Assembly (NCBI RefSeq): GCF_023195885.1
Contig: NZ_JALPKO010000001.1
Span: 1-64,000 of the forward strand
Source: Methylonatrum kenyense
Lineage (GTDB): Bacteria; Pseudomonadota; Gammaproteobacteria; Nitrococcales; Aquisalimonadaceae
Length of the DNA: 64,000 bases
Direction: 5' to 3'
Below the pieces are notes generated by a model, which was given only the letters and a program-made list of their open reading frames with translations, searched no databases and had not been told where the DNA came from. This document shows, piece after piece, positions 1 through 64,000 of the stretch. Numbering within the stretch: the first letter of the stretch is position 1; every line of letters starts with the position of its first letter. The translations under genes were made by a program, and so were the position numbers.

Positions 1-477
1 TTCTTCTCCGTGCATCAAGCAATGAAAGTCGACGTGGCTCTCCCGCAGCCTCTCCGGCTCCCGGAACACGCGTGGCTCCGGATGCCTGGGCTCAGCCCGA
101 AGCGAAGCAGTGCAAACGGCATCATCGTCTGACCCCCCGTTCCGGTGCCCATGACCTGAGGATGCCGAAGTTTTCTTATTTTGCAACTTTTTTTCTTTAC
201 AGGTTCCTGCACGACTGGAAGACAACCCTCGTCCACAGCGCAAGCGCTACGTGGTTGATACGCAGGAGGGAAAGGGAATCGGGTGCCGGAAGGGACGACA
301 ACACCGTGTTTACTTAATCCGACAGGAACCGGATCGTGTGGGCGGCCTTGAGGCGTTGGCCCGCAGGCGCGAGCCACTGAACAACCGGCAACGCAACTCT
401 GAAGCCCAGCCCTTGCCATGGGCTGCGACTCGTCCAGCTGCAGCCACCGGGACTGGAACCGAAAAGCACGTCCGCTC
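1..477. other. Region without recognisable intact gene
   Basis: No open frame here resembles a known protein; the frames present are short and mutually overlapping. The segment between about 170 and 210 is locally AT-rich (a T-run near 190). It lies just downstream, in transposase orientation, of the degraded IS5-type transposase tail at 478-594, so it may be decayed insertion-sequence flank. I see no promoter or RNA I can name. Confidence 0.4.
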
Positions 478-594
478 ACCGCAACGACAACCGCATGTTG
501 TCGGCGGCAGCGCACAATACGGCGTCCTTGAGGTCACCTAGGGAGACATTGGGCGGCCAGCGCCCATGCGACCGTCGCTTCTCAAGTGGTCACT
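478..594 (-). pseudogene. Degraded C-terminal remnant of an IS5-family transposase
   Basis: Read on the minus strand, one frame gives DHLRSDGRMG and a shifted frame gives LGDLKDAVLCAAADNMRLSL. Joined across the frameshift these match the end of an IS5-type DDE transposase, where the family shows GH(I/M)KADGRM and LGDALHAVLCAAGHNIRLLL. The same C-terminal block occurs far better preserved in this window at 52621-52905, giving an internal reference. The frameshift and an early stop after the block show that it is dead. The rest of the transposase is not recognisable. Confidence 0.5.
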
Positions 595-623
595 GGATGC
601 TGCGCGCCCCGCACATCGGCAAT

Positions 624-902
624 TTCAGGAAACACTGAATTATTCGCACGCCTGCGTTGGAGTCCGCATTTTTTCCGAGGCAAGGCGCGCTGCGCCGCGC
701 CGCAGTCGTTCTGCGGTCAAGCAGCGCAACGCAGCAATCGGGAAAAATGCGGCCCAACCCGAAGGGCCCGGCCGGTTTTGGCCCCTGGCAGCGTTGCGCC
801 ACCGGCCCGGTAGCTCAAGCTACCGAACCGGCACCGCGCCTTGCCAGATGACCAAAACCGGTCTCGGGCGCAGACGCGGGGATAATTCAGTGTTTCCCTA
901 AA
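624..902. repeat. MITE-like element, full-length copy 1 (about 279 bp)
   Basis: The ends are imperfect terminal inverted repeats of about 30 bp: the left begins AGGAAACACTGAATTATTC, the right read inward is AGGGAAACACTGAATTATCC. Inside are two hairpins. The first runs from a CGCATTTTTTCCG arm near 664 to a GGGAAAAATGCGG arm near 752; the second is a long inverted repeat from about 769 to 862 centred on GGTAGCTCAAGCTACC. The whole could fold as a three-way junction. A second full copy lies inverted at 49632-49910. No coding capacity. Its right end supplies the glutaminase stop codon. Confidence 0.85.
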
Positions 903-1872
903 ATATCGACAGACCGGTTATTTCGGAGAATGTCTCCAGTGCACGCACTCCCACTACGGAGTTTCCTGAAAGGTCCAGCTCCGGGGACCATACTGCAATA
1001 CACATATGTCCTGGAACGATGGCAACAATCCCTCCGCCGACGCCACTCTTGGCGGGCAGACCGACTCGATATGCAAAATTCCCTACCGAATCGTACATAC
1101 CGCTTGTCAGCATGAGTGAGTTGATGCGCTTTGCATGGCGCGCCGTCACAACAGCCTCTTCAAGAATCGGAGAAAGGCCCCCATTCGCCAGGGCTACGAA
1201 CGCGCGAGACAAATCCCGGCAGGTCATGGACAACGCACATTGGTGGAAATATGCGGCCAGGAGCTCCGTTACCGGGGCCTCAATGCGTCTGAACGATCGC
1301 AGCAAGTATGCAAGCGCATAATTCGTGTGGCCGGTTTGACGCTCACATTCCACAATGGCCGAATCGATAGCCACGCTGTCGCTCATCGACAGGAACCTGG
1401 CAAAATCTAGCACCACGGACGGATAGTCTCGAACATGGGCAAGGACACGATCGAGCGTCACCAGAGCGCCAGCGTTGATGAACGGATTCCTGGGAATGCC
1501 TTGCTCGTACTCCAGCTGGACTAGCGAATTGAAGCGCGTTCCGGAGGGCTCACGACCCACATGACTCCACAGGGATTCCCCCTCAAGATTCATGGCCAGT
1601 ATCAGTGCCAGAAGCTTTGAGATACTCTGGATTGAAAAGGCCACATCGACATCACCAATTGTGTATTGTTCACCCGCAACAGTAGTGATGGCCATGCCAA
1701 ACTGATTGGGCTCAATCTCGGCGAGTTCCGGAATGTATTCTGGTAACTTGCCACGCCCGTAGAACGTTGTGGCGGCTTCGGCAACATGTTCAAGAATGAT
1801 GGGAAGATTTATTGTTTCCAGAACCCGGGATTGTCGCCGGCCATTAAATCGAGAATGTCGCTGCCCATTCAT
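898..1872 (-). CDS. glsA: Glutaminase (serine-dependent beta-lactamase-related)
   Basis: Hydrolyses glutamine to glutamate and ammonia in the cytoplasm. The SIQSISK segment gives the catalytic Ser-x-x-Lys pair (about residues 83 and 86), followed by NPFINAGA and the C-terminal SGVGGGIVAIVPG loop typical of GlsA. The start was placed at the internal ATG at 1872 because an AAGGTG ribosome site sits 7 nt upstream and the resulting 324 residues are close to the usual 305-310; a longer frame to 1971 adds 33 unrelated residues. The TAG stop lies inside the terminal repeat of the adjoining MITE-like element. Monocistronic, with repeats on one side and a gene-poor gap on the other. Confidence 0.92.
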   Translation of the reverse strand: MNGQRHSRFNGRRQSRVLETINLPIILEHVAEAATTFYGRGKLPEYIPELAEIEPNQFGMAITTVAGEQYTIGDVDVAFSIQSISKLLALILAMNLEGESLWSHVGREPSGTRFNSLVQLEYEQGIPRNPFINAGALVTLDRVLAHVRDYPSVVLDFARFLSMSDSVAIDSAIVECERQTGHTNYALAYLLRSFRRIEAPVTELLAAYFHQCALSMTCRDLSRAFVALANGGLSPILEEAVVTARHAKRINSLMLTSGMYDSVGNFAYRVGLPAKSGVGGGIVAIVPGHMCIAVWSPELDLSGNSVVGVRALETFSEITGLSIF

Positions 1873-1972
1873 GGATCCACACCTTGTATCTTGTGTCGTA
1901 CGCGAAGGTACCAGTGGCTGCTCCAGAAACCGTACCCGATCCGCCTGTTCAACTGAAAAGAAGGAGAACATC

Positions 1973-2347
1973 CACCCGCCGGCGAACCGCCACCCTGAAC
2001 TCCGTTATCCAATGCACGCCCGCAGGCAGGCGCTGCGCGCTAGGCGCCCCTTGCCACATAACAGGCAGAAAACAGGATTACGCCGGGCTACCACAGGGCG
2101 CCCGGCACATTACGGACGGGAGTTTGAGCACCCTCCCAGATGGGAGATCAACACGCGGGACACTTCAGGAAGGATGCACATCGCTTTCTCCGGAAAAACA
2201 AGAAATGCCTGCGATCGAGTATAAGGAGCGCGATGTATAAAGCAATTACGCTAGGCCGACACTGGAGGAATATCCACACGTCCGCGCTCGAGGATCGGCC
2301 GAGCCCTTCGCGTACATTGCTCAGTGTCCCCCTAACCTTACAGGGCA
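1973..2347. other. Gene-poor intergenic stretch
   Basis: Upstream of glsA. Only short frames occur. A plus-strand frame from 2232 to 2373 starts with ATG and has GGAG just upstream, but it runs into the GTGTCCC-type repeat and resembles nothing known, so I do not call it. The glsA promoter must lie in the first part but no clear -35/-10 pair stands out. Confidence 0.4.
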
Positions 2348-2460
2348 GAATCCGGGACACCCACAGACTTTAGGCCTCGGCTCGGAGAATCCGGGACACC
2401 CACAGACTTTAGGCCTCGGCTCGGAAAGCGCCACTGAAAATCTGTGGGTGTCCTAGACTT
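2348..2460. repeat. Tandem 39-bp direct repeat plus inverted GTGTCCC motif
   Basis: A 39-bp unit beginning GAATCCGGGACACCCACAGA is repeated exactly at 2348-2386 and 2387-2425. It is followed by GCGCCACTGAAAATC and TGTGGGTGTCCT (about 2428-2453), the same motif in opposite orientation, so the block can fold into alternative hairpins. The motif recurs at 3002-3025, 4281-4300, 4496-4520, 51201-51240 and 56218-56320. It behaves as a dispersed REP-like element around accessory genes. Confidence 0.8.
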
Positions 2461-2462
2461 TT

Positions 2463-2933
2463 TCATCCGCTGCGATTTATATCGCTCTCCACGGTTCGGG
2501 TCTCGACCAACTCGGCCTCAATTTCCTCCGCCATAAGCCACTCCTCCGCATACGCGCGCAACCGCTCCTCCCGAGACCGGAACCACGCCTCCCGAACTTC
2601 CGGGTAGCTCAGGAGCGCGTCCTTGAAGCGGCGGAACGGGCGCTGCCGATCTAGCGCATCCAGCAGCCGCCCCCGAACCTCAGCTTCCTCGATGCTGTGG
2701 GCGAAGTGCTCCATCCACCGGTAGCTCTCGTGTGAGTCGACCGGGTCGATGTAGCGGTAGCGCTCCGGGGCTTCGTCGACTGCAGGCCGGAGCTCGTCTT
2801 CATCGTCGTCCACGTCGTCAAAGACTGCGATGACAGCGCCAGCCTGGAGGTCGAGGTAGTACGTGATCCCGAGACCGCCGCTGTCCAGAGCCTCAAGGAA
2901 CGGCGGAACCTCGATCTGCAGTTTCCGCATCGC
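2463..2933 (-). CDS. UPF0158 family protein
   Basis: A 156-residue acidic cytoplasmic protein of unknown function. It starts MRKLQIEVPPFLEALD and shows the family features: an N-terminal segment with YYLDLQAGAVIAV, a central YRYIDP motif, a helical HFAHSIEE segment and a FRRFKDAL region. The ATG at 2933 was chosen because it begins the family homology and follows a GGGGGAGGCGG purine run; the open frame to 3137 runs back through a repeat. The gene is sandwiched between two blocks of the GTGTCCC repeat (2348-2460 and 3002-3025), as if carried as a cassette. Partner unknown. Confidence 0.75.
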   Translation of the reverse strand, partial: AMRKLQIEVPPFLEALDSGGLGITYYLDLQAGAVIAVFDDVDDDEDELRPAVDEAPERYRYIDPVDSHESYRWMEHFAHSIEEAEVRGRLLDALDRQRPFRRFKDALLSYPEVREAWFRSREERLRAYAEEWLMAEEIEAELVETRTVESDINRSG

Positions 2934-3001
2934 CGCCTCCCCCGGTGGTGAAAATTGTAAAATCGAAAAAACCGAGGACATTCTGAAATTTATCGAGGAA
3001 A

Positions 3002-3025
3002 TCTGAGGGTGTCCCGGATTTCCGC
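3002..3025. repeat. GTGTCCC dispersed repeat, copy
   Basis: Reads AATCTGAGGGTGTCCCGGAT on the plus strand, close to the motif at 2435 in the same orientation and at 2348 and 2387 in opposite orientation. It follows the start of the UPF0158 gene, closing the bracket around that cassette. Confidence 0.65.
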
Positions 3026-3075
3026 GGATTTCCGTCCCGGTTTTCCGATTCCGCCGCCCGGTTTTTCCGCCCGAA

Positions 3076-4209
3076 TCACAAAATCTCTGTCCTATTCCGA
3101 CCGTTGCGCTTCGCTTGGTAAAGCGCCTGGTCTGCACGACTACACACTGTCTCGTAGTGGCGATCGTGAGCGTTAAGCGCTAGCCCGATGCTCACCGTGA
3201 CGGACAATGCCCCGGCACTGGTGGCGAAAGGCGTCTCGGCCACCGTCGCCCTCAGTTTTTCGGCAATCGCCAGCGCGACGCGCTTTTCAACACCCTGAAT
3301 CAGCAGCAGAAACTCTTCTCCACCCCAACGTGCCACGTGGTCTTCGGCTCGCACCGCCATTTTCAGGCGACGCGCAAGCTCCTTTAGGACCTGGTCCCCC
3401 ACATCATGCCCGTGGACATCGTTCACCTGCTTGAAGTGGTCGAGATCGGCCATGAGCAGCGCATATCCATCGCCATGGCGAAGGGATCGGGAATGGGCCC
3501 CCCCGAGTTCGCAGTGCATGGCACGGCGGTTAGCCAGCCCGGTCAGGGCATCCGTCATAGCATCCTTATGGAGTTCCCGGGTCGCCAAAAAATGAGACAC
3601 GTTCCCATGATGTAGCAGCTCGATAATGATGCCGGCAACAATCAGCATGGCAATGGGATACGCCATGTGATCCAGCACCTGTTCGCCCGGCATGCCCTGA
3701 ACAAGCAGCACAAGCGGCAATGCCAGCAACGGCACACCATAGAGATAGGGTATATCCCGCAAACCGCGGGTTGCGGCTATCGCCACCGATGCAATTACAA
3801 GGATGAGCCCCTGAGCATGGTGCACTTCGCCCTCGGGAAAACCGCCGATAATCACGGTCGTGCTAAACATGCCGGCCATGGCGATCATCAGCATGAACCC
3901 CTGCAGCAATGCCATCGGCCGGGGCCATCCCCCATCCGGACGCGACCAGCGAAGCCACAGAATTCCCAGCGCGACAACCAAGGGCAGCGAGCGCCACAGG
4001 CCATTGCGGAAAGCAACCTGCGAGTTGTCGTGATAGAAGAGATAATCCAGTAGTTGAAACACGGGCAGGATCACTACTAGCCCAACCGCCATAACCACGG
4101 CTATTCGCCGGGAAAGAAGGCGTTGATATTCGCCAAACTGTTCCTCATTCTCGGCCCCGACCGAGGGAAACAGGAAATCTCGGAACTGCCCCCATTGGAC
4201 TCGCGTCAC
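3076..4209 (-). CDS. Membrane-anchored diguanylate cyclase (GGEEF)
   Basis: Makes cyclic di-GMP from two GTP. About six hydrophobic segments (residues roughly 36-56, 73-89, 100-122, 133-147, 155-172, 181-198) form an N-terminal membrane sensor of unknown ligand, followed by a GGDEF domain from about 215. The active motif is GGEEF at 296-300, with DLDHFK near 255-260 for metal and nucleotide binding. An RxxD inhibitory site (R287, D290) lies five residues upstream, so product inhibition is expected. The start is GTG at 4209 with a GGCGAGG-like site upstream. No obvious operon partner. Confidence 0.88.
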   Translation of the reverse strand: MTRVQWGQFRDFLFPSVGAENEEQFGEYQRLLSRRIAVVMAVGLVVILPVFQLLDYLFYHDNSQVAFRNGLWRSLPLVVALGILWLRWSRPDGGWPRPMALLQGFMLMIAMAGMFSTTVIIGGFPEGEVHHAQGLILVIASVAIAATRGLRDIPYLYGVPLLALPLVLLVQGMPGEQVLDHMAYPIAMLIVAGIIIELLHHGNVSHFLATRELHKDAMTDALTGLANRRAMHCELGGAHSRSLRHGDGYALLMADLDHFKQVNDVHGHDVGDQVLKELARRLKMAVRAEDHVARWGGEEFLLLIQGVEKRVALAIAEKLRATVAETPFATSAGALSVTVSIGLALNAHDRHYETVCSRADQALYQAKRNGRNRTEIL

Positions 4210-4280
4210 GTGTCGCGCCTCGCCTTTTTTATTCCCAATCCATGCGCGCCCTGCACGTTACTATCCCTGATATTCGGCAG

Positions 4281-4300
4281 AAAATCTGTGGCTGTCCCGG
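4281..4300. repeat. GTGTCCC dispersed repeat variant, left border of IS3 fragment
   Basis: Plus strand AAAATCTGTGGCTGTCCCGG, one mismatch from the consensus CTGTGGGTGTCCC. It ends about ten bases before the transposase fragment begins, marking the truncation point. Confidence 0.65.
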
Positions 4301-4309
4301 GAAGTCTCC

Positions 4310-4498
4310 TTTGGCTGGGCGATGGCGGACCACATGCGCACAAAGCCTGTCACCGATGCGCTCACCATGACCGTCGGACGACGCCGTCCCGCACCGGGGC
4401 TGCTGCACCACGCGGATCAGGGCAGTCAGTACGCCTCCGGGGACTATCAGGCGTTGCTCGTGAAGCATCGCATGGTGCCGTCGATGAGCCGCCGGGGA
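4310..4498 (+). pseudogene. Internal fragment of an IS3-family transposase (OrfB, rve domain)
   Basis: The plus-strand frame encodes FGWAMADHMRTKPVTDAL followed by LLHHADQGSQYASGDYQALL and VPSMSRRGN. These are the region around the second catalytic Asp of the DDE integrase core in IS3-group transposases. Only about 60 of roughly 280 residues remain: the N-terminal part, the final Glu region and the OrfA frame are missing. Both ends coincide with copies of the GTGTCCC repeat (4281-4300 and 4496-4520). Confidence 0.8.
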
Positions 4499-4520
4499 AA
4501 TCTGACGGTGTCCCGGATCT
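4496..4520. repeat. GTGTCCC dispersed repeat, right border of IS3 fragment
   Basis: Plus strand AAATCTGACGGTGTCCCGGA interrupts the transposase frame immediately after its SRRGN motif. Same orientation as the copies at 3002 and 4281. Confidence 0.65.
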
Positions 4521-4622
4521 CAGAAAGGTGACACTAAAATTTGTCCAGTGGAGGCGATTGATAGCATTATTAGTTCCATCTGATCATCCTATAATAATAA
4601 ACTTTTCAAACGTATTGACGCG

Positions 4623-5765
4623 CTAAGAAAGCACAACAGGTACTCTATGAAAACCACCCAAGGGGGCAATTTCTCGCTCTGCTTCTTGGTTTTGCGCCAG
4701 CGTAATAGTTTGCACCGAGGACAATAAGGTCCTAACCATAATCCGCAGCTCCCAGGTTGCTAATAGGCGGCCAGGACAGGCGTGTTTCCCAACCCCATAA
4801 ACTAGATTATTTTTTCTATTTTTTTTGGGATCGAATTTATTATCGCCGAATAGCAATTCATCTCGATTCGCGGATGTCCAATGTAACTTTACTATTGCTC
4901 CTTTCGGAACATCCTGTCCACCAATTTGCACAGAGCAATTTGTAATTCGTCGATTAGAAACAAAGGGATCGTCAATGCGTAAAACTTCATCAATAAATGC
5001 TTCTATTTCTTTGTCTTCTGCTGTTCTCAATTGTTCTGCGAGGGTTGGCTGATGTGCTATATGATGCGCAATAACACCAACACATAACGCGATAGAGCCA
5101 AGATCACCGGCAGTCCAGTTGCGCATAATGGAAATCAATTCCGTTTCTGTGAGCAGTCGTCCCAAGCTAATGTCATGACATAGTCGAGTCGTCACATCAT
5201 CGTTTTCCTGCACTTTATTCGCCCGTCGCGGATGAATAACGGAGCGAATTATTTCATCGAATTGTGTTGCGAGATCGCTCATTTCTTTATGGCTTCTCGA
5301 ACGGATAGCGGCATGGTTGTCAGTCATCCACTGCAACAAACGAGGCTCTAATTCCTTTGGCCAACCTAACCACTCACATTGGGCACGTACAGCGAAAACC
5401 GCACCAATTTCGCTTACAGCATCCAACACCTCACCTCTGGGTAACTCTGTCATCAGTTGAGTAGCCACTTTTTGGAAGGTGGGTATATACGGCTGTAACG
5501 CTTCTTTACTCAAATAACGATCGATAACTTTTCGGTAATACGTATGTTCATCGCCATCCATTCCATTTGGGATTTGCAGATAACGAGACGCCGCATTAGA
5601 AAAACGCTCATGATCCATAGCTGCTGCTACGACATCTGCATGTTTAAGCAACACCCATTCATTGAAAGTATTCTTGACCACTGCGTGGCTTTTTCGTAAT
5701 TCGTCGGTATATTCACGCAAATCTCGTCCTTCAGGGGATATATCGTCTAGAATGTGATCAGTCAT
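4623..5765 (-). CDS. Cytochrome P450, probably horizontally acquired
   Basis: A 380-residue soluble bacterial P450. The heme-ligand loop is YGVGKHACPGRLLA with Cys330 as thiolate ligand (Tyr replaces the usual Phe at its start), and the K-helix ExxR is E260-x-x-R263. The I-helix reads TAGDLGS at 218-224, where most P450s have AG(x)(D/E)T, so the usual acid-alcohol pair for oxygen activation is not in its normal place. Strong AAGGAG ribosome site 6 nt before the ATG. Base composition is clearly more AT-rich than neighbouring core genes, and flanking remnants suggest transfer. No ferredoxin or reductase gene lies nearby; substrate unknown. Confidence 0.9.
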   Translation of the reverse strand: MTDHILDDISPEGRDLREYTDELRKSHAVVKNTFNEWVLLKHADVVAAAMDHERFSNAASRYLQIPNGMDGDEHTYYRKVIDRYLSKEALQPYIPTFQKVATQLMTELPRGEVLDAVSEIGAVFAVRAQCEWLGWPKELEPRLLQWMTDNHAAIRSRSHKEMSDLATQFDEIIRSVIHPRRANKVQENDDVTTRLCHDISLGRLLTETELISIMRNWTAGDLGSIALCVGVIAHHIAHQPTLAEQLRTAEDKEIEAFIDEVLRIDDPFVSNRRITNCSVQIGGQDVPKGAIVKLHWTSANRDELLFGDNKFDPKKNRKNNLVYGVGKHACPGRLLATWELRIMVRTLLSSVQTITLAQNQEAEREIAPLGGFHRVPVVLS

Positions 5766-5936
5766 GGATTCTCCTTACGGAAGTCAAAAGCTTTAATTTT
5801 CGTCGACGAAACCAATTTACATTCAAAATTAATTAATCTGCGTTAAGTCCACGCATTCAACATCAGATGCTAACCTCAGCTTAACCGTCCGGCTTTGAAG
5901 CGCTAGCGAACATGCCGGTCCGCATTGAAGCTGTTG

Positions 5937-6365
5937 TTAGGAGCACTTTTCATCCGGCCATACTTTGTAGGCCCAGAATCTTGTTCGCTGAATACCGCCT
6001 AATGTGTCGATACGTGCTTCTTCCGCCTCTCTGTCAGGTATCCACTTTGTCCCAACGTACTTGGCACGGGTTGCATCGACGGGAGTCCACTCCCACGCGG
6101 CTAACGAGCCTGATTTCAGTTCACCCCATGGCCGCTCAAACGTACCATCAGGCTTCACCAGAAGAAGATCGACCCCGTCCTTATGCAATGACGCCTCTTC
6201 CGCAATTTCCTCGATTGCGCCAATTTCACCGAAGGCTAGAAAGTCCCAGTCGGAATCACTCCGAGCATTCCCGTTTGCCCTCGAGCCAACGATCCATATT
6301 TCCCGTACGCAAGGAGCACGGCAGGTAACCTTCTTCAGGTAGTCCCTCATTTCGGCTGTCGGCAA
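5937..6365 (-). CDS. Nucleotidyltransferase domain protein (MNT/pol-beta superfamily)
   Basis: A 142-residue protein carrying the pol-beta signature GSRANGNARSDSDWD near residues 27-41: the GS motif and paired Asp residues that bind metal and nucleotide. The C-terminal half contains an aromatic-rich WEWTPVDATRAKYVG segment. The start is uncertain: TTG at 6365 has AGGAA about 8 nt upstream, while the ATG at 6350 has no good ribosome site. Minimal nucleotidyltransferases often pair with HEPN toxins, but the neighbours here are a P450 and an exonuclease, so no such system is visible. Target unknown. Confidence 0.7.
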   Translation of the reverse strand: MPTAEMRDYLKKVTCRAPCVREIWIVGSRANGNARSDSDWDFLAFGEIGAIEEIAEEASLHKDGVDLLLVKPDGTFERPWGELKSGSLAAWEWTPVDATRAKYVGTKWIPDREAEEARIDTLGGIQRTRFWAYKVWPDEKCS

Positions 6366-6634
6366 AGTGTGTTCCTAACAGTGATTAGACCGCATTCTGC
6401 GATATTGTATATTCGGGACCTCTCGATAACTCCGCGGTCCGCATGTCGCCTGAATACCGCCATAATTCGTAAAACCAACAACTTACACGACCGGTAGCGC
6501 CGCGGCCAGGTAATCGCCTGACCGCCCGTTTTCCCTATTCCATTACAACAGTTCCTGCATGCGCGTGGTGACAAGGACGTCATGCTGGCCCAGCAACAAG
6601 GGAAGCGGCTTCGGGAACGCCTGACGGACAACGG
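6366..6634. other. Intergenic stretch with a possible short ORF remnant
   Basis: On the plus strand a frame from about 6529 to 6637 reads LQQFLHARGDKDVML followed by AQQQGKRLRERLTDNG and a stop. It looks like the natural end of a helical protein but has an upstream stop and no start, so it is at most a remnant. The longer minus-strand frame across this gap (6347-6631) has no recognisable features. The end of the mrfB-like gene overlaps the last bases. Confidence 0.25.
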
Positions 6635-7849
6635 TTAGAGCGCGAGCGCCAACTGCACCGGCTTCAACAATCGCCGTTGCAACCGCTCCACCCGCTTGCG
6701 CGTATACGCATCGGCGCCCAGCCGTTCTGCGTGATCCAATGCCACGGCGTAGTCCCGCTGCACGTGCTCGTAGTACTTGGCCAGGTGTTCGGTGGCCTGT
6801 TGATTGCCCTGCTCGGCCATGGCCTGCCAGATGATGACGGCCTCCTCACTTCGGCCGGTGTTTCTCAACAACCTGGCGAGCTCGTGCCGGCCCCGCATGT
6901 CCAGTTGTTCCAGGCTCTGTTCCAGAATCCGGATAGCCTTTTTCACGTTGCCGTGTTTCGTCCATAGCCGGGCGGCGGCGCGTGGCACGGCGCCGTGGGC
7001 TTTTGGCTTCTGGGCGGCGCGGCAGAGCATGGCTGGCAGGACGGTGAGGCTGAGGATGTCCAGGGCGTTGTGGTGCAGCACGCCGGCCAGGCGATGGTTC
7101 GGGTCACCGGCGAGGAACGCTTTCCATGCTTCAGGGGCTTCGGCGCCGGGCAGGTCGTTCATGCGTTGCAGGCCGAGAAGCTGCCGCTCCACGGTGGCCA
7201 GTCGGCAGTCGGGCCAGTGGTCGCGGAACAGGCGGCGGACCGGGTGCAGCAGATCCGTGTGATCGGCCTCGGGGAGGTCCGTGCCGGCGATTAGCCGGTG
7301 GCGACTGCGGAGCAGTGGCAGGTCGAAGCCGCTGCCGTTGTAGGTGACGACCGCCTCGGCGTCCCTCAGTGCTTCGGCTGTGGCATGCAGCATGGCAGCC
7401 TCGCCGGCGAAGGCAGTGATCAGCCATTGGCGGGTGCGGATGTGGGTTGCGGTTTGGTCGGCCACGCCGACCATGAAGGCCAGCGTACCGGTGCCGCCGG
7501 CAAGCCCGGTGGTTTCCGTATCGAGGTAGAGGGTTTTTGCCGGAATCTCGCAGACCGGGTGGGTGGACTCGTTGGCCAGGCTCAGCGGTTGGTCACCGTG
7601 GCGCTCAGTTAGCGGCCAGTGGCGTTCCACCAACATCAAGTGGTCAGCGACAACCTTGCCGCCCAACGATTCGGCCAGGGCTTCGGCGGAGATGGACTTG
7701 CGCACCGGGCGGGCACGGGCCTGGCGGCGGTGGCGGTCCAGCCGTTCCAGTTGGGCGCGCAGATCGCCATTGCCCGCTTCCGGCGTTTGCGGCTGTGGTG
7801 CGGCGCCGGCCTGTTGGCGCAGGGCATCAAGCCGCTTGCTGAGGGTCAT
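6635..7849 (-). CDS. MrfB/YprB-like DEDD exonuclease (RNase H-like domain)
   Basis: Predicted 3'-5' exonuclease with the partner helicase encoded immediately upstream. The RNase H-like fold shows its acidic residues in order: D110-x-E112 in YLDTETTG, D176 in YNGSGFDLPLL, and D264 in HHNALDILSL. The last 100 residues are helical and TPR-like. The start overlaps the helicase gene by 23 bp, implying coupled translation. In Bacillus subtilis the equivalent pair MrfA/MrfB repairs mitomycin C damage independently of UvrABC; applying that role here rests on domain and gene-order similarity. Basic N-terminal 50 residues may bind DNA. 404 residues. Confidence 0.82.
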   Translation of the reverse strand: MTLSKRLDALRQQAGAAPQPQTPEAGNGDLRAQLERLDRHRRQARARPVRKSISAEALAESLGGKVVADHLMLVERHWPLTERHGDQPLSLANESTHPVCEIPAKTLYLDTETTGLAGGTGTLAFMVGVADQTATHIRTRQWLITAFAGEAAMLHATAEALRDAEAVVTYNGSGFDLPLLRSRHRLIAGTDLPEADHTDLLHPVRRLFRDHWPDCRLATVERQLLGLQRMNDLPGAEAPEAWKAFLAGDPNHRLAGVLHHNALDILSLTVLPAMLCRAAQKPKAHGAVPRAAARLWTKHGNVKKAIRILEQSLEQLDMRGRHELARLLRNTGRSEEAVIIWQAMAEQGNQQATEHLAKYYEHVQRDYAVALDHAERLGADAYTRKRVERLQRRLLKPVQLALAL

Positions 7850-10247
7850 GCTCGGCGAATCGGTTCAGCGCGGCGAGGGCGGCGGTCTTGGGCGAGAAAC
7901 CGCGGACTTCGTCCGAGGCCAGGATCGGGCCGATGCAGGCCGGGCAACCGTGGCTGCAGTCGCAGGCCTGGATCAATTGCAGGGCGCCCTGCACCACCGC
8001 CTGGCGGCGCTCGAAGAGCGGTGCGGACAGCCCGACGCCGCCGGGATAGTTGTCGTACAGGAACACGGCAGGCTGGAAACGGGCCTCGGCATCCGGGTCG
8101 CGTTCGGCACCGTCCAGCGTGCGGATCTGGCCGCGTCCGCCGGCACCGACGGTGGCGAACCAGCGAGCATCGCCGTCGCCGACCGCGCGGCCCAGATCCT
8201 GCGGTTCCGACATGACCCGCAGTGAAGCCACGTGGTGCATGGCGTAGGCGGCACCCAGGAAGCCGTCCAGCGCCTGCTGCCGGCACGGGAAGGCGGCGGC
8301 CAGGGCGTCCGCCGAGAGCTGCCACCAGACCGCCGTGGTGTGCATCTCCTGGTCCGGCAGGTTGATGTTGCCGTAGCCGATGTTCTCGTGGCTATAGTAG
8401 CGGATCTTCTTGTAGCCGGGGATGCGGCGCACCAGATGGACCTCGCCGTGGGCGGTCTGGGCCTCGCCGCCCTTCGCCCGCTCGAAGGCCTCGAGGACGC
8501 GCAGCCGCGAGTAGTCGATCGCATCGGTGTAATAGTCCACACGGGTCGGGCGGACATAGGCCTTGCGACCGGTCCAGTCCAGTTCCTCCACCTGATAGGG
8601 CGCGGCCTGCACCATGTAGATGGCGCCCTCGTAGAGCGTCTCGGCGGCGCTGGAGTAATCCACCTCGGCGATCACCTGGCGGCCGCCCTGGTCCCGGTCC
8701 ACGACCAGGAAGTTGCCTTCGGCCACCGAACGCAGGCTGACGCTCTGGGCCGGGTAGCTGTCCTCGGTCCAGTGCCAGGTGTCCTGCTCCCGGTGCAGCA
8801 CGGCCTGCTCTTCCAGATAGGCCAGCAGTTCACCCAGGTCATGCCCGCCGAAACGGTCCCCTTTGCGGAACGGCAGTTCGAAGGCGGCGCAGCGAACGTG
8901 GTCTAGCAGGATCAGCAACTGGTCCGGGTCGATGCGGGCATGTTCCGGCGAGGCGTCGAGGAAGAACGCCGGGTTACGCACGATGTACTGGTCCAGCGGC
9001 TGGCTGGAGGCCACCAGAACGCCCAACGCCGGGCGGTTGCGGCGGCCGGCGCGGCCGAGCCGCTGCCAGGTGGCGGCGATGGTGCCCGGATAACCGTTCA
9101 ACACGCAGACATCCAGGCCGCCGATATCCACGCCCAGTTCCAGCGCCGAGGTGGCGATGACACAGTCGATGTGGCTGGTGCGCAGGGCCATCTCGGTCTG
9201 CCGGCGCTGCAGCGGCAGATAGCCGCCGCGATAGGCGCTGACCCGGGACGGCTTGCGCGGATCGGGGTCAAACACGTCCTTCAGGTATTTGGTCAGCACC
9301 TCCACCATCAGCCGCGACTGGGCGAAGACAATGGTCTTGAGCCGGGCACGCACGCTCATGCGCGCGATCCGTGTGGCCTGGGATCGGGACGAGGCGCGGA
9401 TGCCCAGATCGGCATTGATCACCGGCGGGTTCCACAGCAGCAGGTGCTTCTCGCCGGCCGGCGCACCGGATTCGGTGATGGCCTGCACCTCGGAACCCAG
9501 CAGCCGGCCGGCCAGTTCCGCCGGATTGGCGATGGTGGCCGAACAGAGCACGAACACCGGATCGGCGCCGTAGAAGCGGCAGACACGCCGCAGCCGACGA
9601 ATGACATTGGCCATGTGCGAGCCGAACACGCCGCGGTAGGTGTGCATCTCGTCGATGACCACGTAGCGCAGGTTCTCGAAGAACTGCGCCCACTTGGTGT
9701 GATGCGGCAGCACACCCTGGTGCAGCATGTCCGGGTTGGTGACCACGATGTCACCCCGGGTACGCACCGCCTTGCGCGCATCGCCCGGCGTGTCGCCGTC
9801 GAAGGTGTAGGCGCGGATGCCGAGCCCACCGGCCTCGTTCAGCTCCATCAGTTCGGCCACCTGATCCTGCGACAGGGCCTTGGTCGGGAACAGGTAGAGC
9901 GCCTTGGCCTGCTCGGCCAGGGCGGCCTGCAGCGCCGGCAGGTTGTAGCAGAGCGTCTTGCCGGAGGCGGTAGGCGTCACGACCACCGTGTGCCGCCGAT
10001 CGCCGGTGATGCCGTCCCAGGCCTCGCGCTGGTGGCTGTAGAGCCGGGACACGCCGCGATCAGTCAGCGCCCTGGCAAGGCGCGGGTCCAGTTCCGGCGG
10101 CAGCTCGGCGTAGCGGCCCTCGCGGGCCGGCGTGACCAGTTCACCGGTGATCCGTGAACGGTATTTGCGCCGCAGTCTGTCGGCCAGGCGGCGCACCGGT
10201 GAGTCGGTGGAAACCTCGGGCTGGTGTCGTTCGGCCGCGTCTGCCAT
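7827..10247 (-). CDS. MrfA/YprA-like superfamily 2 helicase with DUF1998 zinc motif
   Basis: An 806-residue DEAD/DEAH-type helicase. Motif I is TPTASGKT (91-98), motif II DEMH (199-202) and motif III SAT (236-238); the helicase C domain carries the QRLGRAGR motif VI. The C-terminal DUF1998 region ends in CDCSHGCPAC (762-771), four cysteines matching the zinc site of MrfA. The start is ATG 10247 with AGGAGA eight bases upstream; the longer frame to 10436 runs back through the lexA-like gene and is rejected. First gene of a two-gene unit with the YprB-like exonuclease. One GTTC-N7-GTTC box overlaps its ribosome site, predicting repression by the divergent LexA-like protein. Confidence 0.88.
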   Translation of the reverse strand: MADAAERHQPEVSTDSPVRRLADRLRRKYRSRITGELVTPAREGRYAELPPELDPRLARALTDRGVSRLYSHQREAWDGITGDRRHTVVVTPTASGKTLCYNLPALQAALAEQAKALYLFPTKALSQDQVAELMELNEAGGLGIRAYTFDGDTPGDARKAVRTRGDIVVTNPDMLHQGVLPHHTKWAQFFENLRYVVIDEMHTYRGVFGSHMANVIRRLRRVCRFYGADPVFVLCSATIANPAELAGRLLGSEVQAITESGAPAGEKHLLLWNPPVINADLGIRASSRSQATRIARMSVRARLKTIVFAQSRLMVEVLTKYLKDVFDPDPRKPSRVSAYRGGYLPLQRRQTEMALRTSHIDCVIATSALELGVDIGGLDVCVLNGYPGTIAATWQRLGRAGRRNRPALGVLVASSQPLDQYIVRNPAFFLDASPEHARIDPDQLLILLDHVRCAAFELPFRKGDRFGGHDLGELLAYLEEQAVLHREQDTWHWTEDSYPAQSVSLRSVAEGNFLVVDRDQGGRQVIAEVDYSSAAETLYEGAIYMVQAAPYQVEELDWTGRKAYVRPTRVDYYTDAIDYSRLRVLEAFERAKGGEAQTAHGEVHLVRRIPGYKKIRYYSHENIGYGNINLPDQEMHTTAVWWQLSADALAAAFPCRQQALDGFLGAAYAMHHVASLRVMSEPQDLGRAVGDGDARWFATVGAGGRGQIRTLDGAERDPDAEARFQPAVFLYDNYPGGVGLSAPLFERRQAVVQGALQLIQACDCSHGCPACIGPILASDEVRGFSPKTAALAALNRFAEHDPQQAA

Positions 10248-10250
10248 GCT

Positions 10251-10298
10251 GTTCTCCTGGTGTTCTTTATGCCGAAGCCTAGAGAACAAAGGGAGAAC
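10251..10298. promoter_or_regulatory. Paired GTTC-N7-GTTC operators in the mrfA/lexA divergent region
   Basis: On the plus strand GTTC occurs at 10251-10254 and 10262-10265 with exactly seven bases between. On the minus strand GTTC occurs at 10298-10295 and 10287-10284, again with seven between. The two boxes are mirror images 18 bases apart, and the flanks also match (GTTCTCC...GTTCT). GTTC-N7-GTTC is the LexA box of Alphaproteobacteria, not the CTGT-N8-ACAG form of enterics. Each box lies just upstream of one start codon, so one repressor could shut both genes. Confidence 0.75.
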
Positions 10299-10305
10299 GG
10301 GCAAG

Positions 10306-10902
10306 ATGCTGGACCTTAGCCGGCGACAGGCGGAGATCCTGGGGTTCCTGCGGGAGCGCGATGCCACCGAGCATGCACCGACGCTGGACGAGGTCTGCGC
10401 GGCGCTGGGACTGCGCTCGCGCGGCTCGCTGCACAAGCATGTGCGGGCGCTGCAGGCGGCCGGCCTGGTGCGGGCCGGTGCGAACGGGCGCGGGCTGCAG
10501 CTTTGCTATCCCGACGCCGACCCGGAGGAGACCCTGCCCGTGCTCGGCCGCATTGCCGCCGGCCAGCCCATCGAGGCGATCGATCAGCAGCAGTACCTGG
10601 CGGTGCCGTCGATCCTGCGCGGGCGCGGCCAGTCCTATGTGTTGCAGGTGGAAGGCGATTCCATGAGTGACGAGGGCATTCTCGACGGCGACTGGGTGGT
10701 GGTGGAACACCGGGAAACCGCGCGCAACGGCGAGCTGGTGGTGGCGCTGGTGGATGACGAGAATGCGACCCTGAAGCGGTTCCAGCTGGACGGTGCCGAG
10801 GTGGTGTTGCATCCGGCGAACGCGGCCTACGCGCCGCAGCGGTATGCGGCGGACCGGGTGCAGGTCCAGGGTGTGGTCGTGGGGCAGATGCGGCGGTATT
10901 GA
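10306..10902 (+). CDS. lexA: LexA-like S24 autoproteolytic repressor
   Basis: A 198-residue SOS-type repressor. The N-terminal winged helix has LGLRSRGSLHKHVRALQAAG at about 34-53, closer to the LRSKSGIHR recognition helix of alphaproteobacterial LexA than to the enteric GFRSPNAAEEH. The peptidase half has the Ala85-Gly86 cleavage site, Ser119 in VEGDSMSD and Lys157 in NATLKRF. The ATG at 10306 follows a GGGAGAA site; an open frame from 10132 overlaps mrfA and is ignored. It is divergent from mrfAB and faces two GTTC-N7-GTTC boxes, so autoregulation is likely. It may be a second, dedicated LexA; whether the genome has another cannot be seen. Confidence 0.88.
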   Translation: MLDLSRRQAEILGFLRERDATEHAPTLDEVCAALGLRSRGSLHKHVRALQAAGLVRAGANGRGLQLCYPDADPEETLPVLGRIAAGQPIEAIDQQQYLAVPSILRGRGQSYVLQVEGDSMSDEGILDGDWVVVEHRETARNGELVVALVDDENATLKRFQLDGAEVVLHPANAAYAPQRYAADRVQVQGVVVGQMRRY

Positions 10903-11040
10903 TTGGGTCGACAACAAAGGCTTTCGGACAAGGAAGGTTTTCGGACGAGTTCCGCCCGTGTCACGTCGGGTGGATTTGTTTGTCCGAAAACCTAGTCTCC
11001 GCGTGGATTCGCTGCGCTTAATCCACCCTACGAGGGATGT
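10903..11040. repeat. Intergenic repeat module (FGGACAAGG / GTGGATTCGCTGCGC type)
   Basis: Contains TTTCGGACAAGGAAGG and TGTCCGAAAACC in opposite orientation and ends with GTGGATTCGCTGCGC and CCACCCTACG. The same words occur inside the larger MITE-like elements at 18885-19161, 58864-59135 and 62046-62302, so this is a piece of that mosaic family lacking its terminal repeats. It separates the lexA-like gene from modA. Confidence 0.65.
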
Positions 11041-11060
11041 GCCGCGGTAGACTGCAGCTC

Positions 11061-11822
11061 ATGCGTCGGTTACTGCTCGTTTTCTGCCTCCTGCTTGCGC
11101 TGCCTGTCCAGGCCGAGCGGCCGCCGATTGTGGCGGCGGCTTCGGATCTGCAGGTGGTGTTGCCGCTGATCGCTGAGCGCTTCGAGGCGGAGACCGGCCA
11201 TGCCCTGCGCCTGCAATTCGGCTCCAGTGGCAATTTCCGGCGGCAGATTGCCCAGGGTGCGCCGTTCGAATTGTACCTGTCGGCCGATGAATCCTATGTC
11301 CATGCGCTGGCCGAGAGCGGCCATCTGCGAAATGCCGGCGCGCTGTATGCCATCGGTCGTCTGGCCGTTGTCGGGCCGGTGGATGAGAATCGGCAAGTGG
11401 CCTTGCTGGAGTCACTGGCGGCACGGCTGGAGGACGGTTCGCTGCGGCGCTTTGCGCTGGCCAATCCGGAGCATGCGCCTTACGGCCAGGCAGCACGGGA
11501 AGCGCTGGAAACCGCGGGGCTGTGGAATACCATTCAGCCGCGACTGATCCTTGGCGACGACGTCGCGCAGTCCACGCGGCATGCGCTGTCGCCCGACACG
11601 GATGGCGGCATCGTCGCCTACCCGCTGGTGAAGCCACGTGCAGAACGGATCGAACGCCCCTGGCAGGCGCTGGATCCGGCGCTGCATGCGCCGCTCAATC
11701 AACGCATGGCCCTGACCACACGGGCTGGACCCGTGGCCGGGGCATTCTTTGAATTCATTCTGTCGCCTGCAAGTCGCGAACTGCTGGAGGAACACGGTTT
11801 CGGCCTGCCCGAGCCGGACTGA
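11061..11822 (+). CDS. modA: Molybdate ABC transporter periplasmic binding protein
   Basis: Captures molybdate (or tungstate) in the periplasm for the ModBC importer. A signal peptide (MRRLLLVFCLLLALPVQA) is followed by the mature start RPPIVAAASDLQ, where the Ala-Ser pair contacts the oxyanion in this family, then FGSSGNFRRQIAQGAPFELYLSADE with further ligand residues. 253 residues, typical. Start chosen at ATG 11061 because it begins the signal peptide; an upstream ATG adds eight residues. First of modABC, separated from modB by three bases. Confidence 0.93.
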   Translation: MRRLLLVFCLLLALPVQAERPPIVAAASDLQVVLPLIAERFEAETGHALRLQFGSSGNFRRQIAQGAPFELYLSADESYVHALAESGHLRNAGALYAIGRLAVVGPVDENRQVALLESLAARLEDGSLRRFALANPEHAPYGQAAREALETAGLWNTIQPRLILGDDVAQSTRHALSPDTDGGIVAYPLVKPRAERIERPWQALDPALHAPLNQRMALTTRAGPVAGAFFEFILSPASRELLEEHGFGLPEPD

Positions 11823-11825
11823 ACC

Positions 11826-12497
11826 ATGGACTGGACGGCACTACGCCTTTCACTGGAACTGGCGGCTTGGACCACGGCAATCCTACTGCCGATCGGCATC
11901 ATCCTCGGCCGCTGGCTGGCGCACCGACGCTTTCGCGGCCGCGGCTTCATCGAGGCGCTGATCGCCCTACCGCTTGTATTACCGCCCACGGTGCTTGGTT
12001 TCTACCTGCTCAGTGCCTTCAGTGGCGAGGCGCCGCTGGGCGCGCTGTGGCAGCAGTTGACCGGGGGCAGCCTGAACTTCAGCTTCACCGGCATCCTGCT
12101 GGCCTCGATCATCTTCAACCTGCCGTTCGCGGTACAGCCAGTGCAGCGCGCCTTCGAGACCGTGCCGGCCGGACTGCGCGAGGCGGCCTGGTGCTGCGGG
12201 CTTTCCGACTGGCGCACCTTTCTGCGCGTGGAGCTGCCGCTGGTCTGGCCGGGCGTGATCTCCGCCTTCGTGCTGACCTTTGTTCACACCATCGGCGAAT
12301 TCGGCGTCGTGCTAATGGTGGGCGGCGCCATTGATGGAGAAACCCGTACCATCGCCATTGCCATCTACGACCGGGTTCAGGCCTTCGATGACGAGGCGGC
12401 TGGCGCCATGAGTCTGCTACTGCTCACAGTGTCCTTTGTCGCCATTGGCCTGGTCTACGGCCTGGCCGGCCGCGGGAGTGCGTTGCGTGTCCGCTGA
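11826..12497 (+). CDS. modB: Molybdate ABC transporter permease
   Basis: Inner-membrane channel of the molybdate importer, 223 residues with about five membrane segments. The cytoplasmic EAA loop, which docks on ModC, is visible as LREAAWCCGLSDWRTFLRVELP near residues 118-139. The C-terminal part carries the GEFG(V)VLMVGG motif common to ModB. Translation is likely coupled: modC begins at a GTG within the last eleven bases of this gene. Confidence 0.93.
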   Translation: MDWTALRLSLELAAWTTAILLPIGIILGRWLAHRRFRGRGFIEALIALPLVLPPTVLGFYLLSAFSGEAPLGALWQQLTGGSLNFSFTGILLASIIFNLPFAVQPVQRAFETVPAGLREAAWCCGLSDWRTFLRVELPLVWPGVISAFVLTFVHTIGEFGVVLMVGGAIDGETRTIAIAIYDRVQAFDDEAAGAMSLLLLTVSFVAIGLVYGLAGRGSALRVR

Positions 12498-13578
12498 GCT
12501 GGATTTGCTGCTGGAGGCCCGGCGGCCGATCCCGCTGGACATCCGTCTGCGGGTGGCACCCGGCGAACTGGTGGCACTGGTCGGCCCCTCAGGCAGCGGC
12601 AAGAGCACGATCCTGCGCTGCATTGCCGGGCTGCATCGACCGGACAAGGGTTCCATCCGTATTGGCCAGGAGCAATGGCTGGATACGGGGACCAACCGCA
12701 TGTGCCCGCCACAGCAACGCCGGGTCGGCATCGTATTCCAGGATTACCTGCTGTTTCCGCACCTGACAGCGCGGCAGAACCTGACACTGGCAATGACCGG
12801 CGGCACCGCTGCCGAGCAGCGGCAGCGGTCCGACCAACTGCTGGAGCAGGTCCATCTGACCGGATTGGCTGAACGTTATCCGGCGCAGCTCTCAGGTGGG
12901 CAGCAGCAGCGCGTCGCAGTGGCCCGCGCCCTGGCGCGGGATCCTTCGGTGCTGCTGCTCGACGAGCCCTTCTCGGCCGTCGACCGAAGCACCCGCACTC
13001 GTCTGCAGCGCGAGCTTGCCCTTCTGCGGCGGTCGATCGACATACCGATGGTACTGGTAACCCACGATCTGGAGGAGGCCCGCGCGATGGCGGACCGGAT
13101 CTGTGTGATACAGGCGGGCTGCGGTTTGCAGGATGCAGACCCCGAGACACTTTTTCGCAGGCCGCGAACAGCCCGGGTTGCCCGCCTGCTCGGCTCCTAT
13201 AACATCTTTCGCGGCGAACGCGGCGGATCGGCAAACACACCGGAACTACAATGGGGCTCAGTGCGGCTACGGCCCGGAAAGGAATGGCGAGACCAGCCCG
13301 CGGGGTCCGTGGAGTGGTTCATCCCGGAGTCCGATATCGTGCTTCAACGACCGGAGGCGACAAAAACCGGCCCGGATGACAACGGCATCCAGGGATGCAT
13401 CCAGGAATGCGTCTCGCTGGGCAACCGTACTTCACTGCGGGTGGTCTGCCCCGATGCCAACGCCACCCTGAGTCTGGACGTTCCCCACCACCGCGCGCGG
13501 CGCCAGCGGCTGACCACCGGCGAAATTGTCTGGCTACGGCTGCTGCAGGACGGGATCCATCCGCTGCAGCCGGAATGA
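12487..13578 (+). CDS. modC: Molybdate ABC transporter ATPase
   Basis: Energises molybdate uptake. Walker A GPSGSGKS, signature LSGGQQQRVAVARAL, Walker B SVLLLDEPF and the switch histidine in VTHDLEEA are all present, followed by a C-terminal TOBE-type domain (about residues 290-360) that can sense the oxyanion. The start is GTG 12487, overlapping modB by 11 bp; upstream in-frame ATG at 12436 lies inside modB and would add residues with no counterpart in the family. 363 residues. It ends 16 bp from a convergently transcribed cyclase gene. Confidence 0.93.
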   Translation: MSAELDLLLEARRPIPLDIRLRVAPGELVALVGPSGSGKSTILRCIAGLHRPDKGSIRIGQEQWLDTGTNRMCPPQQRRVGIVFQDYLLFPHLTARQNLTLAMTGGTAAEQRQRSDQLLEQVHLTGLAERYPAQLSGGQQQRVAVARALARDPSVLLLDEPFSAVDRSTRTRLQRELALLRRSIDIPMVLVTHDLEEARAMADRICVIQAGCGLQDADPETLFRRPRTARVARLLGSYNIFRGERGGSANTPELQWGSVRLRPGKEWRDQPAGSVEWFIPESDIVLQRPEATKTGPDDNGIQGCIQECVSLGNRTSLRVVCPDANATLSLDVPHHRARRQRLTTGEIVWLRLLQDGIHPLQPE

Positions 13579-13593
13579 CGAACGACAAAGGCT

Positions 13594-15138
13594 TTATCGG
13601 CTGCTACCACGGTCGCGGCGTCGTCGCTGCTTGTCACGGTACATTGCCTCATCGGCGCGCCGGATCAGATCCATCCCCTCGCTTTCACCAGGTTCACTGG
13701 TAACGATGCCAATGCTGGCACCGGCGTATTCCAGCGGCCCGGTCGGCAACAGGAACTCGCCGGTCATCGCGGCGTCCAGCCGGCGGTAAAGCCCTTCCCG
13801 CTCCACCTCCGGGGGCACGTCCGGATTGGATGGCACAATCACCAGGAACTCGTCACCCCCGATGCGCCCCACCAGATCACTCGCGCGAACTGTGGCGGCG
13901 AGGCTCTGGCCAACGGCATGGAGAAACGAATCTCCGATGTCGTGACCAAGTCTGTCGTTAATTGCCTTGAAATTGTCCAGATCGATGAACACCACGTGCA
14001 CCGGCGGACCGTTGCGGGCACACGCGGCCAGCATCCGGTCAAGCGCCTCCAGCATGTGCCGTCTGTTCGGCAATTCGGTCAACGCATCCTGCAAGGCGTG
14101 CTCGCGCAATTCCTCATTGGCGCTACGCAGCCGCACCATGGCGCGAACCCGGGCGGCCAGCATCGACAAAGACGCGGCGATCGCGGAAAGGAGGGTCTGG
14201 TCATCGATCGTCAGCCTGTTCGCCGACAGCAGCACGATGCCGCCGATCACATGCCCCTCTGCAATAGCCGGGATGATCGTCACTGTACCGCTAGGCAGAA
14301 TTTCAAACTCTGCCATAAGGGCTGTCAACCAATCGCCGCCTGCCCCATAGTCGGTCAGCAGTTCTCCCGGCTCGACGCCCTCCTCGTCCAGGGAATCCAG
14401 CACATGCTGCAAACGTTCAAGCAGATTGTCATTCGGGAAGATTCCTACCGGCTGAAAACCGCTGGTCTGACGAATAAAGCCATAGGCGGTCCAGTGGCTG
14501 TTGACGGTCAGTGTCTCGGTCAGACCGGGAAGCACGTCCACAACATTCTCGGATGCAAGACAGGCGCTCGTGACGTCGGCCATGATTTTCAATTCCGCGG
14601 CCCGCGCCTCGGCGCTCTCGGCCCGGTCCTCGAATTGGCGCAGCCGCTGTTCACGCGCAACCTGCTTGCTGATCAACTCGGCCATCAGGTCCATCACGGG
14701 CTGAACTTCCGGATCGACCGCGACGCGCTCTCGGCTGGCGCCGCAGGCCGTGCCGAACAGGCTGCCATCCCCCTCACAAACCGGAACACTGACGTAGGTC
14801 TGCAGGCCGAGTTCGCGGGCCGCGCTGGAATCACCCCAGATGCCGGAAACGTCGTCGGTATGAAAGCGCTTTTCCGCCAACGCGCGCCGGCAAAGCGTAT
14901 CGCCCCAGGGAACGGCCAGGCCTTCGGGAATCAGCTCGGTCTGATCCTGATTGACGTACAGAACCTGCTGTTCGCCGACGGCCTCGTCGACGCGGGTAAG
15001 ATAGGTACATTCGAGGCCCGTGAGTCGCCGCAGCATTCCGAGCAGCGGCCGGCTCAGTTCCTCCACTGTGCGTGCCGCGCGAATCCCCTGCATGGCGCTG
15101 GACGCATCGGCTGCACGTGCGAGTTTATCGATCGCCAT
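13594..15138 (-). CDS. GAF-domain diguanylate cyclase
   Basis: A soluble 514-residue cyclase. A GAF domain spans about residues 15-165 and a second divergent GAF-like domain about 185-335, linked by a charged helix likely to form a coiled coil (166-186). The GGDEF domain begins near 345, with FIDLDNFKAIND at 384-395 and GGDEF at 427-431. The RxxD inhibitory site is intact (R418, D421). The tail is very basic (DKQRRRRDRGSSR). GAF ligands cannot be predicted. Convergent with modC, upstream of a short MITE-like repeat. Confidence 0.88.
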   Translation of the reverse strand: MAIDKLARAADASSAMQGIRAARTVEELSRPLLGMLRRLTGLECTYLTRVDEAVGEQQVLYVNQDQTELIPEGLAVPWGDTLCRRALAEKRFHTDDVSGIWGDSSAARELGLQTYVSVPVCEGDGSLFGTACGASRERVAVDPEVQPVMDLMAELISKQVAREQRLRQFEDRAESAEARAAELKIMADVTSACLASENVVDVLPGLTETLTVNSHWTAYGFIRQTSGFQPVGIFPNDNLLERLQHVLDSLDEEGVEPGELLTDYGAGGDWLTALMAEFEILPSGTVTIIPAIAEGHVIGGIVLLSANRLTIDDQTLLSAIAASLSMLAARVRAMVRLRSANEELREHALQDALTELPNRRHMLEALDRMLAACARNGPPVHVVFIDLDNFKAINDRLGHDIGDSFLHAVGQSLAATVRASDLVGRIGGDEFLVIVPSNPDVPPEVEREGLYRRLDAAMTGEFLLPTGPLEYAGASIGIVTSEPGESEGMDLIRRADEAMYRDKQRRRRDRGSSR

Positions 15139-15237
15139 CGCACTGTCCTGAATTCAGGGCCATTCCGGAAACGGTCCTGACAAATCCCGGTCGACCCTGC
15201 AGCAAAACCCATTCATCCCTATAATGCCGCCTCGCCA

Positions 15238-15295
15238 TTAAGGAAGCGCTGATTTGTTTCCGCGTCTGCGTGCGAATGGATCAGCGTTTCCTTAA
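15238..15295. repeat. Minimal MITE-like derivative (58 bp, TTAA at both ends)
   Basis: TTAAGGAAGCGCTGATTTG at the left is mirrored by GATCAGCGTTTCCTTAA at the right. Only the two terminal inverted repeats remain, joined by a few bases, so it can form one hairpin. It lies between the divergent GAF cyclase and dapC and may overlap the dapC promoter. Confidence 0.8.
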
Positions 15296-15334
15296 GCCAC
15301 CCGGCATCGAAACGAAGCCCACAAAATACCCGGC

Positions 15335-16534
15335 ATGAATCAGGATCTGCAAAAACTTCAGCCTTACCCCTTCGAGCGTCTGCGCGACCTGCTTGCCGAT
15401 GCGCAACCGCCGGCTGACAAGCCGCTCGTGGATCTGGGGATCGGAGAACCCCGTCACCCGACACCGCGATTCATTGCCGAGAGCCTGTCCACGAGTCTGA
15501 ACGACGGGCTGTCACGCTATCCGGCGACCCGGGGCAAGGACCCGTTGTGCCGGGCGATTGCCGCCTGGTTGGAGACGCGTTTCCGTCTCGATGCCGGCCA
15601 GATCGACGCCGATTCGCAGGTCCTGCCGGTGGCCGGTACCCGCGAGGGCCTTTTCTCCGTCGCCCAGGCCCTGGTCGACCGGCAGGCTGTACCGCTCGTG
15701 ATGATGCCCAACCCGTTCTATCAGATCTACGAAGGCGCGGCCCTGCTGGCCGGCGCCGAACCGCGTTTTCTCCACTGTGACCGGAGCAACGGCTATCTGC
15801 CGGATCCGGATGCACTGCCCCCCGAAGACTGGGACCGCTGCCAGTTGCTGTACCTGTGTTCGCCAGGCAACCCGTCCGGCGCGGTCATCGGAAAATCGCT
15901 GATGCAGCGCTTCCTCGACCTCGCGGACAGGCACGATTTCATCCTAGTAGCCGACGAATGCTATTCCGAGTTGTATCCGAATGAAGACACCCCACCGCCG
16001 GGGTTGCTGCAAATCTGCGCCGAAACAGGCCGCACCGATTTCCGTCGTTGCCTGGTGTTTCACAGTCTGTCCAAGCGCTCCAACGCGCCGGGCCTGCGCT
16101 CCGGCTTCGTCGCCGGCGATGCCGCCATACTGCGCGAGTTCCTGCGCTACCGGACCTACCACGGCTGTGCCCTGCCCGAGCATGTGCAGCAGGCCAGTGC
16201 GGCGGCCTGGGCGGACGAGGCGCATGTGCGGGAAAACCGGCGGCTGTATCGCGAGAAATTCGATGCCGTGCTCGCGATACTCGGCGACTGTCTTGAGGTG
16301 AGTCGGCCCGAGGCGGGGTTCTACCTCTGGCCACGCACGCCGGTTGACGATCAGGACTTTGCACGACGCCTGTACCAGGAGGAACATGTGCGGGTTCTGC
16401 CCGGCAGCTATCTGTCCCGCGACACCGCGCTTGGCAATCCGGGCCGCAATCATGTCCGCATGGCACTGGTGGCAGACCAGGCCCACTGCGAGGCTGCCGC
16501 GCACCGAATTCGCGCACTCGTCAGACGACTTTAG
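15335..16534 (+). CDS. dapC: Succinyldiaminopimelate aminotransferase
   Basis: PLP enzyme converting N-succinyl-2-amino-6-ketopimelate to succinyl-diaminopimelate with glutamate, in lysine and peptidoglycan precursor synthesis. Fold-type I features: PNPFYQIYEGAALLAGA, CSPGNPSGAV, VADECYSELY and the PLP-lysine motif SLSKRSNAPGLRSGF (Lys about 249). 399 residues, the normal size for DapC. The following genes are dapD, a Spx-like gene and dapE, confirming the assignment over other class I aminotransferases. Confidence 0.9.
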   Translation: MNQDLQKLQPYPFERLRDLLADAQPPADKPLVDLGIGEPRHPTPRFIAESLSTSLNDGLSRYPATRGKDPLCRAIAAWLETRFRLDAGQIDADSQVLPVAGTREGLFSVAQALVDRQAVPLVMMPNPFYQIYEGAALLAGAEPRFLHCDRSNGYLPDPDALPPEDWDRCQLLYLCSPGNPSGAVIGKSLMQRFLDLADRHDFILVADECYSELYPNEDTPPPGLLQICAETGRTDFRRCLVFHSLSKRSNAPGLRSGFVAGDAAILREFLRYRTYHGCALPEHVQQASAAAWADEAHVRENRRLYREKFDAVLAILGDCLEVSRPEAGFYLWPRTPVDDQDFARRLYQEEHVRVLPGSYLSRDTALGNPGRNHVRMALVADQAHCEAAAHRIRALVRRL

Positions 16535-16564
16535 ATATGAATACCAGTAACCTGGAGAGACATC

Positions 16565-17386
<822 letters not shown>

Positions 17387-17387
17387 G

Positions 17388-17750
17388 ATGACCGTTGTCT
17401 ACGGCATCCCCAACTGCGACACCTGCCGCAAGGCGCGTCGCTGGCTGGAGGCGAACGGGATCGAATACCGCTTCCACGACCTGCGTGCCGACGGCCTGGA
17501 CGCAAACCAGGTCGAGGCCTGGTTGCAACGCAGCGATGCCAGCGTGCTGGTCAATCGACGCAGCACCACCTGGCGGCAACTCGCTGATGGCGAGCGCCGC
17601 CAGGCGGACGGCCCCGACGTTGCCAGGCTACTGGCCGCGAACCCGACGCTGGTGAAACGGCCGCTGCTGGAAACCGACGGAACCTGTCTGGTCGGCTTCG
17701 CCGAAGCGGCCTGGCGGCAGGCGCTGATGGACGCACGGGACAAGGCATGA
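17388..17750 (+). CDS. ArsC/Spx-family thioredoxin-fold protein (YffB type)
   Basis: A 120-residue ArsC-like protein with CDTCRKA near residues 12-18, i.e. a CxxC pair rather than the single catalytic Cys of arsenate reductases, and the later RPLLE motif. E. coli YffB, the equivalent gene, also lies directly upstream of dapE. A glutathione-dependent thiol role has been proposed for that family, but the physiological substrate is unknown. It overlaps dapE by four bases (ATGA), so the two are translationally coupled. Confidence 0.85.
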
Positions 17751-18874
17751 GCGAGACTCTGGAACTGGCCAAACGCCTGATCGCACGGCCGTCGGTGACC
17801 CCGGACGACGCGGGGTGTCAGGAACTGCTGCAGCAGCGCCTGGCGCACCACGGTTTCCGCGCCGAGGCCCTGCGTTTCGGCGAAGTGGACAACCTCTGGA
17901 GCCGGCGCGGCAGCGACGGCCCGCTGTTCGTCTTCGCCGGTCACACCGACGTTGTGCCGACCGGTCCGGCTTCCTCCTGGCGCTTCCCGCCGTTTGAACC
18001 CACCGTGCATGAGGGGCAGTTGTACGGCCGCGGCGCCGCCGACATGAAGGGCAGCGTCGCCGCCTTCGTCACCGCCGTTGAACGCTTCACGCGCGACTGC
18101 CCCGAGCACAGCGGGTCCATCGCGCTGCTGATTACCAGCGACGAGGAAGGCCCTGCGGTGGACGGCACCAAACGCGTGGTCGACTGGTTGCAGCAGCAGG
18201 ATATGCCCATCGACTGGTGCCTGGTGGGCGAGCCCAGCAGCGAATCGGTGGTGGCGGATACAGTAAAGATCGGTCGACGGGGCTCGCTGAACGCGCGCAT
18301 CACCGTGCGCGGCGTGCAGGGCCACGTGGCCTATCCGCACAAGGCACGCAATCCAATTCACCTGCTGGCGCCGGCGCTGCAGGAGCTAACCGCCGCCGAA
18401 TGGGATGCCGGCAACGCCAGCTTCCCGCCGACCACCTTCCAGATCTCGAACATCAACGCCGGCACCGGGGCCACCAACGTGATTCCGGACACGGTGGAGC
18501 TGCTGTGCAATTTCCGCTTTTCCACCGAGACCACGCCGGAGGTCTTGCAGAAGGCAGTGCAGGACGTGCTGGACCGGCACGGCCTGGACGCGCACATCGA
18601 CTGGACGCTGTCGGCGATGCCGTTTCTGACCGAATCGGGCGTACTGGTGGACGCCACCTGCGCCGCGGTGCGGGAAGTCACCGGACTGGACACGGTTTTG
18701 TCCACCGGCGGCGGCACCTCGGACGGACGCTTCATCGCCCCCACCGGCGCCCAGGTCCTGGAACTCGGACCGTTGAACGCGACGATTCACCAGATCGACG
18801 AGCGGGTCGGGGTCGACGACCTGGAGTCGCTGTCCAGGATCTACGAGGCGATCCTTCGCCGCTTGCTGACCTGA
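17747..18874 (+). CDS. dapE: Succinyl-diaminopimelate desuccinylase
   Basis: Zinc-dependent M20 hydrolase releasing succinate from N-succinyl-LL-diaminopimelate. Metal and catalytic residues appear in order: [11 protein letters not shown] (His, Asp), [10 protein letters not shown] (bridging Asp), TSDEEGPA (catalytic Glu and metal Glu) and the C-terminal NATIHQIDE (His). The dimerisation domain lies in the middle with [14 protein letters not shown]. 375 residues, typical. Last gene of the dapC-dapD-yffB-dapE unit; a repeat element begins 10 bp beyond its stop. Confidence 0.95.
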
Positions 18875-18884
18875 ATCCGCGGGC

Positions 18885-19161
18885 TTAAGGGAAACGCTGA
18901 TTTATTCGCACGCCTGCGTTGGGGTCCGCGTTTTTCCCCCAGGGCAGTTGTTCCCTCCAGCGCAGCGAATGCACGCGGTGTGATCCGTCACGACCGTGGC
19001 AACAAGCTCTTGGTCACCAGCCACGGCCACCCCCGTCTTGTTTAGTCCGAAAACCTTCGTTGTCACGCCAACAGATGACACCGCGTGGGTCCGCTTCGCT
19101 TGACCCACCCTACGCTTCTGGCCAGAAGCACGTCGCCTTGGGTAAGTCAGCTTTTCCCTAC
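18885..19161. repeat. MITE-like mosaic element, type 2
   Basis: Starts TTAAGGGAAACGCTGATTTA with the family terminal repeat, then the beginning of the first internal hairpin arm, then a different interior: GCGCAGCGAATGCACGC, GGTGTGATCCGTCACGA, TTAGTCCGAAAACC and GGGTCCGCTTCGCTTGACCC. The far end (CAGCTTTTCCCTA) is a degenerate terminal repeat inside the last codons of tmcA. An inverted relative is at 58864-59135 and a partial one at 62046-62302. Confidence 0.75.
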
Positions 19162-21261
19162 GACCTCCAGGACCACCGCGGGTGCCTGCTGCCTGATCAC
19201 CGGGGCAAGCGCCTCGCGCAGCGCCGTGGTCACGCCGCGCCGGCCAGGCAGATGGAATTCGGCGGCCAGCGCGACCAGCTCATGCCCCTGAAGGAAGCGG
19301 CACACCGGCAGGGCCGGATCCGTCTCGCCGAACACCCCGTGTTGCGACAACAGCCAGCGCAGCACCCGCTGCAAGGCCGGTACGCAGGCCGCCTCGTCAC
19401 GCTCGGCCAGTGCGAAGCCGGCAGCATCCAGCCAGTCGGTCTGGTCCGGCTCCGGGCAGGCCATATCGCCCAGGAGGTTCGCGGCCAGGGCCGGGTCCAG
19501 CCCGCGCAGCATGCATTGCAACTGCGTCGGCAGTGCCGCCTGGAAACGCTCCACCGCCTGCGACAGGCAGGTCTCCCCTTCCCCGCTTAGGCCTTGGAGC
19601 ATGACCACCGAACGGGCACCGCTGGCGGCATCCGCCCGCAGCCCGATGCGAACCGGCCGCAGGCCACAGGCACGCCAGAAGCGAAGCAGTTCGATGGTGG
19701 CGCCGAAGCTGGTACCGAAACAGGCATTGCCACGGGTTTTTGCAGCGTCCCGGGCTGCCTGCAACAGGCGGCGGCCTATGCCCTGGTGCCGCCGGTTCGC
19801 ATGAACCGCGATTCGCATGACACGGCTGACCGGCAGACTCGCCGCCTGCCGTACGCCGCAATGGGCACCCAGGCTTTGCGCCAGCAGATGTCCACGAGGG
19901 CGGCGCCGACCCAGCCAGATCGCATCCGCCAACGCCGGGTCCAGGCGTCCCTCGTCCACCACCAGCACCACACCCACCGGCGCAGCATCCTCCAGAGCGA
20001 CATGCACGGTGATGTCCTTCCCGTCCAGCAACTGGCGCAGATCCGACGGCCGGGTCCGGTAATGCGCATCGACCAGCAGACCGAAGAGCTGGCGCAGCAT
20101 ATCGTCGTCGGCAGCCAGTGCCTCCCGGTCGAGTTGCCGCACCGTGACCTCGCCGGACGGGCGATCGTCGGCAAGCCGTGCGGGCATGGCATCCAACAGC
20201 AGGCTGCGAAACAGAAACCCCTCCAGCGGATCATTAGCGGCCCAGCGAATCGGTGTTTCCAGCGTCAGCCGTTGCCAGCCCGGCGTCAGTCGATCCAGCA
20301 GCGGCTCGAAACGCAACACGAATCCACGACCGGTACCCTCGTAACCATGCACGGTGGATGCGAATGCGATGCGGGGATAGCACTGCAGCAGCCGCTCCAG
20401 CATGGGCAGCGGAATGCCGGCCGCCTCATCCACCAGCAACAGGTCCACCGGCGGCTGCTCGCGCAGCAGATCGGCCGGGGGCAGGAAATGCGGAGCGTTC
20501 TCGCCGGCATGGCGCAGCAGGCTGTCGATGGCGCCCCTGTGGGGGGCAGTCACCAGAACCCGTCGAGCGGGATCCGCGGGCAATCCGGCCAGGGCCAGAC
20601 CCAGGGCCGCCGACTTGCCGCGGCCGCGATCCGCCAGCAACACCAGCGGCCGACGCCGGTGCCCTTCAAGCACATGTTGCACCGCCGCCACCGCGCGCGC
20701 CTGATCCGCCGTGCGGCAACCGTCGGCACGGGATTCCGGGCGGGCGGGTACAGCAGGCTGCGAGGGCTCGCAGTCGAGTTGCGCCGACACCGCATCCAGG
20801 CTGCAAACGAGCGGGTCCGCCCGGAGCAGCCGGACGAAACGGCGGAGGAAGCCCCGGCCTGTCGCGGCAAGCCGCTGCCCGGCCATCAGGAAACGCTCCA
20901 TCGCCGGGTCCGGCAGCTCCGGCCAGTCGGCCAGCGTCGGGGTCAACAACACCAGCAGGCCCCCGGCGCGGAGGGTTCCAGCCAAGGCGGCCAGATGGTC
21001 GGGATCGAGCCCGGCCCGGCAGTCGATCACCACCAGCCCTGACTCCCGCCCCAGACAGGCGGAAACCTGGCCCGGATTGATCAACGTCAGCCCGGGCAGC
21101 GGCTCGGACCCCAGCCAGAACCGGGCCGAACCGGCGTCATCCGCAACCAGTTCCGCAACACGGTCGCGGCAGAGCCGGTCCGGGCCGTGGATCACCAGCA
21201 GGCGGCGGTGGTCGGCACGGTGCGCGTCCTGCCGCAGTTCGGACGGTGTCCTTGCAGTCAC
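19147..21261 (-). CDS. tmcA: tRNA(Met) cytidine acetyltransferase
   Basis: Acetylates C34 of elongator tRNA-Met using acetyl-CoA and ATP. Domain order fits TmcA: N-terminal DUF1726 region, RNA helicase module with Walker A DRGRGKSA (about 211-218) and LLVDEAAGIPLP, then a GNAT domain with RIAVHANRRHQGIGRRLL, and a C-terminal tail. Start chosen as GTG 21261 because it overlaps the upstream stop in a GTGA arrangement; an ATG at 21300 would intrude further. 704 residues. The last residues VVGKS and the TGA stop are encoded by a MITE-like terminal repeat, suggesting the natural C-terminus was altered. Confidence 0.9.
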   Translation of the reverse strand: MTARTPSELRQDAHRADHRRLLVIHGPDRLCRDRVAELVADDAGSARFWLGSEPLPGLTLINPGQVSACLGRESGLVVIDCRAGLDPDHLAALAGTLRAGGLLVLLTPTLADWPELPDPAMERFLMAGQRLAATGRGFLRRFVRLLRADPLVCSLDAVSAQLDCEPSQPAVPARPESRADGCRTADQARAVAAVQHVLEGHRRRPLVLLADRGRGKSAALGLALAGLPADPARRVLVTAPHRGAIDSLLRHAGENAPHFLPPADLLREQPPVDLLLVDEAAGIPLPMLERLLQCYPRIAFASTVHGYEGTGRGFVLRFEPLLDRLTPGWQRLTLETPIRWAANDPLEGFLFRSLLLDAMPARLADDRPSGEVTVRQLDREALAADDDMLRQLFGLLVDAHYRTRPSDLRQLLDGKDITVHVALEDAAPVGVVLVVDEGRLDPALADAIWLGRRRPRGHLLAQSLGAHCGVRQAASLPVSRVMRIAVHANRRHQGIGRRLLQAARDAAKTRGNACFGTSFGATIELLRFWRACGLRPVRIGLRADAASGARSVVMLQGLSGEGETCLSQAVERFQAALPTQLQCMLRGLDPALAANLLGDMACPEPDQTDWLDAAGFALAERDEAACVPALQRVLRWLLSQHGVFGETDPALPVCRFLQGHELVALAAEFHLPGRRGVTTALREALAPVIRQQAPAVVLEVVGKS

Positions 21262-21524
21262 TGCACAAGCTCCGGGCTGGTTTCCCGTTCCCAGGCCCAC
21301 AGGCGGGCAAAGGCATCATCGCTATCCACGCCGCAGAGGTCCGGTGCGGGCCGCAGCTTGCCGCAGACAACGGGACGTTCCGGTTTGCCGAACAGGGCAC
21401 AGCGCAGGTCGGCGATTAACTGCACGCATGGCACGCCGGCGGGCTTGCCTTCGGGCATGCCGGGTATCGGCGAGCTGATCGACGGCACGATGCAGCAGGC
21501 GGCGCAGACAGGTCGGCATTGCAT
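21258..21524 (-). CDS. YkgJ-family cysteine-cluster protein
   Basis: An 88-residue protein starting MQCRPVCAACCIVPSIS, with the CxxxCxxCC cluster that defines the family, plus CVQL, CALF and CGKL cysteines likely to bind zinc or an Fe-S cluster. PGMPEGKPAGVPC is the conserved central segment. The internal ATG at 21524 begins the family homology; the frame to 21614 is an artefact. Overlaps tmcA by four bases. Function not established. Confidence 0.8.
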   Translation of the reverse strand: MQCRPVCAACCIVPSISSPIPGMPEGKPAGVPCVQLIADLRCALFGKPERPVVCGKLRPAPDLCGVDSDDAFARLWAWERETSPELVQ

Positions 21525-21640
21525 GGGACGACTCCGGGGCAGCCCAGGGTTACACTGGAATGGAACGCATGACATGGACGCCGGCCGGATACGCGCCCGA
21601 CGCACTCTGTTCACGGCGTAACAATAACGGGAGGAGTACG

Positions 21641-22021
21641 GTGAAAAAACAATTGCTGCTTGGATTGCTCACCATTGGTTTGCTGGCTTTCGCACCCAGC
21701 CATGCATTGGCGGAGGATCTGGTCGAGGACGACGACGAAATCGATACCGGCGTTGCCGATCCGCCGGAAGCGGCCGCCGCGGCTGCCCGTGGCGAACCGG
21801 TGTACTTCGAGCTGCAGGTCCGCAACCTGCCGTCCGGCGGCCGCAGCTGGAGCGCGCTGCGCCCGGTGGATGCCCTTGGCGGTATCGACGTACGCGGCGT
21901 CGACACCGATCGTGACCGCGTGATCATCCGCGTCCGCGGCACGCTGGATCGCAACCGACTCGAAACGGCACTGGCCGAGTCCGGCATCATGCTGGTTTAT
22001 ATCGAGCGGCGGAATTCCTGA
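21641..22021 (+). CDS. Small exported protein of unknown function
   Basis: Starts at GTG 21641 after a strong GGGAGGAG site; the open frame from 21560 includes an implausible leader. The 126-residue product has a signal peptide (VKKQLLLGLLTIGLLAF, cut after SHALA), an acidic stretch EDLVEDDDEIDTG, then a compact domain with YFELQVRNLPSGGRSWSALR and RDRVIIRVRGTLDRNRLE. The end reads as alternating beta strands. I do not recognise the family. Its last 25 bases overlap the convergent trmO gene. Confidence 0.65.
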   Translation: MKKQLLLGLLTIGLLAFAPSHALAEDLVEDDDEIDTGVADPPEAAAAAARGEPVYFELQVRNLPSGGRSWSALRPVDALGGIDVRGVDTDRDRVIIRVRGTLDRNRLETALAESGIMLVYIERRNS

Positions 22022-22758
22022 GCCTGGACGCTGACCACCTCGGCGCAGCCATCCTGAACCTGCCAGCGGACGTTGAAGCCGTGCAGGCACATGCCATGGA
22101 CATGCCCGGCCTGCCGCTGGCGGTAGGCCGGGCGGGGATCCTGGCGCAGCACCTCCTCGATCAGTTCGCGTAGCCGCAGGCCCTGCCCCGCTGCCCGTTC
22201 GCAGACCGCCCGCGATTCCTCGTTGAATGCCACCTTCAGCCGTGGCGCAGGACTGGCATCGAAACCCTGCGGCGGCAGCGCATCCGGCAGACTGTCGCTC
22301 CAGGGCAGATAGGGCTTGATGTCGAGCACCGGCGTGCCATCCGCCAGATCATGGTTGCGCAGCCGCAGCACAGGACCCCGCGACCCGACCTCCACGCCAT
22401 CCAGCGCCACCACCGAGAGCCCGACCGGAGCCGGCCGGTACGGCGAGCGCGAGGCGAACACGCCGACCCGCCGATTGCCGCCGAGCCGTGGCGGACGCAC
22501 GGTCGGACGCCAGCCGCGGTGGCGCGTTCCGTGGAACAGGAACTGCACCCAGATGTGGCTGCAGGTATCCAGGCCGATCAGGGATTCGGCAACATCGTAG
22601 GGTGACCGAAAGTGCAACTCGGCGGTGGCATGCGGCGCCAAACCCGGCTGCCGGGGGATGCCGAAGCGGTCATTGAAGCAGGAGCGGACGATGCCGATGA
22701 TCGGCAGCGTGACCGTGGAATCCGCTGACGGCTCCGGCTCAGGCGGTCCAGAGATCAC
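21997..22758 (-). CDS. trmO: tRNA (t6A37) N6-methyltransferase, TsaA/YaeB family
   Basis: Methylates N6-threonylcarbamoyladenosine at position 37 of tRNA-Thr using S-adenosylmethionine in the cytoplasm. The N-terminal UPF0066 beta-barrel begins PIIGIVRSCFNDRFGIPRQP; family motifs include WVQFLFHGTRH, RPPRLGGN, GVFASRSPYRPAPVGLS and LDIKPYLPWSD. 253 residues. Overlaps the downstream end of nudF by 20 bp and the convergent exported-protein gene by 25 bp. Confidence 0.92.
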   Translation of the reverse strand: MISGPPEPEPSADSTVTLPIIGIVRSCFNDRFGIPRQPGLAPHATAELHFRSPYDVAESLIGLDTCSHIWVQFLFHGTRHRGWRPTVRPPRLGGNRRVGVFASRSPYRPAPVGLSVVALDGVEVGSRGPVLRLRNHDLADGTPVLDIKPYLPWSDSLPDALPPQGFDASPAPRLKVAFNEESRAVCERAAGQGLRLRELIEEVLRQDPRPAYRQRQAGHVHGMCLHGFNVRWQVQDGCAEVVSVQAQEFRRSI

Positions 22759-23338
22759 GCAGGCGGTCCCGGTTCAGGGCGAGCCACTGCAACCCGATGA
22801 TACCCATCGCGTTATTGATGACCCCGTTTTGCAGCATGTCCCACGCCTCGTCGAACGAGACCACGTGGACCCGGATATCCTCGCCTTCGTCGTTGCGACC
22901 GTGGATACCGCCCGCACCCTCCACGTCAACCCGGGCACAGTACAACCGGACCCGCTCCGATGTACCGCCGGGACTGACCAGGTATTCGCAGATGTACTCC
23001 AGTTCGCTGGCGGTGAGATCGGCCTCCTCCCGCAACTCCTGGTGCGCGATCTCTTCGGGCGTATGTCCCTGGTCGATCATCCCGGCCACAATTTCCATCA
23101 GCCAGGGACCACTGGGCGCATCCAGCGCCCCGGCCCGGAACTGCTCCACCAGCACCACCTCGTCCCGCTCGGCATCGTAGGGCAACACCGCCACCGAATG
23201 CCCCCGCTCGAAGACTTCCCGGGTAATCGGCTGGCTCAGTCCACCCTCGAACAGGCCATGCCGGATGGTGTAGCGATCAACCCGGAAAAACCCCTGGAAG
23301 CAGGTTTCACGGTTCAGGATCTCGACCTGATTGGACAT
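22739..23338 (-). CDS. nudF: ADP-ribose pyrophosphatase, Nudix family
   Basis: Cleaves ADP-ribose to AMP and ribose 5-phosphate. The family-specific SPGGTSER motif follows the Nudix box, and DEGEDIRVHVVSFDEAW matches the C-terminal catalytic loop. The Nudix box itself deviates from GX5EX7REUXEEXGU: it has His for the first Glu, Gln for Arg and Asp for the second Gly (MIDQGHTPEEIAHQELREEA, then D). The metal-binding Glu residues of the RE-EE core remain. 199 residues, full length. An AT-rich inverted repeat lies just upstream. Confidence 0.88.
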   Translation of the reverse strand: MSNQVEILNRETCFQGFFRVDRYTIRHGLFEGGLSQPITREVFERGHSVAVLPYDAERDEVVLVEQFRAGALDAPSGPWLMEIVAGMIDQGHTPEEIAHQELREEADLTASELEYICEYLVSPGGTSERVRLYCARVDVEGAGGIHGRNDEGEDIRVHVVSFDEAWDMLQNGVINNAMGIIGLQWLALNRDRLRDLWTA

Positions 23339-23342
23339 ATAA

Positions 23343-23415
23343 ACTACCGTTTTAAGTTTTATGTTTTACGTTTAGAGTTCGTCTTTTACGTAACACATTA
23401 AACGTTACACTTTAA
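23343..23415. repeat. AT-rich ACGTTTTA-type intergenic hairpin, copy 1
   Basis: Between nudF and rlmD. CGTTTTAAGTTTTATG and later AAACGTTACACTTTAAACG form an imperfect inverted repeat unlike the surrounding GC-rich sequence. A better-preserved relative occurs at 27648-27716. It spans the rlmD stop codon. It could end or pause transcription within a co-directional gene series, or be a mobile short repeat. Confidence 0.55.
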
Positions 23416-24748
23416 ACGCCTTGCGCTCGAAAAGCGCGATACTTTCAACATGCGCCGTATGCGGGAACATGTCCATGACGCCGGCCTTGCGCAAGGTATA
23501 GCCGTGGTCGTGGACCAGGGTGCCGGCATCGCGGGCCAGGGTTGCCGGATTGCAGGACACATAGACGATCCGCGGCGCGCCAAGAGCGGCCAGGGCCGGC
23601 AGCACCTCGGCGGCACCGGAGCGGGGCGGATCCAGCAGGATGCCGTCGAAGGGCTGGCGCAGCCAGGGCAACTGGTCAACGCCCTCCGCGGCCAGATCCG
23701 CGGCATGGAACTCGGCATTACTAATGCCGTTGGCCTGCGCGTTCTGGCGCGCCCTCTCAACCAGCGAGGCGGCACCCTCGACACCGACCACATGGTCGCA
23801 ACGCCGGGCCAGTGGCAACGTGAAATTGCCGAGCCCGCAGAACAAGTCCAGGAACCGTTCGGTCGGCTGAGGTGCCAGCAGGTCCAGCGCAAGCTCCAGC
23901 ATGCGGCCGTTCAGATCCGCGTTGACCTGGGTGAAATCGGTGGGCAGGAAGTCCAGCCGGATGCCGCTGTCTCCGGGGCTGTAGTACAGCGCCGGCTGTT
24001 CCGGCCAGATCGGATGCACCGTGGATTCGTTGCCGGGCTGGCCCCAGACCTGGATGTCATGCTGCTGCGCAAACGTGGCCAGTGCAGCGATGTCCGATTC
24101 GCTCCAGGGCTCCAGATTGCGAAACACCAGGGCCACGGCATTGTCGCCGATCGAGACCTCGATCTGCGGCACACGATCCGGACGGGACAGAGCGCCGATC
24201 AGGGCGCTCAGATCCTCCAGCAGGAACCCGACCTGCGGATTCAGCACATGGCATTCCCGCATGTCGGCGACGAAGGGGCTGAATCGCTCGCGAAAGCCGA
24301 CCAGCACCCGACCCTTGGCCGGCACGTTCTTGACCCCGAGGCGGGCCTTGCGGCGATAACCCCAGGGCGTTGAACGCAGCGGCGGCAGTACGGTCTCGGG
24401 GATAACCTTGCCGAAGCGCTGAAACTGCTCAAGCAACACGTCCTGCTTGAATGCGATCTGGTCGTCGGAAGACAGCATCTGCAGACTGCAACCGCCGCAG
24501 ACGCCGAAGTGCGGACAGCGAGGCTCGATCCGCCTGGCGGACGGCTGGTCAATTTGTTGCACGGCGGCATCGTCATAGCGCCGGTGCCGCTTGCGGTAGA
24601 GGAACGTTACCGTTTCATCCGGCAGTGCGCCGGCGACAAACACGGTCTTGCCGTCCACCTCGGTGATGCCGCGGCCCTCGTGACTCAGGTCACGGATCTC
24701 GGCCTGCACCGGCTCCTTCGGCACTCGGGAACGACGGGATTTTCCCAC
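23405..24748 (-). CDS. rlmD: 23S rRNA (uracil-1939-C5)-methyltransferase
   Basis: SAM-dependent m5U methylation of 23S rRNA. N-terminal TRAM domain (QAEIRDLSHEGRGITEVDG), then a 4Fe-4S site in CPHFGVCGGC plus a later Cys, SAM-binding motif FLDLFCGLGNFTLPLA, and the catalytic nucleophile in VYVSCNPATLARD. 447 residues from a GTG at 24748 which follows the upstream exonuclease stop by one base; the ATG at 24796 lies inside that gene. Closely packed with the exonuclease gene. Confidence 0.92.
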   Translation of the reverse strand: MGKSRRSRVPKEPVQAEIRDLSHEGRGITEVDGKTVFVAGALPDETVTFLYRKRHRRYDDAAVQQIDQPSARRIEPRCPHFGVCGGCSLQMLSSDDQIAFKQDVLLEQFQRFGKVIPETVLPPLRSTPWGYRRKARLGVKNVPAKGRVLVGFRERFSPFVADMRECHVLNPQVGFLLEDLSALIGALSRPDRVPQIEVSIGDNAVALVFRNLEPWSESDIAALATFAQQHDIQVWGQPGNESTVHPIWPEQPALYYSPGDSGIRLDFLPTDFTQVNADLNGRMLELALDLLAPQPTERFLDLFCGLGNFTLPLARRCDHVVGVEGAASLVERARQNAQANGISNAEFHAADLAAEGVDQLPWLRQPFDGILLDPPRSGAAEVLPALAALGAPRIVYVSCNPATLARDAGTLVHDHGYTLRKAGVMDMFPHTAHVESIALFERKAFKV

Positions 24749-24749
24749 C

Positions 24750-25550
24750 TCAGCGATCCTCCGCGGCTTCCAGCGCGTCCGGCTGCCAGGCCTCAAGGAA
24801 GGCGTTCAGATGGGCCTGATCCTGTTCCGCCAGGGTCTCGCGAACCAGCGCACATTCCTGCCGGTAGGCCTCTGGCTCCAGATGACCGCGCATCCGCTGG
24901 AAGCGGAGGTACAGCAGGTAGGTGTTGAGTACATCGGTCTCGCAGTAATCACGCACGGCGTCGAACTTGCCGTCGCGGATCGCCGGCCAGACCTGGTCGC
25001 CTGCCATGCCCATCTTGCCCGGCAGGCCGCACAGGGTTGCCAGCTCGTCCAGTGCGCAGTTGGCGCGCGGCTGGTAACCGGCAAGCACATCCATCAGGTC
25101 GGTGTGCCGCTCATGGAAACGGTTCAGATAGTTGTTCCAGCGGAAGGTCTGCTCCGAGGCGCCAGTCTCCCAGTAACGCGGCGCGGTCACGCCATGCAGC
25201 ATGGCCCGGTAATGCAGCACCGGCAGGTCGAAGCCGCCGCCGTTCCAGGACACCAGGGTCGGGCTGTAGCGTTCGATGCCGTCGAAGAAGCGCTGTAGGA
25301 TCTCCGCCTCGCAGCCATCCGCCTCGCCCAGCGACCAGACCCGGAAGCGATCGGCGGTGCGCATGGCAATGGAAACAACCACGATCCGGTGCAGGTGCAG
25401 GCGCTGGAAGTCGGACCCCCCGGTCTGCTGTCGGCGCACCGCCTGCATGGCCTCGACCACGGCCTCGTCGTCCAGCCCGTCCAGGCCCAGCAGCCGGCGG
25501 CCACCCTCGATGTCGGGAATGGTCTCGATGTCGAATACGAAGACGCTCAT
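24750..25550 (-). CDS. PolB-like DEDDy 3'-5' exonuclease
   Basis: A 266-residue stand-alone proofreading-like exonuclease (DNA polymerase B exonuclease-2 family). Exo I is VFDIETIPD, Exo II SWNGGGFDLPVL, and Exo III YCETDVLNTY, supplying the four acidic residues and the Tyr. No polymerase domain follows. Cellular role not established; neighbours are an rRNA methylase and cysM, which gives no functional hint. Its ATG shares a base with the cysM stop codon. Confidence 0.85.
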   Translation of the reverse strand: MSVFVFDIETIPDIEGGRRLLGLDGLDDEAVVEAMQAVRRQQTGGSDFQRLHLHRIVVVSIAMRTADRFRVWSLGEADGCEAEILQRFFDGIERYSPTLVSWNGGGFDLPVLHYRAMLHGVTAPRYWETGASEQTFRWNNYLNRFHERHTDLMDVLAGYQPRANCALDELATLCGLPGKMGMAGDQVWPAIRDGKFDAVRDYCETDVLNTYLLYLRFQRMRGHLEPEAYRQECALVRETLAEQDQAHLNAFLEAWQPDALEAAEDR

Positions 25551-26440
25551 CAGTCCGGAAACACCCCGCTGGACAGGTAGCGATCCCCGCGGTCGCAGAC
25601 AATCGAAACGATGGTTGCATACTCCACCTCGGCAGAGAGACGCAGCGCGGCGCAGAGCGTACCACCGGACGAGACACCGGCCATGATGCCCTCCTCGGCC
25701 GCCAGCCGCCGGGTCATGTCCTCGGCATCCTGCTGATTCACGTCGATGATGCGATCCACCCGCTCGGCCTGATAAATCTTCGGCAGATAGGCCTGTGGCC
25801 AGCGGCGAATGCCGGGAATCTGCGAGCCGTCCTCGGGCTGCACGCCGATGATCTGCGGCGCGGGATCCTGTTCCTTGAAGTAGCGCGAGCAGCCCATGAT
25901 GGTGCCGGTGGTCCCCATCGAGGAAACGAAATGGGTGGTCCGCCCGCCGGTGTCGCGCCAGATTTCCGGGCCGGTGGTCTTGTAGTGCGCCATCCAGTTG
26001 TCGTCATTGGCGAACTGGTCCAGCACCCGGCCCCTGCCCTCGGCCTGCATCCGCTGGGCCAGGTCACGTGCGCCCTCCATGCCCTCGTCCCGCGAAACCA
26101 GCACCAGTTCGGCACCGTAAGCGCGCATCGAGGCCCGACGCTCCTGGGTCATGTTCTCGGGCATGATCAGCACCATGCGGTAACCGCGGATTGCCGCGGC
26201 CATGGCCAGGGCGATGCCGGTGTTGCCGCTGGTCGCCTCGATCAGGGTGTCACCCGGCTTGATCTCGCCCCGCTCCTCGGCGCTGCGGATCATGTTCATG
26301 GCCGGCCGATCCTTGACCGAGCCCGCCGGGTTGTTGCCTTCCAGCTTCAGCAGGATGGTGTTGCTGGTCTTGCCGGCCAGGCGCTGCAAGCGCACCAGCG
26401 GCGTACCGCCGACGAAATCTTCAACCGTTGGATAGTTCAT
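25550..26440 (-). CDS. cysM: Cysteine synthase B
   Basis: PLP enzyme making cysteine (or S-sulfocysteine) from O-acetylserine and sulfide or thiosulfate. The PLP lysine is in NNPAGSVKDRPA (Lys about 44), the phosphate-binding loop in EATSGNTGIALAM and the late serine loop in MAGVSSGG. The NNPAGSVKDRPA form and 296-residue length favour CysM over CysK. Regulatory context not visible; co-directional with acpS-pdxJ upstream. Confidence 0.9.
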   Translation of the reverse strand: MNYPTVEDFVGGTPLVRLQRLAGKTSNTILLKLEGNNPAGSVKDRPAMNMIRSAEERGEIKPGDTLIEATSGNTGIALAMAAAIRGYRMVLIMPENMTQERRASMRAYGAELVLVSRDEGMEGARDLAQRMQAEGRGRVLDQFANDDNWMAHYKTTGPEIWRDTGGRTTHFVSSMGTTGTIMGCSRYFKEQDPAPQIIGVQPEDGSQIPGIRRWPQAYLPKIYQAERVDRIIDVNQQDAEDMTRRLAAEEGIMAGVSSGGTLCAALRLSAEVEYATIVSIVCDRGDRYLSSGVFPD

Positions 26441-26463
26441 GGCGGGATTGTATCAGTCGCGCT

Positions 26464-26507
26464 ACCGGGAAACGCAGTGGTTCAGCCGGGACCCACTGAT
26501 TTGTTCA
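26464..26507. repeat. Short hairpin, probably an interrupted MITE terminal repeat
   Basis: GGGAAACGC and CTGATTTGTTC, together the family terminal repeat, are separated by about 20 bases that themselves complete the inverted repeat CAGTGG...CCACTG. It could equally act as a terminator for acpS, although no T-tract follows on the minus strand. It abuts the acpS TAA stop. Confidence 0.4.
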
Positions 26508-26888
26508 TTAGCTTTCTAGGACTGCGAAGGCCACTGCGTAGCGGCGTTCATCGCTCAGACTGAGATGCACGATTTCGCCACCCAGCGCACGGGCGCGCTC
26601 TGCCGCCCCGCCTTGCAGATGCACCTGCGGCGCGCCGGCCGCATCGTTACCGATTTCCAGATCCTGGAACCCCACCGCGGCACCAATGCCTGTTCCCAGC
26701 GCCTTCGCCACCGCCTCCTTGGCCGCGAAACGGCGTGCCAGCCAGCCGATGGACCGATTGCGTTGCCGCCAGACGGCCTGTTCGGCCTCGGTCAGCACAC
26801 GGGCGGGAAAGCGCTGCGGGTGCCGCTCCAGGACCTCCGCGATCCGTGCAATGGCCACCAGATCGGTACCAACCCCGCGAATACTCAC
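26508..26888 (-). CDS. acpS: Holo-[acyl-carrier-protein] synthase
   Basis: Transfers 4'-phosphopantetheine from CoA to apo-ACP for fatty acid synthesis. Magnesium-binding residues are visible in [12 protein letters not shown] (Asp) and [13 protein letters not shown] (Glu). 126 residues. ATGA overlap with pdxJ shows coupled translation, the same order (pdxJ-acpS) as in E. coli. The C-terminal [15 protein letters not shown] is conserved. Confidence 0.93.
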
Positions 26889-27634
26889 AGACGCGCGTCC
26901 CGGATCAGCGCCTTCATGTCGGCCACGGCCTGGTGCAGGCCGCTGAACAGTGCGCGGGCAATGATCGCGTGCCCGATATTCAGCTCGTTCATGCCCGGCA
27001 ATGCGGCTATCGCCTGCACGTTGTGGTAGTGCAGGCCGTGCCCGGCATTGATGCCCAGCCCCAGATCCAGGCCGTATTCCACGGCCGCGGCGATTCGCCG
27101 CAATTCGGTGGCCGCCAGAGCCTCGTTGGGCGCATCGGCATAGGCACCCGTGTGGATCTCGACAAACGGCGCACCAGCCTCGCTGGCCGCCTCAAGCTGC
27201 GCCGGATCAGGGTCAACGAACAATGAGACCACCACCCCGGCCTCGGCCAGACGCTGACAGGCCTCGCTGATGCGCACCGGTTCCGCCGCCACGTCGAGCC
27301 CACCCTCGGTGGTCAGTTCTTCCCGCCGCTCCGGCACCAGACAGCAGCATTCCGGCTGCACGGTCTCCGCCAGCAGCAGCATCTCGTCGGTGACCGCCAT
27401 CTCCAGGTTCATGCGCGTCTGCAGCGTATCCGACAGCAGCATCACATCCCGATCCTGGATATGCCGCCGGTCCTCCCGCAGATGAATCGTGATGCCATCG
27501 GCACCGGCCTGCTCCGCCACCAACGCGGCCTGCACCACCTCCGGATAACGCGTCCCCCGCGCCTGACGCAGGGTCGCCACATGGTCGATATTCACACCGA
27601 GGAGCACGGATTCGTTGGCGGTGGTCATCATCAA
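26885..27634 (-). CDS. pdxJ: Pyridoxine 5'-phosphate synthase
   Basis: Condenses 1-deoxyxylulose 5-phosphate with aminoacetone phosphate in de novo vitamin B6 synthesis. TIM barrel motifs: [17 protein letters not shown] at the N-terminus, [41 protein letters not shown] and GHGLHYHNV. 249 residues. Three consecutive Met codons make the exact start uncertain. A large AT-rich inverted repeat lies upstream, between it and recO. Confidence 0.94.
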
Positions 27635-27647
27635 ACCTCTTTTGTTG

Positions 27648-27716
27648 GTTTTACGTTTCAGGTTTTAAGTTTTACGTGCGATTTCATCGTTAAACCTAAA
27701 ACATAAAACGTAAAAC
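27648..27716. repeat. AT-rich ACGTTTTA-type intergenic hairpin, copy 2
   Basis: A left arm at 27648-27676 (GTTTTACGTTTCAGGTTTTA...) and right arm at 27688-27716 pair over 29 bases with only a few mismatches around an 11-base loop. It separates pdxJ from recO, both minus strand. The sequence is strikingly AT-rich in a GC-rich background and shares its words with 23343-23415. Confidence 0.7.
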
Positions 27717-27719
27717 GTC

Positions 27720-28445
27720 TCAGCCGCGCGAGCGGCTGAGGGCTTTGTACATCCCCCGACTCTCCAAAGGCTTGTCGCCGAGGTGGGGCTTGAGCAATTG
27801 GCCCAGCAGGCGTTGCAGTTCGGGATTCAGGCGCTCGTCGTCCAGTTGTTCGGCGGCCAGGGCGCGCAGGGCGCGGCCGCTGATGGTGACGCCCGGGCCC
27901 GGCGCGGTACCGGATGGCATTGGGCCGGCGTCGTCCAGGTAGCGGTAGTCCTGCTCGGCACGGATCGGCGATACGTCGTCGGCGGTGAACTCCAGTTGTA
28001 CGCCATAGCCGCTGGCCTCCAGCAGGCGTTTCTCGAACAGACGCAGTGCCGACCATTCCGGGCCGTCACCGGCCAACTGGTCCAGCACCGTCGAGAAGGC
28101 CGAAAACACGGCTGGCACCGGATCGTGGCGCCGGGTCAATCGCAGCACCAGTTCGCTGCAATAAAAGGCGCTGGCCAGGCGCACCCCGGGCAGGCTGACC
28201 GCCTTGCCGGCGGGTTCCAGCCCGGTCAGGGTCAGCAGGTCGCCGCGGCCCCGCCAGCCGACCAGTACCGGCTGAAACGGCTCCAGCAATCCGCGCCAGA
28301 GTGATTTGGGGGAGCGGGCTCCACGGGCCACGACACCCAGGCGGCCCTGGCTGAGGCTCAGCAGTTCGACGATCAGGCTGGTGTCGCGGTACGGGTACCG
28401 GTGCAGCACATAGGCCGGCACCAGCTCGGTAGCGGCGGCAGTCAT
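27720..28445 (-). CDS. recO: DNA repair protein RecO
   Basis: RecFOR pathway mediator that helps load RecA on SSB-coated DNA. The N-terminal OB-fold begins AYVLHRYPYRDTSLIVELLS with LGVVARGARSPKSLW; the C-terminal helical domain carries the RLFEKRLLEASGYG motif. 241 residues, typical of gammaproteobacteria. It follows era by 25 bp, as in the conserved rnc-era-recO order. Confidence 0.93.
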   Translation of the reverse strand: MTAAATELVPAYVLHRYPYRDTSLIVELLSLSQGRLGVVARGARSPKSLWRGLLEPFQPVLVGWRGRGDLLTLTGLEPAGKAVSLPGVRLASAFYCSELVLRLTRRHDPVPAVFSAFSTVLDQLAGDGPEWSALRLFEKRLLEASGYGVQLEFTADDVSPIRAEQDYRYLDDAGPMPSGTAPGPGVTISGRALRALAAEQLDDERLNPELQRLLGQLLKPHLGDKPLESRGMYKALSRSRG

Positions 28446-28469
28446 GATCGGGAACCCCGCCGGCCCTGC

Positions 28470-29381
28470 TCAGGATTCCTCGTAGCCGAGGCTCTGCATG
28501 GCGCGTTCATCGTCGGCCCAGCCCTCGCGTACCTTGACCCAGAGTTCCAGGAACACCTTGCCGTCGAGCAACTGCTCGATTTCCTTGCGCGCGGCGGTGC
28601 CGATCCGCTTGAGCTGATTGCCGCCCTTGCCGATCATGATCGCCTTCTGACCGGGGCGTTCAACCAGGATTGCGGCATGGATGCGGGTCAGCTTGCCCTC
28701 CTGCTTGAACTGCTCGATCTCGATCGCCGTCGAGTACGGCACCTCCTGGCCCAGTGCGCGCATCACCTGCTCGCGGATAAGCTCGGCCACCAGGAAGCGT
28801 TCACTGCGATCCGTAACCTGCTCCTCCGGGAACAGGAACATCTCGGTTTCAGGCAGGCGCTCGGCCACCAGCTTTTCCAGTGCCTGCACCTGACCGCCCT
28901 GGCGGGCCGACAGCGGGATGATTTCCTCGAAGGCATGGCGCTGGGCCATGCTTTGCAGATAGGGCAACAGCTTCTCGCGCGGCGTGACCAGATCTTCCTT
29001 GTTCACCACCAGGATGCAGGGCAGACCGCATTGCTGCACCTTCTCCAGCACCAGCGCGTCATCGTCGGTCCACTGCAGCGCCTCGACCACGAACAGCACC
29101 AGATCCACGTCGCGCAGCGCGGCAACAGCGGTGCGGTTCATCGAGCGGTTCAGCGCACGATGCTGCTTGCGGTGCAGGCCCGGCGTATCCACCCAGACGA
29201 TCTGCGCCTGTTCGCTGGTGGTAATGCCGAGAATCCGGTGCCGGGTAGTCTGCGGTTTACGCGAGACAATGCTGATCTTCATGCCCAGCAGACGGTTCAG
29301 CAGGGTCGACTTGCCCACATTGGGCCGCCCGACCAGGGCCACATAGCCGGTCCGAAGGGACTGTTCGGCTTGCGTGCTCAT
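28470..29381 (-). CDS. era: GTPase Era
   Basis: Ribosome-associated GTPase for 16S rRNA maturation and 30S assembly. G1 is GRPNVGKST, G3 DTPG, G4 NKED, and the C-terminal KH domain contains IMIGKGGNQLKRIG. 303 residues. ATGA overlap with rnc places both in one translationally coupled unit. Confidence 0.95.
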   Translation of the reverse strand: MSTQAEQSLRTGYVALVGRPNVGKSTLLNRLLGMKISIVSRKPQTTRHRILGITTSEQAQIVWVDTPGLHRKQHRALNRSMNRTAVAALRDVDLVLFVVEALQWTDDDALVLEKVQQCGLPCILVVNKEDLVTPREKLLPYLQSMAQRHAFEEIIPLSARQGGQVQALEKLVAERLPETEMFLFPEEQVTDRSERFLVAELIREQVMRALGQEVPYSTAIEIEQFKQEGKLTRIHAAILVERPGQKAIMIGKGGNQLKRIGTAARKEIEQLLDGKVFLELWVKVREGWADDERAMQSLGYEES

Positions 29382-30067
29382 TGCTCGGCTTCTCCCGCCA
29401 ACAGGTTGTCCAGCATGGCCTTCGCGGCCGCCTGTTCCGCCCGCCGGCGGTTGCCGGCTTCGCCGCGGGTCACCGCCTCGACCCCTTCAATACGGCATTC
29501 CACCTCAAAGACCTGCTGATGCGCCTTGCCTGACACCTCCACCACCTCGTAGCTTGGCAGATTCTGCCGGCTGGACTGGAGATACTCCTGCAACCGGGTT
29601 TTCGGATCCTTCAGATCCTGCGCCTCGGGCAGCGAGGCCAGACGATCCTGGTACAGACGCAGGATCAGATCGCGGCAGGCATCATAGCCGCTGTCGGTAT
29701 AGACCGCGCCGAGGATGCTTTCGACGCTATCCGACAGGATCGAATCGCGCCGGCGGCCGCCGCTTTTCTTCTCGCCGGAACCCAACCGCAGGCACTCCCC
29801 CAGATCCAGGTCGCGGGCGATTTCCGCCAGCGTCTCGCGGTTCACCAGGCTGGCGCGCAAGCGGCTCAGGGCGCCTTCGGAGGCGTCGTCCTTGAGGAAA
29901 AACAACTCGGAGGCGATGACAAAGTTGAGGATGCTGTCGCCGAGGAATTCAAGACGCTCGTTGTTGCATTCGGAGACACTGCGATGCGTCAGGGCCTCCT
30001 CCAGCAACTGCGGGTTGGTGAAGCGATAATCCAGCCGATCCAGCAGACGGTCGACGGGATCGATCAT
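29378..30067 (-). CDS. rnc: Ribonuclease III
   Basis: Double-strand-specific endoribonuclease processing rRNA precursors. The signature NERLEFLGDSILN (about 37-49) carries catalytic acidic residues, a second acidic cluster is DSVESILGAVYTD, and a dsRNA-binding domain follows from about 155 with GEAGNRRRAEQAAAKAML at the end. 229 residues. Overlaps DUF4845 and era genes by four bases each. Confidence 0.95.
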   Translation of the reverse strand: MIDPVDRLLDRLDYRFTNPQLLEEALTHRSVSECNNERLEFLGDSILNFVIASELFFLKDDASEGALSRLRASLVNRETLAEIARDLDLGECLRLGSGEKKSGGRRRDSILSDSVESILGAVYTDSGYDACRDLILRLYQDRLASLPEAQDLKDPKTRLQEYLQSSRQNLPSYEVVEVSGKAHQQVFEVECRIEGVEAVTRGEAGNRRRAEQAAAKAMLDNLLAGEAEQ

Positions 30068-30459
30068 TGCGGGACCAGGACTTCCTTGCGGAAACTGGCG
30101 ACGCCATCCAGGTTGCCGACCAGCGGCACCCGGGCCTCGTATTCGACAATCACGCGGGTGCCATCGCGTTCCCGCTCGAACTGGATGTCGTCACGATCAA
30201 TGCTGCGAATGTTGTTGACGTCGAAACGGCGATTCAGGGCCTGCCGAAGCTGCGCATGGGTTGCGCCGTGCAGACTGGTGTCGTCGTTCAGGCCGCTGAC
30301 AATACCGCCGATTTCAAACGACTCCATGTAAACCGGCACCAGGCGCATGATCAGCAGACCGACAAAGCCGATCAGGATAAGCAGCAACAACATGCTGATG
30401 ACGGTCAGGCCGCGCTGACGGCCCTCTGGAAGCTTGCGTGTTTCAGCGGATACGATCAC
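30064..30459 (-). CDS. DUF4845 membrane protein
   Basis: A 131-residue single-pass inner-membrane protein. After a charged start and RGLTVISMLLLLILIGFVG (one membrane segment) comes a periplasmic domain with YMESFEIGGIV and a VEYEARVPLVGNLD strand region. Found between lepB and rnc in many Gamma- and Betaproteobacteria; function unknown. Overlaps lepB by 17 bp and rnc by 4 bp. Confidence 0.88.
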   Translation of the reverse strand: MIVSAETRKLPEGRQRGLTVISMLLLLILIGFVGLLIMRLVPVYMESFEIGGIVSGLNDDTSLHGATHAQLRQALNRRFDVNNIRSIDRDDIQFERERDGTRVIVEYEARVPLVGNLDGVASFRKEVLVPQ

Positions 30460-31210
30460 CGATACGACTCCAGTTCACCGTGTTGTTATTGGTATCCCAG
30501 CTCATCCAGATCATGAAGGCCCGCCCGACCAGCAATTCCTCCGACACCGGCCCCCAGCGACGGCTGTCGGCGCTGCGGTCGCGATTGTCGCCAACCATGA
30601 AGTAATGGCCTTCGGGTACCTCGTATTCACCATCCGGGTGGCCGAAACTCAACTGGTGAATCGTATTGTACTCCAGATCCCCGAGCCGCTCCGTGAACAT
30701 GTCCGCACCGCGGTCGGTGGGCGTCGTGTAGCTGCCGGCCTCTTCCACCGGCACCGGCTCGCCGTTGACCACCAACCGCCGATCCTCGAAGGCAATCTGG
30801 TCGCCGGGAAGTCCCACCACCCGCTTGATGTAATCCTGGCTTGGGTTCTCGGGATACTTGAACACCACCAGGTCACCGCGCTCCGGCTGGCCGTCGCCGA
30901 ACAGGCGCTGGTTGGTAATCGGCAATCGCACGCCGTAGGCAAACTTGCTGACCAGAATGAAGTCGCCGGGAAGCAGGGTTGGAATCATCGAACCCGACGG
31001 GATCCGGAACGGTTCGACGAAAAAGGAACGGATGATCAGCACCAGCAGGATCACCGGAAACAGTGAGCGGCAGAGCTCGATCCACCAGCCTTCCTTGTCC
31101 GGATAACTGCCGCTGGCCTTTACCCGTCGTCGCCGAAACGCCGCCCAGGCAACGGTAATACCGGTCAGCAGGGTCACCAGGACCAGTATCGTCTCGAAAT
31201 CAAATACCAT
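30443..31210 (-). CDS. lepB: Signal peptidase I
   Basis: Removes signal peptides from exported proteins at the periplasmic face. An N-terminal membrane segment (ILVLVTLLTGITVAWAAF) and a second near residue 50-65 precede the catalytic PSGSMIPTL Ser, then the Lys in KRVVGLPGDQ, and boxes D/E as GDNRDRSADSR. 255 residues. Downstream of lepA as usual, but separated from it by a repeat-derived gap of 150 bp. Confidence 0.95.
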   Translation of the reverse strand: MVFDFETILVLVTLLTGITVAWAAFRRRRVKASGSYPDKEGWWIELCRSLFPVILLVLIIRSFFVEPFRIPSGSMIPTLLPGDFILVSKFAYGVRLPITNQRLFGDGQPERGDLVVFKYPENPSQDYIKRVVGLPGDQIAFEDRRLVVNGEPVPVEEAGSYTTPTDRGADMFTERLGDLEYNTIHQLSFGHPDGEYEVPEGHYFMVGDNRDRSADSRRWGPVSEELLVGRAFMIWMSWDTNNNTVNWSRIGDRIR

Positions 31211-31321
31211 CGCGTACGCCCCCAGCCATGCCGATGCGGTTACCGGACGGGTTCTCCGGCAGGGCCGCGCCTGGCCATTCTTCTTCCGTATTCATGCACC
31301 GTCCGCGCGCCTTCGTGGCCG

Positions 31322-31363
31322 AAACCGAGAGCGGTCCCGGGCGCAGGCGTGCGAATAAATCTA
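31322..31363. repeat. MITE-like fragment abutting lepA
   Basis: CGAGAGCGGTCCCGGGCGCAG and GCGTGCGAATAAATC match the inner part of the family's terminal repeat, but the outer AGCGTTTCCCTAA is missing. The break coincides with the CTA that encodes the lepA TAG stop codon, so the repeat end has been trimmed or rearranged there. Confidence 0.6.
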
Positions 31364-33160
31364 GCCGTTCTTGGAATCCACCTGCAGCACCGACAGGAAC
31401 GCCTCCTGAGGAATTTCCACGCGGCCCACCTGCTTCATGCGCTTCTTGCCGGCCTTCTGCTTTTCCAGCAGCTTCCGCTTGCGCGAAATGTCGCCACCAT
31501 AGCACTTTGCGGTGACGTTCTTGCGCATGGCCTTGACCGTTGACCGGGCGACGATCTGGTTGCCGATGGCCGCCTGGATCGCGACCTCGAACATCTGCCG
31601 GGGAATGATTTCCTTCAGCCGATCGGTGAGTTCCCGTCCGCGGCGCTGGGCCTCGTCGCGATGGATGATGATCGCCAGCGCATCCACCTTGTCGCCGTTG
31701 ATCAGCACGTCCAGGCGGGCGAGCTTGCCGGCCTCGAAGCGCTTGAATTCGTAATCGAACGAGGCGAAGCCACGGCTGGCCGATTTCAGGCGGTCGAAGA
31801 AGTCCAGCACCACCTCGCTCATCGGCAACTCGTAGGTCAGCGCGATCTGCTGGCCGACGAACTGCATGTCCTTCTGCTCGCCACGCTTCTCCTCGCACAA
31901 GGCGATCACGTTGCCGACGTATTCCTGCGGCACCAGGATATTGGCCTGGATGATCGGCTCGCGGATCTCCTCGATCAGGTTGGCCGGCGGCAGCAGCGAG
32001 GGATTGGAGACGTTAAGTATCTCGTCATCGGTGGTCACCACCTCGTAGACCACGGTCGGTGCGGTGGTAATCAGGTCCAGGTTGTACTCGCGCTCCAGCC
32101 GCTCCTGCACGATCTCCATGTGCAGCATGCCGAGGAACCCGCAGCGAAAGCCGAAGCCCAGAGCCTGCGAGTTCTCCGGCTCGTATTGCAACGAGGCATC
32201 GTTAAGGCGCAACTTGCCCAGCGCATCGCGGAAGTTCTCGTAGTCCTCGGAGCTGATCGGGAACATGCCGGCGAACACGCGCGGCTGCACCACCTTGAAC
32301 CCGGGCACGCGCTCGGCGCAGGCACGGCCGACATGGGTCAGGGTATCGCCCACCGGTGCACCGTCGATATCCTTGATGCCGGCCACCACATAGCCCACCT
32401 CGCCGGTGCGCAGGGCATCCAGCGGCGTCTTCTTCGGTCCGAACATGCCGACTTCGTCCACCTGGAACTGGCGGCCGGTGGACCAGACCTGCATCTTGTC
32501 GCCCTTCTTCAGGGCCCCGTCGTAGATCCGCACCAGGCAGATCACGCCCAGGTAGTTGTCGAACCAGGAATCCATGATCAGTGCCTTGAGCGGCTGATCG
32601 GGTTCCCCTTCCGGCGCCGGGATGCGATGCACCAGCGCCTCCAGCAGGTCATCGACCCCCTGCCCGGTCTTGGCGCTGATCATCAGCATGTCGCTGGTGT
32701 CCAGCCCGATGATCTCCTCGATCTGCTGGCTGACCCGCTCGGGATCCGCCGACGGCAGATCAATCTTGTTCAACACCGGCAGGATCTCCAGCCCCTGATC
32801 CACCGCCGTGTAGCAGTTGGCCACGCTCTGCGCCTCGACACCCTGGGAGGCATCGACCACCAGCAGCGCGCCCTCGCAGGCGGCCAGCGAGCGCGAGACT
32901 TCGTAGCTGAAATCCACATGTCCCGGCGTGTCGATGATGTTGAACTGATAGGTTTCGCCGTCCCGCGCCTTGTACTTGAGCGCAACACTCTGGGCCTTGA
33001 TGGTGATCCCGCGCTCGCGCTCCAGGTCCATGGAGTCCAGCACCTGGGCGGCCATTTCCCGGTCGCTCAGCGCACCGCACTGCTCGATCAGACGATCCGC
33101 CAGCGTGGATTTGCCGTGATCGATATGCGCGATTATCGAGAAATTCCGAATGTGCTTCAT
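31361..33160 (-). CDS. lepA: Elongation factor 4
   Basis: Ribosome-binding GTPase involved in initiation/back-translocation. Starts [19 protein letters not shown], giving 599 residues, the exact family length; an upstream in-frame ATG at 33208 is rejected. G-motifs: [22 protein letters not shown]. The C-terminal domain unique to LepA has [19 protein letters not shown]. The TAG stop lies at the edge of a MITE-like fragment. Confidence 0.97.
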
Positions 33161-33191
33161 GGGCCTCCGGGAGAAATGCTGTAACAAACGA

Positions 33192-33220
33192 AAGCGTGCC
33201 CCGATCACCGGGGCACGCTT
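33192..33220 (-). terminator. Probable terminator of the sigma-E/mucD operon
   Basis: A perfect 11-bp inverted repeat AAGCGTGCCCC/GGGGCACGCTT around a seven-base loop, followed on the minus strand by TTCGTTTGTT. It lies after the mucD stop (33253) and before lepA, so it may insulate lepA from the stress operon. Confidence 0.75.
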
Positions 33221-33252
33221 GACATCAAAGCACTAGTGTACCGCTTCCGAGG

Positions 33253-34692
33253 CTATTCGTCGTCAGACAGCCTCAGGGCGAAGAACCGCGGGCCACCGTC
33301 CCGATGCACAAGGATCGGCACCGAACGCCCGGTGGGCAGCTCGCTGACAATCTCGTTGAAGGTCTCCAGCGAATCCACCCGCTTCTGGTTCAGCATGGTG
33401 ATGACGTCATTGGCTGCAAGATTGGCATCGCTGGCCGGCCCCTCTGCCAGTTCCTCGATCAGCACCCCGTCTTCGAGGTCCAGTTCGGCGCGCTCCTCTT
33501 CGGTGAGCTCACGCACCGTGATACCCAGCCGATCATCGGCATCGGCAGTTTCCGGACGCTCTTCTTCCAGCGGTGCCTGACCACGCTGCCGCGTGGACTG
33601 ATCCGGCAAGGCAGCGAGAGTGACCGTCACTTCCTGCAGCTCACCTTGCCGAATCAGTTCAACCCGGGCCTCATGGTCCACCGGCATCCGGCCCACCATC
33701 GGCGGCAGGGCGGATGAGGTGGGGATTTCCTGGCCGTCGAAGCTCACAATGATGTCGCCTTCCTCGAGGCCGGCCCGGTCACCCGGACCGTCGCCGATCA
33801 CGCGGGCCACCAGCGCGCCGTAGGCGCGATCCATGTCGAAGGATTCCGCCAGCTCGCGATCCACTTCCTGCACCAGCACGCCCAGCCAGGCGCGCGTGAC
33901 CTTGCCGTCATCCTTGAGCTGGGTGACCACATTCATGGCCAGTTCGATCGGGATGGCAAAGGACAGCCCCATGAAACCGCCGCTGCGGCTGTAGATATGG
34001 GAATTGATCCCCACCACCTCGCCGTCCAGGTTGTACAGCGGTCCACCGCTGTTGCCCGGGTTGATGGCGACGTCGGTCTGCAGGAACGGCACGTAGTTCT
34101 CGCGCGGCAGGCTGCGCTGCTTGGCGCTGATGATGCCGGCCGTCGCGGAATGCTCGAAGCCGAACGGCGAGCCAATCGCCAGCACCCAGGAACCCACCTC
34201 AAGATCCGTGGAGTCACCGATCCGCGCCACCGGCAGATCCTCGGCATCGATCTTCAACAGTGCCAGGTCACTGCCGCGGTCATAGCCCACGACTTCGGCG
34301 TCGAACTGCCGGCGGTCGCTGAGCCGCACCACGATCTCCGCCGCATCCTCCACCACATGGTAGTTGGTAACGATGTAGCCATCCGCCTCGATGATCACGC
34401 CGGAGCCCAGCGACTCACTCTCATAGGGACGCGCACGCGGTCCCTCCTCTTCCGGTTCACCCTCCTCGGGGGCGAAGAAATCCTCGAACGGATTCCGCGG
34501 CTGGCCGCGCCGGCTGGAACTCGAGGTGTGCGTCTTGCTGGTGCTGATATTGACCACCGAGGGACTGCTTTCCCGCACCAGCTCGGTGAACTCAGGCAAC
34601 GCCCGCGCGTCGGCAACCGCCGCGTGACTCAGCAAGAAGGCCAGCAGGGCCAGGGGCAGAAGCAGAACGGACAGTCTTGGAGCGTGCTGCAT
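33253..34692 (-). CDS. mucD: Periplasmic serine protease/chaperone, DegP/MucD type
   Basis: Envelope quality-control protease. Signal peptide (residues 1-29), trypsin-like domain with H112 (NYHVVED), D142 (GSDLALLK) and S215 (NPGNSGGPL), then two PDZ domains, the first with DGPGDRAGLEEGDIIVSFDG and the second near the end with EGPASDANLAANDVI. An acidic FFAPEEGEPEEEG linker (72-84) follows a poorly conserved N-terminal loop. Start ATG 34692 follows an AGGAGAG site. 479 residues. Last gene of the rpoE cluster. Confidence 0.93.
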   Translation of the reverse strand: MQHAPRLSVLLLPLALLAFLLSHAAVADARALPEFTELVRESSPSVVNISTSKTHTSSSSRRGQPRNPFEDFFAPEEGEPEEEGPRARPYESESLGSGVIIEADGYIVTNYHVVEDAAEIVVRLSDRRQFDAEVVGYDRGSDLALLKIDAEDLPVARIGDSTDLEVGSWVLAIGSPFGFEHSATAGIISAKQRSLPRENYVPFLQTDVAINPGNSGGPLYNLDGEVVGINSHIYSRSGGFMGLSFAIPIELAMNVVTQLKDDGKVTRAWLGVLVQEVDRELAESFDMDRAYGALVARVIGDGPGDRAGLEEGDIIVSFDGQEIPTSSALPPMVGRMPVDHEARVELIRQGELQEVTVTLAALPDQSTRQRGQAPLEEERPETADADDRLGITVRELTEEERAELDLEDGVLIEELAEGPASDANLAANDVITMLNQKRVDSLETFNEIVSELPTGRSVPILVHRDGGPRFFALRLSDDE

Positions 34693-34881
34693 GAGGAACC
34701 TCTCTCCTGGAGAATTCGACCCGCCGTGACGGATCCGGTCGGGCGCGCACGGCTTGCGCGTTGTTCGGGAAACGCACGGCGCACCACTATTCGGTGCAAC
34801 CATTGCTCGTCGTTTGCCTATCAGGGCGGACCACGAAATCGGCGTCGGTGTTCCCCATGGATGCGGAATCACTGCCGCCGG

Positions 34882-35328
34882 TCAGCTCCTCGCCAACAGC
34901 ACCGGCTGGAAGCGCGGATCGTTGCGGCTCCTGTGGAAGCGCCAGCGCACCACGGCCAGACCGAGCACAAGACCGGCCAGGCCGCCGAGCAGGGCCGCAA
35001 AATCCGACATTTGCGGCACAAGCAGGGTAGCCAGCGTGCTGCCCAGCAACAGACCGGCCAGCGGCAACCCAAAGCCGAGTACGGCTGCAAACATCAGTGC
35101 ACCAGGATGCAGCCCGAGGGTGACGCGGTCTCCCTCGGACAACGGTTCCGACAGGGAAATCGTGAACCGGGTGGGCTTGCGGCGAAAGACGCGGCCAAGC
35201 AGGCCGACACCACAACTGCCTTTCGCCTCGCAGCCGCCGCAGCCCGCAGAGTCGATAAGCTCGACGATTGCGGCACCGCGGTCGACGCGGATGACTTGGG
35301 CTTCACGGGTGACAAGTGCGGGAGACAT
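34882..35328 (-). CDS. rseC: SoxR-reducing system / sigma-E regulator RseC (MucC)
   Basis: A 148-residue inner-membrane protein with N-terminal cysteines CGGCEAKGSCG (about 29-39) and two membrane segments (about 76-96 and 104-122). In E. coli RseC modestly modulates sigma-E activity and contributes to SoxR reduction. It sits directly after rseA, where rseB/mucB would normally intervene. Cysteine pattern and position make the call safe. Confidence 0.88.
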   Translation of the reverse strand: MSPALVTREAQVIRVDRGAAIVELIDSAGCGGCEAKGSCGVGLLGRVFRRKPTRFTISLSEPLSEGDRVTLGLHPGALMFAAVLGFGLPLAGLLLGSTLATLLVPQMSDFAALLGGLAGLVLGLAVVRWRFHRSRNDPRFQPVLLARS

Positions 35329-35422
35329 GGATCGTGGTCAGCCTGGGCAATGCAGCAGGCTGCAAGCGGGAGACGGGACCGGGATAGTGCGGACGGTCGT
35401 ACCGCGCCATCCCCGCGGATTG

Positions 35423-35998
35423 TCAGTCAGACACACCGGGACTACGCACCTGACGCGGCACGATGCCGAGCTGACGGCTACTCGGCTGATCGCCGCGGGA
35501 CACGGCATAGCCGCTCAGGCGGGCCTGCACGTCAGGGTCGAGTCGATCCCAGCGAATCTCATCGGTGGCTACGGTCTGCGCACCGGCAACCGACCCGGAG
35601 GCGGCGGGCTGACCCGCAGGAGCCGACTGCGCCACCGGCTGCGACCCGGTATCCACCTCGGTCTGCTGCGTCGGCCACACGACGATGGCCAGCATTGCAA
35701 CCGAGGCCGCCACCGCCATGCCACCGACCGCATGCGTCCAGCGCCTGGACACGCTGGCAACCACCGATCTCTGCAGCACCGGTTCCAGTTCGATTGCCTC
35801 CGCCACCCGGTCGGCAATGCCGTCACCGGGGCTTGGCGGCAGGTTGCGGTGCATGGCGTCGCGAATGATAGCGTAACGGCCAACGCGGTCCGCCAGTTGC
35901 CGGTCATCGCGGACACGCTTCATCAGCATGTCCATTTCGGACTCGGCAACTTCTCCGTCAAGAAGCGCCGAAATCTGCTCTTCGTAAGGCTTGTTCAT
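35423..35998 (-). CDS. rseA: Anti-sigma-E factor RseA (MucA)
   Basis: Membrane-bound inhibitor of RpoE. The cytoplasmic half begins YEEQISALLDGEVAESEMD, the sigma-binding region, and a single membrane segment lies around residues 90-108 (AVGGMAVAASVAMLAIVVW). The periplasmic part, about 80 residues, is rich in Gln, Ala and Pro and ends SPGVSD. 191 residues. Encoded 20 bp after rpoE. No RseB follows, so periplasmic protection of RseA from proteolysis must work differently or be encoded elsewhere. Confidence 0.9.
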   Translation of the reverse strand: MNKPYEEQISALLDGEVAESEMDMLMKRVRDDRQLADRVGRYAIIRDAMHRNLPPSPGDGIADRVAEAIELEPVLQRSVVASVSRRWTHAVGGMAVAASVAMLAIVVWPTQQTEVDTGSQPVAQSAPAGQPAASGSVAGAQTVATDEIRWDRLDPDVQARLSGYAVSRGDQPSSRQLGIVPRQVRSPGVSD

Positions 35999-36018
35999 CC
36001 CGTCTCACCTGTATCGTC

Positions 36019-36603
36019 TTATCTTTTGCTGTCCAGCAGCGGCCGGATTCGGTTATCGATCGCTTCCCTCGCCCGGAAGATGCGCGAACGCACCGTCCCC
36101 ACCGGGCACTCCATCGCCTGGGCGATTTCCTCGTAACTCAGTCCATCGAGCTCACGCAGCGTGATGGCAGTCCGCAAATCGTCGGGAAGATTCTCGATCG
36201 CATCGAACACCGTCTGTTCGATCTCATCCCGTTGCGCAATGCCTTCCGGCGTGTCCGTTTCGCGGAGACTCGAATCGAAACCGTACTGCTCCGCATCCCG
36301 GGCATCGATATCCGAACCCGGCGGGCGACGGCCCTGAGCTACCAGATAGTTTTTCGCCGTATTGGCACCGATCCGATAGATCCAGGTGTAGAAGCTACTG
36401 TCCCCGCGAAACTTCGGCAGGGCACGATAGGCCTTGATGAATGTCTCCTGAGCGACATCCTGGGCCTCACTGGGATCGTTGACGTAGCGCGTAATCATTT
36501 TCACCAGTTTGTGCTGGTACTTGCGCACCAGCACGTCGAACGCCACCTTGTCCCCAGCCTGCACGCGTTTCACGAGCTGCTGATCGGTCTCCGCTCCGGT
36601 CAT
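36019..36603 (-). CDS. rpoE: RNA polymerase sigma factor RpoE (AlgU)
   Basis: ECF sigma factor for envelope stress. Region 2 shows YQHKLVKMITRYVNDPSEAQDVAQETFIKAYRAL split over residues about 25-58, region 4 LRELDGLSYEEIAQAMECP with the helix-turn-helix. 194 residues, the normal length. A promoter-like GAACTA-N16-TCTACA lies upstream, consistent with autoregulation. First gene of rpoE-rseA-rseC-mucD. Confidence 0.96.
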   Translation of the reverse strand: MTGAETDQQLVKRVQAGDKVAFDVLVRKYQHKLVKMITRYVNDPSEAQDVAQETFIKAYRALPKFRGDSSFYTWIYRIGANTAKNYLVAQGRRPPGSDIDARDAEQYGFDSSLRETDTPEGIAQRDEIEQTVFDAIENLPDDLRTAITLRELDGLSYEEIAQAMECPVGTVRSRIFRAREAIDNRIRPLLDSKR

Positions 36604-37001
36604 TCAGCTCGATCCTTAAAAAGTACGCATGCATCCGCTGCTGCGGTGTAGACACGGGTCACCATGGATAGTTCGCACGTTAATCCGGATTATGATTAGA
36701 TAACGAGCCATGTCGGGAGCATCTTCTGAATGCCCGCTCCCGAAGGCCGGAGGTACCGACGCCGGCTGGCGTGCGGGAATGATCTCGACAGGCGCGCAAC
36801 GCGATGTGAGAGTAGCTGAAACGGGCCTTTTGCTGCAAGGTAAACCACGATCGGCCAACGCTTGCGCACCGAAATTGCCGACACTTCGAATCACCCCCTG
36901 AAAGGTTTTCCGACGGTCGATTTCGCCATTCGCGCAATCGGGTTTCTGCGGCTGTCCAAGCGGCCGCTGAATCGCGGATTGCGCCGGGAATGAGGCACTG
37001 A
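36604..37001. other. Divergent rpoE/nadB intergenic region
   Basis: About 400 bp. Apart from the sigma-E-like promoter at 36647-36674 I find no coding frame worth calling. A frame on either strand of about 60-90 codons exists but shows no family motif. The nadB promoter should lie in the right-hand part. Confidence 0.5.
36647..36674 (-). promoter_or_regulatory. Putative sigma-E (AlgU) promoter of rpoE
   Basis: On the minus strand GAACTA (36674-36669), a 16-base spacer and TCTACA (36652-36647), close to the sigma-E consensus GAACTT-N16-TCTGA. It lies about 45 bp upstream of the rpoE ATG, fitting positive autoregulation. Confidence 0.55.
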
Positions 37002-38594
37002 ATGAGAAGCACCCATGATGTATTGATCATAGGCAGCGGCGCTGCCGGCCTGACCCTGGCCCTGCGCCTGCCTGATCACCTGCGGGTCGCGGTCCTGTCG
37101 AAGGGACCGCTGTCCGAAGGCTCCAGTCTGTACGCCCAGGGTGGCATTTCCGCGGTGCTTGAAGAGGAGGACAGCCTGGACTCCCACGTCGCCGACACCC
37201 TCACCGCCGGCGCCGACCTCTGCGATCCGAAAACCGCTGAATTCGTGATCCGAGAGGCGCCCGGCAGCATCCACTGGCTGCTGGGCATGGGTGTTCCCTT
37301 CTCCACCGCCGACAATGCCGACGGCAGCACCTCGCTGCACCTGCACCAGGAAGGCGGGCATAGCCATCGGCGCATCGTGCACGCCGCGGATGCGACGGGG
37401 CGCGCGGTGGAGACGACGCTGGAAGGGCTGGTGCGGCAGAAAGCGAATGTCGAGGTGTTCGAACACCACGCCGCCGTGGACCTGATCACCAACCGCCATG
37501 TCGGCAGTGATGCCCAGCATTGTCACGGCGCCTATGTGCTTGATGTAAAGCAGGACCGGGTGGTCACGATGGCGGCGCGTGCCGTGATCCTGGCCACCGG
37601 CGGTGCAAGCAAGGTGTATCTCTACACCAGCAACCCGGACGGTGCCACCGGCGATGGCGTGGCAATGGCCTGGCGTGCCGGTTGCCGGGTGGCGAACATG
37701 GAATTCAACCAGTTCCACCCCACCTGCCTGTATCACCCGCGCGCCAAGTCGTTCCTGATCTCGGAGGCCCTGCGTGGCGAGGGCGGGCTGCTGCTGCGGC
37801 CCGATGGCACCCGCTTCATGCACGATTTCGATGCGCGCGGCGAACTCGCACCCCGCGACATCGTGGCCCGCGCCATTGACCATGAGATGAAGCGACTCGG
37901 CGCCGAATGCATGTATCTGGACATGCGCCATCGCGACCGGACCTTTCTGGAAGAGCATTTCCCGACCATCTACGCCCGCTGCCGGGAATTCGGCATCGAC
38001 ATGGCCACCGACCCGATCCCGGTCGTACCGGCGGCGCATTACACCTGCGGCGGCGTGGTGGTCGACCGCCGCGGCCGGACCGACCTGCCGGGTCTCTACA
38101 CCATTGGCGAGGCCTCCTACACCGGACTGCACGGCGCCAACCGGCTGGCCAGCAACTCGCTGCTCGAATGCCTGGTCTACGGCACCTCGGCGGCGGATGA
38201 CATCGCCGCCAGCATCGATGAAATGCCACCGGTACCGGATCCCCCGCCCTGGGACGAAAGCCGGGTGACGGACTCAGATGAACAGGTGGTGGTCAGTCAT
38301 AACTGGCACGAGTTGCGGCAGTTCATGTGGGATTACGTGGGCATCGTGCGCACCAACAAACGGCTGGAACGTGCCCGTCATCGGGTGGACCTGCTGCAGT
38401 CGGAAATCCGGGAGTATTACGGCAACTTCCGCATCAATGCGGATCTGATCGAGCTGCGCAACCTGGCCACGGTGGCCGAACTGATCATCGAATGCGCCCG
38501 TCACCGGCGGGAGAGCCGGGGCCTGCACTACACGCTGGATTACCCGACGCTGGACACCCGCCTGAGCCCGACACCGACAGTCCTGCAGCCCTGA
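37002..38594 (+). CDS. nadB: L-aspartate oxidase
   Basis: FAD enzyme oxidising aspartate to iminoaspartate, first step of NAD synthesis. FAD-binding [11 protein letters not shown] at the N-terminus, [12 protein letters not shown], and the C-terminal [21 protein letters not shown] loop are typical and distinguish NadB from SdhA by the lack of a covalent-flavin His and the 530-residue length. Divergent from rpoE, an arrangement shared with E. coli. Confidence 0.95.
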
Positions 38595-38612
38595 GACGCG
38601 GACCGGACGCGA

Positions 38613-39071
38613 TCAGGATCCGAGCCGCAGCAGACCGATACGAAGCTTGCGATGCTGTGCCGCCGGCAACGCATCCGCTGGCACCAGCACCGTCACCGGC
38701 AGGCTCCAGCGGCGGCCCGCCGCAGGACCCAGTCGCAGACTGACCAGGTAACGGCCGCAATAGCAGGTGCGCAGGGCGCGCTGCTCCAGCCCACCCCGCC
38801 AGCGCTCGACCAGCGTCCATTCCCGGAAATCACGGCTTGCCAGCAGGCTGTAGCGCGGCGGTGCCAGGCTGACGCCGGCAAGCAGCATTGCCGCACTGAC
38901 GGCCAGCGCCACGGCAGGCAGGTTGTCGCGCTGGACTATCAGGATTGCAGCGGTGACGATCAGCAGGAAGGCGGCAGCCAAGCCGCCCCGGCACAGCACA
39001 GCCGAGCGGCCGAGTTCAAAGTACGAAGTTGTCGCGAATCCGCTGGACCAGCCGTTGGAGTGCGGCGTCAT
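38613..39071 (-). CDS. YgfX/CptA-like membrane protein
   Basis: A 152-residue protein with two adjacent membrane segments (about 32-46 and 50-66) and a cytoplasmic C-terminal half containing WRGGLEQRALRTCYCG. Position directly after sdhE matches YgfX, the membrane partner of YgfY/SdhE in E. coli, where it has been described as a cell-shape-affecting toxin. The start is uncertain: the ATG at 39071 overlaps sdhE by 56 bp, while a GTG at 38999 would leave a short gap. Confidence 0.7.
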   Translation of the reverse strand: MTPHSNGWSSGFATTSYFELGRSAVLCRGGLAAAFLLIVTAAILIVQRDNLPAVALAVSAAMLLAGVSLAPPRYSLLASRDFREWTLVERWRGGLEQRALRTCYCGRYLVSLRLGPAAGRRWSLPVTVLVPADALPAAQHRKLRIGLLRLGS

Positions 39072-39267
39072 CGGGCTCCCTGCCCTGATAGAACCAGTCC
39101 CAGAGCTCGTCGTCCTGGCGAGCCAGCAAGGCCTCGAAGGCGTCCTTCTCCACCTCGCTCGATTCAGCGTAGCCGTGCTCGAGGAAGCGTTCCAGCAGCA
39201 GATCGAGTTCCTTCATGCCGCGCCGGCAACGCCAGCGCAGCTTGGACACGGATGACCGCTCCGTCAC
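39016..39267 (-). CDS. sdhE: FAD assembly factor SdhE (YgfY/CptB)
   Basis: Promotes covalent attachment of FAD to SdhA. The 83-residue protein carries the hallmark RGMKELDLLL motif (about 16-25) on a five-helix fold, then DDELWDWFYQGREP. It starts 7 bp after sdhB, inside the succinate dehydrogenase transcription unit. Confidence 0.93.
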   Translation of the reverse strand: MTERSSVSKLRWRCRRGMKELDLLLERFLEHGYAESSEVEKDAFEALLARQDDELWDWFYQGREPDDAALQRLVQRIRDNFVL

Positions 39268-39274
39268 GGCTGCC

Positions 39275-40054
39275 TCAGCGCCGCGCCACCATGAGCTTCT
39301 TGATCTCGGCGATGGCCTTTGCCGGATTCAGGCCCTTGGGGCAGGTATTGGTGCAGTTCATGATCGTATGGCAGCGATACAGCTTGAACGGATCCTCCAG
39401 CGCGTCCAGCCGGTCGCCGGTGGCCTCGTCACGGCTGTCGACGATCCAGCGATAGGCCTGCAGCAGCACCGCCGGTCCCAGGTAGCGGTCGCCGTTCCAC
39501 CAGTAGCTGGGGCAGGAGGTGGAGCAGCAGGCGCACAGGATGCAGGCGCTGGGCTGGTTGATCTTCGATTGGTCCTCGGGGCTCTGCAGCCGTTCGCGAT
39601 CCGGCGGCGCCGGGGTCTGCGTCTGGATCCAGGGCTTGATCGAGGCGTACTGGGCGTAGAAGTGCGTCAGGTCTGGCACCAGGTCCTTGACCACCGGCAT
39701 GTGCGGCAGCGGATAGATCTTGACGTCACCGTCCACGTCGCTGCAGGCCTTGGTGCAGGCCAGCGTGTTGGTGCCATCGATGTTCATCGCACAGGACCCG
39801 CAGATGCCCTCGCGGCAGGAGCGGCGGAAGGTCAGCGTCGGATCGATCTCGTTTTTGATCTTGATCAGCGCGTCGAGCACCATCGGGCCGCACTCGTCCA
39901 TGTCGAGCTCGTAGGTGTCGACAACCGGATTCGCCTCGTCGTCCGGATTCCAGCGGTAGACGCGGAAACGGCGGACCTCGCCCGTGGCGCCCTTGGCGGG
40001 CCAGGTCTTGCCCTCGGTCATCCGGGAGTTCGCGGGTAATTTCAGCTGTGCCAT
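39275..40054 (-). CDS. sdhB: Succinate dehydrogenase iron-sulfur subunit
   Basis: Carries electrons from FADH2 to quinone through three Fe-S clusters. [2Fe-2S] ligands in [22 protein letters not shown], [4Fe-4S] in [16 protein letters not shown], and the [3Fe-4S]/[4Fe-4S] motif [17 protein letters not shown]. 259 residues. Encoded between sdhA and sdhE. Confidence 0.96.
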
Positions 40055-40109
40055 GGGTGCAGCATCCTCGTCACAAGTATCGAACGGCGGTCAGAGGCGT
40101 TCGATGGAA

Positions 40110-41900
40110 TCAGTACACGCGGGCCTTGGGCGGGAACACGTCGACCTCGTCGGTCAGGGTCGTCATGTGCACCGGGCGATAATCCAGCCGGACCTTGCCG
40201 GAGGCGTCCATCCAGGACAGGGTGTGCTTCATCCAGTTCTCGTCGTCCCGCTCGGTGAAGTCCTCGCGCGCATGGGCGCCGCGGCTCTCCTCGCGATTGC
40301 GGGCCGATTGCACGGTGGTCATGGCGCAACCCAGCAGGTTGTCCAGTTCCAGGGTCTCGATCAGGTCCGAGTTCCAGATCAGGCCGCGATCCGAGACGCC
40401 GACATCCGTATAGCTGTCGTACACCTCGGCCATCTTCTCGCAGCCGGTCGCCAGGGTCTCACCGTCGCGGAATACCGCCGCGTAGTTCTGCATCGTGCGC
40501 TGCATGTCGCCACGAATGTCCGCGGTCGGGCGCTCGCCCTTGGCGTTGCGCAGGCGATCGAGGCGGGACAGCGCCGGCTCCGCCGAATCGTCCGGCAGCG
40601 GCCGGTGGTTTGCACCCTCCTCGGCCACGAGTTCGGCGGCACGAATGGCAGCGGCCCGGCCGAACACCACCAGATCCAGCAGCGAGTTCGAACCGAGCCG
40701 GTTGGCGCCGTGCACCGAGACGCAGGCGGCCTCGCCGATCGCCATCAGGCCCGGCACCACCGCATCCGGATCGCCGTCCTTCAGGGTCACCACCTCGCCG
40801 CGGTAGTTGGTCGGAATGCCACCCATGTTGTAGTGCACCGTGGGGAGGACCGGTATCGGCCCCCGGGTGACATCCACACCGGCGAACACGCGCGCCGTCT
40901 CGGCGATGCCCGGCAGACGCTCGTTAATCACGTCGGCACCGAGGTGTTCCAGGTGCAGGAAGATGTGGTCTTTGTCGGGGCCGACACCGCGGCCCTCGTT
41001 TATCTCGATGGTCATCGAGCGGCTGACCACGTCACGCGAGGCCAGATCCTTGGCGTTCGGCGCATAGCGCTCCATGAAACGCTCGCCATCGCCATTGGTG
41101 AGATAGCCACCCTCGCCGCGAACACCCTCGGTGATCAGACAGCCTGCGCCGTAGACGCCGGTGGGGTGGAACTGCACGAACTCCATGTCCTGCAGCGGCA
41201 GGCCGGCGCGCAGCACCATGCCGTTGCCGTCGCCGGTACAGGTATGGGCAGAGGTGCAGGAGAAGTAGCTGCGGCCATAGCCACCGGTGGCGAGCACCGT
41301 CTGGTGCGCACGGAACCGGTGAATGGTGCCGTCCATCATGTTCAGCGCCATCACGCCGCGGCAGTTGCCGTCCTGATCCATGATCAGGTCCAGCGCGAAA
41401 TACTCGATGAAGAATTCGGCCTGATGCTTCAGTGCCTGCTGATACAGGGTGTGCAGGATGGCATGGCCGGTGCGGTCCGCCGCAGCGCAGGTGCGCTGGG
41501 CACGCCCTTCGCCGTAGCGGGTGGTCATGCCGCCGAACGGCCGCTGGTAGATCTTGCCGGCCTCGGTCCGGGAGAACGGCACACCGTAGTGTTCCAGTTC
41601 GATGATCGCCGGTATGGCCTCGCGACACATGTATTCGATGGCATCCTGGTCGCCGAGCCAGTCGGAACCCTTGACCGTGTCGTACATATGCCAGCGCCAG
41701 TCGTCCTCGCCCATGTTGCCGAGCGCCGCCGAGACGCCGCCCTGGGCGGCCACGGTATGGCTGCGGGTCGGGAACACCTTGGTCAGGCAGGCCGTGGTCA
41801 GGCCCTTTTCGGCCATGCCGAAGGTGGCCCGCAGGCCGGCACCGCCGGCGCCGACGACTACCACGTCGTAGGTGTGGTCGATGATCTCGTATTCGGACAT
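40110..41900 (-). CDS. sdhA: Succinate dehydrogenase flavoprotein subunit
   Basis: Oxidises succinate to fumarate with covalently bound FAD. The start [14 protein letters not shown] is the FAD-binding motif, [14 protein letters not shown] contains the flavin-attaching His, and [18 protein letters not shown] is the substrate-domain signature. 596 residues from ATG 41900; an upstream ATG at 41921 adds seven non-conserved residues and overlaps sdhD. Part of sdhCDAB. Confidence 0.97.
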
Positions 41901-41904
41901 GGAA

Positions 41905-42285
41905 TCAGGCTCCGAGGGCAATGCGAAGTACGGCCAGGATGCCGGCCAGGGCCAGCAGCACCGTCGCGAACTTCATCAGCACGATGGAGGCGATGCGCAG
42001 CCACTCCAGGTGAACGTAGTCCTCAATCACCACCTGCAGGCCAAGCTGGGCATGGTAGAAGACGCTTGCGATCAGCACGACCAGCAGCACCGCCACCAGC
42101 GGTGAACCGATCCAGGCACGCACCACCTCGTAGTCGGCGCCGGCATAACTGATTAGGCTGAAGCTGAACCACAGCACCAGCGGCACCATGGCAATGGCGG
42201 TCAGGCGCTGCATCCACCAGTGGTGAACGCCATCCTTGGCCGAACCCAGGCCGAGGGCACCCTTGATCGGTGTGCGGTAGCGCAT
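41905..42285 (-). CDS. sdhD: Succinate dehydrogenase membrane anchor subunit
   Basis: A 126-residue three-helix anchor. Starts [19 protein letters not shown] and shows [13 protein letters not shown], the conserved SdhD beginning, and a heme-ligand His in [20 protein letters not shown] 42285 shares a base with the sdhC stop; the longer frame to 42432 lies in sdhC and is rejected. Four bases precede sdhA. Confidence 0.93.
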
Positions 42286-42677
42286 CAGGAACCTCCGAAG
42301 AGCAGGGCCAGTAACCAGACCAGCACGGTAAGCACGGCGGCCGCGATCATCACTGCGTAGCCGGACCGATAGACGGTGGGTATGTTGAAGCCGTAGCCGG
42401 CATCCCACATCAAATGCCGGATGCCGTTGCACAGGTGATAGAACAGCGCCCCGGTGAAGGCGAACAGGATCAGCGAGCCGAAGAAGCCACCCAGCACGCT
42501 CTGCGCCCGGGCATAGGCTTCAGGCCCCGCCGCGGCTGCGACTAACCAGTAAGTAAGTAGCAGCGTTCCGACGGAGAGGGCGACGCCGGAGATCCGGTGG
42601 CAGATCGACATTGCGGATGTAAGCTGGGGCCGATAGACCTGAAGATGCGGTGAAAGGGGCCGCTGTTTGGTGTGCAT
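42285..42677 (-). CDS. sdhC: Succinate dehydrogenase cytochrome b556 subunit
   Basis: A 130-residue membrane subunit beginning RPLSPHLQVYRPQLTSAMSICHRISG, split across residues 5-30, with the SxxHRxxG quinone-site motif, and a heme His in FYHLCNGIRHLMWD. Three membrane helices. Start ATG 42677 chosen at the family homology; the frame to 42749 has an unrelated leader. Confidence 0.95.
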   Translation of the reverse strand: MHTKQRPLSPHLQVYRPQLTSAMSICHRISGVALSVGTLLLTYWLVAAAAGPEAYARAQSVLGGFFGSLILFAFTGALFYHLCNGIRHLMWDAGYGFNIPTVYRSGYAVMIAAAVLTVLVWLLALLFGGS

Positions 42678-42880
42678 AAGGCAGACTCCGAGGCACTCAG
42701 GTGGTCTGTAACGGGGCGTTAAACTACCCCGCGGTTCAGGCACGTGCAAGCAGAATGCTTCACTGCAACATCACCTAAAAGACGCGCCCGGCGTCAAGTC
42801 CGGACAACCCAACAAAATTTTATTGATTGATCAGTAAATAAATCGTATCGCCATCCGGCGCGCCCAGAGGCGCGCCCAGA

Positions 42881-42926
42881 TTAAGCTCGCGCGCAGACGC
42901 GGGAATAAATTTCAGCGTCTCCTTAA
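42881..42926. repeat. MITE-like deletion derivative (46 bp, TTAA at both ends)
   Basis: Starts TTAAGCTCGCGCGCAGACGC and ends GCGTCTCCTTAA. Only one terminal repeat is intact; the other is reduced to TTAA plus a few bases. Its right-hand TTAA supplies the TAA stop codon of the DUF1674 gene. Confidence 0.6.
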
Positions 42927-43090
42927 AAATCCGTGACGCGCCCGTTCTTCTCCCAGTCACCGTAGCGCGTCGGCTCCGGTCCGTCCTGTCCGCCCTGCTC
43001 CGGCGGCAGCTTCGGGCCTTGCTGCTGTTCACGTCGCCGGCGCGCCTCGTCCAGCGCCAGTTCCGCGTTCCGCCGCTGATCCTGTTCCAT
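42923..43090 (-). CDS. DUF1674 / SDHAF4-like succinate dehydrogenase assembly protein
   Basis: A 55-residue ORF starting MEQDQRRNAELALDEARRRR and ending in the DUF1674 signature DGPEPTRYGDWEKNGRVTDF. In mitochondria the family member SDHAF4 protects the flavinated SDHA subunit before it joins SDHB. Start ATG 43090 follows a GGGAGA site 7-8 bases away. The gene lies upstream of sdhC on the same strand, with 245 bp between. The N-terminal half is helical and charged. The stop codon is donated by a MITE-like repeat. Confidence 0.82.
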   Translation of the reverse strand: MEQDQRRNAELALDEARRRREQQQGPKLPPEQGGQDGPEPTRYGDWEKNGRVTDF

Positions 43091-43225
43091 GCGCTTCTCC
43101 CGATGCGTATCCTGCCGTTGGCCTTGGTTTCACCAGCCATCGTCACAACGTATTGTCAATCTTATGTTCCATGATATCGCTGCATTGCAGCAAGCCCTGA
43201 CCCGCACCGCCGATTGGGAGACGGA

Positions 43226-44200
43226 ATGAGCACCACCCAGAACGCCGCGACTATCGAGCCCCGCATTGTTCAACAGCTGGAAGACGGCGCGGTGATTCCG
43301 CTGCCCGCACTGGGCCTGCTGCAGGTTAGCGGCGACGACGCACGTGCCTTCCTGCAGGCGCAACTGACCCAGGACATTTCCAGCGCCAGCAACAGCCAGT
43401 GGACGCTGGCCGGCTACTGCAATCCCAAGGGGCGCCTGTTCGGCCTGTTCACCGTGATCCAGAGTGATGCCGGCTTTCTGCTGCTGACCCGCCGCTCACT
43501 GCTTGACGGCCTGCTGAAGCGGCTGCGGATGTTCGTGCTGCGTTCGAAGGTGACTATCGAGGACGTCTCCGATGACTACGCCTGTCTCGGGATTCTGGGC
43601 AACGGACCGCTGCAACGGCTGGAGGAGACCGCGGGCAGCGCACCTGATGGACCGTATGCGATGCATCAGGCCGGCGACCTGCTGGTGCTCAACCAGCCGG
43701 GTGGCATCCCGCGGCAGTCGCTGATCGGGCCCGCCGAACAGGTCGAGGCCCTGCAGCCAGGCATCCGGGGAAATACGGAGCCGGCTGGAGAAGAGCTCTG
43801 GTGGCTGACCGAGATCCGCGCCGGGATTCCGGTGGTGACCGAACACACCACCGAGGGCTTCGTGCCGCAGCAGGTGAACCTGGAACTGGTTGGCGGCGTG
43901 AACTTCAAAAAGGGGTGCTACCCGGGCCAGGAGATCGTTGCCCGCATGCATTACCTGGGCAAACCCAGCCGCCGCATGTACCGCATGCTGGTTCCGCTGA
44001 GCTCCACGCTTCCGCAACCCGGCGACAAGGTCACCGACGGCGAGGGCAAGACCGCCGGTGACGTGGTAATCGCTGCCCCGGGGCCGGACGGCGCGGAATT
44101 GCTGGCAGTCCTGAAAACCGGTTTCGAGGACCGCCAGGATCTCCAGGTCGGCGACGCGCCGGCCGAGATCGCCGCCCTGCCCTACGCCCTCGAGGGGTAG
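43226..44200 (+). CDS. ygfZ: Folate-binding protein YgfZ (IscA-pathway Fe-S maturation)
   Basis: A 324-residue tetrahydrofolate-binding protein of the GcvT superfamily, needed for activity of some Fe-S enzymes such as MiaB. The family motif [18 protein letters not shown] is present near residues 225-242, including the functional Cys. Start ATG 43226 follows GGAG; the frame to 43214 begins with TTG and is less likely. Divergent from the sdh operon; its 3' end overlaps the convergent lactate permease by 19 bp. Confidence 0.93.
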
Positions 44201-45954
44201 AGCCACATGAATGCGATGGTGGCGACCACGATCACCCCCCACAGCAGCAACCAGCTCGCGCTATAAATCAGAGCCATGCCCAGCACGCCGGCAGCCGCGA
44301 CGTAATAGCTCATCGGCAACAGCGCCTTGCGAATCAGCGCCCCTTCTCGGCCAAGCAACCCCACCGTGGCGCAGGCTGCGACCACGTTGTGCACACAGAT
44401 CATGTTGCCTGCGGCACCACCCACAGCCTGCAGCGCCACTACCAGCGCCGCGCCCTGAGCATCCAGGCCGATGGATTCCGCAGTTGCGAACTGAAACAGC
44501 GAGAACATCATATTGCTGACCGTGTTCGAGCCGGCGATGAAGGCACCGAGGGCACCGATCAGCGGTGACAGCAGCGGCCAGGCCTCACCGGTGGCCGTTG
44601 CCAGCGCCAGCGCCATGATCTCCGGCATGCTGTAGGTTTCGCTGCTTCCTGCCAGCACCGCAGCATCCGTGTTCAGGAACACCTGCACCATCGGCACGGC
44701 GAAAATCAGTGCCGCACCGGCCCCGATGATCATCTTGCCCGAGGCCCGCCAGGCCGTTGCGTAGGCTCCGGACCGCGTCCACATGCGGTGCATGAAGTAG
44801 GTCGCCACCGAGCCGACCAGCAGCATGAAGCCGGGCAGATACAACGGCTGCGAGGAGACATTGATGCCGCTGCCGAAGATGTCCTGCAACTGGATCGTGA
44901 AGACCTCGGCACGCAGGAAGTCCACCACCGGATCCACGGTTCGGGTGATAACCAGCAGCACCGCGACGATCACATAGGGCATCCAGGCGCGCAGCAGGCT
45001 GATGGTCCGGCTGTGCTCGGCGGACGGCTCTTCCACATCCTGCAGTTCGCCGATCCACTCCGCCTCCCAGCGCGCACGCTCGGGAAACTGGAACTGGTCC
45101 TTCGGCATCAGGAAGCCGGCGCGGGCCGCCGGCAGGACGATGGCCAGGCCGACCAGGCCGCCGATCAGGCTCGGGAACTCGGGACCGAGCAGGTTCGCCA
45201 CCAGGTTGTACGGCAGTATGAAGGCCAGCGCGGCGAACACCGCGAATTTCCAGACCCTGAGCCCCTCGCGGAAGGAACGATTCTCACCGAAGAAGCGGGT
45301 CAGCATGCCGGCCATGATCAGCGGAATGAGGATGCCGACGAGGCCATGCAGCAGGGCCACCTGGGTGCCGATATGGACCACATACTCCTCGATCGGGGTG
45401 GTGCCGATCAGGCGTTCGACCACCGACTGCCCCTCCAGTCCGGAGGTCACGCCGACGATCATCGGCGTGCCCACGGCACCGAACGACACCGGCGTGCTCT
45501 GGATGATCAGTGCGCAGAGTACCGCGGCCATGGCCGGGAAACCGATCGCCAGCAACAATGGCGCGGCAATTGCGGCCGGCGTGCCGAAACCGGATGCCCC
45601 TTCGATCATCGAACCGAACAGCCAGGCGATGATGATGGCCTGGATGCGCCGGTCCGGCGTGATGTCCATGAAGCCCTGGCGGATCACTGCAATGGCGCCG
45701 CTCTCGCGCAGCGTGTACAGCAGGACGATGGCGCCAAACACGATGAACAGGATATTCAACGCCGTGACGATGCCGTTGACCGAGGCCGCCATGGCGGTTG
45801 TGAAATCGGTACCCCACAGGGTCAGGGCGATCCCCAGAGTCACCAGGTAGGCCAGGGGCATGGCGTGCTTGGCCGGCCAGCGCAGCACCACCAGAAACAG
45901 GAATACGGTGAATACCGGCATCAAGGCAAGCAGAAACAGAACGCCGAGACCCAT
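44182..45954 (-). CDS. lldP: L-lactate permease family transporter
   Basis: A 590-residue LctP-family permease with about 12-14 membrane segments. Conserved stretches include [21 protein letters not shown] near 113-133, [13 protein letters not shown], and [13 protein letters not shown] and [16 protein letters not shown] near the C-terminus. It probably imports L-lactate or glycolate by proton symport. An IclR-type regulator is encoded divergently 132 bp away, suggesting local control. No lactate dehydrogenase gene adjoins. Confidence 0.88.
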
Positions 45955-46086
45955 GGGCTTTCCCCCCTGTTATTGTTCGCGCGGGCGCCACCGGGGACAT
46001 GAACACCGGTGCAGCATAGCAGCCGGTTTTCATCGGCAGTCGCCGGTCTGGTCTAATAGCCCATCCGGCAATGCGTCAGGAAAACC

Positions 46087-46917
46087 ATGACAGGCAACAG
46101 TCCGGCAAGCACCCGCCCGCGCGCCACAGTCGCGGGCACCCAAACAGACACGGTCCAGGCGCTGGATCGCGGCCTGCGGCTGCTGCGCCTGCTCGCGAAA
46201 CATGAACAGGGGGCGCTTCTAACCGACCTGGCGAAAGAGCTGACGCTGCCCGCCTCCACCGCGCACCGCCTGCTGGCAACGCTGCAACAGGCGGGCTTCG
46301 CGGAACTGGACGAGGACACCGGCCTGTGGCGGGTCGGGGTCGAGACGGTGCCGGTCGGCAGTGCCTATCTGCGCGGCCGCGACCTGGTCAGCCTGGCGCG
46401 GCCCTTGATGCGGCAACTGACCGATGCATCCGGTGAAACCTCCAACCTGGCAATCCGGCGCAAGGCCTTCGCCGTGTACCTGTCCCAGGTGGAATCCCGC
46501 GCCATGGTACGGGCCTTCTCGCGGATCGGTGACCGCGTACCGCTGACCTGCTCCGGGGTCGGCCTGGCCCTGCTGTCACGTGCATCGGAGTCCGAACTGG
46601 ACGCGTTGATCGCCGAAGCCGGCCTGCCGGTGAAAACCGAGAAATCGATCCGCAGCCGGTATCAACTGGACCGTGCCCTGATCGAGGCACGGCACAACGG
46701 CTACGTGATCGATGACGAGGCCCAGGTGCCCGGCATGCGCTGCGTAGCCGCGCCGTTCTTTGATACCTGGGGCGAGGTGGCGGCGGCCATTTCCATCTCC
46801 GGACCCAGCAGCCGGTTGACAGCGGAACGGCTGCCGGAGCTCGGCCGGCTGGTGGCAGATACCGCGGCCAGGATCACCGAGCGGCTGGGCGGGAAAACCC
46901 TTCCACCCGAAAGCTGA
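46087..46917 (+). CDS. IclR-family transcriptional regulator
   Basis: A 276-residue IclR protein. The winged helix lies at about 20-85, with QALDRGLRLLRLLAKHEQG and LTLPASTAHRLLATLQQAGF, followed by the effector domain with AAAISISGPSSRLT. Divergent from the lactate permease, so that operon is the likely target; effector unknown. It ends about 70 bp before the TPP riboswitch. Confidence 0.88.
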   Translation: MTGNSPASTRPRATVAGTQTDTVQALDRGLRLLRLLAKHEQGALLTDLAKELTLPASTAHRLLATLQQAGFAELDEDTGLWRVGVETVPVGSAYLRGRDLVSLARPLMRQLTDASGETSNLAIRRKAFAVYLSQVESRAMVRAFSRIGDRVPLTCSGVGLALLSRASESELDALIAEAGLPVKTEKSIRSRYQLDRALIEARHNGYVIDDEAQVPGMRCVAAPFFDTWGEVAAAISISGPSSRLTAERLPELGRLVADTAARITERLGGKTLPPES

Positions 46918-46989
46918 GCCGATCACTCTGACAACGGGCGCCAAATGCCCTACCCTGTGCTGACACAGGACACCGAATTACCGAAAGAC

Positions 46990-49040
<2,051 letters not shown>

Positions 49041-49048
49041 GAAATAAG

Positions 49049-49091
49049 CCGGAACCGGCAGCCATCACCTGCGGGTGGCTGCCGATTCCGG
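49049..49091 (+). terminator. Hairpin after thiC, probable terminator
   Basis: CCGGAACCGGCAGCCATCA pairs with GGGTGGCTGCCGATTCCGG across a six-base loop, with two mismatches. No immediate T-tract follows, although GTTTT occurs about 16 bases later, so it may act as a 3' stabiliser or a weak terminator. Confidence 0.5.
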
Positions 49092-49195
49092 ATCGTCCAG
49101 GTGTCGTTTTCGCCTACCCTTGGTGCAGAAGGGCCACGACACGGCCTTGCCGGCCTGACCCCTGAATCCGGAGTCCTTGACCGGGAAAACGGACG

Positions 49196-49558
49196 ATGAA
49201 CGGCATGCGCATCCTTTGCTGGATAGTCACCGCGGTTACCGTCTGGCTCTGCCTGAGCGTTCCGTTCGGCAGTGGCGTCTGGGCCGGTGCGGTCCTGCTG
49301 CTGTTGGTGGCCAGCCGCCTCGCGTCGGGAAACCTGCTGATCTTTTTCCTGGTGACTGGCTGGGTCGCGCTGTCCAATGGGGACCTGACCGCCACATCGT
49401 CGCTCGAGGCCCTGTACCTGCCGCTATGGGTGATGCTTTCAGGTCTCTATGTGCTCTGTTTCGCGGTGTGGATCGTGCCCGGCCTCGCGGCCCGCGGCAG
49501 CGCCCCGGGCAGCACCGGGGCCGGCGGCGACGGGGGTGGTGGCGCCAACGGATGCTAG
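49196..49558 (+). CDS. Small hypothetical membrane protein
   Basis: 120 residues with three hydrophobic segments (about 6-22, 28-42, 46-62 and a fourth near 74-97) and a glycine-rich C-terminal tail (GSTGAGGDGGGGANGC). No family recognised. The ATG at 49196 and a second at 49205 are both possible; ribosome site weak. It lies between thiC and a full-length MITE-like copy, whose left TTAA begins 74 bp after the stop. Confidence 0.5.
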   Translation: MNGMRILCWIVTAVTVWLCLSVPFGSGVWAGAVLLLLVASRLASGNLLIFFLVTGWVALSNGDLTATSSLEALYLPLWVMLSGLYVLCFAVWIVPGLAARGSAPGSTGAGGDGGGGANGC

Positions 49559-49631
49559 GCGACCGGAGGCGATTTCCCAGTCCAACAGACCGGTCAACAG
49601 TTCATGGGCCCCGATATGCCGGACTTCCCGC

Positions 49632-49910
49632 TTAAGGAAACACTGATCTATTCGCGCGTCTGCGCCCGAGACCGGTTTTGGTCATCTGGCAAGGCGCGGT
49701 GCCGGTTCGGTAGCCAGAGCTACCGGGCCGGTGGCGCAACGCCGCCAGGGGCCAAAACCGGCCGGGCCCTTCGGGTTGGGCCGCATTTTTCCCGATTGCT
49801 GTGTTTCGCTGCTTGACCGCAGAACGACTGCGGCACCGCGCAGCGCGCCTTGCCTCGGAGAAAAATGCGGACTCCAACGCAGGCGTGGGAATAATTCAGT
49901 GTTTCCTTAA
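49632..49910. repeat. MITE-like element, full-length copy 2 (279 bp, TTAA at both ends)
   Basis: Begins TTAAGGAAACACTGATCTAT and ends ATAATTCAGTGTTTCCTTAA. Relative to the copy at 624-902 it is inverted, with the same two internal hairpins: CCGGTTTTGG...CCAAAACCGG around GGTAGCCAGAGCTACC, and CCGCATTTTTCCC...GGAAAAATGCGG. Near-identity of interior sequence over about 200 bp indicates recent or active spread. The right TTAA supplies the eda stop codon. Confidence 0.88.
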
Positions 49911-50548
49911 CGTGATCGATGCGGTATGAGGTGGCAGGCGCGCGAGGCCAGCCGCCTGATCGTGTCCCATTCACCGGCAGCGAGCAGATCCGGCGGCGCG
50001 AACCAGGAACCGCCAACCGCGATGACGTTGGGCTGGGACATGTAGGCACCAAGGCGTGCCTCGCCGATACCACCGGTCGGGCAGAATCGCACGTCGGGAA
50101 ACGGTCCGCTCAATGCCTGCAGCATCTCCGGGCCACCGGCCTGCTCGGCCGGAAACAACTTCAGGGTGTCGAAACCAAGGTCGCGCGCGTGCATCAGCTC
50201 GCTCGGCGTCATCACCCCCGGCAACAGCGGTAAGCCGGCGCGCTCGGCGGCGCGAGCAACCGCCCCGCTCAGCCCCGGGCTGACCGCGAACGCGGCGCCG
50301 GCATCAGCCGCCTCCGCCACCTGCTCGGCAAGCACAACGGTTCCAACGCCAAGCCGGGCCTCGGGCACCTCGCGCACGATCTGGCGCATGGCATCCAGAG
50401 CAATGTCCGTGCGCAGCGTCACCTCCATCACCGGCAGCCCGCCTTCCACCAGCGCCCGCGCCAGCGGAACCGCTGCCTCCAGACGGGAAATCCGTAGCAC
50501 CGGAAGGACCGACGTGCCGGCAAGAATCTCTCGAATGCCCTGGCTCAT
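49907..50548 (-). CDS. eda: KDPG/KHG aldolase
   Basis: Cleaves 2-keto-3-deoxy-6-phosphogluconate to pyruvate and glyceraldehyde 3-phosphate (Entner-Doudoroff pathway). The catalytic Glu is in PVMEVTLRT, the Schiff-base Lys in DTLKLFPAEQ, and CPTGGIG is the phosphate site. 213 residues from ATG 50548; the longer frame to 50779 has a non-conserved leader. No edd or gluconate gene adjoins. The last codons and TAA run into the MITE-like element, so the extreme C-terminus may be altered. Confidence 0.92.
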   Translation of the reverse strand: MSQGIREILAGTSVLPVLRISRLEAAVPLARALVEGGLPVMEVTLRTDIALDAMRQIVREVPEARLGVGTVVLAEQVAEAADAGAAFAVSPGLSGAVARAAERAGLPLLPGVMTPSELMHARDLGFDTLKLFPAEQAGGPEMLQALSGPFPDVRFCPTGGIGEARLGAYMSQPNVIAVGGSWFAPPDLLAAGEWDTIRRLASRACHLIPHRSR

Positions 50549-50771
50549 GCTTGTCTCGACTCCCTTCGTTGTCGGGGGGCCACGGAAAGGGCCCGGAATG
50601 TGCCGACAGCATAACGCGCATGGCGCCGTCTGCGGCATCGGGGATCTGACGCCTGGCCACGGACCACAAATAGACTGGGCTCTGCAGTTCAAGGTCGTAG
50701 AGTAACCGCCCGATCTCACCCCGCTGCAGTCATACTGGAGCACCGTTCCAGCCCACGCGGAGTATTCTTTG

Positions 50772-51149
50772 ATGATCACCTCCTACTATGCCGCCGCCCT
50801 CGCCCTGATTCTGGTCCAGCTTGCGATGGGGGTGATCCGCCTGCGCCGCGCGCACCAGGTACGCCTGGGCGACGGAGACAATCCAACACTCCAGGCGGCA
50901 ATTCGCGCCCAAGCCAATGCCGCCGAATACATTCCCCCGGCGTTAGTGCTTCTGGTGGTCCTGGAACTGAATGGCGGCCACTGGCTACTGCTGCACCTCG
51001 GCGGCCTGACACTGGTCATCGGAAGGATTCTTCATGCACGGGCACTGGCAACGGATTCCATCCGCCTACGGGTGTTGGGCATGCAATGCACCCTGTTTCC
51101 GATCATCGGACTTGCGCTGGCCTGTGTCGGCTATGCGGCGTCTGGGTAA
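50772..51149 (+). CDS. MAPEG-family membrane protein
   Basis: 125 residues with four membrane helices, including LILVQLAMGVIRLRRAHQVRLG, and the conserved NAAEYIPPALVLLVVLEL segment with the Glu and Pro typical of MAPEG proteins related to microsomal glutathione transferase. Substrate unknown. Start ATG 50772 chosen over the TTG one codon earlier. Divergent from eda. Confidence 0.85.
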   Translation: MITSYYAAALALILVQLAMGVIRLRRAHQVRLGDGDNPTLQAAIRAQANAAEYIPPALVLLVVLELNGGHWLLLHLGGLTLVIGRILHARALATDSIRLRVLGMQCTLFPIIGLALACVGYAASG

Positions 51150-51550
51150 GATTACCCGGAAAATCGGACAGGGAATGGGTAACCCCGGTGTATCGCGAAA
51201 AAGTTTGTGGGTGTCCCCGATTTCGCGTCCCCGATTTCGATTTCCGGTGGTACGGCTTGGCTCGATGCCGGATCACGTGTCGAAAAACCTGACACCACGC
51301 GCCGCTTTTATCCTTCAAAAAGGCTATCTCAAATTATTATCGACTCGATGCTATTGATTTAAAAAGCTTTCACAGCTTCTCGGTACATTTATTGCTTCCA
51401 TACAGACTCTTCACTTGTACCCGGAAGGCACGGCCATGACACAGCCCTGTACTCTTCGTGACTGGCCCGAGTCCGACGTCGAGGGAGTGCACCATGCACC
51501 CGGCTTTCGCAAGTTATTTATTCTAAAAGCTCCCCGCCAAAGGAGTTGAA
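51150..51550. other. Left border of the 51-56 kb islet: GTGTCCC repeat and AT-rich gap
   Basis: GTTTGTGGGTGTCCCCGATT at 51203-51222 is a copy of the dispersed motif, followed by a second CGTCCCCGATTTCG word. From about 51310 base composition drops sharply. A 37-codon frame starting MTQPCTLRDWPESDVEG at about 51435 lacks any family and is not called. Marks the junction between core sequence and the islet. Confidence 0.6.
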
Positions 51551-52015
51551 ATGGAAAACCAAATGGAACATGCGGGATTCTGGATCCGATTCGAAGCCTA
51601 CCTAATCGACGTTATTCTTATAACATTAATACTCGGACCATTAACTCTCTCCCTTTGGGTCTGGGAATATTTTTTCGATCCATATCGCCCATTGATGTGG
51701 CGTTCCTCGGATTTTTTTATAAACTATGTCTTGCCGTCCATTGCCATAATCACGTTTTTTCTCTTTACACAGGCGACTCAGGGAAAGATGGCTATTTCGG
51801 TAAAAATCGTTGATGCGGTTACAGGTGAGGCGCCACGGCCAGCTCATTGCGTAGGACGGTTTTTCGCAACTCTCTTCTTACTTCCTCCACTCGGCTTGGA
51901 TTTTCTACGGATCGCTTTCGATAAGAAAAAGCAAAGCTGGCAAGATAAGCTCGCTGGAACAGTTGTTACTCAAAAAATGGGGAATGGTGTTGAGCCAGTT
52001 TTTCGCCTACCGTGA
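51551..52015 (+). CDS. RDD-family membrane protein
   Basis: A 154-residue membrane protein. RDD features: HAGFWIRFEAYLIDVILITL, with Arg followed by Asp in the first helix, a second helix near 60-76, and a third after GRFFATLFLLPP, ending SWQDKLAGTVV, in which the conserved Asp of the family appears. Strong AAAGGAG site. AT-rich compared with core genes. Role in transport of unknown substrate is conjecture; it begins the islet. Confidence 0.82.
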   Translation: MENQMEHAGFWIRFEAYLIDVILITLILGPLTLSLWVWEYFFDPYRPLMWRSSDFFINYVLPSIAIITFFLFTQATQGKMAISVKIVDAVTGEAPRPAHCVGRFFATLFLLPPLGLDFLRIAFDKKKQSWQDKLAGTVVTQKMGNGVEPVFRLP

Positions 52016-52092
52016 AAATAACAAGGGCAGGATTTAATTGTTGATAGACACCCGAATCATTAACTGATATGAACAACGATCGGAGAGAATTC

Positions 52093-52530
52093 ATGAGAGC
52101 AAAAATATTTTTTACTGTTTTGATTTTTGGGCTCCTGATGTCGACATCTGCGAGCGCGCAAACGGCGTCAGAACGGTTAGGTAATTGTCTCGTCCAATCG
52201 AGCACCGGCGCGCAGCGCATAATCTTGGCGCGATGGATCGGTTTAGCTCTTCTTGCACATCCAAGCGTAAGAGACAGCGTCGCTGTTCCAAATCAGGTTG
52301 TCAATGAAACAAATCGCGACGCCGCCCGGACCTTTACGCACCTCATATCAGAGGCGTGCAGAACTCAAAGTTCAGACGCTCTCAGGGAGGGCGTTGGGGC
52401 ATTTGAAGCAGCATTTGAGGTCTTGGGTGAAATCGCCATGCAGGAAATAACAAGTGATGCCGACGTTGACGCGAGACTTATGGGATTCCTTGATTATATG
52501 AATGAGGATGATTTTAGGTTTCTTGAATAG
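52093..52530 (+). CDS. Hypothetical secreted protein
   Basis: A 145-residue protein with a clear signal peptide (MRAKIFFTVLIFGLLM, cut after SASAQ). The mature part is helical and includes CLVQSSTGAQRIILARWIGLALLAHP and EACRTQSSDALREGV; two cysteines could form a disulfide. Start ATG 52093 sits behind GGAGAG; an ATG eight codons upstream would spoil the signal peptide. No family recognised. AT-rich like its neighbour. Confidence 0.6.
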   Translation: MRAKIFFTVLIFGLLMSTSASAQTASERLGNCLVQSSTGAQRIILARWIGLALLAHPSVRDSVAVPNQVVNETNRDAARTFTHLISEACRTQSSDALREGVGAFEAAFEVLGEIAMQEITSDADVDARLMGFLDYMNEDDFRFLE

Positions 52531-52620
52531 AAAAAGGCTGACTATTGTTATGTCTGAAACCGCGAAAGAGAAGGCACCATATCTGCCCTGCAATTTAATA
52601 GTCGATTCTGAATAAGGCGT

Positions 52621-52905
52621 TTACGCGGCCACTGGGTGGCTGTTGTTGTGGCCTATGGCCGGTATCAGCGCCGACGTGGTCTGCCGCATGCGCTGGACGA
52701 TGAGCCACAAAAGCGCTGCCAGGTACCGCAGCAGCAGCCGAATGTTGTGTCCGGCAGCGCAGAGCACCGCGTGCAATGCATCCCCCAGCGCCCCTTTCAG
52801 CCGGCAACGGTCCATACGGCCGTCGGCCTTGATGTGGCCGATCACCGCCTCGATGGCGCTGCGGCGCTTGAGTTCGCGGTTGATCTGCCGGGAAACTTTC
52901 AGCGG
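52621..52905 (-). pseudogene. C-terminal fragment of an IS5-family transposase
   Basis: About 94 codons remain in frame to the natural stop: RRSAIEAVIGHIKADGRMDR and then LKGALGDALHAVLCAAGHNI are the conserved block near the third catalytic residue (Glu in SAIEAVIGH) and the C-terminus. The N-terminal two thirds, with the first two Asp residues, are absent. Upstream sequence becomes GAAACTTTCAG-type repeats. The same block, more decayed, is at 478-594. Suggests an insertion shaped this islet. Confidence 0.82.
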
Positions 52906-53090
52906 AAACTTTCAGGACATCCTCAAACTTTTCCGAAATGAAAAATCCGACGCCCCGTGGTGGGTTGACGGGGTGATCCCGACATTGTGGCAAGTCAGTT
53001 CGTTTCGGGGACCGGGAGGCTCTATTCTTGTCGGAACGAACAGAACACGACCCGGTTACCGGGCTTGCAATCAACTTGTCAGGGGGGGAC

Positions 53091-54410
53091 ATGGGGGATT
53101 TGGCCCGGTTGGGGAGCCGCTTCCTGCAGGATCTGGCCAGACGCCCCTTTGTTCGCGATGTCGCGATGCTGGCCACAGGCACCGCAGCGTCCCAGGCCAT
53201 CATGATGGCATTCGCCCCGTTGATCACCCGTCTCTACGGGCCGGAAGCGTTCGGGCTCAATAGCATTTTCCTGTCCCTGGTGGCACCCCTGTGCGTGCTA
53301 GCCACCCTCAGCTACCCCATTGCCATCGTACTTCCGGAACGGGAGCGGGATGCCCGAATCCTGGTACGGCTGGCCCTGGCACTCGGGGCGGTAATGGCGC
53401 TGCTCATCTCGGTCGGCCTGTATTTCGCCGGCCAGGAACTTCTGGTGATACTCAATGCCGGCGCCATCGCAGCCTTCATGTACCTGATCCCGGTAGCTGT
53501 TTTCGTTGCAGTGCTGGGCGACGTCATGGGGCATTGGCTGATCCGCAGGAAGGCTTTCGCGATCGCTGCAAGGTATAAGGCCTATACAGCACTGCTTGTC
53601 AACGGCGCAAAGTCCGGCCTGGGTCTCATTCACCCAACGGCAATGGTACTCATCGTAACCAATACGCTGGGCAACCTTGTCGGCACCACACTTACATACC
53701 TCCGCTGGCGCAAGGAGGCGCGGGGCCGGACGGAGCCGAACGTCCCTACCGCGGCCGGGCCACAATTGACGACGCTGGCGATGGAACACAGGGACTTCCC
53801 GCTCCTGCGCACTCCCCAAAACCTGATCAACATCCTGTCGCGGAGTCTGCCGTTACTGCTGCTGGCAGCCTTCTTCGACGCCGGCGCCGCCGGCCAGTAC
53901 GCTATCGCCATGGCGGTTCTCGCCCTGCCTTCCGCGCTGATCGGCAGCTCGGTGCTCTCGGTTTTCTATCCGCGCGTCAACGAGGCAAAACGTAACGACG
54001 AGGATGTCCGCGGGCTAATCATCAAGGCCACAGTCGGCATGGCCGCTGTCGGTGCATTACCCTTTCTGGTAATCATCATCGCGGGGCCCGCGCTGTTCCA
54101 ATTCGTTTTCGGCGCGGAGTGGCGGACTGCCGGCGTTTACTCCCAGTGGCTGTCGCTGTGGCTGTTCTTCGGGTTCGTCAACCGTCCTGCGGTCGGGGCG
54201 ACACCGGTGTTAAAACTGCAAGGATTTCTACTGACTCACGAAGTGATCAGCGTGACGCTGCGCGTAATGGCGCTGTATATCGGATTCTTGGTGCTGGACG
54301 ATGCTGTATCCGGCATTGCGATATTCAGCCTAGTCGGGATGCTTCTAAACATCTGGCTGATCCATCACGTGGTACGTGCCAGCAAACAACCGGAGCCCCA
54401 CGATGAGTGA
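53091..54410 (+). CDS. Polysaccharide flippase / O-antigen transporter (Wzx-like)
   Basis: A 439-residue MATE/MOP-superfamily membrane protein with about 12 helices, lipid-linked oligosaccharide flippase type. Features: ATGTAASQAIMMAFAPLITRLYGPEAFG at the N-terminus, RSLPLLLLAAFFDAGAAGQYAIAM in the middle. Start ATG 53091 follows AGGGGGG; the frame to 53028 begins with TTG and lacks a site. Overlaps the asparagine-synthetase-like gene by 8 bp. No glycosyltransferases adjoin, so the pair is an unusual minimal set. Confidence 0.85.
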   Translation: MGDLARLGSRFLQDLARRPFVRDVAMLATGTAASQAIMMAFAPLITRLYGPEAFGLNSIFLSLVAPLCVLATLSYPIAIVLPERERDARILVRLALALGAVMALLISVGLYFAGQELLVILNAGAIAAFMYLIPVAVFVAVLGDVMGHWLIRRKAFAIAARYKAYTALLVNGAKSGLGLIHPTAMVLIVTNTLGNLVGTTLTYLRWRKEARGRTEPNVPTAAGPQLTTLAMEHRDFPLLRTPQNLINILSRSLPLLLLAAFFDAGAAGQYAIAMAVLALPSALIGSSVLSVFYPRVNEAKRNDEDVRGLIIKATVGMAAVGALPFLVIIIAGPALFQFVFGAEWRTAGVYSQWLSLWLFFGFVNRPAVGATPVLKLQGFLLTHEVISVTLRVMALYIGFLVLDDAVSGIAIFSLVGMLLNIWLIHHVVRASKQPEPHDE

Positions 54411-56172
54411 TTTCCTGTACTCCAGCAGACCGATGAAGAAGGGCCTGCTGGCGGCTCACCTGCAGAAGATCTATCTCAACGGGACCGTGGACGCGGTCGA
54501 ATACCATGGATCGTGGGGCTCATTGGCCGTCACCCAATCGACTTACAACGGTTTCGATCCCGTGGAGACGGACAGGCACATCTGCGTCGTTATCGGTGGA
54601 CCCGTGCTTCGATTCACCGATAACGCATTCCTCGCTGGAACGGACCGACAGGCGGGTACGCGGGCGATCCTGAAACGCTGGCGGGATGGCCCGGTGAACT
54701 GGTCGGAGGACTTGAGCGGGCCCTTCGTCGCCCTCCTGGTCGACAAGATCACGAAAAACATCACCTGCATCACCGACCTGATGCTGTTCATTCCCGTGTA
54801 CTCGCACGTCAGCGCCGACAAAACCACGATTGGCACGCACGTGGACGCACTGGCCAGGGCAGTGAGCCAGGAAACGCTGTTTGATGCTGTGTCGCTAGCG
54901 GATTTCGTTTTGCATCACGTCATTACCTATCCTTACACCGCCTACGAAAACGTTCGGCAATTTCAGCCTGCGACCGCGCATTGCATCGATCCGATCAACG
55001 GAGTATTCGAGGCTTTGCAACCCTACTGGAGGCCGGAAGAACGGACACCGTTCCGAAAGCTCAACGACGCGGCGACGGCCCTGCGCAACGGCGTGACCGG
55101 TGATATCGCCCGGATCACTGGCCCCATGGATCATGTGGCACATTTCATCAGCGGCGGCGAGGATTCCCGGGCTTTGGCGGGCATGCTTCCGCGCAACATC
55201 AAGCGAGACGCCATCGTGTTCCTGGACCGGATGAACCGGGAAGGGCGCGTCGCCCGCAAGGCCGCCGCCGCATACGGCGCCGAGTTTCGAGCGAGCTACC
55301 GGGACCCGCTCCACTACCTCGACATCCTGCCCGAGGCGGCAACACTGGTGGGAGCTGGTCACCAGTGCATTCACGCCCATGCCCTTGGCCTCGACGAGAC
55401 CCGACGCCTCGCCGCCTATCCGGCTGTGTTCGGAGGTTACCTGGCGGATACTCTGCTCAAGGCCGTGTACGCGCGGCAACCGAAAGTCTCGCGCCAGGGC
55501 TGGATCCCCCAAGTCATGCTGCCAGGGGAGGCACGCACCGCAGGAGTCCGAAGCCCATTCTTCCCGGACGATGTGCTGGCGGAACTGACCCTGCGGCGGC
55601 GCGATCACCTGGACCGTATCCTGGAATTCCGGCCTGTGACCGCCCACGAGTGGTTCGAAACCTGGCCCATGACCATGCGGGTCGCTGTTCCCAACCTGTA
55701 CAGCAACCGGCGACTGTTCCCAAGTTACGAGCCCTTCATGTCACATGATGCCGTCAAGGTGAGTGCGGCAGCACCGACCCAGTGGAAAATGAACCATCGA
55801 CTATTCCATCGGGCGTTCCGCCCGTACCTGCGCCGGTCCCGTTTCGTCCGCCATGCCGACGGCCGCTTTCCGTATTACCCATGGTGGGTCAACGCTCCCA
55901 TCCGGTTCGGAACCCTGCTCGGCGGCAAGATCGGCGAGGCGATCCGGCCACCCCGGGTCCACCAGGGCCCGTGGAACGACTGGGGCAAGGTGCAGTCGAG
56001 TCCGGCCTGGGAGGCAGCCATCCGCCGGGCTTCGGTGGACGCGGTGGCTGTACCCGTCCTGCAGACGGCCATCGCCCGAAACGCTCTCGCCGACGAACGG
56101 CTGGACGTCTACCGTAAGGTCAACCTGCTCCAGCTTAGCCACCACGTGAGAAAAAACCTCCACAAGCGCTGA
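54403..56172 (+). CDS. Asparagine-synthetase-like protein lacking the glutaminase Cys
   Basis: A 589-residue protein. The N-terminal 190 residues have a class II amidotransferase-like core (GPFVALLVDKITKNI, GTHVDALARAV), but no N-terminal Cys nucleophile (it starts MSDFLYSS). The synthase domain has the PP-loop HFISGGEDSRALAGM at about 247-261, so ATP activation should work. This suggests an amide or ester ligase using ammonia or another amine rather than glutamine. Such proteins occur in polysaccharide loci. Coupled by overlap to the flippase gene. Substrate unknown. Confidence 0.8.
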   Translation: MSDFLYSSRPMKKGLLAAHLQKIYLNGTVDAVEYHGSWGSLAVTQSTYNGFDPVETDRHICVVIGGPVLRFTDNAFLAGTDRQAGTRAILKRWRDGPVNWSEDLSGPFVALLVDKITKNITCITDLMLFIPVYSHVSADKTTIGTHVDALARAVSQETLFDAVSLADFVLHHVITYPYTAYENVRQFQPATAHCIDPINGVFEALQPYWRPEERTPFRKLNDAATALRNGVTGDIARITGPMDHVAHFISGGEDSRALAGMLPRNIKRDAIVFLDRMNREGRVARKAAAAYGAEFRASYRDPLHYLDILPEAATLVGAGHQCIHAHALGLDETRRLAAYPAVFGGYLADTLLKAVYARQPKVSRQGWIPQVMLPGEARTAGVRSPFFPDDVLAELTLRRRDHLDRILEFRPVTAHEWFETWPMTMRVAVPNLYSNRRLFPSYEPFMSHDAVKVSAAAPTQWKMNHRLFHRAFRPYLRRSRFVRHADGRFPYYPWWVNAPIRFGTLLGGKIGEAIRPPRVHQGPWNDWGKVQSSPAWEAAIRRASVDAVAVPVLQTAIARNALADERLDVYRKVNLLQLSHHVRKNLHKR

Positions 56173-56217
56173 CCACCTGGCGGAAGGGGAAATTTACAAA
56201 TCTTGAAATCTAGGAGA

Positions 56218-56320
56218 AATCTAGGACACCCTTAAATTCCCCGCACACAGACTTCAGGACTTGGGTTCGTTCGCGCCACTAAAAATCCGAGGGTGTCCCC
56301 AATTTCCAATTTCCTATTTC
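56218..56320. repeat. Right border of the islet: paired GTGTCCC repeats
   Basis: CTAGGACACCCTTAAATTCC at 56221 is the motif reversed; CGCGCCACTAAAAATCCGAG and GGTGTCCCC at 56273-56300 is the motif forward. The GCGCCACT(A/G)AAAATC lead-in matches that at 2428-2442, which shows the repeat unit extends beyond GTGTCCC. Confidence 0.65.
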
Positions 56321-56435
56321 TCGCCGGCGCTGAACGGGCCAGGCATCAGGCGGTCAAACCTGGCGGTGATAGATTGGATGCCCAAGCATCCTCCGGTACA
56401 CTGGGGCAAGTGAGAAAAAGACGGAGTGCGCTGCG

Positions 56436-56765
56436 ATGACTGCGATGGCCAGTCCCTTTTCCGGTCTTGAGGAACGTTCGGGTGATCCCCGGTTTTTCAT
56501 GGGGCTTCTCGGTGGTATCGCCGCGCTGATGCTGGTTACGGCCACGGCCGAGATGCAGCACTCTTCCGGCGCTACCCTCAGCGGTTTCCAGTTGCCGATC
56601 TTCGACAACGTGAGCGAGATGCGGCCGCAGGGCCCACCGCCGGTGTTTGATGTCGACCAGATGAGCCCGGAGGAGGTGGAACAGGTCGCGCCGACGCCGT
56701 ACAGCGCGAATATCGATGGCAGCGGTCGCGACGGCGGCAACGCCCGCGCCCGTCCGGAAATGTAA
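56436..56765 (+). CDS. Hypothetical single-pass membrane protein
   Basis: 109 residues: cytoplasmic start, one membrane helix (FFMGLLGGIAALMLVTATAEM, about 21-40) and a Pro/Asp-rich tail with FDVDQMSPEEVEQ. Two Met codons near the start are both possible. No family recognised. It has its own terminator 26 bp downstream, which supports it being a real transcribed gene. Confidence 0.6.
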   Translation: MTAMASPFSGLEERSGDPRFFMGLLGGIAALMLVTATAEMQHSSGATLSGFQLPIFDNVSEMRPQGPPPVFDVDQMSPEEVEQVAPTPYSANIDGSGRDGGNARARPEM

Positions 56766-56790
56766 GCGACCGTCTCACTCCGCATCACGG

Positions 56791-56825
56791 ACGGCCGTCA
56801 GCCCTGCTGGCGGCCGTTTTTCTTT
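56791..56825 (+). terminator. Rho-independent terminator after the small membrane-protein gene
   Basis: ACGGCCGTCAG pairs with CTGGCGGCCGT (one G-T type mismatch) around CCCTG, followed by TTTTTCTTT. It can serve the plus-strand gene ending at 56765; the convergent LysR gene ends 45 bp further right. Confidence 0.85.
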
Positions 56826-56869
56826 GCCCGGGCGGAAAGGCACCGTGGCCTGTCCTCGGCCGCGGGCCT

Positions 56870-57850
56870 TCAGCGGGCAAACGTGTCCTGACGCGTCCTG
56901 TCGGCCCTCGCCCGCAGGCCGGAACGGACTGCTTGGCCGACGATCCAGTGCCACAGTGCGCGCAGACCGGGTTCCCGGCGGCGGCTGGTCTTGCAGGCGA
57001 AGAAGAAACGATCGCCGGTGCGGTGCATGCCTGCATGCAGCGGCACCAGGTCCGGATCGTCATCGGGTTGCATCATGTAGTCGTTGGTCAGGGCGATGCC
57101 CTGATGGTGGCGGGCCGCGGCGTGGGCCATCAGCATATGACTGAAATGCTGCATCCGGCTGCTGGCCGGCACGCTTGAGCCCTGCGCGGCAAACCAGTCT
57201 GTCCAGTCCTCGCCCGCACGCCCGGTGATGCTGGACGAGGACAACAGCGGATGACCATGCAGCCAGTCGGGTTGCAGGCGGTCCGGTGGCTCTTCACCAA
57301 TCAGCCCGCGCTGGCGCAACTGCTGGTGCACGGTTTCCCGGTACTGCCGGCTGCAGATCGGGAAGATGCGTTCCTCGTACAGCAGGTCGGTGCTGAACCC
57401 CCGCTGCCGTGGCTGCAGGGTGATGAAGGCATCGGCCAGACGATCTGACAGGTCCGGCGCCTCATCCAGCATCTCCAGCATGACCTCGATCTCGGGGTGC
57501 TGGCGTTGCAGGTCCGGCAGCCTGGGAATCAGCCAGCGCACGGCGAACGAGCTGGGCGCGGCCAGACGAATGGCCGTGCTGGCGCGGCCTTGCAAGGCGC
57601 CAGTGGCCTGCCGGATCTGGTCCAGCCCGCTGCTGATTTCCTCCAGGTAACGCCGACCCTCGGCCGTGAGTTCCACCGTGCGGCCGCGACGCAGCAACAG
57701 TGTCTCGCCCAGAAAGTCCTCCAACTGGCGAATCCGGTGGCTGACCGCGCTCTGGGTGACGTGAAGTTGCGCCGCCGCCCGGGAAAAGCTGCGCGCCCGG
57801 GCCACCGCCTCGAACACCGGCAGGGTTTTCAGCGGTGGCAGATTATCCAT
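56870..57850 (-). CDS. LysR-family regulator (GcvA/AmpR-like)
   Basis: A 326-residue LysR protein. The winged helix covers residues 5-65, with FEAVARARSFSRAAAQLHVTQSAVSHRIRQLE split across 13-44, and the PLKTLPVFEAVAR start typical of the GcvA branch. The C-terminal effector domain is intact, with an extended basic tail. Divergent from the DMT-family exporter 99 bp away, its probable target. Effector unknown. Confidence 0.88.
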   Translation of the reverse strand: MDNLPPLKTLPVFEAVARARSFSRAAAQLHVTQSAVSHRIRQLEDFLGETLLLRRGRTVELTAEGRRYLEEISSGLDQIRQATGALQGRASTAIRLAAPSSFAVRWLIPRLPDLQRQHPEIEVMLEMLDEAPDLSDRLADAFITLQPRQRGFSTDLLYEERIFPICSRQYRETVHQQLRQRGLIGEEPPDRLQPDWLHGHPLLSSSSITGRAGEDWTDWFAAQGSSVPASSRMQHFSHMLMAHAAARHHQGIALTNDYMMQPDDDPDLVPLHAGMHRTGDRFFFACKTSRRREPGLRALWHWIVGQAVRSGLRARADRTRQDTFAR

Positions 57851-57949
57851 GATATTTTTTCATGAGGAAACACGTTACATCATTATATCTGATGCCATTC
57901 CTGCCGTAATCTTGCTCAATTCAATGATTTCGCACGGAGATGCAGGACC

Positions 57950-58852
57950 ATGTCGGGCAAGACGGCACGCGGCGCCATTCTGTTGCTGGTGATCGGCAAT
58001 CTGCTGGCGATTCTGTCGGACATCATCGTCAAGGCACAGGGCAGTGACGTACCGGTGCTGCAGTTCCTGTTCATGCGGGTGCTGTGCACACTGGCCATAT
58101 TGCTACCGTTCTGGCCGCTGCTGGACCACCGCGGGCTTGGCCGCGGCACGGCCGTGCACGTTGCCCGGGCGCATATCGGGCTGGTCGGCGTCCTGTGCAT
58201 GGTGGTGGCCCTGGTGCATCTGCCGCTGGCCACGGCCAATGCCCTGTTCTACGCCGCGCCGCTGGTCATCCTGCTGCTGGCGGTGGTGCTGTTCCGCGAG
58301 CGCGTGTCCGTGCTGGGTGTGACCGCGGTCGTGCTCGGCTTCGCCGGGATACTGCTGATCCTCCGGCCGCTGGATTTCGGCTGGTACAGCCTGAGCGGGC
58401 TCGGTGCCGCAGCGGCACTGGCGCTGAGCGCGCTGCTGGTACGCAAGCTGCCGCGCAGCCAGAACACCATGGATGTGCTGTTCCTGACCCATGTCTACGC
58501 CCTGCCCGCCGCCCTGCTGCTGATGCTCTGGGAGGGCGCCCCGTGGGACTGGCGCCTGCTCGCGGCGGCCATGGGCTCGGCGCTGATGATCCTGGGCTAC
58601 AGCACCACGGTGATCCTCGCCTACCGCGATGTGGCGGCCAACCGCGTGACCAGCGCCGAATACACTGGCCTGATCTGGGCGGTGCTGCTGGGCTGGTTAC
58701 TGTTCGCCGAGGTGCCGGACGCCTGGTTCTTTGCCGGCGCGACGCTGATCGTGGTGCCGCTGGTCCTGCTGGGGCTCAGCGAGCGGCAACGTCGGGCACC
58801 CGCCGGTGCGCCACCGCCAATCAGCCACGAGCCGCGGGAGGAAAGCGGCTAG
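57950..58852 (+). CDS. EamA/DMT-superfamily transporter
   Basis: A 300-residue inner-membrane protein with ten hydrophobic segments in two EamA halves; the second begins near residue 150. LPLATANALFYAAPLVILLLAVVLFRERVS is the conserved end of the first half, split across residues about 84-113. Probable metabolite exporter of unknown substrate. Divergent from the LysR gene. The ribosome site GCAGGA is close to the ATG. Confidence 0.85.
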   Translation: MSGKTARGAILLLVIGNLLAILSDIIVKAQGSDVPVLQFLFMRVLCTLAILLPFWPLLDHRGLGRGTAVHVARAHIGLVGVLCMVVALVHLPLATANALFYAAPLVILLLAVVLFRERVSVLGVTAVVLGFAGILLILRPLDFGWYSLSGLGAAAALALSALLVRKLPRSQNTMDVLFLTHVYALPAALLLMLWEGAPWDWRLLAAAMGSALMILGYSTTVILAYRDVAANRVTSAEYTGLIWAVLLGWLLFAEVPDAWFFAGATLIVVPLVLLGLSERQRRAPAGAPPPISHEPREESG

Positions 58853-58863
58853 CGGTGGGCTCC

Positions 58864-59135
58864 CCTTACCCAAGGCGACGTGTTTCTGGCCAAAGGCGTA
58901 GTGATCCCCTGGCAGGACAGCGCGGATTTTCGGACAAGGAAAGTGTTCTGACGAACGAGGCCCGGGATGGGCATCGGCGGCGGCGGTAACCGAGAGCCTG
59001 TTGCCATGATCGTGACGGATCACACAGCGTGCATTCGCTGCGCTTAATACACCCTACACCTCGTGCGCAGCGCCCCTTGCCCCGGAAAAAATGCGGACTC
59101 CAACGCAAGCGTGGGACTAAACCAGTGTTTCCCTG
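58864..59135. repeat. MITE-like mosaic element, type 2, inverted copy
   Basis: Reverse-complement relative of 18885-19161. It shares TTACCCAAGGCGACGTG, GGACAAGGAAAGTG, GATCGTGACGGATCACAC and GCATTCGCTGCGCTTAA and ends GTGGGACTAAACCAGTGTTTCC with the family terminal repeat. Fills most of the gap between the transporter and the thioesterase gene; I see nothing else there. Confidence 0.75.
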
Positions 59136-59176
59136 GCAGCCGGCCCCCGGCCCAACGCCCGATGCAGCATTGCCGC

Positions 59177-59593
59177 TTAGTCCTTGGTGCGATCCGGCGG
59201 GATAGAGTAGGTGCCGACCACATGCGCCACCGGCTCCGGCATACCCTCTGAATAGCAGTAGACTTCGCCCACGGCTAGCGAGCGGCCGACCTTGAGCAGT
59301 CGCGCCTCGGCACGGATTGCCGCATCCGAAGACGGCTTGCGCAGGAAGTTGGCGGTCAGGTTGGTGGTGACCGCCAGCGGTACCAACCCGATTTCGCCGA
59401 GTAGCGCCACATACAGGGCGACGTCCGCGATACCCAGCAATACCGGCCCGGAGACGGTGCCGCCCGGCCGGAGTTCGTCCGGGCCGATCGGGTGGGTCAC
59501 GCTTGCCGCGCCGTCACCGACGGCGATTACCCGACACTTTGTCTGGGGAAACTCGGTGGTGAGAAAATCCGCCACGCTGTCGCGATCAACCAT
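59177..59593 (-). CDS. PaaI-type hotdog-fold thioesterase
   Basis: A 138-residue acyl-CoA thioesterase-like protein with the PaaI core: RPGGTVSGPVLLGIADVALYVAL and NLTANFLRKP, with the Gly-rich turn and the catalytic Asp in IADVALY. Start ATG 59593 is six bases after AAGGAG, better than the ATG two codons upstream or the frame to 59692. Substrate unknown. Divergent from the DUF2914 gene. Confidence 0.82.
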   Translation of the reverse strand: MVDRDSVADFLTTEFPQTKCRVIAVGDGAASVTHPIGPDELRPGGTVSGPVLLGIADVALYVALLGEIGLVPLAVTTNLTANFLRKPSSDAAIRAEARLLKVGRSLAVGEVYCYSEGMPEPVAHVVGTYSIPPDRTKD

Positions 59594-59638
59594 ACTCATC
59601 TCCTTGTATCGATAAGCAACCGGGCAGCCGGAGTTCAA

Positions 59639-60652
59639 ATGGCAACTTGGCGGATGCGGGCCCTGCGGATCGGCGTTTTCATTCGCCGGCATCCCTATGT
59701 GTTCGCCCTGATCGGTCTCGGCTCCGGCATTCTCAGCTTCATGCTGGTGGATCGCCAGGAAGACATGGCACGTCTGGTCGCCGCCTTCGTCCTCGCCGGT
59801 TGGGTGCTGCTGCTGATCGAGCAGCCGGCGCGCAAGCTACTGGCCCGGCTGACCGGCATTCAAGTACCTGCACCGATGATGCACTTCACCGCCCAGCTCG
59901 TGCATCAGGAAAGCTTCTTTTTCGTGCTGCCGTTTTTCCTGATCACCACCACCTGGAGCAGTGAACAGGCGGTTTTCACGCTGGCCATCTGTGCCGCCGC
60001 GGCAGTCTCCGTCTGGGATCCCAGCTACTACGGCTGGCTGGCCAAGCGCCGCTGGCTGTATTTCGCCTACCACAGCAGTGCCATGTTCGTGGTCTTGCTG
60101 GCCACACTGCCGATCCTGTTCCAACTCCCCACGACCGACACCTATGCCCTGGCCACCGCGCTCACGGTGGTCTGCGCCGTGCCCAGTCTCGCGGAACGGG
60201 TTCCGCTTCGCAGCCTGGGCAATGCCTTCCGCCTGCTGAGCCTCGTCCTCCTGCTGGGAGCTGCCGCCTGGTTCGGCCGATCTGTGGTGCCGCCGGCCAC
60301 GTTCTGGTTGACCGACAGCGGGATCACCGATGCCATGGACGAGGAAATGCGCACGGCGGGAAGCAGCCTAAGCCGTGTCTGTGAGGCCGATCTGCGCGCG
60401 GGAAGGCTGTATGCCTTCACCGCGGTGCGCGCACCACGTGGCATCCGTGAGGAGGTGCGCCACGAATGGGCGCTGGACGGGGTGTTTCGCGAGGAGCTTC
60501 CGGTGGCAGTGTTCGGCGGACGGGAGGCCGGTTACCGGATCTGGACCTACAAGGAGAACTTCCCGGATGCGCCCCAAGGCCGCTGGACGGTCCGCGTGAA
60601 GACCGAATCCGACCAGCTAATCGGCGTGGTCCGCTTCCGGGTCGACTGTTAG
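59639..60652 (+). CDS. DUF5924/DUF2914 membrane protein
   Basis: A 337-residue protein. The first 220 residues hold about seven membrane helices (HPYVFALIGLGSGILSFMLV onward, with HQESFFFVLPFFLITTTW as the best-conserved stretch). The last 100 form a periplasmic DUF2914 domain with HEWALDGV and AGYRIWTYKENFPDAPQGRW, ending VRFRVDC. Function unknown. Start ATG 59639; an open frame to 59492 overlaps the divergent thioesterase gene. Confidence 0.8.
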   Translation: MATWRMRALRIGVFIRRHPYVFALIGLGSGILSFMLVDRQEDMARLVAAFVLAGWVLLLIEQPARKLLARLTGIQVPAPMMHFTAQLVHQESFFFVLPFFLITTTWSSEQAVFTLAICAAAAVSVWDPSYYGWLAKRRWLYFAYHSSAMFVVLLATLPILFQLPTTDTYALATALTVVCAVPSLAERVPLRSLGNAFRLLSLVLLLGAAAWFGRSVVPPATFWLTDSGITDAMDEEMRTAGSSLSRVCEADLRAGRLYAFTAVRAPRGIREEVRHEWALDGVFREELPVAVFGGREAGYRIWTYKENFPDAPQGRWTVRVKTESDQLIGVVRFRVDC

Positions 60653-60672
60653 GCTTGTGCCGACGAGGAACC

Positions 60673-61170
60673 ATGCAGATACGCCTGTTCAATCAAACGG
60701 ACTGGCCCGGCACCTGGGCCGTCGTCGAACCGGTGCTGCGCGCCGGCGAAACCTACCCCCTGCCTCCGGACATATCCGAGTCCGAAGCTTACCACGCTTG
60801 GGTGACGGTGCCGGTCGCAACATTCGTTGCCCTTGATTCCTCGAATCGGATCCTTGGCAGTTACTACATCAAACCCAATCAGCCGGCGTTAGGCGCCCAT
60901 GTCTGCAACTGCGGCTATGTCGTGGCGACGGAGGCACGGGGCAAGGGTCTGGGGACGGCGCTCTGCCGGCATTCCCAGCAGCAGGCCGTCGCGCTCGGCT
61001 TCCGTTCCATGCAGTACAACCTGGTGGTCGCCACCAATACGGCCGCGATTCGTGCCTGGCGCGGCAACGGTTTTACCGAGGTCGGCGTGCTTCCCGGCGC
61101 GTTTCGTCACCCCACTCATGGCTACGTGGATGCCCTGGTGATGTACAAGCAACTCCCCACACCGGACTAA
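60673..61170 (+). CDS. GNAT-family N-acetyltransferase
   Basis: A 165-residue acetyltransferase. Acetyl-CoA loop GKGLGTALCRHSQQQA near residues 98-113 follows CGYVVATEARG, with the typical NTAAIRAWRGNGF motif near 124-136. Substrate unknown; the beginning MQIRLFNQTDWPGTWAVVEP is seen in aminoglycoside/amino-acid type GNATs. Start ATG 60673 follows GAGGAA. It follows the DUF2914 gene by 20 bp and may be co-transcribed. Confidence 0.87.
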   Translation: MQIRLFNQTDWPGTWAVVEPVLRAGETYPLPPDISESEAYHAWVTVPVATFVALDSSNRILGSYYIKPNQPALGAHVCNCGYVVATEARGKGLGTALCRHSQQQAVALGFRSMQYNLVVATNTAAIRAWRGNGFTEVGVLPGAFRHPTHGYVDALVMYKQLPTPD

Positions 61171-61216
61171 GGTCGCGGCGCCGGCTGGGTCCTGGCCACC
61201 GATGCCGGACGGGTCG

Positions 61217-61400
61217 ATGGACGCCATGATCGTTGCCGGCGTGCTGTTCCTTCGCCAGCCTGGTGCTGATTCTCGCAACCACTGCCCTGATGGTGGACTT
61301 CCGCTGGCGTCATGCCGTCGCACCAACCTCGGGTCTGTTGCGCCGCCGGCGGCATTGGTGCTTCACTCTGGGAAACACGGCGCAAGGTGAAACGGACTGA
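61217..61400 (+). pseudogene. Small membrane ORF with an apparent frameshift
   Basis: The first frame reads MDAMIVAGVLFL then breaks; shifting by one base continues ASLVLILATTALMVDFRWRH and ends ...TAQGETD with a TGA at 61398-61400. Removing one C from TTCCTTCGCC near 61250 joins the halves into a hydrophobic 60-residue protein. Either a pseudogene or a sequencing error. Not matched to a family. Confidence 0.4.
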
Positions 61401-61402
61401 CA

Positions 61403-62044
61403 ATGCCCTACTTCCGCCTGGCCTTGATCGCTGTTGTCGCCTGGACTGCGTTTCATTTCGCGATCGCGCCTCCGGCCGGTGTAATAGAAACGCCGATTGC
61501 TGCCGAATACCCCTTCTCGGCGGAACGGCCCTTACCCCGGCTTGACGCCGAACCGCAGCAAACCAACCTGAACGACCGCAACCGCAGTTATCCGGCCAGC
61601 GGCACGGACTACCTGTTCTCGCCCCAGGCCACCTTCGAACTCCGCGCCCGGGTGCTGGGCGCGCGAAACTACCGCCTGGGCATGGAATCACGGGTGTCGC
61701 CGCGGGACCTGGCGCTCGGCTGGGGGCCGATGGCGCGGGACGAGGTACTCCAGGACATCCGCATTTCGCAAAGCGGGCGCTGGTACACATGGCGCGCGGA
61801 TTCGCTGCCGATCCCGCGGTCGGAGATCGACCGGCACAGCAGCAATATGCACATGATCGCCGGGAACGATGATGCGCTGCGGGCCCTGAAACGGGTCCGG
61901 CAGGATGATGAAATCACCGTTCGCGGCCATCTGGTACACGTCTCGGATAACCGTGGCGGCAGCTGGCGGACATCCACCAGCCGCACCGATACCGGGGATG
62001 GCGCCTGCGAGATCGTTCTGATCGACGAGCTGATCATTCACTGA
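61403..62044 (+). CDS. Hypothetical exported or membrane-anchored protein
   Basis: 213 residues with an N-terminal hydrophobic helix (LALIAVVAWTAFHFAI). The soluble part has LGARNYRLGMESRVSPRDLALGWGPM and, near the end, RQDDEITVRGHLVHVSDNRGGSWRTS followed by TDTGDGACEIVLIDE. Residues look like an OB-like beta domain. I have seen similar uncharacterised proteins in proteobacteria but cannot name a family. Begins three bases after the frameshifted ORF. Confidence 0.6.
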   Translation: MPYFRLALIAVVAWTAFHFAIAPPAGVIETPIAAEYPFSAERPLPRLDAEPQQTNLNDRNRSYPASGTDYLFSPQATFELRARVLGARNYRLGMESRVSPRDLALGWGPMARDEVLQDIRISQSGRWYTWRADSLPIPRSEIDRHSSNMHMIAGNDDALRALKRVRQDDEITVRGHLVHVSDNRGGSWRTSTSRTDTGDGACEIVLIDELIIH

Positions 62045-62045
62045 T

Positions 62046-62302
62046 CGTGGCAACGGGCTCTCGGTTACCGCCACCGATGCCCAACCAGGCCCTGGTTCGT
62101 CCGAACGCCTTCCTTGTCCGAAAACCCACGTTGTCCTGCCTACAGATCACACCGCGTGGGTCCGCTTCGCTTGACCCACGCTACGCCTCCGGACAGTAGC
62201 AGCTTGCCTTGGGTAGTAGGGCTACCGAACCGGCACCGCGCCTTGCCAGATGACCAAGACCGGTCTCGGGCTCAGGCGCGGAAATAAATCAGCGTTTCCC
62301 TA
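62046..62302. repeat. MITE-like mosaic element, partial
   Basis: Left part: GATCGTGGCAACGGGCTCTCG and TTGTCCGAAAACCCACG, GGGTCCGCTTCGCTTGACCC (type 2 interior). Right part: GGGCTACCGAACCGGCACCG to CCAAGACCGGTCTCGGGC (one arm of the type 1 second hairpin), then the terminal repeat GAAATAAATCAGCGTTTCCCTA. So type 1 and type 2 modules are joined in one element. The last bases give the BON gene its TAG stop. Confidence 0.75.
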
Positions 62303-63133
62303 ACGCACCACCAGATCGTCAGCCTCGACTGCACGTACGCCGCGCAGGTCACTGACCAGGGCCACTGCCCGCCGCTTCTCGTCCTCCGAGCTGACGTCAC
62401 CACTCAGATGCACCACCCCGTCTCGGGTTTCGATGGAGATGCTGCTGGCACCGACATCCCGCGAAAACGACAGGGTTGAACGCGCCTTGGCGGTGATCCA
62501 GCTGTCGGAGACGGTATCGGCAAACTCCCGCGCCTCGTCGTCTTCCGGCTCCTCACCGCGGATCGCGAGTTGGTTATCCACGGACTGCACGCCATCGGTA
62601 TCGCGCGCCAGTCGCTCGGCGGTTTTCTTGCTGGTCTCGGAATCGACATCACCGGTCAGGGTCACATTGCCTCCCCGGGTGGTGACGCTGATATCGAGCC
62701 CGCTGGTGTTGCGGTTCCACAGCAGCTTGGATTTGATGGTTGCCGTCAGCGAGGAATCCGAGACCCGATCGCGAAAGGTGCGCTCGCCGATCCGCTCGCG
62801 TTCCGCGGCCGCCTCGCCTTCTGCGCCGTCGACCTCGATCCGGTTGTCGACATTCTCGATTCCGTCCACGTCGCGCGCGATCTGCTCGGCCAGATCTCGC
62901 TGTGCATCGTCCTCCACAGTACCCGAAAGAATGGCCGTATCACCTTCTACGTCCACCGAAATATCAAACACGGACAGGTGCTCATTGAGCGCATAGGTTG
63001 CCGCCAGCTGGCCTTCAAGTCGTGCCTCGTTGACCGCCTGTCCGACACCATTGTCCTCCGCCGAGGCGGTGGCTGGGCCGGCCACGAGGGCACTTGCGAA
63101 CAACGCGCCGACCAAATACTTGCCGATTTTCAT
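62300..63133 (-). CDS. Periplasmic protein with three BON domains (OsmY-like)
   Basis: 277 residues. Signal peptide (MKIGKYLVGALFASALVAG) then three BON domains at roughly 38-105, 124-195 and 207-275, each with the IxxxTxxxxVxLxGxV pattern, for example DISVTTRGGNVTLTGDVDSE and SISIETRDGVVHLSGDVSSE. BON domains bind phospholipids in the envelope. Start ATG 63133 is seven bases after AAGGAG; the earlier ATG at 63139 is too close. Stop codon lies in a MITE-like repeat. Confidence 0.88.
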   Translation of the reverse strand: MKIGKYLVGALFASALVAGPATASAEDNGVGQAVNEARLEGQLAATYALNEHLSVFDISVDVEGDTAILSGTVEDDAQRDLAEQIARDVDGIENVDNRIEVDGAEGEAAAERERIGERTFRDRVSDSSLTATIKSKLLWNRNTSGLDISVTTRGGNVTLTGDVDSETSKKTAERLARDTDGVQSVDNQLAIRGEEPEDDEAREFADTVSDSWITAKARSTLSFSRDVGASSISIETRDGVVHLSGDVSSEDEKRRAVALVSDLRGVRAVEADDLVVR

Positions 63134-63309
63134 CACCATGCTCCTTCAACGACTGATTCGGTTCGTCCTGCTCCAGAATTCTAGTCTGTGCCGAACGCCA
63201 CCGGGCCCTGCGGATCATGGAGTCAGCAGATGATCTTGGGCTTCCCCGCTAGCCTGGCCGGTCGATGCATGCGGGAGGCCAACCAGTGCATGGGAGGCCC
63301 GATTCAACG

Positions 63310-64000
63310 TCACCGGCGGTGATCGAAGCGGGCGCGCAGACGCGCCAGGTCCGATTCCGACCAGCCCTCCGGCTCGGTCAGCGCCAACCAGGCATCGATA
63401 TAGTCCGGCGCGGCGATTTCGTGACCATAGCCCGTCGGAGCCTTGCCCGCGGCGATATCCGCGACCAGTTGCAGCATGGTCACCACCGGATACCAACGCA
63501 GTTCCGGTGACACGTCCGGCCCGCGGGGCGACTCCATCCAGGCCGGCTCCCGGTAGAACATCGACGGTTGGAAAAAGGTCACCGGATCGCTGGCGTATTG
63601 CAGGAACGCGATCCGGAAATCGCCCCAGCGGCCTTCCATTGTGTCCAGCCGCTCGTACTGATTCATGAACCGGACCACGGCGCCATCGCGGAATGTGGGC
63701 AACCAGGCCGGCGTCCCCGCGTCGCGGTCCCGTGTCACCATGGACCAGGTTTCGCTGCGGAACGGCGGCCCGCTCCAGAGAACACCATCGAAGGGATCAT
63801 CAATGATGTCGTAAACGTCGAACGAGCGATCGGAATTCAGGGCGCCCAGGCTCAGGCCGTGCAGGTACAGCCGGGGCCTTTCATCGGCAGGCAGGCGAGA
63901 CCAGTGATTGTAGATGGCCTTGAACAGTGCTCGGGCACTTTCGGCACCATAGTCCGCCTCCACCATCAACGACAGCGGACTGGGCAGATAGGAATACTGC
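63310..64000 (-). CDS. Alpha/beta-hydrolase membrane-protein family, C-terminal part (runs off the window)
   Basis: Open at the right edge: the frame continues past 64000 with QYSYLPSPLSLMVEADYGAE, so the start lies outside. The nucleophile is in YLHGLSLGAL (GxSxG), and FDGVLWSGPPF and YERLDTMEGRWGD follow. Fits the Abhydrolase_9 family, whose missing N-terminal half would hold several membrane helices. A start Met at 63969 is internal. Lipid or cell-wall substrate possible but not shown. Confidence 0.75.
   Translation of the reverse strand, partial: QYSYLPSPLSLMVEADYGAESARALFKAIYNHWSRLPADERPRLYLHGLSLGALNSDRSFDVYDIIDDPFDGVLWSGPPFRSETWSMVTRDRDAGTPAWLPTFRDGAVVRFMNQYERLDTMEGRWGDFRIAFLQYASDPVTFFQPSMFYREPAWMESPRGPDVSPELRWYPVVTMLQLVADIAAGKAPTGYGHEIAAPDYIDAWLALTEPEGWSESDLARLRARFDHRR

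Follow-up and report, generated by a model that had tools for sequence, protein, structure and literature searches.

Why do the stop codons of several genes lie directly against copies of one repeat family? The question arises at the very start of the window, by which we mean the whole 64,000-nucleotide stretch of Methylonatrum kenyense DNA that was analyzed. There the stop of glsA adjoins such a repeat, and an earlier note had named five further genes in the window with the same arrangement, proposing that the repeats supply the stops, perhaps together with a hairpin for the 3' end of the mRNA. We asked what the repeats are, how often they meet a stop, and whether the stops belong to the repeats or were there before them.

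The repeat ends consist of a tetramer YTAR followed by GGAAACRCTGATNTATTC. The organism's own genome (2.95 Mb in 29 contigs) holds 274 such ends at two or fewer mismatches, against none for a reversed control pattern. Our own-genome sample joined the window to 78 stretches taken from listed ends, which cover only part of the 274; it amounted to 551,871 bases with 569 called genes and 172 ends. Full copies measure ~270 bp and minimal ones ~50 bp, and a few reach ~405 bp. Among the 52 paired copies, in which both ends were recognized, 27 are flanked by YTAR left and right, with identical tetramers in 19 of these. YTAR is thus a duplicated 4-bp target. It was carried by 117 of the 172 sampled ends, a share slightly raised by eight of the 78 stretches (L079–L086) that came from a YTAR-only list, and 30 of 120 elements lacked it at any recognized end.

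The duplicated target and the terminal repeats identify the parent family. YTAR is the target reported for IS5 (PMC10359306, PMC5493358), and the terminal inverted repeats match those of an intact element of 1210 bp from a relative in the same family (locus L094 of genome G004). That element is flanked by TTAG left and right, has terminal sequences GGAAGCGCTGATCTAATG and GGAAACGCTGATTTATTC, and encodes an IS5-family transposase (NF033581, E = 1.5e-101, plus PF01609 and PF05598). This intact parent element is present in four identical copies in G004 and in one copy, at 95% identity, in G011. The repeats studied here differ from the IS5 family in being too short for a transposase, and searches of the own draft genome revealed no intact transposase: a profile search for PF01609 (E ≤ 0.001) gave no match, and a protein search gave a single 47-aa scrap with a stop inside, in a draft of 29 contigs in whose gaps a copy could sit. 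These repeats are MITEs, non-autonomous members of the IS5 family. REP elements are not known to have a duplicated target. A REP element/RAYT system was ruled out, given elements of ~270 and ~50 bp with a duplicated YTAR; REPs are palindromes of 20–40 bp with a tagged end (PMC3733652).

Two published elements invite comparison. MITEPsy1 of Pseudomonas syringae is described as probably an IS5-related MITE, with CTAG or YTAA targets; it differs in its length (100 nt), its termini, and its six tabulated copies, and the text available for that source makes no mention of gene stops at its target (PMC3189936). QMITE2 in enhC of Coxiella burnetii is likewise a MITE located at the 3' end of a gene and bearing on the stop position there, but it is described as an in-frame insertion adding C-terminal residues in one strain, with direct repeats of 7–9 bp and a stop that is not preserved by a duplicated target (PMC5896051). 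Separately, we observed that the two ends of the paired copies (window and L009–L086) agree with each other at position 7 in 40 of 52 copies (29.9 expected after shuffling, p = 0.002) and at position 13 in 34 of 52 (28.1 expected, p = 0.036), with p values uncorrected across 16 positions; subfamilies or end-to-end conversion could explain this.

The features of the window that bear on the question are as follows.

628–897, no strand: full-length 270-bp MITE adjoining glsA, with both terminal repeats, from alignment with 22 similar-sized copies
898–901, minus strand: target tetramer TTAG (gene strand) with the glsA stop TAG (900–898)
15238–15295, no strand: minimal 50-bp MITE (15242–15291) with TTAA on both sides and no called stop there
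18890–19157, no strand: repeat-end pair between tmcA and the gene ending at 18874
19147–19149, minus strand: tmcA stop TGA, positions 9–11 of the repeat end
31331–31363, minus strand: lepA stop TAG (31363–31361), then a repeat remnant without the first ~10 nt
42912–42926, minus strand: DUF1674 stop TAA within TTAA (42923–42926), adjoining a diverged repeat end, GGAGACGCTGA
49632–49910, no strand: full-length MITE (49636–49906) flanked by TTAA left and right, the latter tetramer (49907–49910) holding the eda stop TAA (49909–49907)
62282–62303, minus strand: repeat end (62282–62299) plus TTAG holding the BON-protein stop TAG (62302–62300)

The stops of glsA, tmcA, lepA, DUF1674, eda, and the BON-protein gene are all six where the earlier note had placed them, and Pfam backs the six gene names. 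The description of these stops as lying in the repeat fits tmcA; it does not fit glsA, DUF1674, eda, and the BON-protein gene, in which the TAR of the repeat-adjoining YTAR is the exact stop (TTAG, TTAA, TTAA, and TTAG, respectively) and therefore lies in the target tetramer, outside the repeat. At glsA, the tetramer on the far side of the MITE has diverged to TTCA; the Pfam match of the protein reaches the final profile position (286/286), and no orthologue was found in the comparison genomes G001–G003. Orthologues of the BON protein without the repeat (G001 and G002) have an unchanged C-terminus, with stops in GTAA and TTAA. The eda product of G002 has the same end residue, but with repeat-like sequence at its own stop, and that of G001 differs in its last residues. 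We claim no gene convergent with eda, since the 120-aa open reading frame called at 49196–49558 has no Pfam match.

The other two genes show different junctions. At tmcA the repeat end at 19157 is GTAG followed by GGAAAAGCTGA; the reading frame passes through the GTAG and ends at the repeat-internal TGA. In comparison with the G002 orthologue, the last three residues are unaligned, and the orthologue continues for 18 residues past the aligned part. The lepA junction is GGCTAG followed by ATTTATTCGCACGCC, and the remnant there would represent a former CTAG insertion. The C-terminal length of LepA is identical in G001–G003, with a different last residue in two of the three.

Several further observations concern repeats in the window. 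The 100-bp stretches 19045–19144 and 62116–62215 lie beside the MITE ends at 19157 and 62299 and are 86% alike; the copies there appear to be composite, with different modules inside. The minimal MITE (15242–15291) folds as a single long hairpin. Outside this family there are a perfect 39-bp tandem duplication at 2347–2424; another scattered repeat family, around GGGTGTCCCGGATTTC, at 2433, 2994, 4493, 51196, and 56278; and an AT-rich 27-nt inverted pair (23348–23374 and 27691–27717; 93% complementary, 4.3 kb apart) in an otherwise GC-rich window.

To place these six genes in context, we recorded the offset of called stops from all sampled ends. A called stop was found at offset 0 at 30 of the 172 ends and at offset -11 at six, compared with 12 over offsets +1 to +20 together; these counts depend on a gene caller written for this analysis, and its scores were weak for L076 (offset 0, score 8) and L066 (offset -11, score 14). 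The offset-0 tetramers were CTAG (14), TTAG (7), TTAA (7), CTAA (1), and ATAA (1). None of the 30 stops at offset 0 was TGA, although TGA accounted for 310 of 501 called stops, and the absence of so common a stop is what tells a preference for YTAR apart from a preference for gene ends. The frame behind offset -11 is YTA-RGG-AAA-CRC-TGA, giving C-termini such as LGKR (L042 and L072). A frame test free of gene calls, in which we counted reading frames that stay open over 110 or more codons and end at the tetramer, gave 45 of 116 own-genome YTAR ends in the stop frame, compared with 13 and 15 in the remaining frames; for control YTAR sites the corresponding counts were 165, 195, and 177 of 1067. 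The coincidence beyond chance that the earlier note had seen among the window's copies is therefore real, extends genome-wide when repeat-to-stop distances are checked, and is broader than first stated.

Were the stops brought by the elements or already present? We compared C-termini with orthologues in G001–G003. Two of the 36 rows at offset 0 or -11 were dropped for weak gene scores, and lepA and DUF1674 were added, for a total of 36 queries; matches were excluded if they scored below 150, lacked a stop, or had a MITE end at the stop (six cases, including G002 eda). Offset-0 genes ended at the same residue as their element-free orthologues in 39 of 68 comparisons and within one residue in eight, and differed in 21, where element-free means that no end of the own-genome MITE lies within 2 nt of the stop, a set that includes at least three comparisons (L026, L069, and L079 in G003) with the end of another family there. 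Counted by gene, 20 of 29 had at least one exact match. In 25 of the 47 comparisons that agreed to within one residue, the orthologue stop was TGA. The genes at offset -11 gave the opposite picture, with no matching C-terminus in nine comparisons (four genes).

These comparisons suggest that most offset-0 stops are older than the insertion. Because of how target duplication works, a TAR that is in frame within the target would have been a stop before the element arrived. The proposal that repeats supply stops thus fails for most of these genes, whose target TAR would already have been the stop, and it is further weakened by orthologues lacking the repeat, which frequently have an unchanged C-terminus and in many cases a different stop codon. 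It stands for tmcA and the five other ends at offset -11, a minority in which the element's own TGA is used. The alternative suggestion of insertion at stop codons was right, the in-frame TAR being target DNA.

We consider, with a probability of roughly 0.9, that target-site choice (YTAR, duplicated on insertion) combined with tolerance explains the coincidence of repeats and stops, rather than stop supply or a 3' hairpin. IS5-family MITEs insert into the palindromic YTAR and duplicate the tetramer, which is its own reverse complement and has TAA or TAG on either strand. Within the genes of this GC-rich genome YTAR is uncommon, yet it is part of every gene end of the form YTAA or YTAG. The product is YTAR-element-YTAR, whose gene-side copy keeps TAA or TAG in frame; with the gene-side YTAR still an in-frame stop, the protein keeps its sequence and the element would be tolerated. 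Sites at gene ends also tend toward the GC-rich flanks typical of occupied sites. Where YTAR lies in another frame near a gene 3' end, the TGA of the element (in GGAAACRCTGA) can end the gene, as probably at tmcA, and genes ended in this way would gain a few repeat-coded residues. Mobilization was presumably in trans, by an IS5 transposase since lost, and purifying selection probably lies behind the scarcity of elements inside genes.

The use of available sites bears on how far this explanation reaches. Inside called genes the ratio of filled to free YTAR sites was 3:247, with a caller that may overlook genes cut by insertions and so undercount intragenic ones, compared with 59:325 in intergenic DNA (p = 9e-11). 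At gene stops it was 28:60, a 2.6-fold over-use relative to intergenic sites before correction (p = 0.0007), and in convergent settings stops were over-used 5.9-fold, again uncorrected (13:20 vs. 6:54). All site-use counts omit the 30 elements without YTAR at a recognized end. It is unlikely that gene 3' ends, above all convergent ones, attract or retain elements beyond the presence of YTAR, with the elements then serving as acquired 3'-end structures; if they do, the uncorrected 2.6-fold (convergent 5.9-fold) excess is partly functional. Target context weighs against it. Filled non-stop sites are GC-richer than free intergenic YTAR (flank GC over ten bases 0.603 vs. 0.521), the opposite of the AT-rich, easily opened DNA proposed for IS5 hotspots (PMC5493358). 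With flank GC and tetramer type modeled, the odds ratio for a stop fell to 1.49 (0.84–2.62, p = 0.19) in a regression on 87 insertions and 57 free stop sites, with the three intragenic insertions and sites near locus edges omitted. The target model is adequate when fitted to non-stop sites only, predicting 21.5 filled sites among 85 stops (95% range 13–31) where 28 were observed (P = 0.11). The adjusted odds ratio may be an over-correction, flank GC being partly a proxy for the coding side, and a modest extra effect of stops beyond target context is possible.

We think it improbable that elements are retained at gene 3' ends since their hairpin ends or stabilizes the upstream mRNA. The minimal copy, on either strand, and a single full copy each outdid every one of 200 shuffles in folding (z = -7.05 and -6.50 for the former, -9.44 for the latter), and the uncorrected over-use of stops is as expected under this idea; good folding, however, would be expected of any inverted repeat and is unspecific. 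A role in the 3' UTR should allow TGA stops and small distances, whereas the spike is confined to offset 0 and to TAA and TAG. Nor do the offset-0 ends show an orientation bias (11 left, 15 right, four unclassified), ends at stops are no better conserved than others (mean mismatches 0.40 for 30 ends vs. 0.34 for 88), and the excess at stops is not significant once target context is modeled. A terminator scan, limited to the eda copy, turned up a single terminator-like motif against a shuffle expectation of 0.4, and this motif lies on the other strand from eda. Selection for a 3' hairpin, as the earlier note had suggested, is thus unsupported by orientation, by distance, by the type of stop at offset 0, by end conservation, and by the target-context model, despite the 2.6-fold excess before correction.

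That the repeats generally truncate or extend genes through new stops is very improbable: two of the three frames entering YTAR-GGAAACRCTGA do meet a stop, and the internal TGA is used at six of 172 ends with the C-terminus never kept, but random truncation should give similar numbers at the two offsets rather than 30 and six, and offset-0 C-termini are often exactly conserved. Stop supply probably holds for the minority of genes at offset -11, tmcA among them.

The frame test was also applied to other genomes. In other organisms with the same ends, among the matches listed, the stop frame was open at 28 of 96 ends, compared with six and four in the other frames (control sites: 278, 877, and 575 of 4564). 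The long stop-frame cases (threshold 120) among the matches listed came from Desulfovibrio, Oscillospiraceae, Clostridia, Treponema, and Paraburkholderia, among others; five of the 27 (L123, L147, L170, L183, and L192) were from Ectothiorhodospiraceae CSBr16_16 and are probably those of a near relative. The four intact IS copies of G004 had a long stop frame at only one or two of their eight ends, at L221 alone, where the stop frames measure 150 and 104 codons and, at the first, another frame measures 113.

An unrelated element, a second MITE family with YTAR as its target, tells a similar story in the 2.7-Mb sister genome G003. Its ends, YTAR followed by CCCGCATATCTCACC, number 479 at one or fewer mismatches (238 forward and 241 reverse), whereas the own genome has none, nor do G001 and G002; among the loci L339–L398 most of the complete copies listed measure 184 bp including both tetramers, and one measures 166. 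The frame test gave 27 of 76 ends in the stop frame, compared with 10 and 10 (control: 18, 25, and 17 of 105; p = 0.0055). This element occupies the G003 orthologous stops of L026, L069, and L079, and a diverged one that of DUF1674. In L399, a PF13701 (DDE_Tnp_1_4) remnant starts ~140 bp inside one of these ends.

In the titles and abstract openings of the literature searched, with most subscription journals outside its scope, we did not find the coincidence of stops and insertion targets stated. MITEs on stops are ordinary transposon behavior, not a new way of ending genes. The rule that emerges is that TAA and TAG stops can be occupied harmlessly by an element with TAR in its duplicated target, because target duplication restores the stop. 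A gene end fused to a repeat should therefore be called neither truncated nor regulated before the target duplication has been inspected. Within one genus the stop-frame signature accompanies two unrelated families of elements, and with the same ends it is found in several phyla.
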